From: Paludibacteraceae bacterium
Lineage (GTDB): Bacteria > Bacteroidota > Bacteroidia > Bacteroidales > Paludibacteraceae
Direction of reading: 5' to 3'
DNA length: 33,078 bases
NCBI GenBank assembly: GCA_017461505.1
Contig: JAFTXV010000004.1
Span: forward strand, 77,490-110,567
A model generated the notes under the pieces. It searched no databases. It was given only the letters and a program-made list of their open reading frames with translations, and had not been told where the DNA came from. Positions 1 to 33,078 of this stretch are shown piece by piece. The position numbers and the translations under genes are program-made. The first letter of the stretch is position 1, and the number at the start of each line of letters is the position of its first letter.

Positions 1-1308
1 TTGTTGATATTCATAGGTACGAACACCACATTGCAAATAGTAACTCACATCTTTCCAACTACCACCCTTTACCACTTTACGCTTCAACACGTCTGGATCA
101 TCCTTGCGCGCGATATACGTATAATCAGGGTTCATGTCATGCACACGCACGTTAGCTGTACTTGAGTAGGAAGATGCAGTCCATTCTGCCACATTACCTG
201 CCATATCGTACAAACCAAAATCATTTGGCTCGAAGTGACCTACAACCATAGTTGAGACACTAGTATCATCATGATACGAGCCACGATATGGCTTGAAGTT
301 TGCCAAGAAGCAACCCTCTTTGTCACGTGCATACTTATTACCCCAAGGATACATCGCCACACGACGACCACCACGAGCAGCATACTCCCACTCGGCTTCT
401 GTTGGCAAACGATACTCATTTACCAATTGCTTACCTACTGTGCGAAGCAAATTAGTACGCCAATGACAGAAAGCATGAGCTTGCTCCCAAGTTACACCCA
501 CCACAGGATATTCAGAATAACTTGGCATGTTAAAATATCCATACAACAGTGGATCGTTATACGAGAACTCGAAATCACGTGCCCAAACTAAAGTATCTGG
601 ATAAACACAAATTATTGCATTGGTTAGCAAATCGTTAGGCTCACGCAAAGCACGAGTTACTGTCTCCGCCTTGATCTCACCATCCTCTACCCAAAAACTA
701 TCTACACGCACGGTGGCACCCTTAGGATACTTACTTGTAGAAACATTGAAGCGATTAGCCAATTTCGCTGCCTCATCCAAGTTCTTCCAACTATAGTTAT
801 AGCGCAACTCTGTGGTACGAAGCGCACCTTGACCATTGTCGTAGAACAATGGAGCCAAAGCTTCTGACACTGGATCATCCATCACAAAACGTTGGTTCCA
901 TGGGATTCGCTCTTTCCAGTTGATAAACACCTTCTCATCATCACGCTCATACTTAGGTTGCAACGCATATGGGCTATCCTCACCCATTTCTTCTATTAAC
1001 AATGTGTAAGCAATAGAATCGCGTACCCAATTCACAAACTGACGATACTCACTGTTGGTAATCTCGGTCTCATCCATCCAGAACGCATTCACAGTTACCA
1101 TCACATTATTGTCTGGTTGAGAAAAAATGGCTGATTGCTCGTTTGCACCCATCAAAAAAGCACCTTTGCGAATAAACACCATTCCATAAGGATTAGCCTC
1201 GCCCATAGGACCAGCTACACTTGCTCCCACCAACTCACCCGCAGGCTTGTTGCACGCTGACATCAGCAGCGCAAGAACAAAAATTGGCAAAAATTTTGCT
1301 ACTTTCAT
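1..1308 (-). CDS. gldK: GldK/PorK, type IX secretion ring lipoprotein (3' end outside window)
   Basis: The reading frame is open from the ATG at 1306-1308 to the window edge (436 codons, no stop), so the C-terminus is missing. The N-terminus is a lipoprotein signal: a hydrophobic stretch ending LMSAC, with Cys19 as the lipidated residue. The rest is a formylglycine-generating-enzyme/sulfatase-modifying (SUMF1) fold: MDETEITNSEYRQFVNWV near residues 77-94, RLPTEAEWEYAARGG in the second half, then NDFGLYDMAGNVAEW and VKGGSW. This combination of SUMF1 fold, lipobox and TEITN motif is that of GldK/PorK, which with GldN forms the periplasmic ring of the type IX secretion system under the outer membrane; it is not expected to be an active FGE. 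It starts 14 bases after porP, the usual porP-K-L-M-N order; gldL-N would lie beyond position 1. Confidence 0.93.
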   Translation of the reverse strand, partial: MKVAKFLPIFVLALLMSACNKPAGELVGASVAGPMGEANPYGMVFIRKGAFLMGANEQSAIFSQPDNNVMVTVNAFWMDETEITNSEYRQFVNWVRDSIAYTLLIEEMGEDSPYALQPKYERDDEKVFINWKERIPWNQRFVMDDPVSEALAPLFYDNGQGALRTTELRYNYSWKNLDEAAKLANRFNVSTSKYPKGATVRVDSFWVEDGEIKAETVTRALREPNDLLTNAIICVYPDTLVWARDFEFSYNDPLLYGYFNMPSYSEYPVVGVTWEQAHAFCHWRTNLLRTVGKQLVNEYRLPTEAEWEYAARGGRRVAMYPWGNKYARDKEGCFLANFKPYRGSYHDDTSVSTMVVGHFEPNDFGLYDMAGNVAEWTASSYSSTANVRVHDMNPDYTYIARKDDPDVLKRKVVKGGSWKDVSYYLQCGVRTYEYQQ

Positions 1309-1322
1309 AATTGTTTTTTTAA

Positions 1323-2294
1323 TTATAGATATCTAATACTTTTATACTTATTTGTATGCTTTGGCTTCAGCACATTAAAACCGTAAGCCAAATACAATTC
1401 ATGCGATCCATAACTCTCTTTTATCAACGCATTGGCTGGTAACTCATACGTATAACCCAACTGCAATCCATTAATAATATCCAACCCAACTATCAAATTC
1501 ACACTTCCTGCGATGCGATAACCCAATCCAAAGCGATAACGTTTCTGCAACTGAGCCAACATTGTCAAATTCACATCCCAACCCCTAAAATCCGTCATTA
1601 CCATCGCGCTCGGAAGCAACATCCAATCTTTATGCTTCAACTGCCAATTATATCCACCCGCAATATACATCGTCCCCCTTACCGTTACCTCTGTGCGGTC
1701 ACTCCATTTCAATGTAGGATTTGTCAAATGACCATAACTCACACCTGCCCACCATTGCGCACTCGAATAATACACACCTAAACCCATATCAAACCCCATA
1801 CCCGAAGCACCATTCTCGCTACCTCCACCTGACACCTGAGGTATCGCATTATCCCCTTCCACGTGGTAATCATCCTGACCAGCACCTAAATCCACACTAT
1901 CCACCGCAAAGCTCAAATTAATCAAGCCCAAATCCGCACCTATACTCAAATAACCCTTGCCCAAACGAATCTTGTACGCGTATTCCACATACAAACTTTG
2001 ATTCGAAAATAAGCCAAATCGGTCATTCATAAAGCGCACGCCTGCGCCATGATGCGTCTTGCCTATCACAAATGGTGATGAAAACGAAACATTCGTCGTC
2101 ATGGGCGCGCCTTGAATACCCGTAAAATCCATACGGTGACTACCAAACACGCGCATCAAATCACCATCACCCACTGCAGCTGGATTATAGGCCGATTGCA
2201 TAAACATATATTGACCCATCTGCGCATCAAACTGGGCTCGCAATGCTACCAAACCATTGACCAACGCAAATAATAGTACAATATAACGCCTCAC
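1323..2294 (-). CDS. porP: PorP/SprF family type IX secretion outer-membrane protein
   Basis: The 323-residue protein has a signal peptide (hydrophobic residues 4-18, cleavage after LRA, mature start QFDAQ). The mature start DAQMGQYMFMQSAYNPAAVG and the following FGSHRMDFTGIQGAP are hallmark PorP/SprF sequences. The remainder alternates amphipathic strands with Gly/aromatic girdles, as in a 14-stranded outer-membrane barrel. SprF-type proteins are needed for T9SS export or surface attachment of substrates. The start codon is GTG: no ATG lies upstream in frame, and a GGAGAG stretch sits just upstream. It is followed directly by gldK, so the two are surely co-transcribed. The DUF2795 gene ends 34 bases upstream and has the only clear promoter, so transcription may come from there. 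Confidence 0.92.
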   Translation of the reverse strand: MRRYIVLLFALVNGLVALRAQFDAQMGQYMFMQSAYNPAAVGDGDLMRVFGSHRMDFTGIQGAPMTTNVSFSSPFVIGKTHHGAGVRFMNDRFGLFSNQSLYVEYAYKIRLGKGYLSIGADLGLINLSFAVDSVDLGAGQDDYHVEGDNAIPQVSGGGSENGASGMGFDMGLGVYYSSAQWWAGVSYGHLTNPTLKWSDRTEVTVRGTMYIAGGYNWQLKHKDWMLLPSAMVMTDFRGWDVNLTMLAQLQKRYRFGLGYRIAGSVNLIVGLDIINGLQLGYTYELPANALIKESYGSHELYLAYGFNVLKPKHTNKYKSIRYL

Positions 2295-2328
2295 AACTAC
2301 TCTCCTATTCGCTGCAACCGTGATTCAA

Positions 2329-2550
2329 TCAATACTCCTCCTCATCAAAGAAGAAGTCATCTTTTGTAGGATAATCAGGCCACAAGTCCTCTATACACTC
2401 ATAAATTTCCTCATCATCCTCTATCTCTTGAAGGTTTTCAATCACCTCCATTGGAGCACCTATACGCTGAGCATAGTCCAACAACTCATCCTTAGTTGCT
2501 GGCCATGGTGCATCCTCAATCTTCGAAGCTAATTCTAAAGTCCAATACAT
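2329..2550 (-). CDS. DUF2795 family small acidic protein
   Basis: A 73-residue, strongly acidic protein that begins MYWTLELASKIEDAPWPATK and ends in a cluster of Asp/Glu/Phe (KDDFFFDEEEY). The PWPATKDELLDYAQR and GAPMEVIENLQ segments are those of the DUF2795 family, common in Bacteroidota as a single short gene of unknown function. The ATG at 2548-2550 is preferred over a GTG three codons upstream because homologues begin MYWTLELAS. A textbook promoter lies about 45 bases upstream. It precedes porP-gldK in the same direction; I know of no functional link to secretion. Confidence 0.85.
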   Translation of the reverse strand: MYWTLELASKIEDAPWPATKDELLDYAQRIGAPMEVIENLQEIEDDEEIYECIEDLWPDYPTKDDFFFDEEEY

Positions 2551-2593
2551 AACTAACACAAACGCTCTAAGCGCTTTTTACCGAAATATCGCG

Positions 2594-2625
2594 CAAAAGT
2601 AGTAAAAAAATATCAAATACGCAAA
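2594..2625 (-). promoter_or_regulatory. Promoter of the DUF2795 gene (and possibly porP-gldK)
   Basis: On the minus strand the -33 box TTTG (2622-2625) and the -7 box TACTTTTG (2594-2601) are separated by 20 bases, the Bacteroidota housekeeping spacing. The -7 box is followed by C and the spacer carries a T7 run. Confidence 0.8.
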
Positions 2626-2643
2626 TTTTTCGGCAAATTTGTC

Positions 2644-3189
2644 TTATTTTTCCCAAAGATATACCTGTATTTCTAAATTCTTTGCTATAAATCGAGCCAA
2701 AACAAAGCAATAATCGCTCAATCTATTCACAAATTCCCATACTGACTCCGTCACAGTTTCACCCGTCTCCTCATGCCAAACGACCATACTTCTTTCCAAT
2801 CTTCTACATACACACCTGCACACGTGACAAAGCGACACCTCTCTGCTGCCACCAGGCAAGATAAACGCCCGCAATTCTTCCAACTCGCTCTGCATCTCAT
2901 CTATCCACCCCTCTACCTTGCTCACATTCTCTGCGGAAAACACCATATCGCTACCTGCCAACACAGCACCTAGATCAAACAATCGGTTCTGCAACCAACC
3001 CAGCTGTTTATCCACATTCTGCGCCCATGCTGCGCCACATCCTACCACTTCACTACGCAGCAAACCAACATAGCTATTCAGCTCATCTGCAGTACCATAC
3101 GCCTCCAAACGCAAGTCCGATTTACTCACTCTTTTGCCTGTTGCAAGCGACGTCCTACCCTTGTCGCCTGACTTTGTGTATATCTTCAT
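2644..3189 (-). CDS. Cob(I)alamin adenosyltransferase, PduO type
   Basis: A 181-residue protein that transfers the adenosyl group of ATP to cob(I)alamin to make adenosylcobalamin in the cytosol. The start MKIYTKSGDKGRTSL is the family's N-terminal ATP-binding motif, followed by LEAYGTADELNSYVGLLR and, near the C-terminus, the conserved NRLSDYCFVLAR. Length fits the family (about 180-190). The ATG at 3187-3189 overlaps the stop of the upstream methyltransferase gene (ATGA), which implies translational coupling; a longer frame from 3216 would extend into that gene and is rejected. No cobalamin riboswitch is possible immediately upstream because that DNA is coding. Confidence 0.9.
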   Translation of the reverse strand: MKIYTKSGDKGRTSLATGKRVSKSDLRLEAYGTADELNSYVGLLRSEVVGCGAAWAQNVDKQLGWLQNRLFDLGAVLAGSDMVFSAENVSKVEGWIDEMQSELEELRAFILPGGSREVSLCHVCRCVCRRLERSMVVWHEETGETVTESVWEFVNRLSDYCFVLARFIAKNLEIQVYLWEK

Positions 3190-4082
3190 AATCGCATTGT
3201 ATAATGTCGTTTCCAATAATGCTTATCAAAAAACACCAACCCCATCTGATACAAATCTATTGTACTAGTCACCCGCTCATCCGCACAAATCGCTTTCCAT
3301 GCCTTTTCCATTTCCTCACTATAGTGAATATCATCCACCACTATCACACTCTTCTCGCGCACTTTCCCCGCCAACACATCAAAATACTCACACGTACTCA
3401 CATACGTATGATTGGCATCAATAAATGCCACGTCCAAGTGCTCAATATCCCGTGTCAATTGCTCTGCATCAATCTCCCCCACTCTACATTCTATATTATT
3501 AATATTCAACGCCTTCCAATTTTCTTTCGCTATATTCGCCACCGCCTCACAACCCTCAAATGTCACCACCCTATTCCTACTATCCATCGCCGCCATGTAT
3601 GCAGTCGTCACACCCAAACTCGTACCCAGTTCTACAATCGTCAATCCTTTTCTATCTTCTAACGTCTCATCGCCAATTCCTCCCCTTGAGGGGGAGGTTA
3701 GGAGGGGGCTCCCCAACCAATTCACCAATCGACTCAGCATCTGTGCATACTTCCTCTTCGCCAAACTCCTCCTCGCTATATCACACACGCGCCTCACATC
3801 TCTAAACTCTAAACTGTAGGCAGCCTCGCTGCCGTTCTCTAAACTGCGCGATTTTATCGCGCTTCCATAATCCACAAACTCCAACTCCCTTTCATCCCGC
3901 AGCATTTTCTCGCGACAACGCTCTATTTCTCCCCATATATAGTAAGCGTTTTTATCCATCATCACCATCCTCACCCACTCAAACAGGTATGGCGAATGCA
4001 CCCCCTCACCGCCTGTATTCCAAGCGGTCAACTGATGCCTTAGCCACGACTTTGCACGATATAATGCTACCTTCAATTCCAT
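3186..4082 (-). CDS. Class I SAM-dependent O-methyltransferase-like protein
   Basis: A 298-residue protein. The N-terminal third (GEGVHSPYLFEWVR, then YYIWGEIERCREKML) belongs to a Bacteroidota methyltransferase family with O-methyltransferase type 3 resemblance. The SAM site is TIVELGTSLGVTTAYMA (motif I), with HLDVAFIDANHTY as the acidic post-motif and VIVVDDIHYS further on. The substrate is unknown. The ATG at 4080-4082 is chosen because it sits just behind a good promoter; an upstream start at 4121 would fall inside that promoter. Two segments look like in-frame insertions: AIKSRSLENGSEAAYSLEF and SPLLTSPSRGGIGDE, both encoded by palindromic or repeat-like DNA (separate entries). The first falls where homologues have a short loop, the second just before motif I. 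The gene is coupled to the adenosyltransferase downstream. Confidence 0.82.
   Translation of the reverse strand: MELKVALYRAKSWLRHQLTAWNTGGEGVHSPYLFEWVRMVMMDKNAYYIWGEIERCREKMLRDERELEFVDYGSAIKSRSLENGSEAAYSLEFRDVRRVCDIARRSLAKRKYAQMLSRLVNWLGSPLLTSPSRGGIGDETLEDRKGLTIVELGTSLGVTTAYMAAMDSRNRVVTFEGCEAVANIAKENWKALNINNIECRVGEIDAEQLTRDIEHLDVAFIDANHTYVSTCEYFDVLAGKVREKSVIVVDDIHYSEEMEKAWKAICADERVTSTIDLYQMGLVFFDKHYWKRHYTMRL
3674..3718. repeat. Palindromic element inside the methyltransferase gene
   Basis: The plus strand reads CCTCCCCTTGAGGGGGAGG and then TTAGGAGGGGGCTCCCC, two small GC-rich dyads. Read on the plus strand it translates PPLEGEVRRG; in the gene's sense it reads SPLLTSPSRGG. DNA of this type recurs as an intergenic palindrome in many bacteria, so an intragenic copy here suggests insertion. 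Confidence 0.6.
3795..3862. repeat. Heptamer repeats and hairpins inside the methyltransferase gene
   Basis: Three copies of TCTAAACT-like heptamers flank a hairpin GGCAGCCTCGCTGCC, followed by GCGCGATTTTATCGCGC. Both hairpins are perfect short inverted repeats. The stretch stays open in the gene's frame and encodes the variable SRSLENGSEAAYSLEF part. Confidence 0.55.
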
Positions 4083-4091
4083 AATTCGCTG

Positions 4092-4122
4092 CAAAGATAC
4101 AACTTTTTTTGCATATATCAAA
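4092..4122 (-). promoter_or_regulatory. Promoter of the methyltransferase-adenosyltransferase pair
   Basis: Minus strand: TTTG at 4119-4122, 19 bases, TATCTTTG at 4092-4099, followed by C. The ATG lies 9 bases beyond the -7 box, so the leader is extremely short or absent. It interlocks with the divergent promoter of the SpmA/B-type gene. Confidence 0.78.
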
Positions 4123-4139
4123 AAAAAATCGTACCTTTG
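4108..4139 (+). promoter_or_regulatory. Promoter of the SpmA/B-type gene
   Basis: TTTG at 4108-4111, 20 bases including an A9 tract, then TACCTTTG at 4132-4139 followed by C. The ATG is only 8 bases downstream, so the transcript is probably leaderless or nearly so. The -33 box lies inside the spacer of the divergent promoter. Confidence 0.8.
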
Positions 4140-4147
4140 CGCTCAAT

Positions 4148-5380
4148 ATGCTACTCAACTATATTTGGATAGGACTTATTCTGCTAGCAGTCGTCATGGG
4201 CTGCGTACAGTTTTTTGCCTTTGGGCAAACCGATATTTTCTCTGAAATTCTCAACTCCACCTTCGCCTCTGCCAAGAATGGTTTTGAGATTTCCCTCGGT
4301 CTTACCGGCGTACTCGCCCTCTGGATGGGTATTCTCAACATCGGCCAACAAGGCGGAGTCGTCAACACCCTCTCGCGCGGTGTTGCACCTTTCTTTCGCC
4401 GCATCTTCCCCGAGATCCCGAACAACCACCCTGTCTATGGCACGATGTTCATGAATTTCGCCGCCAACATGCTCGGGCTTGACAATGCCGCTACCCCTAT
4501 GGGGCTCAAAGCCATGGGCGAACTTCAAACGCTCAACGCAGATAAATCCAAGGCCAGCAACGCCATGATTATGTTCGTCGTACTCGGTGCCAGCGGACTG
4601 ACCATCATTCCTACCACCATCATGGCGTATCGCGCACAACTTGGTGCTGCCAACCCTGCTGACGTCTTTCTTCCACTCCTCATAGCCACCTATTTTGCCA
4701 CCCTCGGCGGACTACTTGCCTGTTGCGCTGCGCAAAAGATCAAGATATGGGACAAAGTCGTGTTGGGCGTACTCCTCGCCCTCACCGCCCTCGTGGTATT
4801 ACTGCTTGTCCTCGCACAACGCCTGCCCGAAGAGACACTCTCCGCCATCTCTGCCCTCATCGCAGCAGTCATTCTGCTCGGCGTTATCTGCTGGTTTATC
4901 ATTCAAGCATCCATCCGAAAAGTCAATGTATATGAGGCATTTATCGACGGAGCCAAAGACGGTTTTAAGACGGCCATCGGCATTATCCCCTACCTCATCG
5001 CCATCCTTGTAGCGGTGGGTATGTTCCGCGCCAGCGGAGCTATGGGCTTGCTCGAACAAGGGCTCGCACAACTCTTTGCGCTCGTGGGTATCAACCCCGA
5101 CCTCTCCGCAGCCGTACCTACTGCTATCATGAAGCCTCTTTCGGGCAGTGGCGCACGCGGACTGATGATTGAGGCGATGACTACCCACGGTGCCGACTCG
5201 CTTGTTGGTCGCCTCTGCTGCATATTGCAAGGCACCACCGACACCACGTTCTATGTCTTAGCCGTTTACTTCGGCAGTGTCGGTATCAAAGACACCCGCC
5301 ATGCGGTGGTTTGTTGCCTCATCGCCGACCTCATTGGTGTCATCGCCGCCTTCACCGTCGCCAACCTCTTCTTCGGCTAA
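4148..5380 (+). CDS. SpmA/SpmB-type nucleoside-recognition (Gate) domain membrane protein
   Basis: A 410-residue integral membrane protein with about ten hydrophobic segments. It is a fusion of two Gate halves that in Bacillus are separate proteins, SpmA and SpmB. The first half contains GLTGVLALWMGILNIGQQGG, then NMLGLDNAATPMGLKAM, a conserved SpmA motif. The second contains GAKDGFKTAIGIIPYLIAI and MKPLSGSGARGLM followed by QGTTDTTFYVLAVYFG, conserved in SpmB. The name comes from spore maturation, but this is not a spore former; transport of a small solute is likely, substrate unknown. The ATG at 4148 is chosen since an upstream frame start lies within the promoter. Its stop is followed by a tandem-repeat spacer and ybeY. 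Confidence 0.88.
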   Translation: MLLNYIWIGLILLAVVMGCVQFFAFGQTDIFSEILNSTFASAKNGFEISLGLTGVLALWMGILNIGQQGGVVNTLSRGVAPFFRRIFPEIPNNHPVYGTMFMNFAANMLGLDNAATPMGLKAMGELQTLNADKSKASNAMIMFVVLGASGLTIIPTTIMAYRAQLGAANPADVFLPLLIATYFATLGGLLACCAAQKIKIWDKVVLGVLLALTALVVLLLVLAQRLPEETLSAISALIAAVILLGVICWFIIQASIRKVNVYEAFIDGAKDGFKTAIGIIPYLIAILVAVGMFRASGAMGLLEQGLAQLFALVGINPDLSAAVPTAIMKPLSGSGARGLMIEAMTTHGADSLVGRLCCILQGTTDTTFYVLAVYFGSVGIKDTRHAVVCCLIADLIGVIAAFTVANLFFG

Positions 5381-5391
5381 CCACACTTTTC

Positions 5392-5446
5392 ACCTTTCAC
5401 TTTTCACTTTTCACTTTTCAGTTTTCACCTTTCAGTTTTCACCTCC
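5392..5446. repeat. CTTTTCAC-type tandem repeat between the SpmA/B-type gene and ybeY
   Basis: About seven imperfect copies of CTTTTCAC / GTTTTCAC / CTTTCA fill the whole gap. Pyrimidine-rich in the sense of transcription, so it offers ybeY no Shine-Dalgarno site. A near-identical array follows ybeY. Confidence 0.8.
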
Positions 5447-5447
5447 C

Positions 5448-5864
5448 ATGATCACCTTCACTTCTGACAACACCCCCATGCCTGCCATTGACTTCCGCAA
5501 AGTCGAGCAATGGATCAAGAGTACCGCAGCACAATATGGTTATTCCGTAGGCGACCTCAATTATATCTTCTGCGACGATGAGAAGATCCTTGCTGTCAAT
5601 CGCGAGTTCCTTCAGCACGACTACTATACCGACGTCATCACCTTTGATTATACCACGCGCACACGCGTGAATGGCGATATCTATATATCGCTCAACACGG
5701 TTGCTACTAATGCCGAACAAGTAGGCGCATCTTTCCTCCACGAACTGCACCGTATCATCATCCACGGCTTATTGCATCTCACTGGCCAAGCCGACAAAAC
5801 CCCCGAAACCAAAGCACAGATGACTGCCAAAGAGGAAGCCGCTCTCCGCCACCTCCACCTCTAA
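5448..5864 (+). CDS. ybeY: Endoribonuclease YbeY, rRNA maturation factor
   Basis: A 138-residue protein, typical family length, a metal-dependent RNase that matures the 16S rRNA 3' end and takes part in ribosome quality control. Visible motifs are LNYIFCDDEKILAVNREFL, then YYTDVITFDY, GDIYISL, and the metal site HGLLHLTGQADK with His106 and His110. The third ligand position of the usual HxxxHxxxxxH pattern is Asp116, which I also associate with Bacteroidota homologues. The start at 5448 (MITFTS) is preferred to a longer frame from 5277, because the extra residues are translated repeats and the end of the upstream gene. Confidence 0.92.
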   Translation: MITFTSDNTPMPAIDFRKVEQWIKSTAAQYGYSVGDLNYIFCDDEKILAVNREFLQHDYYTDVITFDYTTRTRVNGDIYISLNTVATNAEQVGASFLHELHRIIIHGLLHLTGQADKTPETKAQMTAKEEAALRHLHL

Positions 5865-5911
5865 CCTTTCAGTTTTCAGTTTTACCCTTTCACTTTTCAC
5901 CTTTCAACTGA
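5865..5911. repeat. CTTTTCAC/CAGTTTT tandem repeat downstream of ybeY
   Basis: The run CCTTTCAGTTTTCAGTTTT and CCTTTCACTTTTCACCTTTC repeats the array on the other side of ybeY, so the gene is bracketed by the same repeat type. Confidence 0.75.
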
Positions 5912-5915
5912 AAAA

Positions 5916-5947
5916 TTTGCTCAATTCAAAATAATTCACTATCTTTG
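5916..5947 (+). promoter_or_regulatory. Promoter of the DUF1016 nuclease gene
   Basis: TTTG at 5916-5919, 20 bases, TATCTTTG at 5940-5947 followed by CAG. The ATG lies 34 bases beyond the -7 box. Confidence 0.78.
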
Positions 5948-5981
5948 CAGTCGAAATAGATAACCTCGTAAAATACCCGAT

Positions 5982-7100
5982 ATGTCTAAGACTCAAAATA
6001 TAGAGCAGTTTAGTTATCCCAATCTCCTTGCACAAGTGAAGGTGCGTGTGAAGTTAGCTCAGCAACGGGCTATATATGCAGCTAATGATGAGTTACTGCG
6101 CATGTATTGGGACATTGGGCATATCTTATGTGAGGAGAAAAAGAAAATCGGTTGGGGTAATGGTGCGCTGAAACGCTTGTCTGAGGATATGCACAACTAC
6201 TATCCCGAAATCAAGGGCTTTTCTGTGCGTAACTGCCAATGTATGATTCAGTTCTATGAAGAATACAACCAAGAACTGACCCTACCCAAATCGGGTACTC
6301 CAATTGCGCAACTGCCAGTTGCGCAATTAGGTAAAGCAAAAACGCAACCGGCGGTTGCGCAATTGCCAGAGTACAATTTCACGCTTCCTGTTATCCATCT
6401 GTCATGGACACACAATATCATTCTTATTCAGCGTGTTAAAGATATTCAGGCACGATATTGGTACATGATTCAGTCCATTGCTAATCATTGGTCAAAAGAC
6501 TTTCTTATTGATGCTATCAAATTAGACTTCTATAAGAAACATGGTGCATTAGCAAACAATTTCGATATAGTTCTACCGCAACCAGAGGCAACCGAAGTCA
6601 AATCCATGCTCAAAGATCCATATGTCTTTGATATGCTTACTTTTACCGAAAGGTTTGACGAAGCAGATATAGAATTGGGACTCGTGAAAGAAATTGAGAA
6701 GTTCTTACTGGAGATGGGTACGGGCTTCGCTTTTATGGGACGACAATACCATTTGGATGTATGTGGTGATGATTATTATATTGACCTATTGATGTACAAT
6801 ACTTTTATGCATAGGTATATGGTCATTGAGTTGAAAAATACAGAATTCATGCCAGAGTATATTGGAAAACTCAACTTCTATTGTTCCGCAGTTGATGATA
6901 TCTTGTGTCGCGAAGGCGATAACCAAACTATTGGTTTGTTGCTTTGTCGTAGCAAAGATAAGATCAAAGCCGAATACGCATTGCGTGATATCAACAAACC
7001 AATAGGTGTTTCTGATTACGAACTCGGCAATGCTTTACCAAAAGACATACGATCTTCGCTACCCTCTATTGAGGATATAGAACGAGATTTGAATGAATAA
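5982..7100 (+). CDS. DUF1016 (YhcG-like) PDDEXK nuclease
   Basis: A 372-residue protein with the two-part DUF1016 layout. Residues 15-100 are the N-terminal helical domain (YWDIGHILCEEKKKIGWGNG, then LSEDMHNYYPEIKGFSVRN). From about residue 195 is the PDDEXK nuclease domain: VLEMGTGFAF-like entry, then Asp268 in YYIDLLMYN and Glu283-Leu-Lys285 in MVIELKN, the D...ExK active site. Family members are DNA-associated nucleases, often near restriction or other defence genes, and their role is not settled. Here it stands alone under its own promoter. Between the domains lies a tract with three VAQL-like units, encoded by short palindromes. Its flanks have lower-GC codon choice than the neighbouring genes, which would fit acquisition by transfer. 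Confidence 0.87.
   Translation: MSKTQNIEQFSYPNLLAQVKVRVKLAQQRAIYAANDELLRMYWDIGHILCEEKKKIGWGNGALKRLSEDMHNYYPEIKGFSVRNCQCMIQFYEEYNQELTLPKSGTPIAQLPVAQLGKAKTQPAVAQLPEYNFTLPVIHLSWTHNIILIQRVKDIQARYWYMIQSIANHWSKDFLIDAIKLDFYKKHGALANNFDIVLPQPEATEVKSMLKDPYVFDMLTFTERFDEADIELGLVKEIEKFLLEMGTGFAFMGRQYHLDVCGDDYYIDLLMYNTFMHRYMVIELKNTEFMPEYIGKLNFYCSAVDDILCREGDNQTIGLLLCRSKDKIKAEYALRDINKPIGVSDYELGNALPKDIRSSLPSIEDIERDLNE
6301..6366. repeat. Palindromic GTTGCGCAATT repeats inside the DUF1016 gene
   Basis: The 11-mer GTTGCGCAATT occurs at 6318-6328 and 6354-6364, and inverted (AATTGCGCAAC) at 6302-6312. The first two form a 12-base perfect inverted repeat around GCC, and CGCAACC/GGTTGCG forms a second one. They encode the VAQL units. 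Confidence 0.8.
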
Positions 7101-7105
7101 TAACC

Positions 7106-7150
7106 TCATTAAATTACTTATCACTTATCACTCATAGTTTATAGTTAATC
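7106..7150. repeat. Low-complexity spacer before the subtilase gene
   Basis: TTACTTATCACTTATCACTC and TAGTTTATAGTTAAT are short imperfect repeats of the kind seen in several gaps of this window. The gap up to 7239 shows no convincing promoter: the nearest match to the -7 box, CATATTTG near 7174, lacks the first T. Confidence 0.5.
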
Positions 7151-7239
7151 CGCAATGATACCGTTGCCCGACATATTTGATATAGCGTTATAAGCCTACA
7201 CTTAATTTTCTAAGTCGAATAATTCAAGCATACAATATT

Positions 7240-10200
7240 ATGAAAAAACTTTTCTCTATCGTGCTTCTCATGGCGTGCACTATCACGCTGATGGCACAAA
7301 GTAGCAACAACGAAGACGAGGTTGTTAAGATTGAAAAATGGAATCAACACGCCTATCGCGAGGGCGAGGTGATTGTCAAGTTCAAAGCCGATGGCGCAGT
7401 GCAGATGCGTAAGAACGCCAAAGGCAAGTTCCAGACTGCCAGTATCAGTCAGGTAGATGCTCTCTTTGCGAAACTCGGCGTAGAGGAAGTAGAGGAGCTA
7501 ATGCCTCAAGTGGGTGCTCGCAAAGCTCCACGCCGCATGCGTGCATACAACGGCGCAGAGGTAAAAGACCACGACCTCAGCAAACTCTATCTCATCCGCT
7601 TCAGCGAGCAAGTGGCTGCGCCTATGAGCAACGCGGGCGAGATGCGCACGGTGCACCAAGTGGTGGAGCAGTTGCAAGCCCTTGAGGAAGTGGAGTTTGC
7701 AGAACCAAACTACTTGGTATTTGCTTTAGCCATGGAGTCTGCTGATAGCGCGACTTATGTGGCAGAGCCACTTTATTCTGAGCAATGGGGTCCAGCAGCT
7801 ATCAACTTACCAGCCCTATGGAATATGCCTAAGACCTCTACCAAACGTCCAGTAATCGCGATTCTTGATACAGGTGTAGATGTAGAACACCCTGATCTCA
7901 AAGACAATATCTGGGTAAACGAAAAAGAGAAGAACGGTGTTGCAGGTAAAGACGACGATGGCAACGGTATCGTGGACGATATTTATGGCTATGATTTTGT
8001 CAACCAAACAGGTAACATGGCGGATTTCAACGGTCACGGTACCCACTGTGCAGGTATTGCAGCAGCAGTTGGCAACAACGGCATTGGTATCACAGGTGCC
8101 AACCCTGACGCGCTTATCATGCCTATCACCGTTATGCAATCCGATGGTACCGGTGATGTGGCTACTATCATCAAGGGTATTGACTATGCTGCTGCCAATG
8201 GTGCAGATGTCATCAGCATGAGTTTGGGGGGATATAGCTACTCTATGGCAGAGGAGCAAGCCTTAGGCAAGGCATACGCTACCGCTGTAATAGTAGCTGC
8301 AGCAGGAAATGATGGTCAGCCTATAGAAAAATTGCTGGTATATCCTGGTTGTTTGCAATTCATATTGGGCGTGCAAGCAACTACTCCAGGAGGTGGATTG
8401 GCAGGATTTAGTAATAGGGATAGCGATCCTATTTATACAACCTATAGTACCGAAACAGATCTATACAACTACGAACTTCGCGCTCCTGGAACAGGAATAA
8501 TGAGTACCTATCCACAAGGTCGATACAAAAAACTGCAAGGTACTTCTATGGCAACACCTATGGCAGCAGGTGCCATCTCGCGTCTATTGCAATGCAAGGA
8601 ATACAATAGTTGGGAGTTGCTTTTTGGCGATCTAATTTATACTGCAAACACAGATACTGTAATTGATATTTATGCTGCGTACAAAATCACGGATGCCGAC
8701 CGTAAACCCAATTTGCGACAGGTAACTTATTATCTTACCGATACCCTTGGCGATAATGATAGTCGTGCAGATGCAGGCGACACGATAGCCCTTTATCCAG
8801 TTCTTCGTAACGATTGGGGACAAGCAGAGAATATACGCATGTGGATGGAAGTAGGTTATTACGATGGTACAGGCGATTTCGTACCCGATGACACTACATT
8901 GATAACTTTCTTAACCGATACAGTAGATTTCGGACGTCCATTGAGTAGTTACGCAAAAAATAGGTCAGTTAATCCGATTCGTTTTGTAGTCAATAAGAAA
9001 TGCGTGGATGGACGACATATTAATCTTTGTCTTCGTGCTAAATGCGATAACATGATGCAGAGCTTAACACAAAATAATGTCATTAAAGTAGAGAATGGCG
9101 TAGAGATCGGTGGTATTTTAGAGGACGACCTGACACTCTATCCCGATGTACACTATATCGTAACGCGCGAGTTGTTGATTCCTTCAGGCATTACATTAAT
9201 TATTAAGCCAGGTACAATTATTCGATTTAAAGATAATACAGGATTAACTTGCGAGGGGACTATAATTGCAAATGGAACTCCTGATAGTTTAATAGTATTT
9301 ACAAAAGCCGAATTGGATCAAGGAAAGTTAGCTTCCTATAAGATCACATTTGGTAATTATAGCAAAATTGCATATGCTATGATATGCGATTTTGAATATG
9401 TTCAACCTTCTTATGGAGGAACGTTATCTAATTGTATTATCAAAGATGTAAGGTGGGAGTCTTATAGTTATTCAAATATGAACCAATGCGTTATAACAAA
9501 TTGCCAGCAGGTACACGTAGGAGGTAGCACTCAATTCAATATAAATCAAACGAATATTGTTACAAACACTACATTTCTTTCTGGTGATCCAATATCATTA
9601 CGATACAGATTGAAAAATTGTAATGCATTTTCTAATTTAGTTGGTGGTATTCCTATTAGTGCTACTTATTATATCAACTCTATTTCAGTTTTAAAGCCTT
9701 CCTATCCTTCTTATTTAGGTTCTGCCAGAGAAGACATTCTTCATTCCTACATTGCAGACTTTAATAACCCACTCCTAGAATCTGGAGCTGGATATGGAAA
9801 AGGAGTCGTTCATTTGGACTATGTTGCCAAAGAACCTATCCGAGAAGCCCATGGTATCGTATGGAAAGTGGTGGTCAACGGCTACGACGCACAAGATGAG
9901 TTCGAGATGCTCCCACCGTTAGGTGTGGGCAAACACAAATTTGAAGTGTATTTCAATCGTGCAATGGACACCTCTATTGTACCTCATATCTCTATGGGCG
10001 TTCGCCTGCCATATACCCAAAACATCATTGCAGAAGATGGTAGTTGGTCTGCGGATAGCACTATTTACACCGCATACCTCACTATCAATGGCAAAACCAA
10101 TACAGATGGTCTGAACCGTATCTATGTTTATGGTGCAGAAGATACCGACCACTTCGAGATTCCGGAAGAGTACCACCGCTTCAATGTGCAAGTAGCAGCA

Positions 10201-11352
10201 ACTGGTTCGCTCAGCACTGGACTGATGGCAGAAGCGGGACTTGGCAAAGTAGCCCTCACATGGCAAACCGATGAAGAAGATTTTGAAGACCTGCTCGGAT
10301 ATAACATCTATCGTTGGACTGAAGATACTATCAAGTGGGATAGACACTATGATAGCAGTTGCAAATGTTATATCGAAGCAGGTTGGAAATTTGACACCGT
10401 GCAAATTAGTCAGTCTCTCATTGACTCACAAGACACTGCTTTTGTGGACTTCGATGTAGTGCCAGGTAAGACGTATTACTATGTCATCAAGCAAGTTACC
10501 ACATCCTTGTCTTCTTATTCTATTTCCAATCCAGTGGCAGCCACCCCATTGACTGCTCAAAAAGGCGATGCCAATGGTAGTATGAGTGTGGACGTGGCTG
10601 ACGTAGTAACTGAAGTCGCATACCTCACAGGTAATAATCCACAACCATTTATCTTCGAGGCAGCAGATGTCAATAGCGACAACACCGTCAATATCCTCGA
10701 CATCGTAGGTACAGTCAATATCATCACCAACCCTGCGGCTTCTTCGCTTGGCTTCTCAGACAACAACACCGCTACTTATAGCATCGAGGATGGTATTCTC
10801 TATGTGGAAACTCCAGTCGTACTCGGTGGTGTACAATTCTCCTTTGATGCAGAAGCAGAGATCTCAGCACTGGAGGCACTCAACGGCTTTGAGCAAGTGA
10901 CTTGGAACACTGCAGACCATCTCAACTTCATGGCTTACTCCATGAGCGGCAAGACTCTCGGTGTCGGCAAACACGCACTGCTCTATGTGGGCGATGCAGA
11001 GATAAAGAAAATCATTCTCAGCAATACCCAAGGGCAAAACATACCTGCTATCCAACGCACCACCACCGACCTCTCATCCGTAGAAGCGATGCAAATGCGC
11101 TTACCAAATCCTAACCCATTCACTACGCAAGTGAATATCCCATATGTGGTAGGACAATCGGGCAAGCATGAGGTACGATTGGTATTTACCAACGTAGCAG
11201 GTTTGATGGTAGATAGTTATTCTGCTACTCAGACTTTCGGCGAATACACCTACACTTGGCGCCCAGGTGCGTTGCTAGAAGGCATGTACTTCGTGACCCT
11301 CTACGTGGACGGCAAGAAAATGCAAAGTAGCAAACTCGTTAAGGTGAACTAA
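7240..11352 (+). CDS. Secreted subtilisin-like protease with dockerin-like module and T9SS sorting domain
   Basis: A 1370-residue multidomain exported protease. Residues 1-20 are a signal peptide (cleavage at LMA-Q). Residues about 38-160 resemble the fervidolysin-type prodomain (YREGEVIVKFKADG). The S8 catalytic domain spans about 185-455 with Asp210 (ILDTGVD), His266 (HGTHCAG), oxyanion Asn357 (AAAGNDG) and Ser436 (GTSMATPMAAG); all catalytic residues are intact, and DDDGNGIVDD looks like a calcium loop. A beta-helix-like region follows (GTIIRFKDNTGL near 650), an FN3-like domain (about 990-1100), a dockerin-like double calcium repeat at 1109-1165 (GDANGSMSVDVADVV and ADVNSDNTVNILDIV), a beta domain, and a type A T9SS C-terminal domain from about 1287 (LPNPNPFTTQV to KLVKVN). 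It should be exported by the T9SS and released or anchored at the surface. The next gene starts 17 bases later and is surely co-transcribed. Confidence 0.9.
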   Translation: MKKLFSIVLLMACTITLMAQSSNNEDEVVKIEKWNQHAYREGEVIVKFKADGAVQMRKNAKGKFQTASISQVDALFAKLGVEEVEELMPQVGARKAPRRMRAYNGAEVKDHDLSKLYLIRFSEQVAAPMSNAGEMRTVHQVVEQLQALEEVEFAEPNYLVFALAMESADSATYVAEPLYSEQWGPAAINLPALWNMPKTSTKRPVIAILDTGVDVEHPDLKDNIWVNEKEKNGVAGKDDDGNGIVDDIYGYDFVNQTGNMADFNGHGTHCAGIAAAVGNNGIGITGANPDALIMPITVMQSDGTGDVATIIKGIDYAAANGADVISMSLGGYSYSMAEEQALGKAYATAVIVAAAGNDGQPIEKLLVYPGCLQFILGVQATTPGGGLAGFSNRDSDPIYTTYSTETDLYNYELRAPGTGIMSTYPQGRYKKLQGTSMATPMAAGAISRLLQCKEYNSWELLFGDLIYTANTDTVIDIYAAYKITDADRKPNLRQVTYYLTDTLGDNDSRADAGDTIALYPVLRNDWGQAENIRMWMEVGYYDGTGDFVPDDTTLITFLTDTVDFGRPLSSYAKNRSVNPIRFVVNKKCVDGRHINLCLRAKCDNMMQSLTQNNVIKVENGVEIGGILEDDLTLYPDVHYIVTRELLIPSGITLIIKPGTIIRFKDNTGLTCEGTIIANGTPDSLIVFTKAELDQGKLASYKITFGNYSKIAYAMICDFEYVQPSYGGTLSNCIIKDVRWESYSYSNMNQCVITNCQQVHVGGSTQFNINQTNIVTNTTFLSGDPISLRYRLKNCNAFSNLVGGIPISATYYINSISVLKPSYPSYLGSAREDILHSYIADFNNPLLESGAGYGKGVVHLDYVAKEPIREAHGIVWKVVVNGYDAQDEFEMLPPLGVGKHKFEVYFNRAMDTSIVPHISMGVRLPYTQNIIAEDGSWSADSTIYTAYLTINGKTNTDGLNRIYVYGAEDTDHFEIPEEYHRFNVQVAATGSLSTGLMAEAGLGKVALTWQTDEEDFEDLLGYNIYRWTEDTIKWDRHYDSSCKCYIEAGWKFDTVQISQSLIDSQDTAFVDFDVVPGKTYYYVIKQVTTSLSSYSISNPVAATPLTAQKGDANGSMSVDVADVVTEVAYLTGNNPQPFIFEAADVNSDNTVNILDIVGTVNIITNPAASSLGFSDNNTATYSIEDGILYVETPVVLGGVQFSFDAEAEISALEALNGFEQVTWNTADHLNFMAYSMSGKTLGVGKHALLYVGDAEIKKIILSNTQGQNIPAIQRTTTDLSSVEAMQMRLPNPNPFTTQVNIPYVVGQSGKHEVRLVFTNVAGLMVDSYSATQTFGEYTYTWRPGALLEGMYFVTLYVDGKKMQSSKLVKVN

Positions 11353-11369
11353 CCACAAAAGGTTTAGTT

Positions 11370-14300
11370 ATGAAACAATTTTTGATACTATGCTTTGCTT
11401 GGTGCATAAGTACCTATGCCATGGCAAGCAATACCATCACTCTCTCTTCCGTTAGCGGGACACCGCAGACGGAAGTGGAGGTAGTCGTGTCGCTCAACAA
11501 TACCGATGCCATCACAGCATTGGAGATGAATATCCCGCTGGGCGAGCACTTGTCGTATGTCAATAGTTCTGCCACCCTCGCTACCACACGCAGCAATGGA
11601 CATCAACTATCCGCTGCACAAGTAGGACAGGAGTTGCGCATTTATATCTACAGCCTCAGTCTCAATGCCCTACAAGGTAACACGGGCGAACTGCTGACTT
11701 TCCGTTTGCTCTTAGGTAACGAGCCTGCCAATTACACGCTATCGCCTACCGTTGTTCTCAGTAATGCACAAGGCACATCCATCGACGGCAGCGTACAAGC
11801 AGGCAATGTAACTATCCAAGCACCCAAATTGCAGATAGTCAATCCGCAAATCGATTACGGACATATCCCTATTCGTGACACCTACACCAAGAATCTGCAA
11901 CTCAAGAATGTCGGAAACTTACCTCTCACGATAGAGAATATCACCACCACCGACCCGCTGTTTGTACCCAAGCAAACAACGCTCACCATCGCTGCAGGAC
12001 AAACCACATCCGTTGCTATTGACTACACCCCCACAGAGCGCGGCGCAGTCAATACAGAGGCAATCGTCAAGTCCAACGCCATCAATGGCGAACAAGTAGC
12101 GACTATCATGGCAGACCCCTTCTCCGTGAACGAACTGCATGTAGGTACAGCCAGCGGCATTGCCGATAGCATTGTGACCATCTCCCTCACAATGAACAAC
12201 ATGGAGCCTATCGTGGCGATGCAATGTGCTTTCAAACTACCCAAGCAGTTGGAGTATGTAGCAAACAGTTTGGCAGTCAACGCTACGCGCAACAACGGAC
12301 ATCAAGCCCTTTCTACCCTCCGTGGCGATACATTGTTTTTGGCTATCTTCTCTATGACCAATCAGCCATTGCACGCCAACGACGGCGAGGTAGCTACCTT
12401 CCAACTCCGCCTCAACGGCTCATCGGGTACCTATTACCTCAAACCCATTGATGTCGTACTCAGCAATATCACGGAGGAGAATATGGTATCAGCTACTTCG
12501 CAAGGCAAAGTTACCATCAAAGCCCCTGCTATCAGCAGCAACGCTTCGCTCGCTTTTGGTAGTCATGCTATCACCGAAGAGGCATATGCCACTCATTCCG
12601 TGCGAAATAATGGTAGTGCACCGTTAGTATTGGAACGCGCTACATTCTTGGCAGAGGGTTATCGCGTGGTGGAAGAATTACCTATCACCATAGCAAATGG
12701 CAAGACGACTACGATCACCGTGGCATATCAACCCACCGAGGAAGGCGACTTCTCCACCACAATGAACCTCTACACCAATGACCCTAACAACCGACTAAAG
12801 ACAGTCGCTCTCTCTGGACATGTGTTCGAACCCAATGCTTTATCATTGACAGGACAAAGCAACCAAGATGGCACCTACACATTGTCGGTGGCAATGGACA
12901 ACTACACCGATATTGTGGCAGTCCAATACGACCTGCATTGGCGTAGCGATATGACTACTTCGCAAGCGGCATTCACGCCATCGGAGCGAATGAGTAGTCA
13001 TAGTTATTCCGTCACTCCATTGGGCAATAATGGCTACCGCATAATCCTCTTTTCGTTCTCTAATGCACTAATCAACGGACATGATGGGCTGCTAAACCAA
13101 CTGGTATTCACTCCACAAGGAGATGTGAACTATTGTGGCAGTACTATTTCTATTGATAATATTGTGCTAAGTAATGCTGCTGGAAGCGACAAGACATCCG
13201 TTCCAACAACTTCTCTGCGTACAGCGCATACCAAATGGGAAAATGTCGCTGCAACCGCCTGCGACGAATATGTATGGAATGGTACAACTTATTCCGAAAC
13301 AGGTATTTATATCGACACTATCCCTTCACAAGCAGGATGTGATAGTATTGTAACATTGCATTTGACCATCAACCGTAGCAGCACCACCGAGGAGACTGAG
13401 GTAGTATGCGATAGTTACACTTGGACTGATGGAAAGACCTACACCGAGTCGGGTACTTACTACCAATATCTACAAACAGTACATGGTTGTGATAGTACAG
13501 TAGTATTACACCTTACTATTAATAATAGTGTAGTGGTACCATACGAGGTAACCGCTTGCGACAGTTATACGTGGAGCAATGGTGTGACCTATACGCAATC
13601 AGGCGTTTACTATGACTCACTCAAAACTATACACGGTTGCGATAGTGTAGAGATTCTGACATTGACCATTAACTATAGCGATACTGCCACCTTCACTGCT
13701 ACTGCTTGTGATAGTTACACTTGGCATGATAAGATATACACCACATCTGGAGTATATGAGTACCTAACTCAAACCATCAATGGCTGCGATAGTCTGGAGG
13801 TACTAACCCTGACCATCAACCGTAGCAGCACCACCGAGGAGACTGAGGTAGTATGCGACAGCTACACATGGACCGACGGCAAAACTTACACCGAGTCCGG
13901 AACGTATTACCAGTACCTACAAACCATCCACGGCTGCGATAGTACTGTGGTGCTCAACTTGACTGTCAACCGCAGTATCGAGGTTTCATACGAGGTAACC
14001 GCTTGCGACAGTTATACATGGAGCAATGGCAAGACCTATACACAATCAGGCGTGTACTACGACTCACTCAAAACTATACAAGGTTGCGATAGCGTAGAGA
14101 TCCTGACATTGACCATTAACTATAGCGATACGGCATACTTTAGTGCAACGGCTTGCGATAGCTATGTATGGCATGATGAGACATACACCACATCTGGTGT
14201 ATATGAGTACCTAACCCAAACCATCAATGGCTGCGATAGTTTAGAGGTACTGACCCTCACTATCAACAACAGCATCACTACGGAGCAGACAGAAGTAGCC

Positions 14301-15896
14301 TGCGATAGTTACACTTGGACTGATGGCAAGACCTACACCGAGTCGGGTACTTACTACCAATATCGACAAACTGTACTTGGTTGTGATAGTACAGTAGTAT
14401 TACACCTTACTATTAATAATAGTGTAGTAGTACCATACGAGGTAACTACTTGCGACAGTTATACATGGAGCAATGGCAAGACCTATACACAATCAGGCGT
14501 GTACTACGACTCACTCAAAACTATACAAGGTTGCGATAGTGTAGAGATTCTGACATTGACCATCAACTATAGCGATACTGCTACCTTCACCGCTACTGCT
14601 TGTGATAGTTATGTATGGCATGATAAGACATACACCACATCTGGTGTATATGAGTACCTAACTAAAACCGTCAATGGCTGCGATAGTCTGGAGGTACTGA
14701 CCCTCACTATCAACAACAGCATCACTACGGAGCAGACAGAAGTTTCTTGCGATAGTTACACTTGGACTGATGGAAAGACCTACACCGAGTCGGGTACTTA
14801 CTACCAATACTTGCAAACTGTACATGGTTGTGATAGTATAGTGGTATTACACCTTACTATTAATAATAGTGTAGTAGTACCATACGAGGTGACAACTTGC
14901 GACAGTTATACCTGGAGCAATGGTGTGACCTATACGCAATCGGGCGTATACTACGACTCACTCAAAACCATATACGGTTGCGATAGTGTAGAGATCTTGA
15001 CGTTGACCATCAACTATAGCGATACGGCCTACTTTGGTGCCACATCGTGCGATAGTTACGTATGGCATGATGAGACATATACCGCCTCAGGAACATACGA
15101 GTACTTGACACAAACTATCCGTGGTTGTGACAGTTTGGAGGTTTTGACCCTAACCATCAACCGTAGTGTAACAAGCGAGGAGACATATGTATCTTGTGAT
15201 TCATATACTTGGAATGGTGAGACTTACAGCGAGAGTGGGGAATATGTTTACATTACAGTCGCTGCCAACGGCTGCGATAGTATTGTTACTTTGCATTTGA
15301 CCATTCTGCCTGATGCTACCACAGAAAGCGAAACGCTTGTGCTTTGTCCTTCAGAACTGCCATATGAGTGGTATGAGCAAGTACTTACTGAGGCTGGTAC
15401 CTATACTGCAACCGAACAATACGCTGGTATGGAGTGCGATAGCGTCATCCACGAACTGACAGTGAATGTGTATGTACAGACATTGCCAGCCCAGGTGACA
15501 CTACCTATCGTTCGCACGGGTGAAGCGATTGATGTGACTACTCCAACCGCCGAGATTCAAGCACATATGGCTGCTGAGACATGGTATGCTCCTAATGCAT
15601 TGGTAGCTTGGTATGTCATGAATAATAGCGACTGGACAGCATTAACAGATGAACCTGTAGCAACTGGCATCACAGAGGTGATACTCAAATATGCTGTAGA
15701 AACGGACTGTGGCAATATAGAATCCGACAAGATGGTTATTGCAGTAGAGACGACGGATGTTGAGAACACGCAAAGCCAATCGCCAAGCTCCAATTGCCAA
15801 AAGATACTCTACGAAGACCATATCTATATCCTCCGCGAAGGCAAAGTATATAGTGTCATGGGACATGAGATGTGTAATGTCACCCTGCGTGATTAA
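11370..15896 (+). CDS. Giant exported protein: three cohesin-like domains plus about 15 CDSY modules
   Basis: A 1508-residue protein with a signal peptide (residues 1-19, cleavage near AMA-S). Three cohesin-like beta domains lie at about 21-150, 253-385 and 488-620; each opens with V-SGT/VxVxVxxNN-DAIxALE and ends GELLTFRL...VVLSNAQGT. Between them sit two Ig-like domains of the ASPM/HYDIN kind (DYGHIPIRDT..LKNVGNLPL; LAFGSHAITEE..VRNNGSAPL). From residue 628 come 14 clear modules of 49-51 residues with the pattern CDSYTW-x-GxTYTxSGxY-x-GCDSxxxLxLTIN plus one divergent one; each has two cysteines that could pair. The tail has no full T9SS domain, but ends with KILYEDHIYILREGKVY and VMGHE, a short C-terminal motif I associate with exported Bacteroidales proteins. 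Inferred role: extracellular scaffold or adhesin, possibly docking the upstream protease. Confidence 0.82.
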   Translation: MKQFLILCFAWCISTYAMASNTITLSSVSGTPQTEVEVVVSLNNTDAITALEMNIPLGEHLSYVNSSATLATTRSNGHQLSAAQVGQELRIYIYSLSLNALQGNTGELLTFRLLLGNEPANYTLSPTVVLSNAQGTSIDGSVQAGNVTIQAPKLQIVNPQIDYGHIPIRDTYTKNLQLKNVGNLPLTIENITTTDPLFVPKQTTLTIAAGQTTSVAIDYTPTERGAVNTEAIVKSNAINGEQVATIMADPFSVNELHVGTASGIADSIVTISLTMNNMEPIVAMQCAFKLPKQLEYVANSLAVNATRNNGHQALSTLRGDTLFLAIFSMTNQPLHANDGEVATFQLRLNGSSGTYYLKPIDVVLSNITEENMVSATSQGKVTIKAPAISSNASLAFGSHAITEEAYATHSVRNNGSAPLVLERATFLAEGYRVVEELPITIANGKTTTITVAYQPTEEGDFSTTMNLYTNDPNNRLKTVALSGHVFEPNALSLTGQSNQDGTYTLSVAMDNYTDIVAVQYDLHWRSDMTTSQAAFTPSERMSSHSYSVTPLGNNGYRIILFSFSNALINGHDGLLNQLVFTPQGDVNYCGSTISIDNIVLSNAAGSDKTSVPTTSLRTAHTKWENVAATACDEYVWNGTTYSETGIYIDTIPSQAGCDSIVTLHLTINRSSTTEETEVVCDSYTWTDGKTYTESGTYYQYLQTVHGCDSTVVLHLTINNSVVVPYEVTACDSYTWSNGVTYTQSGVYYDSLKTIHGCDSVEILTLTINYSDTATFTATACDSYTWHDKIYTTSGVYEYLTQTINGCDSLEVLTLTINRSSTTEETEVVCDSYTWTDGKTYTESGTYYQYLQTIHGCDSTVVLNLTVNRSIEVSYEVTACDSYTWSNGKTYTQSGVYYDSLKTIQGCDSVEILTLTINYSDTAYFSATACDSYVWHDETYTTSGVYEYLTQTINGCDSLEVLTLTINNSITTEQTEVACDSYTWTDGKTYTESGTYYQYRQTVLGCDSTVVLHLTINNSVVVPYEVTTCDSYTWSNGKTYTQSGVYYDSLKTIQGCDSVEILTLTINYSDTATFTATACDSYVWHDKTYTTSGVYEYLTKTVNGCDSLEVLTLTINNSITTEQTEVSCDSYTWTDGKTYTESGTYYQYLQTVHGCDSIVVLHLTINNSVVVPYEVTTCDSYTWSNGVTYTQSGVYYDSLKTIYGCDSVEILTLTINYSDTAYFGATSCDSYVWHDETYTASGTYEYLTQTIRGCDSLEVLTLTINRSVTSEETYVSCDSYTWNGETYSESGEYVYITVAANGCDSIVTLHLTILPDATTESETLVLCPSELPYEWYEQVLTEAGTYTATEQYAGMECDSVIHELTVNVYVQTLPAQVTLPIVRTGEAIDVTTPTAEIQAHMAAETWYAPNALVAWYVMNNSDWTALTDEPVATGITEVILKYAVETDCGNIESDKMVIAVETTDVENTQSQSPSSNCQKILYEDHIYILREGKVYSVMGHEMCNVTLRD
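13407..15194 (+). repeat. 447-base higher-order tandem repeat, four copies
   Basis: Cysteine codons that begin equivalent modules fall at 13407, 13854, 14301, 14748 and 15195, exactly 447 bases apart. Each 447-base unit encodes three different modules in fixed order (A: WTDGKTYTESGTYYQY; B: WSNGKTYTQSGVYYDS; C: WHDETYTTSGVYEY) of 49, 49 and 51 residues. Single flanking modules precede and follow. Confidence 0.95.
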
Positions 15897-16051
15897 GAAT
15901 GGTGCATTGATTTTCAAGGAGAAAGGATCTCGGAATCAATTTCTGCGGACTTTTGAGAATGTCTGAGAATGTGTTCGCAGGAAGTCCGTGGGAATATCAA
16001 TCTTTTGGTCAAGTGTCTGATTATCAATCATACTTGATATAAAAGACAGAT

Positions 16052-16114
16052 ACCGTAAATACCGTATTTCCCGTATTGCGTAAAATCAAATACGGGATTT
16101 ACGGGAAATACGGT
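16052..16114. repeat. Nested inverted repeat of ACCGTATTTCCCGTA units
   Basis: ACCGTATTTCCCGTA (16061-16075) is perfectly inverted at 16100-16114, a 15-base stem with a 24-base centre that itself contains further TACGGG copies; several alternative hairpins are possible. No T run follows, so a terminator role is doubtful. Confidence 0.85.
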
Positions 16115-16183
16115 CGCTATTATTATACCCCCGTAACTACAAAGTTACAGAATCTATACCAATGGGATAAGCATGGGAAATGA

Positions 16184-16313
16184 ATCACATAGTAATCACA
16201 TACTAATCTCATAGTTATCACATAGTAGATATAGTAAAGGTATAGTATGAACCCGTCAAGGACCCGTAATTAGTAGGTAATAGGTAATAATTAATAGTTA
16301 ATATTTTTGAGGA
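16184..16313. repeat. ATCACATAGTA-type and TTAATAGTTAAT-type repeats
   Basis: ATCACATAGTA and close variants recur four times up to 16230, followed by ATAGTAAAGGTATAGTATG, and then TAGGTAATAGGTAATAATTA. Part of the same class of low-complexity spacers found elsewhere in the window. Confidence 0.6.
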
Positions 16314-16385
16314 TTAATTGTTGATAGTTTCTTAGATAGGAAGGAGTGGGCCATGTAACTTTTTTTGCATATTTTTGCGCAATCA

Positions 16386-16417
16386 TTTGCATATATAATT
16401 TTTTTTCTGTACCTTTG
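16386..16417 (+). promoter_or_regulatory. Promoter of the EF-G paralogue gene
   Basis: TTTG at 16386-16389 (extended TTTGCATATATAA), 20 bases including a T8 tract, TACCTTTG at 16410-16417 followed by C. The leader is about 65 bases. Confidence 0.82.
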
Positions 16418-16421
16418 CCGT

Positions 16422-16443
16422 CGGTTTTTGTTCGCAAAAGCCG
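16422..16443 (+). promoter_or_regulatory. 5' leader hairpin with UUCG loop
   Basis: CGGTTTTTG-TTCG-CAAAAGCCG is a 9-base stem (one G-U pair) with a TTCG loop. It begins about 5 bases after the -7 box, so the mRNA should start at or beside this hairpin. Confidence 0.6.
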
Positions 16444-16489
16444 ATTTGACCATAAAAAACATATTAACTTATATCTAATAAACACAATT

Positions 16490-18652
16490 ATGGCTAAGGT
16501 TTATCAAGCTAACGAGATTAAAAACATTGCCCTCATGGGTGGCAGTGGCTCGGGTAAGACTACCCTCATGGAATCCATGCTCTTTGAGTGCGGGGTCATC
16601 AAACGTCGTGGCACAGTGGAAACACAATCTACCGTCTGCGACTATTTTCCAGTAGAAAAAGAATACGGCTATTCCGTCTTTTCTTCAGTTTGTAACATCG
16701 AGTTCAACAACAAAAAACTCAATATCATCGACTGCCCAGGTTCAGACGACTTCTGCGGTGGTGCTATCACAGCACTTCACGTGTCTGACACCGCTATCAT
16801 TACCCTCACCGCGAACGGCGGCGTAGAGGTGGGCACACAAAACAACTTCCGTCGCGCTGAGAAAGCGAAAAAACCTATCGCTTTCGTCATCAACAAGTGC
16901 GACCACGAGAACGCTGACTTCGAGCGTACCTTCAACGAACTTAAAGAGGTGTTTGGTAACAAATGTACCCTCTTCCAATATCCTATCAATGCAGGTAAGG
17001 ACTTCAACGCTGCCATCGACGTACTCCAAGGCAAAATGCTCGTTTGGAAAGCAGAAGGTGGTGCGCCTGAGGCAAAAGATATTCCAGAAAGCGAGAAAGC
17101 TACTGTAGAAGAGATTCGCGCTCAACTCCTCGAGTGGGCTGCTGAGTCCGACGAGACCATCATGGATAAGTACTTTGAGCAAGGTACCCTTTCAGATGAA
17201 GAACTCATGCAAGGTCTTCAAACCGTATTCGCAGAAGGTAGCATGTACCCAGTGATTTGCACCAGCGGTCTTAAAGATATGGGTATTCGCCGCCTCATGG
17301 GCTTCCTCGGCGAGATGACTCCTTCGGTAGCAGACGCTCCAAAACCATTGACAGTCAACGCAGAAGAGGTAGCTCCTATAGCTACTGCTCCTACCTCTGC
17401 TTTCATCTTCAAGACATCGGTTGAGCCACACATTGGTGATGTGAACTACTTCAAGGTGATGCAAGGTACCCTCCGCCCAGGCGACGACGTACTCAATGTT
17501 GATCGCGGCACTAAAGAGCGTATCTCTCAACTCTACTCTGTGGCTGGTAACATCCGCGTTCCTGTAGAGGAAGTATCTGCTGGTGATATCGCTGCTACTG
17601 TGAAACTCAAAGATACTCGCACAGGTAACACCCTCAATGCGAAAGACTGCGAGCACCAATATCCTGCTATCTCTTATCCAGATCCTAAATACCGCCGTGC
17701 GATTAAGCCAGTTAATGAGGCAGACTCAGAGAAACTCTCTGCTCTCCTTACTCGTATGCACGAGGAAGATGCTACTTGGGTAGTAGAGCAATCTAAGGAG
17801 TTGAAACAAGTGATCGTTTCAGGTCAAGGTGAGTTCCACCTCCGCACACTCAAATGGCGTCTTGAGAACAACGATAAGATGATGGTTCAATTCGAGGAGC
17901 CAAAGATTCCTTATCGCGAGACTATTACCAAGTCTGCTCGCGCTGACTATCGTCACAAAAAGCAATCTGGTGGTTCTGGCCAATTTGGTGAGGTACACCT
18001 CATCGTAGAGCCATACGTAGAGGGCGAGCCAGTGAAGGAAGTTTACAAGTTTGGTAACCAAGAATATCGTATCACTGTTCGTGATACCCAAGAGATTCCA
18101 CTTGATTGGGGCGGTAAACTTGTGCTCATCAACTCTATCGTGGGTGGTGCTATCGACGCACGCTTCATCCCTGCTATCCTCAAAGGTTTGATGGATCGTA
18201 TCGAGCAAGGTCCTTTGACCGGTTCTTACGCTCGCGACGTACGCGTGATTATCTATGATGGTAAGATGCACCCAGTAGATTCTAACGAAATCTCCTTCCG
18301 TTTGGCAGGACGTAATGCGTTTGCAGAAGCATTCCGCAACGCTAATCCAAAACTTTTGGAGCCTATCTACGAGGTTGAGGTATTCGTACCAAGCGAGATC
18401 ATGGGTGATGTAATGTCTGACATCAACGGTCGCCGCGGTATGGTGCTCGGTATGGAGACCGAGAAAAACTTCACCACTCTCAAGGCATTGGTTCCTTTGA
18501 AGGAGATGGGTTCTTACTCTACTACCTTGTCAAGTCTCACTGGTGGTCGTGCTACCTTCACTATGAAGTTCAAGAGCTACGAACTCGTGCCAGGCGATGT
18601 ACAAGACAAACTCATCAAGGAGTACGAAGCTACTCAAAAGGACGAGGATTAA
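16490..18652 (+). CDS. EF-G paralogue (EF-G2 type) with altered GTPase motifs
   Basis: A 720-residue translation factor of the EF-G superfamily with all five domains. In the G domain, G1 is GGSGSGKTT (17-25), G3 is DCPGSDDF (81-88) and G4 is NKCD (135-138). Canonical EF-G has AHIDAGKTT and DTPGHVDF; the catalytic histidine of G3 is Ser85 here, and the usual RGITI of switch I is absent (RRGTVETQSTVCDY instead). Domain II contains FKVMQGTLRPGDDV; domain IV contains the characteristic YRHKKQSGGSGQFG. This matches the second EF-G of Bacteroides, which has been reported to support translocation without GTP hydrolysis and to matter during starvation and gut colonisation. The ATG at 16490 is chosen because the longer frame from 16346 starts upstream of the promoter. 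A strong terminator follows. Confidence 0.88.
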   Translation: MAKVYQANEIKNIALMGGSGSGKTTLMESMLFECGVIKRRGTVETQSTVCDYFPVEKEYGYSVFSSVCNIEFNNKKLNIIDCPGSDDFCGGAITALHVSDTAIITLTANGGVEVGTQNNFRRAEKAKKPIAFVINKCDHENADFERTFNELKEVFGNKCTLFQYPINAGKDFNAAIDVLQGKMLVWKAEGGAPEAKDIPESEKATVEEIRAQLLEWAAESDETIMDKYFEQGTLSDEELMQGLQTVFAEGSMYPVICTSGLKDMGIRRLMGFLGEMTPSVADAPKPLTVNAEEVAPIATAPTSAFIFKTSVEPHIGDVNYFKVMQGTLRPGDDVLNVDRGTKERISQLYSVAGNIRVPVEEVSAGDIAATVKLKDTRTGNTLNAKDCEHQYPAISYPDPKYRRAIKPVNEADSEKLSALLTRMHEEDATWVVEQSKELKQVIVSGQGEFHLRTLKWRLENNDKMMVQFEEPKIPYRETITKSARADYRHKKQSGGSGQFGEVHLIVEPYVEGEPVKEVYKFGNQEYRITVRDTQEIPLDWGGKLVLINSIVGGAIDARFIPAILKGLMDRIEQGPLTGSYARDVRVIIYDGKMHPVDSNEISFRLAGRNAFAEAFRNANPKLLEPIYEVEVFVPSEIMGDVMSDINGRRGMVLGMETEKNFTTLKALVPLKEMGSYSTTLSSLTGGRATFTMKFKSYELVPGDVQDKLIKEYEATQKDED

Positions 18653-18671
18653 TTCCCCAACTTATATACAG

Positions 18672-18703
18672 CAAAAAAGACTGCCCAACGGCAGTCTTTT
18701 TTG
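18672..18703. terminator. Bidirectional terminator between the EF-G paralogue and the EEP gene
   Basis: AAAAAAGACTGCC-CAAC-GGCAGTCTTTTTT is a perfect 13-base stem with a four-base loop and T6 on either strand. It can end the EF-G transcript and the converging four-gene operon. Confidence 0.92.
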
Positions 18704-18741
18704 TATCCCCTAAACACTAAACAGTAGCCCGAATGGCATCC

Positions 18742-20037
18742 TTATAGCGCAGCGGATAACTCCACTCGTATCAATATCGGATCATGGTCTGCATAGCGGA
18801 ACATCGTATCATCCAATCCGCGCTTAAAACCTCTGCTATAGAAATAATCTGCATTCAAGTGATACACAGCCACTTGCTTCACCTGCTTTGCCATACTCTC
18901 CGAGGCAAATACGCGATCCAAATACCCCGCCTCACTGTGATATACATACGAATACCCTGTACTATCGTCACGCATCACCATATCCGCATACCCTGCACGC
19001 ACCAATGTCTGAATAGGCTCTTCTTGCGTGTAAGAGTTATAATCTCCCACTAGCAGTATGTCCGAATCGCCAAACACCTGTTCCTGCTCGATCTTATCCA
19101 ACATCACTAGCAGACTATCCACATTCGCCATACGCTTTTCATTCGACTCCGAACCTGTGCCACGCTTTGAGCGCAAGTGATTGATGTTCAACACAAACTT
19201 CTCTCCACTTGTCAGCTGCTCAAAGCCGCAAGCCATCAGTCGATAGCGATAATGACTCGTAGTATCTTGGTATGCATATTGCATTTCTCCATAAGGTTTC
19301 ACCTTGTCCATGCGATAGATATAGCCACAAGATATCATGTCGCTATTGCTCCAACCGTGCGACACATACGCGTACAGATTCTTCTTCGCCATCTTGTTCA
19401 TGGCATCTACCAGCATCTGCGCCGCACTATCGCCCTTCTGTATCTCACATAGGGCATAGATATCCGCATTTATCTGCTTGAATGCCTTGCATATCTTCAA
19501 TGTCTGTAGAGTTTGCTGCTCCTTGGTGGTCTTGCGTTGGGCATAGCCGCCTAGGTCATAGAAGTAGTTCTGAATATTCGCAGCACACACGAGCAATCCG
19601 CCTTTCGCCATCTTGGGTTTGGGCTCGGGTTTGTTATTGGTAAACTTGGGTGTAGCACCTGTCACTAGTTTGCCTGGTGCGACTACACGCGCTTGCAAGT
19701 TTTTCACTACCGCACCCGTACGTACTTCGTAGTTACGGATATTGCAAGACAAACTAATCATTTTCTCCCTATTCGACTTCTTGATGGCCCAATAGGCAGT
19801 ACTATCGCCATCCGCCAAGCCGACTGCCTTTTCTTCGGGCACATATAGCCGCTCCGCAGCCAATATCAATGAGTCGTAGTAGTTGCCACATACATACAGC
19901 GGCGTGGTGATCTGCACCATCTTGCCAATATACTTGTCCCATCCGTCAACAAATGAAGAAGGCCACTCGACCTTCTCCACCGCTAATATACTGCTTGCCC
20001 ACGCGCAAACTATCAACAATAGACCAATCTTGCGCAT
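18742..20037 (-). CDS. Exported endonuclease/exonuclease/phosphatase family protein (ExeM-like)
   Basis: A 431-residue protein with a signal peptide (residues 1-19). Residues about 25-130 look like a small beta domain of the OB-fold kind that precedes the catalytic domain in extracellular nucleases. The EEP domain starts near 145 (LLVCAANIQNYF) and shows the metal site Glu at ALCEIQ (about 196), the NHLRSKRG motif, GDYNSYTQEEP (about 331) and the terminal YADHDPILI (about 416). All key EEP residues are present, so an active Mg-dependent nuclease or phosphodiesterase outside the inner membrane is expected; DNA is the likeliest substrate by similarity to ExeM/Xds-type nucleases, which is inference. 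It is the last gene of a four-gene operon, 4 bases after the CotH gene. Confidence 0.85.
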   Translation of the reverse strand: MRKIGLLLIVCAWASSILAVEKVEWPSSFVDGWDKYIGKMVQITTPLYVCGNYYDSLILAAERLYVPEEKAVGLADGDSTAYWAIKKSNREKMISLSCNIRNYEVRTGAVVKNLQARVVAPGKLVTGATPKFTNNKPEPKPKMAKGGLLVCAANIQNYFYDLGGYAQRKTTKEQQTLQTLKICKAFKQINADIYALCEIQKGDSAAQMLVDAMNKMAKKNLYAYVSHGWSNSDMISCGYIYRMDKVKPYGEMQYAYQDTTSHYRYRLMACGFEQLTSGEKFVLNINHLRSKRGTGSESNEKRMANVDSLLVMLDKIEQEQVFGDSDILLVGDYNSYTQEEPIQTLVRAGYADMVMRDDSTGYSYVYHSEAGYLDRVFASESMAKQVKQVAVYHLNADYFYSRGFKRGLDDTMFRYADHDPILIRVELSAAL

Positions 20038-20041
20038 AATT

Positions 20042-21418
20042 TTACAGCATCACTTTCTTGCTCTTACCTCCTTGCACATGGATATACACCTGTCCCTTCA
20101 CAGGCTTCTCCACGCGCATACCTTGCAAGTTATAATAAACGGCGTCAGTACTCAAACCCGTTTCCACCGTTTCTACACTAGTCGCTTTACCTTCACCCCA
20201 TTGCATCACCAGCCAATTCTCGGTTTGCTGCAGACGTTCTTTGATACGTTTCAAGCGATTAGCCATATCCTTATTGCCATATCCTTTATCTCTCCAACGC
20301 TCCGCATCATTTTTTGCGGCTGCCGTAATCAGGTTAGCAAACTCCTCTGCATAAGTGTATGCCGAGTCATACTTATAATAGTGCAACCATTGCCAAATCT
20401 CTTTTACACGATCCATAAACTTAGGGAACTTGCATATCTCAGGGATCCAGTGGTTATGCCACACATCGCCCTCGTAGAGATATTGATACTTATCACGGTT
20501 AAATGCACTACCAAAATCCCATACTGGTCCAAACATCCACTTCTGCCCCTCGCCCATATCGCGATACAGATAGCAACTGCCGTGGAATGACTCGTAGTTA
20601 TCCGTAATCTCTTGTACGATATAGAATTTTGCTAATGCATCCATATCTAGATATTGCCATAGTGCGTCACTATTCTTGTCACCATATACCAAACGGTCAA
20701 TACGCTCCATCTCTGCTCTCAAAAATTGCTCTTGCGCACTCGAAAGCAACTCAGGACTCTTATAGGTGAACCACATTGTATGGCGATTACCCTCTTGAAT
20801 CTCTATATTATAAGGTGCCTCATTGTAGTTATCAATCTCCACCAACCAGCCGCCGGTTATCTTCTCTGGATCGGTCTCATTATCTTCTTGCTCCTCGATA
20901 TTCACGCGATCTTTATCCACGCGAATATGCTCCGTCAAGAAATACAAACCTTTATAATCGCCATTCAACACTAATTCCACAGGTTTTGCTTTCGGGGTCC
21001 ATGCCATACCTATCTGCTCACTGAAATAAAAGCCTATAGTATTACGCATAAAACCTTTATTGTCATCCGCGTGTGCCATCAATGCAAAGTGCTTGTTCTT
21101 GGCCAAACCCATCAATGGCTGTTTATCTGCCAATTTCAAGCGATAAGGTTTCTTATCAAAGTCTCTCCATGTATAATTACCACGACCCTTGATCTCCAAT
21201 GAACAAGGAACTTCCTTACTACCAATAGCCTCTACGTCAGATGCACCCATAGGATCCAAATAGTAGGTTCCATTCAGATAATCTTCTTTACTAGTAATTT
21301 CTTTTCTGCCTTCTGTCTCAATATGCAAGACAGGCAACGTTCCCGAATAAGAAATAGCATGGCTATAGCCCCATGCTATTATCATTATTGCTAATCCTAC
21401 AATACGATTAGTTCTCAT
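20042..21418 (-). CDS. CotH-family protein kinase-like exported protein
   Basis: A 458-residue protein with a signal peptide (residues 1-21, cleavage near SHA). The CotH fold is shown by LEIKGRGNYTWRDFDKKPYR (about 74-93), the lysine region of the nucleotide site, by NGDYKGLYFLTEHI, by IVQEITDNYESFHGS (about 266-280) and by FGPVWDFGSAFNRD (about 296-309), the acidic metal-binding segment. Bacillus CotH phosphorylates spore coat proteins; exported relatives are widespread in Bacteroidota with unknown targets. The C-terminus carries a short YYNLQGMRVEKP...GQVYI motif typical of Bacteroidales surface proteins, in place of a full T9SS domain. Its ATG overlaps the stop of the DUF4290-like gene by 4 bases. 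Confidence 0.87.
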   Translation of the reverse strand: MRTNRIVGLAIMIIAWGYSHAISYSGTLPVLHIETEGRKEITSKEDYLNGTYYLDPMGASDVEAIGSKEVPCSLEIKGRGNYTWRDFDKKPYRLKLADKQPLMGLAKNKHFALMAHADDNKGFMRNTIGFYFSEQIGMAWTPKAKPVELVLNGDYKGLYFLTEHIRVDKDRVNIEEQEDNETDPEKITGGWLVEIDNYNEAPYNIEIQEGNRHTMWFTYKSPELLSSAQEQFLRAEMERIDRLVYGDKNSDALWQYLDMDALAKFYIVQEITDNYESFHGSCYLYRDMGEGQKWMFGPVWDFGSAFNRDKYQYLYEGDVWHNHWIPEICKFPKFMDRVKEIWQWLHYYKYDSAYTYAEEFANLITAAAKNDAERWRDKGYGNKDMANRLKRIKERLQQTENWLVMQWGEGKATSVETVETGLSTDAVYYNLQGMRVEKPVKGQVYIHVQGGKSKKVML

Positions 21419-21741
21419 TTTCGTTTCTTCTTTTGATTGTTAGTATTGATATAAGGCACACGTTGTGCCAATTTCTGCATCGCCTCTTCAAAAGCAGGAA
21501 AGTCGCAGGATAACGCGCCATTCGACAATGCCACGATATCCTCTTTTAATCGTACTACACCCGACTCTTGTTCCTTGTTCCATTGAGCATTCTTCTGACG
21601 CATACATTGTGCTATATACACCACCATCGCTTGTTGCTTCTCCACATCTTGCTCCTTGGTGGCCAACTGCACCATATCTTGGATGATGCGACCATAGTTG
21701 CGCATCCGTACCACGCTCGTCTTCCTTAATTCCTGTTCCAT
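21415..21741 (-). CDS. DUF4290-like small cytosolic protein
   Basis: A 108-residue protein without signal peptide or membrane segment. The N-terminal MRNYGRIIQDMVQLATKEQD and QQAMVVYIAQCMRQKN resemble the Bacteroidota DUF4290 family (NYGRNIQKMV...), but it is shorter than the members I know and ends in a basic tail (NNQKKKRK). Function unknown. It is odd to find a cytosolic protein coupled by ATGA overlap to an exported kinase. The start is preceded by an AGAGATTAAAG-type repeat, purine-rich in this direction, which may serve for ribosome binding. Confidence 0.6.
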   Translation of the reverse strand: MEQELRKTSVVRMRNYGRIIQDMVQLATKEQDVEKQQAMVVYIAQCMRQKNAQWNKEQESGVVRLKEDIVALSNGALSCDFPAFEEAMQKLAQRVPYINTNNQKKKRK

Positions 21742-21742
21742 A

Positions 21743-21795
21743 TATCTCTATCTTTAATCTCTATCTTTAATCTCTAACCTTTAATCTCTAACCTA
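21743..21795. repeat. TCTTTAATCTCTA tandem repeat between the EEP and DUF4290-like genes
   Basis: Four imperfect copies of ATCTTTAATCTCTA / ACCTTTAATCTCTA fill the whole 51-base intergenic gap. Confidence 0.85.
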
Positions 21796-22878
21796 CTTTT
21801 CCTTAATCAAATAAATCATTGTAGGATAGTGATCAGCATAGCCATCTTGCCAAACATTGCTCTTCACGGTACGCAGTGGAGTACCCTTATCTTTACCCTC
21901 TTGCACGGTCAAGAATGGTTTGTTGAATATCTGTGACTTCCAATATACCCATTTACCATCTTCCAACTTGGCATTCATCAATGGTTCTGAGATAAATATT
22001 TGGTCAAAGAGGTTCCAACTACCTTGGTATGCCAAGCTGCCTACGCCTCGATCCAACTTCTGCCACATCGTATTGAAGAAGCCCTGCTCCTCCACCTCTT
22101 TACGAGTCTTCTTGGCTCCCATCACCACTGCACAACTATGGTTATATGGGTCGTCATTCAAGTCACCCATCACAATAATCTTCGCACGCGGCTCTTTCAT
22201 GTAGATGCTATCGCATACTCGTTTGCACAGCATCGCTGCCGTATCACGGGTCGCACGACTACTCTCCTCACCGCCATAGCGACTAGGCCAGTGGTTCACG
22301 CTAATATGAACTTTATCCATCACTATCTTTCGATTATCATCCAGCATATAGCCCGAAACCCACAATTGCAAACGACTTCTCACCACACCACCATCAGCAT
22401 AGTGTGCTTTCAACTCATAACCCTTTGGTTGCCCCACTGGCTTGAACATATCTGGATTGTACAAGAAACCTACATCCACACCACGGCGGTCAGGACCTTC
22501 TAGCAATATGGGCACATAGTTGCGATTATGTTTCTCCTTCAATTCGCGACACAAGTCGTACAGACAACCGATATTCTCTACCTCTGACACGCCTACACAG
22601 GCTGCACCACGAGGATCCTCGTCTGTACCTAATTGAGCAATAGCATATGCCATATTATGAATCTTATGCTCATACTTCAGCGAGGTCCATTTCATACCAC
22701 CATCTGGCAAATACTCATAGTCGTTCTTGCCCTCATCATGAATCGTATCAAACAGGTTCTCTAGGTTGTAGAACGCAACACAACGAACCATCAGATCCCT
22801 ATTATCTGCTAACAGAGTATTGAGGTACAATACCGCCATCAATAGCAGTAAAATCAGTCGAAAATTAGTTTGTTTCAT
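21793..22878 (-). CDS. Exported endonuclease/exonuclease/phosphatase family protein
   Basis: A 361-residue protein with an N-terminal signal peptide (hydrophobic residues 7-24). It is a single EEP domain with no added module: FYNLENLFDTIHD (about 36-48), GVSEVEN (Glu, about 97), SVNHWPSRYGG (about 193), VMGDLNDDP (about 237) and the terminal GYADHYPTMI (about 344). The Asn, Glu, Asp and His of the active site are all present. Substrate unknown; nucleic acid or another phosphodiester is inferred. First gene of the minus-strand operon with its own promoter. It is different from the larger EEP protein at the operon's end and not a recent duplicate. Confidence 0.86.
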   Translation of the reverse strand: MKQTNFRLILLLLMAVLYLNTLLADNRDLMVRCVAFYNLENLFDTIHDEGKNDYEYLPDGGMKWTSLKYEHKIHNMAYAIAQLGTDEDPRGAACVGVSEVENIGCLYDLCRELKEKHNRNYVPILLEGPDRRGVDVGFLYNPDMFKPVGQPKGYELKAHYADGGVVRSRLQLWVSGYMLDDNRKIVMDKVHISVNHWPSRYGGEESSRATRDTAAMLCKRVCDSIYMKEPRAKIIVMGDLNDDPYNHSCAVVMGAKKTRKEVEEQGFFNTMWQKLDRGVGSLAYQGSWNLFDQIFISEPLMNAKLEDGKWVYWKSQIFNKPFLTVQEGKDKGTPLRTVKSNVWQDGYADHYPTMIYLIKEK

Positions 22879-22899
22879 CTTTTTTTAAGTATTTTGCTG

Positions 22900-22931
22900 C
22901 AAAAGTACAATTTTTTTTTGGATTGTACAAA
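22900..22931 (-). promoter_or_regulatory. Promoter of the EEP-DUF4290-CotH-EEP operon
   Basis: Minus strand: TTTG at 22928-22931, 20 bases with an A9 run, TACTTTTG at 22900-22907 followed by C. Interlocked with the divergent ssb promoter. Confidence 0.8.
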
Positions 22932-22948
22932 ACTTTTTTGTAATTTTG
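22917..22948 (+). promoter_or_regulatory. Promoter of ssb
   Basis: TTTG at 22917-22920, 20 bases, TAATTTTG at 22941-22948 followed by C. The -33 box lies in the spacer of the opposing promoter and vice versa. Confidence 0.78.
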
Positions 22949-22980
22949 CACTAAATTTATTTAAATAAAAACTTTGAGCA

Positions 22981-23010
22981 AAAATTAACTATTAATTATT
23001 AACTATTCAT
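22981..23010. repeat. TTAACTATTAATTATTAACT repeat in the ssb leader
   Basis: An AT-only repeat of the TTAACTATTAAT kind lies in the 5' leader of ssb, directly before the start codon. Confidence 0.65.
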
Positions 23011-23014
23011 TACC

Positions 23015-23440
23015 ATGTCTTCAGTCAACAAAGTTATTTTAGTAGGCAATGTAGGCAGTGACCCTGAGATTCGTTTCCTTGAGCGCGGTACTGCCATCGC
23101 TAATTTCAATCTTGCTACCACAGAACGTGGCTACACTATGCAAAATGGCACACAAGTCCCTGACCGTACAGAGTGGCATCCTATCGTACTTTGGCGCAAC
23201 CTCGCCGAATGGGCAGAGAAGTATGTGCGCAAGGGAATGAAACTATATGTAGAAGGCAAACTCCAAACCCGTACTTGGGAAAAAGACGGACAAATCCGCC
23301 GCAAAACGGAGATTATTGCTGAGAATATCCAAGTACTCTATCGACCTGCAGACTACCGCAGCCCAAACAACAACGAACAGTCGTTGAGCAACGAAGAACA
23401 ACCTACCATCCCTACTCTAGAAGTAGAAGATATCTTTTAA
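23015..23440 (+). CDS. ssb: Single-stranded DNA-binding protein
   Basis: A 141-residue protein. The OB fold occupies residues 1-105 (MSSVNKVILVGNVGSDPEIR, then TEWHPIVLWRNLAEWAEKYV, GMKLYVEGKLQTRTWEKDG). A short linker leads to the acidic tip LEVEDIF, which binds partner proteins of replication and repair. It binds single-stranded DNA as a tetramer. The linker is short (about 25 residues) compared with the E. coli protein, as is usual in Bacteroidota. Monocistronic: own promoter and a strong terminator. Confidence 0.95.
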   Translation: MSSVNKVILVGNVGSDPEIRFLERGTAIANFNLATTERGYTMQNGTQVPDRTEWHPIVLWRNLAEWAEKYVRKGMKLYVEGKLQTRTWEKDGQIRRKTEIIAENIQVLYRPADYRSPNNNEQSLSNEEQPTIPTLEVEDIF

Positions 23441-23447
23441 TTAGGTC

Positions 23448-23496
23448 AGAGGCTAAAGAACGCCCTACGGGCTATAGAACACTTCGCTATAGTTTA
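23448..23496. repeat. Small palindromes after ssb
   Basis: GCCC-TAC-GGGC and CTATAG-AACACTTCG-CTATAG are adjacent short dyads of the same style as those inside the methyltransferase gene. Confidence 0.55.
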
Positions 23497-23498
23497 AT

Positions 23499-23535
23499 AA
23501 AAAAGAGATGAAGTCTGCGACATCATCTCTTTTTT
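23499..23535. terminator. Bidirectional terminator between ssb and the beta-barrel gene
   Basis: AAAAAAGAGATGA pairs perfectly with TCATCTCTTTTTT; the stem extends inward through GTC-TGC-GAC with one mismatch. Flanked by A and T runs, so usable from both sides. Confidence 0.9.
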
Positions 23536-23580
23536 GTTCCCCCTTATCACCTCATCTTTCGTTTTAAGAGAGATAAGGTT

Positions 23581-24441
23581 CTAACTACCGATCAACACAC
23601 TACATCCCACGGCAAAGTTCAATTTCTGATTACCAGCGCCATCTATCGGCTTGATCAGATTATCCTTCGTCACTTGCCATGGTTGCAACATTACATTCGC
23701 AAAGGTGTTAATAGACATACCACCTTTCACTTGCCATGTCTTGGTCAACTTTAGCCCAACCAACGTCACTGCAAAATCACCTTGAAACCCTGTGTACAAA
23801 CTCTTTGCTGGTGTTACACCCACACGAGTTGCTAACAGCCAATCATGAGTCAAATCAAAGTCATATCCCACCTCCAAATAGGTTGAATACGCCCTTTTCA
23901 ACTCCGTTTTCACCTCTCCGTTTTCACCTTTCACTTCTGCGTAATAGCCATCCCTACCAAACGTACGAAATGCAACTAAGCAACTCAGTGGAATTCTGTC
24001 GCTTACACGATAGGATATCCGCCATTCACCCGTAGCTCCACCACCATCTTTCGGATGATTCCGAAAGTCAAAAAAGCGAGAAGGGCTACCATCTGGATAA
24101 CGATCAAAATAAAAACAATGTAGGTAATTCACATTCAATCCCCATCGGCTAAAACCAATACATACATCCACCTCTGGATTAAAGCCGGTAAATGTCCAAT
24201 CTTTTGCGCCCACATTCCACCATAGATTCGCATATACGCCTGCATAACTCACTGTAGCATCCAACTGCAAACTCGGACCTCCACAATATAAGCCACGCCA
24301 TATATAATTACTTGTCAATGTGGCACTTGCCGACCAATCAAACAAAGACTCTTTCTGCAATGAGTTATGCTCTGCTGCCTTATTTGCCAGTGGCAACAAT
24401 AGTAATAAACATGTTATCAGTAATTCACGCCTACGCATCAT
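23581..24441 (-). CDS. Outer-membrane beta-barrel protein, TorF/Gcw_chp-like
   Basis: A 286-residue protein with a signal peptide (MMRRRELLITCLLLLLPLA...). The mature start SASATLTSNYIWRGLYCGGP matches the opening of the Gcw_chp/TorF putative porin family, where a TSNYxxRG motif is typical. Alternating strands with aromatic ends follow (GVYANLWWNVGAKDW; YLEVGYDFDLTHDWLL). A role as an outer-membrane pore is inferred. The ATG at 24441 is chosen because the longer frame from 24582 would cross the promoter; ATG-ATG leaves a one-codon ambiguity. A loop with AEVKGENGEVKTELKRA is encoded by repeat DNA (separate entry). Confidence 0.68.
   Translation of the reverse strand: MMRRRELLITCLLLLLPLANKAAEHNSLQKESLFDWSASATLTSNYIWRGLYCGGPSLQLDATVSYAGVYANLWWNVGAKDWTFTGFNPEVDVCIGFSRWGLNVNYLHCFYFDRYPDGSPSRFFDFRNHPKDGGGATGEWRISYRVSDRIPLSCLVAFRTFGRDGYYAEVKGENGEVKTELKRAYSTYLEVGYDFDLTHDWLLATRVGVTPAKSLYTGFQGDFAVTLVGLKLTKTWQVKGGMSINTFANVMLQPWQVTKDNLIKPIDGAGNQKLNFAVGCSVLIGS
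23892..23938. repeat. CCGTTTTCACCT repeat inside the beta-barrel gene
   Basis: The plus strand reads CTTTTCAACTCCGTTTTCAC then CTCTCCGTTTTCACCTTTCA. GTTTTCACCTTTCA is shared exactly with the array before ybeY. It stays open in the gene frame and encodes KGENGEVKTELK. Confidence 0.75.
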
Positions 24442-24454
24442 TCCATATTTTTTG

Positions 24455-24486
24455 CAAAGGTAGCACTTTTTATTGATATATGCAAC
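24455..24486 (-). promoter_or_regulatory. Promoter of the beta-barrel gene
   Basis: Minus strand: TACCTTTG at 24455-24462 followed by C, with GTTG (one mismatch to TTTG, extended GTTGCATATATCA) 20 bases upstream at 24483-24486. Confidence 0.68.
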
Positions 24487-24522
24487 TATTATCGCAAAGT
24501 CATAAAAAAATAACCTATCATA

Positions 24523-24554
24523 TTTGCATATATCGCATTTTTTCAGTACCTTTG
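24523..24554 (+). promoter_or_regulatory. Promoter of the arginine operon
   Basis: TTTG at 24523-24526 (extended TTTGCATATATCGC), 20 bases with a T6 run, TACCTTTG at 24547-24554 followed by C. The leader is about 65 bases. No ArgR-type operator could be recognised by eye. Confidence 0.83.
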
Positions 24555-24624
24555 CGAACTTTTTGTGCAAAGCACAACACAAGGTATTAAATTAAGGTTT
24601 GTTTTTATCAAAATATTAGGTACA

Positions 24625-26352
24625 ATGATTAATTTTAACATTGAGGTAGCTTCAGAGAAGCACATACCTTATGTCGCAGAGATTCTTCATACCATTGAAG
24701 AAGCAGCTAAGGACCGCGGTACGGGTATCGCCAAACGTAATCCAGAGTATGTGGCGCAGAAGATGCGTGAGGGCAAAGCAGTTATCGCTATGGATGGCGA
24801 TAAGTTTGCTGGTTTTAGTTATGTAGAGTGCTGGGATCACGGACACTTCGTGGCTAACTCTGGACTAATCGTAAAGCCAGAATATCGTCATATGGGACTC
24901 GCTAAGCAAATCAAGACACGCATTGTAGCACTCTCACAAGAGTTGTTTCCTAATGCCAAGATATTCTCCCTCACCACAGGTGCTGCCGTGATGAAGATGA
25001 ATACCGAATTGGGGTTCAAGCCAGTGACCTTCCAAGATTTGACATCTGATCCTAAATTCTGGAAGGGTTGTGAGAGTTGTGTGAACTACGATGTGCTCTG
25101 CCGCAATAATTTCGAGCGCTGCCTATGTACTGGTCTATTGTTTGAGCCTCCTCACAAAAAACGTGTGGTAGTAGCTTACAGCGGCGGTTTGGACACCTCT
25201 TATACCGTAATGTACTTGGCTAAAGAATTAGGTTACGAGGTACATGCCGTATGTGCGAATACCGGTGGTTTCAGTGCGGAGCAATTGCGCCAAAACGAGG
25301 AGAATGCATACAAACTCGGCGCTGTGCGTTATGAGACTCTCGATGTACAACAAGAATACTACGACAAGAGCATCCGCTATATGGTCTATGGCAATGTGCT
25401 CCGCAATGGTACTTATCCAATTTCTGTATCCTCTGAGCGAATTTTCCAAGCATTAGCAATCGCTCGTTATGCCCGCGAAGTGGAGGCAGACGCTATTGCA
25501 CACGGCTCGACTGGTGCCGGCAACGACCAAGTGCGCTTTGACATGACCTTCCTCGTAGCCGCTCCTGGCGTGGAGATCATTACCTTGACTCGTGACAAAG
25601 CCCTCACCCGTCAAGAGGAGATCGATTATCTCAATGAGCACGGCTTTGCAGCAGACTTCGAGAAACTCAAATACTCCTACAACGTAGGGCTCTGGGGAAC
25701 CAGTATCTGCGGTGGCGAGATATTGGATAGCAAACAAGGATTGCCAGAAACCGCATACCTTAAACAAGTCACCAAGGACGGCGAAGAGGATATCGTGCTC
25801 GAGTTTAAGAACGGCGAGTTAGTGGGTGTGAACGGACAAACCTACGAGGATGGCGTAAAAGCTATTCAAGCGGTTGAAGAAATTGCAGCGCCATACGGCA
25901 TTGGTCGTGATATGCACGTGGGTGATACCATCATCGGTATCAAAGGCCGTGTAGGCTTTGAGGCTGCCGCACCTATGCTCATCATCTCAGCACACAAGTT
26001 CCTTGAGAAATTCACTCTCTCCAAGTGGCAACAATACTGGAAAGACCAAGTGGCTAACTGGTACGGTATGTTCCTCCACGAGAGTCAATACATGGAGCCT
26101 GTGATGCGTGACATCGAGGCGATGCTAGAGTCTAGCCAACGCAATGTGAACGGCAAAGTCACCATGCACCTACGTCCATACATGTTCGAGACCGTAGGCG
26201 TGGATAGCAAAGACGACCTCGTAAAAACCAAACTCGGCGAGTACGGCGAGATGCAAAAGGGTTGGACATCCGAAGAAGCCAAAGGCTTTATCAAAGTTCT
26301 GTCAACCCCTCTCCGTGTATATTACGCTAACCACGACGACGAAACATTATGA
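24625..26352 (+). CDS. argG: Fusion of a GNAT N-acyltransferase and argininosuccinate synthase
   Basis: One uninterrupted 575-residue frame with two enzymes. Residues 1-about 140 are a GNAT acyltransferase with the acyl-CoA loop RHMGLAKQIKTR (88 onward), probably the first step, acylation of glutamate. A cysteine-rich linker follows: Cys149, 152, 159, 166 and 168 (CESC...C...CLC), which could bind a metal. Argininosuccinate synthase covers about 179-575: the ATP loop SGGLDTS (186-192), GTYPISVSSER, HGSTGAGNDQVRFD, CGGEILDSKQGLPE and HESQYMEPVMRD. It joins citrulline and aspartate with ATP. In Bacteroides these are, as I recall, two neighbouring genes. Start chosen at MINFNIEVAS, 70 bases after the promoter; the frame from 24565 adds unrelated residues. 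It overlaps argC by ATGA. Confidence 0.92.
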   Translation: MINFNIEVASEKHIPYVAEILHTIEEAAKDRGTGIAKRNPEYVAQKMREGKAVIAMDGDKFAGFSYVECWDHGHFVANSGLIVKPEYRHMGLAKQIKTRIVALSQELFPNAKIFSLTTGAAVMKMNTELGFKPVTFQDLTSDPKFWKGCESCVNYDVLCRNNFERCLCTGLLFEPPHKKRVVVAYSGGLDTSYTVMYLAKELGYEVHAVCANTGGFSAEQLRQNEENAYKLGAVRYETLDVQQEYYDKSIRYMVYGNVLRNGTYPISVSSERIFQALAIARYAREVEADAIAHGSTGAGNDQVRFDMTFLVAAPGVEIITLTRDKALTRQEEIDYLNEHGFAADFEKLKYSYNVGLWGTSICGGEILDSKQGLPETAYLKQVTKDGEEDIVLEFKNGELVGVNGQTYEDGVKAIQAVEEIAAPYGIGRDMHVGDTIIGIKGRVGFEAAAPMLIISAHKFLEKFTLSKWQQYWKDQVANWYGMFLHESQYMEPVMRDIEAMLESSQRNVNGKVTMHLRPYMFETVGVDSKDDLVKTKLGEYGEMQKGWTSEEAKGFIKVLSTPLRVYYANHDDETL

Positions 26353-27281
26353 TTCGAGTAGGTATCATTGGCGCAGCGGGCTATACAGCAGGCGAACTCA
26401 TCCGCCTTTTGGTCAACCACCCAGAGGTGGAGATCACTTTCGCGCACTCCACCAGCAATGCGGGTCAACCTTTCCATGCCGTACATACCGGTTTGATTGG
26501 TGATACCGAGCAATGCTTCTCCGACACATACGATCTGAACGCCATCGATGTGCTTTTCCTCTGTTCTGGTCATGGCAAGAGTACCGCTTTTTGGGCAGAA
26601 AACGAATGTCCTGAAGGATTGAGAATCATCGACCTCGCACAAGACTATCGCGACGAACACGACGGCTATGTATATGGTTTGCCAGAACTTCAACGTGAGA
26701 AGATTTGCGCTTGCACCAAACTCGCCAACCCTGGTTGTTTCGCTACGGCGATTCAATTGGCATTGCTGCCAATGATTGGCAAGACCACTGAAGCCAGCGT
26801 AACTGCTATCACAGGTTCTACGGGTACAGGACAAAAGCCAACGGCTACTACTCACTTCTCTTGGCGCAACGATAATATGTCTGTCTATAAGGCCTTTACA
26901 CACCAACATCTATTGGAGATAGGTCGTAATACGGGCATGAAAGTAGAGTTTATCCCTATGCGTGGCGACTTCTCACGCGGTATCATCGCCGCTGTGACTA
27001 TGCCATTCGATGGCACAGAAGAAGAGGCATACGAACTCTATCGCCAATACTACAAGGATGCCGCCTTTACCCATGTTATCAACCGCGAAGTCAACCTTAA
27101 GGATGTGGTCAATACCAACAAGTGCGTACTGCAAACTCAGGTACACGAAGGACGCCTTTTGGTAACTTCCGTAATTGATAACCTACTCAAAGGCGCCAGC
27201 GGTCAAGCGCTACAAAACATGAACCTCATGTTCGGCTTAGACGAAAAAATGGGTTTGAATCTAAAAGCATTAGCATTTTAA
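26349..27281 (+). CDS. argC: N-acyl-gamma-glutamyl-phosphate reductase
   Basis: A 310-residue enzyme that reduces the acylglutamyl phosphate to the semialdehyde with NADPH. The dinucleotide loop is VGIIGAAGYTAGELIRLL at the N-terminus; the catalytic cysteine is Cys130 in ANPGCFATA; TGSTGTGQKPTATTHFSWR and HRHQ-like FTHQHLLEIG, then PMRGDFSRGI, are family motifs. It is the short form (about 310 rather than 340-350). Its start overlaps the argG stop and argD starts 2 bases after its end. Whether the acyl group is acetyl or succinyl cannot be told from ArgC. Confidence 0.94.
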   Translation: MIRVGIIGAAGYTAGELIRLLVNHPEVEITFAHSTSNAGQPFHAVHTGLIGDTEQCFSDTYDLNAIDVLFLCSGHGKSTAFWAENECPEGLRIIDLAQDYRDEHDGYVYGLPELQREKICACTKLANPGCFATAIQLALLPMIGKTTEASVTAITGSTGTGQKPTATTHFSWRNDNMSVYKAFTHQHLLEIGRNTGMKVEFIPMRGDFSRGIIAAVTMPFDGTEEEAYELYRQYYKDAAFTHVINREVNLKDVVNTNKCVLQTQVHEGRLLVTSVIDNLLKGASGQALQNMNLMFGLDEKMGLNLKALAF

Positions 27282-27283
27282 TT

Positions 27284-28405
27284 ATGAAACTATTCGACGT
27301 ATATTCACTCTTTGATGTGACGCCAGTCAAGGCAGAGGGCTGTCGCATCTGGGACGACAAGGAGCAAGAGTACCTTGACCTCTATGGTGGCCATGCGGTC
27401 ATCAGCATCGGTCATACCCACCCACACTATGTGGAGGTGCTAACTGACCAGCTTAACAAAATTGGCTTCTACTCCAACTCCGTTCAAAACCCACTTCAGG
27501 AGCAATTGGCTGAGCGTTTAAGCAAAGTCTGCGGCTACGAGGATTACACTCTTTTTCTCGATAACTCAGGCGCAGAGAGCAATGAGAACGCTCTCAAGTT
27601 GGCTTCTTTCCATACAGGCAAGAGCCGTGTGATTGCTTTTCATCGCAGTTTCCACGGTCGCACCAGCGGTGCGGTAGCCGTGACCGATAATCCCAAGATT
27701 CAAGCTCCATTCAACCAATGTCACCCTGTGACTTTCCTTGACCTCAATGACGTCGAAGCAGTAGAGGCGGAACTCCAGAAAGGCGATGTAGCAGCAGTCA
27801 TTATCGAGGGCATCCAAGGTTGTGGCGGCATCCATGTGCCAACGACCGAGTTTATGCAGTCGCTTCGCCAGTTCACCGAGCAATACGGTGCGGTGCTTAT
27901 CCTCGACGAGATCCAGAGTGGCTATGGTCGTACGGGTAAGTTCTTTGCCCACCAATGGTATGGCATCCGTCCTGATATTATCACTATGGCAAAGGGCATG
28001 GCGAACGGTTTCCCATGCGGCGGTATATTGATTGCTCCTATGTTCCAAGCCACGAAAGGCATGTTGGGTACCACCTTTGGTGGTAACTATCTGGCTATGG
28101 CAGCTGCGTTGGCTGTGCTGGATGTGATGGAGCAAGAGAACTTGGTAGAAAACGCCCACCAAGTTGGTGAATACATCCTTGCTAACTTGCCCAAGAGCGA
28201 TAAGATCAAAGAGGTGCGTGGCCGTGGTATGATGATTGGCATTGAATTTTACGACAGTGTAGCTCCTATCCGCCAGGCCTTGTTGAAAGATTACCATATC
28301 TTCACCGGCGTCGCTGGCACGAATATGGTGCGTATCCTTGCGCCACTGTGCTTGACCCAAGAGCAAGCCGACCGATTTATTAATGCACTAAAAGAAATTT
28401 TATGA
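27284..28405 (+). CDS. argD: N-acylornithine aminotransferase
   Basis: A 373-residue class III PLP aminotransferase converting N-acylglutamate semialdehyde to N-acylornithine. Visible are GGHAVISIGHTHP, the FLDNSGAESNENALKLA phosphate-binding segment, FHGRTSGAVAVT, ILDEIQSGYGRTG with the ring-binding Asp, and the PLP lysine Lys237 in TMAKGMANGFPCGG. Length is normal for ArgD. Its last bases overlap the argF' start (ATGA), so translation is coupled. Confidence 0.93.
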   Translation: MKLFDVYSLFDVTPVKAEGCRIWDDKEQEYLDLYGGHAVISIGHTHPHYVEVLTDQLNKIGFYSNSVQNPLQEQLAERLSKVCGYEDYTLFLDNSGAESNENALKLASFHTGKSRVIAFHRSFHGRTSGAVAVTDNPKIQAPFNQCHPVTFLDLNDVEAVEAELQKGDVAAVIIEGIQGCGGIHVPTTEFMQSLRQFTEQYGAVLILDEIQSGYGRTGKFFAHQWYGIRPDIITMAKGMANGFPCGGILIAPMFQATKGMLGTTFGGNYLAMAAALAVLDVMEQENLVENAHQVGEYILANLPKSDKIKEVRGRGMMIGIEFYDSVAPIRQALLKDYHIFTGVAGTNMVRILAPLCLTQEQADRFINALKEIL

Positions 28406-29367
28406 AATCATTCTTTCATGTACAAGATATAGGCGACCTGAACTTCGCACTCGAGGAAGCTCGCCAAGTGAAAGCCAATCCCTATGCGTGGAAGCATTTG
28501 GGCGAGAACAAGACCATCATGCTCGTGTTCTTTAACTCGTCGCTTCGCACTCGTCTCTCCTCACAAAAAGCAGCGCTCAACCTCGGCATGTCGCCTATCG
28601 TGCTCAATATCGGGCAAGATAGTTGGCAACTCGAAACCGAGCTTGGCGTCATCATGGACGGCACCAAGAGCGAGCACTTGCGCGAAGCTATCCCTGTGAT
28701 GGCAAGCTATTGCGACATCATCGGTGTGCGCTCGTTTGCAGGACTTACCGACCGCGAGTTTGACTACCAAGAGACTATCCTCCAGCAGTTCGTTCAGTAT
28801 GCTGGCAAGCCTGTTATCTCTTTGGAATCGGCTACTGTACACCCATGTCAGGCGTTCGCCGATCTCATTACAATCGACGAATACAAAGAAACTAAACGTC
28901 CAAAAGTGGTTCTTACCTGGGCACCACACCCTAAAGCATTGCCACAAGCAGTGCCTAACTCCTTCGCAGAGTGGATGAACGCCGCCGATGTGGACTTTGT
29001 TATCACCCATCCTAAGGGCTATGAACTCGATCCACGCTTTGCAGGTAATGCTCGTGTAGAGTACGACCAGATGAAAGCCCTTGAAGGCGCAGACTTCGTC
29101 TATGCCAAGAACTGGTCATGTCCTGGTGTGACCGAACCAGAGAACTATGGTAAGATTCTCTGCAACGACAGCAGTTGGATGGTAGATGAAGCACATATGG
29201 CAGTAACCAATAATGCGCATTTCATGCACTGTCTTCCAGTTCGCCGCAATGTGATTGTAAGCGATGGTGTGATTGACTCGGAACGCTCTATTGTTATCCC
29301 CGAGGCAGCAAACCGTGTGACTAGTATCCAAGTCGTAATGAAACGCATGTTGGAGAGTTTGAAATGA
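28402..29367 (+). CDS. argF': N-acylornithine carbamoyltransferase (ArgF')
   Basis: A 321-residue carbamoyltransferase closely resembling the B. fragilis N-succinylornithine enzyme by recalled alignment. Carbamoyl phosphate is bound by SSLRTRLS (46-53). Other shared blocks are AALNLGM, TWAPHPKALPQAVPNSFAEWMNA, THPKGYELDPRF and HCLPVRRNVIVSD. It carbamoylates the N-acylated ornithine, so citrulline is made in blocked form. The residue that sets acyl-group choice, Pro90 in the succinyl enzyme and Glu92 in the Xanthomonas acetyl enzyme, aligns with Ser90 here (MDGTKSEHL against MDGDKPEHL), so the acyl group is uncertain. It is coupled to argD upstream and argB downstream by ATGA overlaps. Confidence 0.93.
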   Translation: MKSFFHVQDIGDLNFALEEARQVKANPYAWKHLGENKTIMLVFFNSSLRTRLSSQKAALNLGMSPIVLNIGQDSWQLETELGVIMDGTKSEHLREAIPVMASYCDIIGVRSFAGLTDREFDYQETILQQFVQYAGKPVISLESATVHPCQAFADLITIDEYKETKRPKVVLTWAPHPKALPQAVPNSFAEWMNAADVDFVITHPKGYELDPRFAGNARVEYDQMKALEGADFVYAKNWSCPGVTEPENYGKILCNDSSWMVDEAHMAVTNNAHFMHCLPVRRNVIVSDGVIDSERSIVIPEAANRVTSIQVVMKRMLESLK

Positions 29368-30155
29368 TACAAGTAATCAAAATAGGCGGTGGCGTACTGG
29401 AGAATGAAGTGCAAAGAAATGCGTTTCTACGTCAGTTCGCTGCTATAGAAAGCCCCAAAGTGTTGGTGCATGGCGGTGGTAGATTAGCTACAACTATGGC
29501 TGAACGTTTGGGTGTAGAGACACAGATGATTGATGGTCGCCGTGTGACCGATAAAGAGACACTCGATATCGTCACGATGGTGTATGGCGGACTGGTTAAC
29601 AAACAAGTGGTGGCACAACTGCAAACGATGGGTGTGAATGCAATCGGCATGACAGGCGCCGATGGAGGTTGGATGAAAGCGGTGAAGCGCCCAATTAAGA
29701 ATGGTATCGACTATGGCTATGTAGGCGATGTGACCGAGGTGAACGGAGCGCATCTGCGCACACTACTAAACAACGGATTAACTCCTGTGATTGCGCCAAT
29801 TACCTTTAGTGCCGAAGGACTATTACTCAACACCAATGCCGATACGGTAGCATCGCAAACAGCTATCGCTATGGCTGAGGCGATGAGGCGAGAAGGCGAT
29901 GAGACGAGAGGCAATGTGCAGCTGACTTTCTGCTTTGAGAAGGCAGGTGTATTGAGTAATCCTGACGACGAATCATCGCTAATTGCTCGTATTACCCCCG
30001 AAACGTACACCCAACTGAAAGCAGATGGTATTATCTCGGGCGGTATGATTCCTAAGATTGATAATGCTTTTACTGCATTGGAAAGAGGAGTCAAGAGCGT
30101 TCGCATCACCCATTCTAACCAAATACAAGGCGGCACTATTATTGAACAAGCATAA
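29364..30155 (+). CDS. argB: N-acylglutamate kinase
   Basis: A 263-residue amino acid kinase that phosphorylates N-acylglutamate. The nucleotide and phosphate-binding segments are VIKIGGGVLEN, VLVHGGGRLATTMAERLG, MIDGRRVTDKETL, IGMTGADGG, NTNADTVAS and the C-terminal DGIISGGMIPKIDNA. Length is typical. An insert-like stretch around residues 172-185 (AMRREGDETRGNVQ) enlarges a loop. The start overlaps argF' by four bases; its stop TAA shares an A with the ATG of the deacylase gene. Confidence 0.93.
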   Translation: MIQVIKIGGGVLENEVQRNAFLRQFAAIESPKVLVHGGGRLATTMAERLGVETQMIDGRRVTDKETLDIVTMVYGGLVNKQVVAQLQTMGVNAIGMTGADGGWMKAVKRPIKNGIDYGYVGDVTEVNGAHLRTLLNNGLTPVIAPITFSAEGLLLNTNADTVASQTAIAMAEAMRREGDETRGNVQLTFCFEKAGVLSNPDDESSLIARITPETYTQLKADGIISGGMIPKIDNAFTALERGVKSVRITHSNQIQGGTIIEQA

Positions 30156-31192
30156 TGGATAACAAATACATCACACTACTGCAACGCATGATTCAAACTC
30201 CCTCTATTTCAGGACAGGAGGATGCGGTATGCACTATGCTGGAGGAATGGATGAAAGCAGAGGGCATTACAGTTCATCGTGTTGGCAACAACCTCTGGGC
30301 GGAATGTGGAGAAGGGCAAGAAACAGTGCTACTCAACGCACATATTGATACGGTCAAACCATCTGCATCCTATACCCGCGATCCTTTTGGTGGAGAGTGT
30401 GATGGTAAAACAATATACGGATTAGGCGCGAACGACTGTGGCGGTAGCGTAATAGCTATGTTGGCTACTTTCCTAGATATTTATCGTCAACCTATCGCAG
30501 GCAAACGCATTGTGCTCACCCTAACTGCCGAGGAAGAAAACAGCGGCAGACAGGGCATTGAGTTATTGTTGCCTGAGATAGGTCATGTAGATTATGCCAT
30601 CGTGGGCGAACCTACCTCACTGGAGATGGCAGTAGCCGAACGCGGACTGATGGTGCTGGACGGCGAAGCGAAAGGCAAAGCGGGTCATGCCGCACGCGAA
30701 GAAGGTGTGAATGCGCTATACATTGCGCTGGATGATATACAAACTTTGCGCAATTACGAGTTCGAGAAGGTGTCGCCATTCTTGGGAACAGTGAAGATGA
30801 CCACTACAATGATTCAAGCGGGTACACAACATAATGTCGTGCCCGATACATGTAAGTTTGTTGTGGATATTCGCTCCAATGGATTGTACTCCAATGAGGA
30901 AATACATGCTCTATTGCAACCAATGGTGCAATCAACACTGACCCCACGCTCTACACGACTCAATGCCACATCAACTCCCATTGAAACTGCTATCGTGCAA
31001 CGTGCAAAAGCATTGGGAATACCGCTTTATGGTTCACCTACGCTGAGCAATATGGCATTGCTATCTTGCCCAAAAGTAAAATTCGGACCAGGTGACTCCG
31101 CCCGCTCGCATACGGCTGATGAATATATCCATATCCATGAAATAGAGCAGGCTATCACATTACTGAAAAAACTCCTAATTCAAAATTCATAA
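30155..31192 (+). CDS. argE: M20 family deacylase, N-acylcitrulline/N-acylornithine (ArgE-like)
   Basis: A 345-residue dinuclear zinc hydrolase. Metal and catalytic residues are His63 and Asp65 (NAHIDTVKP), Asp94 (GANDCGG), Glu126-127 (LTAEEENSG), the Glu of VGEPTS and the His of DSARSHTADEYI. In this pathway the free amino acid is needed only after carbamoylation, so it most likely removes the acyl group from N-acylcitrulline, delivering citrulline to ArgG; the substrate is inferred from the presence of argF'. The symbol is used in the broad sense. The last codons LLIQNS and the gap behind them are made of AATTCAAAATTCAT repeats, so the C-terminus may have been set by the repeat. Confidence 0.87.
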   Translation: MDNKYITLLQRMIQTPSISGQEDAVCTMLEEWMKAEGITVHRVGNNLWAECGEGQETVLLNAHIDTVKPSASYTRDPFGGECDGKTIYGLGANDCGGSVIAMLATFLDIYRQPIAGKRIVLTLTAEEENSGRQGIELLLPEIGHVDYAIVGEPTSLEMAVAERGLMVLDGEAKGKAGHAAREEGVNALYIALDDIQTLRNYEFEKVSPFLGTVKMTTTMIQAGTQHNVVPDTCKFVVDIRSNGLYSNEEIHALLQPMVQSTLTPRSTRLNATSTPIETAIVQRAKALGIPLYGSPTLSNMALLSCPKVKFGPGDSARSHTADEYIHIHEIEQAITLLKKLLIQNS

Positions 31193-31202
31193 TTCAAAAT
31201 TA
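31178..31202. repeat. ATTCAAAATTCATA repeat across the end of argE
   Basis: Two copies of AATTCAAAATT joined by CATA span the stop codon and the gap to argH. Confidence 0.7.
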
Positions 31203-31205
31203 TAC

Positions 31206-32555
31206 ATGAAACTTTGGGATAAAGGTTACCAGATTGACAACGCAATAGAGCGTTTTACCGTAGGCAAAGACAAAGAATTGGACTTATTACTTGCTACGCA
31301 TGATATATTAGGTACCATGGCACATGTGACTATGCTGGAGCATGTGGGTTTGCTATCCAAAGAGGATTTAGATGCTCTCTTGCCTGCCCTGCGCGAATTA
31401 TACAAGGAGGCTGAGGTTGGTAACTTCGTCATTGAAGAAGGCATTGAAGATGTACACTCGCAAGTGGAACTGATGCTCACTCGCCAATTGGGCGAAGTAG
31501 GCAAAAAAGTGCATACAGGTCGCTCACGCAATGACCAAGTGCTGGTGGACCTCAAACTCTTTACCCGTGCGGAGATCGAGAAAACTATTGGATTGGTAGA
31601 GCAACTTTTCCACACTCTGCAAAAGCGTAGCGAAGAAGGCAAATCACTCCTTATGCCTGGCTACACCCACCTGCAAGTAGCTATGCCGTCATCTTTCGGA
31701 TTATGGTTAGGTGCTTATGCAGAGGCACTTACAGACGATATGCGTCTATTGGTAGCTGCCTTTGAGCAAGCGAACCTAAATCCACTAGGCTCAGCTGCTG
31801 GCTATGGTTCGTCCGCGCCGCTCGATCGCACGATGACTACACAATTGCTGGGTTTTGCTGATTTGGATTATAATGCTATCTATGCGCAAATGAATCGCGG
31901 ACGTATGGAGCGCACTGTGGCTTTTGCCTATTCATCCATAGCAGAGACTATTGGACGTTTGGCAATGGACTGTTGTATGTTCAATTCGCAGAATTTCGGA
32001 TTTATCAAACTGCCAGACACGATGACCACAGGTTCGAGCATCATGCCACATAAGAAGAACCCTGATGTGTTTGAATTAATCCGTGCGCATGCCAATCGTA
32101 TTTGCGCATTGCCTGACACGATTCGTCATATAACGACTAATCTGCCCGTAGGCTATTTCCGTGATATGCAACTGATTAAGGAAGTCTATTTCCCTCTCTT
32201 TGATCAACTCAATAACTTGCTGGAGATCACCAACTACGCCGTAGAGAATATGGAGATGAAAGCCGACATCATGTCCAATCCGCTATATGCACCTGCGTTC
32301 TCGGTAGAGGAAGTGAACCGCCGTGCAACGATTGGCATACCATTCCGCGATGCATACCGACAAGTGGCAGATGAGATTACCAATGGCACTTTCAAGCACG
32401 AAGCAACAGTAGAGGAGACATTAGCGCATTACACCCACGAGGGATCAATAGGTAACTTATGCAACGATAAGATCAAAGAAAAGATGGATAAACTTGTACA
32501 ATCGCTACCTTTAAGTTCGATTTTCCAAGCTATCAATCAACTACTCAATCGTTAA
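31206..32555 (+). CDS. argH: Argininosuccinate lyase
   Basis: A 449-residue member of the fumarase/aspartase superfamily that splits argininosuccinate into arginine and fumarate. Seen are DVHSQVELMLTRQLGEVGKK, HTGRSRNDQVLVDLKLF, MPGYTHLQVAMP with the catalytic region, NPLGSAAGYGSSAPLDR, and the mobile-loop signature GSSIMPHKKNPDVFELIR with the catalytic serine near residue 278. Last gene of the operon, 13 bases after the deacylase, closed by a strong terminator. Confidence 0.96.
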   Translation: MKLWDKGYQIDNAIERFTVGKDKELDLLLATHDILGTMAHVTMLEHVGLLSKEDLDALLPALRELYKEAEVGNFVIEEGIEDVHSQVELMLTRQLGEVGKKVHTGRSRNDQVLVDLKLFTRAEIEKTIGLVEQLFHTLQKRSEEGKSLLMPGYTHLQVAMPSSFGLWLGAYAEALTDDMRLLVAAFEQANLNPLGSAAGYGSSAPLDRTMTTQLLGFADLDYNAIYAQMNRGRMERTVAFAYSSIAETIGRLAMDCCMFNSQNFGFIKLPDTMTTGSSIMPHKKNPDVFELIRAHANRICALPDTIRHITTNLPVGYFRDMQLIKEVYFPLFDQLNNLLEITNYAVENMEMKADIMSNPLYAPAFSVEEVNRRATIGIPFRDAYRQVADEITNGTFKHEATVEETLAHYTHEGSIGNLCNDKIKEKMDKLVQSLPLSSIFQAINQLLNR

Positions 32556-32577
32556 ATATATCTATTAGACAGAAGAT

Positions 32578-32611
32578 GAGGTATGTCAAGATTTGATATA
32601 CCTCTTTTTTT
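32578..32611 (+). terminator. Terminator of the arginine operon
   Basis: GAGGTATGTCAA-GAT-TTGATATACCTC is a 12-base stem with one G-U pair, followed by T7. Confidence 0.92.
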
Positions 32612-32653
32612 GCATTTCTTCAATGAAGAACAGTAGCATCAGCATATAAACAA

Positions 32654-32684
32654 AGAACCCCTCATCTTGTAGATGAAGGGTTCT
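32654..32684 (-). terminator. Terminator-like hairpin downstream of 5S rRNA
   Basis: On the minus strand AGAACCCTTCATCT-ACA-AGATGAGGGGTTCT forms a 14-base stem with one G-U pair, followed by TTTGTTT. It lies just past the 5S gene, so it probably ends the rRNA operon. Confidence 0.8.
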
Positions 32685-32687
32685 GAA

Positions 32688-32796
32688 AATGGCGGCTACC
32701 TACTCTCCCACAAACGCAGTACCATCGGCGTTGCTGAGCTTAACGACCCTGTTCGGAATGGGAAGGGGTGGGACCTCAGCGCTATAACCACCTAAA
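32688..32796 (-). rRNA. rrf: 5S ribosomal RNA
   Basis: The reverse complement starts TTTAGGTGGTTATAGCGCTG and contains CCCATTCCGAACAGGGTCGT, GCCGATGGTACTGC and GTGGGAGAGTAGG, the conserved 5S blocks, with complementary ends (GGTGGTTA / TAGCCGCC). Exact ends are estimated to within a few bases. Confidence 0.93.
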
Positions 32797-32939
32797 TATT
32801 TTATAGTTAATAATTAATAGTTAATAATTAATATTTCCTATCAACATCAACTCAGGGGTTGACATATTGACTGTAGAAGCTTAGAGCAATAACCCTAAGT
32901 TCAAGTTTTTTTTAGTTGTTTGAGAAAATTCTCTTTTTA
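32797..32939 (-). other. 23S-5S spacer
   Basis: AT-rich spacer without a tRNA. Near the 5S gene (32801-32834) it contains TTAATAATTAATAGTTAATA repeats of the type seen in other gaps. The 23S-proximal side has a T8 run and CTCTTTTTAGAAAAAGA, part of the processing stem. Confidence 0.7.
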
Positions 32940-33078
32940 GAAAAAGATCTCGGGCAATTAGTACTGCTCGGCTTTATGTCACCATTTGTACACCTGCAGC
33001 CTATCAACGTCGTAGTCTACAACGACCCTCAATGGAAATCTAATCTTGGAGCTAGCTTCGCGCTTAGATGCTTTCAGC
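32940..33078 (-). rRNA. rrl: 23S ribosomal RNA, 3' end only
   Basis: The reverse complement begins GCTGAAAGCATCTAAGCGCG and ends GCAGTACTAATTGCCCGAGA, the conserved last 130 or so bases of 23S rRNA. The rest lies to the right of the window. The gene order 23S-5S on the minus strand converges on the arginine operon. Confidence 0.95.

Follow-up and report, generated by a model that had tools for sequence, protein, structure and literature searches.

A Conserved Gene Pair of a Dockerin-Bearing Subtilase and a Three-Cohesin Protein in Bacteroidales, a Probable Protease–Scaffold Unit

Introduction

Cohesin–dockerin machines built around peptidases have already been proposed, and the gene pair described here is a variant of that kind. 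The planctosome of Nemodlikiaceae (Planctomycetes) is a proposed machine for polypeptide degradation onto which M12B and M14 peptidases are docked (PMC6461901), and Ca. Stygibacter (Cloacimonadota) carries dockerins on S8/S53 and C25 peptidases together with a cohesin scaffold that has an attachment CTD (PMC8542988); both are genome-based proposals. Clostridial and ruminococcal cellulosomes share the dockerin and cohesin folds and count peptidases and serpins among their dockerin proteins (PMC12484212, PMC7480376), and in one rumen consortium the catalytic modules found most often together with dockerins were peptidases (PMC7480376). For Bacteroidetes, cohesin or dockerin domains in genome bins or single cells have been read as cellulosome parts (PMC6071333, PMC10266427), including both modules in bins from the camel rumen (PMC6071333); the available account of another rumen study describes its Bacteroidetes genome, like others, as having no cohesins or dockerins (PMC5831590).

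Our pair lies in a window of 33,078 nucleotides (the whole stretch of DNA analyzed) from a Paludibacteraceae bacterium (genome G000) and joins an S8 protease to its own three-cohesin neighbor as a two-gene unit in a T9SS host. The planctosome, as its cited description has it, differs in phylum and in being built from an anchor and an adaptor protein that have one cohesin each, with a lamin tail domain as the tether (PMC6461901). Ca. Stygibacter is described with one 3,755-aa scaffoldin containing CBM2/CBM3 and with dockerins also on GH18 and GH57 proteins (PMC8542988), whereas the present pair is protease-only and 36 scanned proteins of a related genome (G063) gave no glycoside hydrolase match. 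Cellulosomes, in the accounts cited, involve many enzymes, are carbohydrate-directed, and occur mainly in Firmicutes (PMC12484212, PMC7480376), whereas here a single strong dockerin is found in the genome of a Gram-negative T9SS host. Among titles and abstract openings of the open-licence PMC literature, we found no published description of an S8-dockerin/tri-cohesin pair in Bacteroidales.

We consider it probable that the two genes form a dedicated protease–scaffold pair in which the dockerin of the protease (gene A) docks on the cohesins of the second protein (gene B). This reading draws on what the domains are and how they are predicted to fold, on a gene order and calcium loops that are both conserved, and on a T9SS gene; from these we infer binding, stoichiometry, surface location, and a protein substrate.

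Results

Gene A Encodes a Predicted T9SS-Exported Subtilase

Motifs containing D210, H266, and S436 are present in gene A (Table 1); we take these residues to be the catalytic triad. The protease tail matches TIGR04183 at 23.8 bits (cut-off 23; 30.6 in a six-frame search) and PF18962 at 25.1, under the cut-off of 27 for that family, and the genome of the window encodes SprA (2690 bits). A type A sorting domain alongside a T9SS gene in the same genome is the combination that marks T9SS cargo, and T9SS export of the protease is thus a supported prediction. The initial annotation had proposed possible T9SS export for the two-protein assembly as a whole, which is supported here for the protease: an NCBIfam scan of gene B gave no match to a type A sorting domain, and the protein instead ends in a short tail common in the genome. 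Judging from its N-terminus and tail, the gene B protein is probably secreted as well, and the C-termini of several of its relatives resemble type A sorting tails by eye.

Table 1. Features of the gene pair in window coordinates
Feature	Position	Strand	Details
Gene A, S8 protease with dockerin	7240..11352	+	1370 aa
Gene A subtilase catalytic domain	7843..8619	+	residues 202-460; PF00082 1.3e-48
Gene A dockerin	10561..10728	+	residues 1108-1163; two calcium-loop/helix repeats
Gene A shortened cohesin-like beta domain	10762..11085	+	residues 1175-1282, after dockerin
Gene A T9SS type A sorting domain	11110..11343	+	residues 1291-1368
Intergenic gap, gene A/gene B	11353..11369	+	17 bases
Gene B, tri-cohesin scaffold-like protein	11370..15896	+	1508 aa
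Gene B cohesin 1	11427..11819	+	residues 20-150
Gene B HYDIN/DUF1573-type Ig domain 1	11820..12113	+	PF07610, PF22544
Gene B cohesin 2	12126..12524	+	residues 253-385
Gene B HYDIN/choice-of-anchor-D-type domain 2	12525..12827	+	NF012200, PF15780
Gene B cohesin 3	12828..13229	+	residues 487-620
Gene B CDSY/CDEY repeats, variable stalk	13260..15359	+	14 copies ~49-50 aa apart; end estimated from spacing
Gene B short C-terminal tail motif	15789..15875	+	profile A6, 59.1 bits (score includes this tail, itself a member of A6)

The short tail of about 25 aa is widespread, with profile matches at E <= 1 numbering 33 in G000, 41 in G014, and 57 in G102; all 20 copies fetched from G000 (L146-L165) end at a stop, and neither Pfam nor NCBIfam reports a family on the tail of the window protein. 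In three related genomes (G001, G034, G035) the protease has no type A tail, and both proteins of the pair end in the short one. Because it replaces the missing type A tail there, the short tail may be a sorting tail.

Elsewhere in the window lie a PorP/SprF gene (1323-2294), an open reading frame (24565-26352) with matches to argininosuccinate synthase and to a GNAT acetyltransferase domain (22.0 bits, over its cut-off of 20.7), and, on the minus strand at 18742-22878, a CotH-kinase gene flanked by two endonuclease/exonuclease/phosphatase genes. We discarded a reading of regulatory sites: promoter-like sites fell within the range of shuffled sequence and terminator-like sites were fewer than in shuffles; no terminator-like site was listed in the gap between the two genes.

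The Dockerin of Gene A Is Followed by a Cohesin-Like Domain

The double calcium-loop segment of dockerin type that the initial annotation had seen in the subtilase is borne out by both profile and fold. PF00404 reaches 26.1 bits, over its cut-off, in the six-frame search (19.6 by hmmscan, under the cut-off of 22.9), and the predicted structure matches 6kge_D in Foldseek (TMt 0.85, rmsd 1.2). Two calcium-loop/helix repeats with conserved ligand positions and a predicted dockerin fold are features that the segment shares with type I dockerins, and the calcium-loop positions are conserved in the alignment columns of gene A homologues. Loop 1 of the window protein has Ser at 1114, where the usual residue is presumably Asp. 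Searched against PDB sequences, the dockerin profile gave weak dockerin matches (best E 0.0037). Over 37/46 taxa, the dockerin is the slowest-evolving of eight compared regions (mean distance 0.40), followed by the catalytic domain (0.45), with the beta domain at 0.96 and the cohesins at 0.87-1.63.

The beta domain behind the dockerin, present in all 43 aligned proteases, is homologous by hhalign to cohesin 3 of gene B and keeps a Q at the strand-3 position in 42/43 together with a strand-6 Y/F-S-M pattern. The best Foldseek match of a model spanning dockerin and beta domain is 2xdh, with 2jh2 and 2w1n also among the structures listed. We take these three to be noncellulosomal cohesin–dockerin modules of Archaeoglobus fulgidus and Clostridium perfringens, which share the folds outside cellulosomes and differ in cargo and host; to our knowledge, no S8 protease with a tri-cohesin partner occurs among systems of that type.

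A dockerin and a cohesin-like domain in one chain make intramolecular docking a serious rival to the pair reading. The domain beside the dockerin could be its real partner, forming a structural or self-associating module while the cohesins of the neighboring protein serve otherwise, and a dockerin next to a cohesin-like domain within one ORF recurs at other loci of the order (e.g., L175, L186, L188, L189, L192, L194, and L195). We regard this as unlikely. An AF2 model of the two domains from 43 sequences (pLDDT 77.7, pTM 0.53), in which the linker (model residues 70-78) and both ends fall below pLDDT 50, gives no sign of confident, fixed packing, a reading of low confidence given a pTM that does not decide the matter; many dockerin proteins of G063 stop at the dockerin, with neither a beta domain nor a sorting tail; and docking within the chain would leave unexplained why a three-cohesin gene accompanies the protease at 45/45 loci.

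Gene B Carries Three Cohesins Spaced by HYDIN-Type Domains

The next gene, 17 bases on, had been annotated with three cohesin-like domains, and all three are recovered, with two HYDIN-type domains in between: domains 1 and 2 by predicted fold and domain 3 by hhalign (99.4% against cohesin 1, 99.3% against cohesin 2). Structure prediction, which the initial annotation had recommended for these N-terminal domains, gives the first two a cohesin beta-sandwich; the cohesin matches listed bear mainly on model residues 1-366, with cohesin 3 outside them. In the Foldseek search of the 609-residue gene B model, HYDIN-type axoneme proteins come out on top, and cohesins lead only in the VIA realignment. 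The whole-scaffold profile likewise returned eight matches among PDB sequences, HYDIN-like and unrelated chains only, and a profile restricted to the cohesins gave weak matches to cellulosomal cohesins (best E 0.0044). PF00963 is found on domain 2 in the genome search (25.8, cut-off 24.1); hmmscan of the whole protein lists no PF00963 match, nor does the many-genome PF00963 search for G000.

One strand-3 position is Q or E in 43/43, 42/43, and 43/43 sequences for cohesins 1 to 3, respectively; in an alignment with a cellulosomal cohesin it falls on an Asp that presumably contacts the dockerin. No catalytic family exceeds its cut-off in gene B in either Pfam or NCBIfam, and several cohesins on a noncatalytic, probably secreted protein are what a scaffoldin would have. 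The repeats after cohesin 3 are a local detail. Gene B had been described as a CDSY-repeat scaffold, but CD[SE]Y occurs in only 3/46 second proteins (the window, L101, and L104), with one CDQY-type copy in the protein of L103 (its genome copy is L087) and with seven of the locus proteins truncated at a contig end, and we rejected the repeats as a defining feature; they are lineage-specific.

The Pair Is Conserved and the Surrounding Region Is Not

A scan of genome contigs with a seven-sequence scaffold alignment gave 45 loci, which, the query being the second protein, sample one family. Nearly all are titled as Bacteroidales or families of that order (L131 is titled Clostridium sp.), and 24/45 titles name a ruminant host, the others naming no readable host. 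At all 45 loci a gene A homologue, whole or cut by a contig end, lies directly upstream on the same strand, with second proteins as low as 34% identity. The catalytic domain is seen at 41/45 (partly in L109 and L140), and at L115, L124, L132, and L143 the contig starts inside the protease gene. The upstream ORF has a dockerin by profile at 42/45; for the remaining loci, the protease alignment spans the dockerin region in L136 and L145, and L115 is cut before it. Two loci depart in layout: the protease match of L136 stops ~740 bases ahead of the scaffold match, and the scaffold of L145 is in two ORFs. Over 42 loci the intergenic gap has a median of 54 bases, on gene starts estimated from the first start codon, with 21 at <=30 and a maximum of 378. 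The alignments A3 and A4 each comprise the window and 42/45 loci, A7 comprises 19/46 taxa, and A5 comprises 22 sequences.

Conservation does not extend to the neighbors. Fifteen other window ORFs were compared with the 45 loci and only one recurs (5982-7100, in 2/45), although by ORF calls more than 1 kb of sequence is available before the protease at 31 loci and after the scaffold at 33. It is therefore the pair that is conserved, not the region. Distance correlation was less informative and was set aside as a sign of coevolution since it is not cohesin-specific: over 37/46 taxa, partial values with the dockerin are highest for HYDIN domain 2 (0.59), followed by cohesin 2 (0.38), cohesin 3 (0.34), HYDIN domain 1 (0.23), the catalytic domain (0.20), the beta domain (0.19), and cohesin 1 (0.17).

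Seen from the dockerin side, 30/393 genomes of the order gave matches, and the best dockerin locus has a cohesin in the neighboring downstream ORF within 1.5 kb in 14/30 genomes (window included; 15 with one weak match). In G083 and G257 the protease-dockerin is present and no cohesin was found in the longer stretches fetched; in G494 and G172 the contig ends after the dockerin locus. From the cohesin side, 18/33 loci in 101 genomes, a set built from all 50 listed cohesin matches with the window's own locus added from a separate cohesin search, have a same-strand dockerin within 5 kb, some in the same ORF. At the other 15/33 there is no same-strand dockerin within that distance, as would be expected if the modules were commonplace decorations of Bacteroidales surface proteins that do not bind one another. 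Set against linkage at 45/45 loci, neighbors that are otherwise not kept, and strong conservation of the dockerin, we find such a decorative role very hard to credit.

Genus Genomes with the Pair Carry One Strong Dockerin and One Tri-Cohesin Protein

In the genome of the window (G000; 1.74 Mb, 82% complete), a single dockerin exceeds the cut-off and a single protein has cohesins, and these are the pair. In 121 genomes of the genus, taken from a larger group, the N-terminal part of the second protein was matched in 29, over the query length in 7, and the protease C-terminus in 12, strongly in 7; the seven genomes are the same. In 7/7, profiles made here find one strong dockerin and one tri-cohesin protein, both belonging to the pair. 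Weaker signals are few: second dockerin matches of 15.1 bits in G014 and 14.6 in G001, a short fourth cohesin match of 16 bits in G038, and, below the Pfam threshold, short dockerin matches at two places in G001 and at one in G035. SprA is present in 6/7 and was not found in G102, and each of the seven has 10-19 sorting-tail matches (E <= 0.01, sub-threshold matches included).

These counts qualify the link between the two proteins drawn in the initial annotation. The link itself is upheld by adjacency at 45/45 loci, by the few neighbors shared among 15 ORFs, and by occurrence in the same 7/121 genomes; its descriptions of a CDSY-repeat scaffold and of other dockerin proteins as further ligands are not. 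The only additional dockerin match in G000 is sub-threshold (14 bits), and the custom profile finds one dockerin in this 82% complete genome. A scaffoldin holding several different dockerin enzymes is thus not what we see, and we do not file gene B as a multi-ligand scaffoldin because the genome has one strong dockerin. Nor do we file the pair as a cellulosome, since there is no glycoside hydrolase cargo: where a cellulosome has dockerin glycoside hydrolases acting on the plant cell wall, the sole strong dockerin cargo found in G000 is the S8 protease.

One protease gene tied to one partner gene, with a single strong dockerin in 7/7 genomes, would also suit a gene B product that regulates the protease as an inhibitor, chaperone, or processing partner and is no multicopy scaffold. 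We think this improbable, as three Ig-spaced cohesins and dockerin-bearing relatives look like scaffoldins and G063 has proteins with eight and five cohesins. Another five adjacent ORF pairs of the genus (G019, G054, G103, G149, and G159; L092-L096) have an upstream ORF similar to the dockerin end of the protease, which in most of them stays under the cut-off of Pfam for dockerins, and a cohesin-like ORF downstream; their cargo consists of LRR, CBM26, or InlB-type repeats, not proteases.

Relatives Include Dockerin-Bearing Scaffolds and Larger Putative Assemblies

The profile search finds a dockerin in at least 13/45 second proteins as well, C-terminal in 12 and internal in one (L111); 7/45 scaffolds are cut by a contig end, so this is a lower bound. 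L138 (6.4 bits) and L140 (6.7 bits) match weakly. Pfam confirms the dockerin in 3/3 scaffolds scanned (L106, L110, and L137), and L137, with three PF00963 stretches (65.6 bits) and PF00404 (43.1 bits), has a full scaffoldin layout. One possibility is that docking is reciprocal: scaffold dockerins would bind the cohesin-like domain found in the 43 aligned proteases, protease dockerins would bind scaffold cohesins, and higher-order assemblies would result. The same profile finds no dockerin in the scaffold of the window, so that this arrangement would be clade-specific, and we give it little credence.

Elaborations of the two-gene unit occur within the order. G457 and G335 (L201, L203) have a three-gene form in which a 280-aa single-cohesin gene lies between the protease-dockerin gene and the tri-cohesin gene (~970-1060 aa). 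In G063 (L204, G063:C25:205000-224000; L206-L232), adjacent open frames encode eight and five cohesins, and among 39 dockerin matches we classified 36 dockerin-type proteins, excluding one further match within a protein already counted, a fragment of 63 aa, and a frame of 378 aa. Pfam dockerin is found by hmmscan in 34/36, and three are truncated where the fetched sequence stops. Twelve of the 36 are peptidases (C25 seven, S8 two, C10 two, M14 one), not counting an alpha/beta hydrolase that also scores for Peptidase_S9 (L217), and one is of the PAD_porph family; no glycoside hydrolase was matched among them at E <= 1e-3 or <= 1e-5, depending on the batch. Nine or more dockerin matches occur in G063, G168, G195, G299, G370, and G390. 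None of these six shows dockerin–cohesin linkage at its best locus, and G063 has linked cases elsewhere.

Discussion

The most economical reading is that the pair constitutes a minimal cellulosome-like unit for protein. Gene A would supply a Sec- and T9SS-exported subtilase and gene B a secreted protein in whose N-terminal part three cohesins alternate with HYDIN-type Ig domains. The calcium-folded dockerin of the protease would bind the neighbor's cohesins, so that up to three protease molecules per scaffold could be held at the cell surface, most likely for protein digestion in the gut. Further points against pairing, in addition to the cohesin-like domain within gene A, are that a protease with its own predicted T9SS tail would reach the surface scaffold-free and that three cohesins for one kind of ligand are unusual.

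Whether Bacteroidales have a whole family of T9SS-routed peptidase assemblies based on cohesin–dockerin docking is a broader claim, to which we give an even chance. Its simplest form would be the two-gene unit, one per genome, and the largest seen would be that of G063, with 8- and 5-cohesin proteins that have sorting-tail-like ends and ~36 dockerin proteins, among them peptidases of families C25 (the gingipain family), S8, C10, and M14; none of the 36 scanned gave a glycoside hydrolase match.

Should binding be borne out, proteases of gut Bacteroidales would be arranged by the lock-and-key of cellulosomes, and the pair would give the orphan cohesin and dockerin modules of Bacteroidetes a concrete, testable role. 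It would also provide a minimal scaffold made by nature in which to ask why one enzyme is given three sockets, a docking pair that may be new and orthogonal, and a candidate player in protein breakdown in the rumen.
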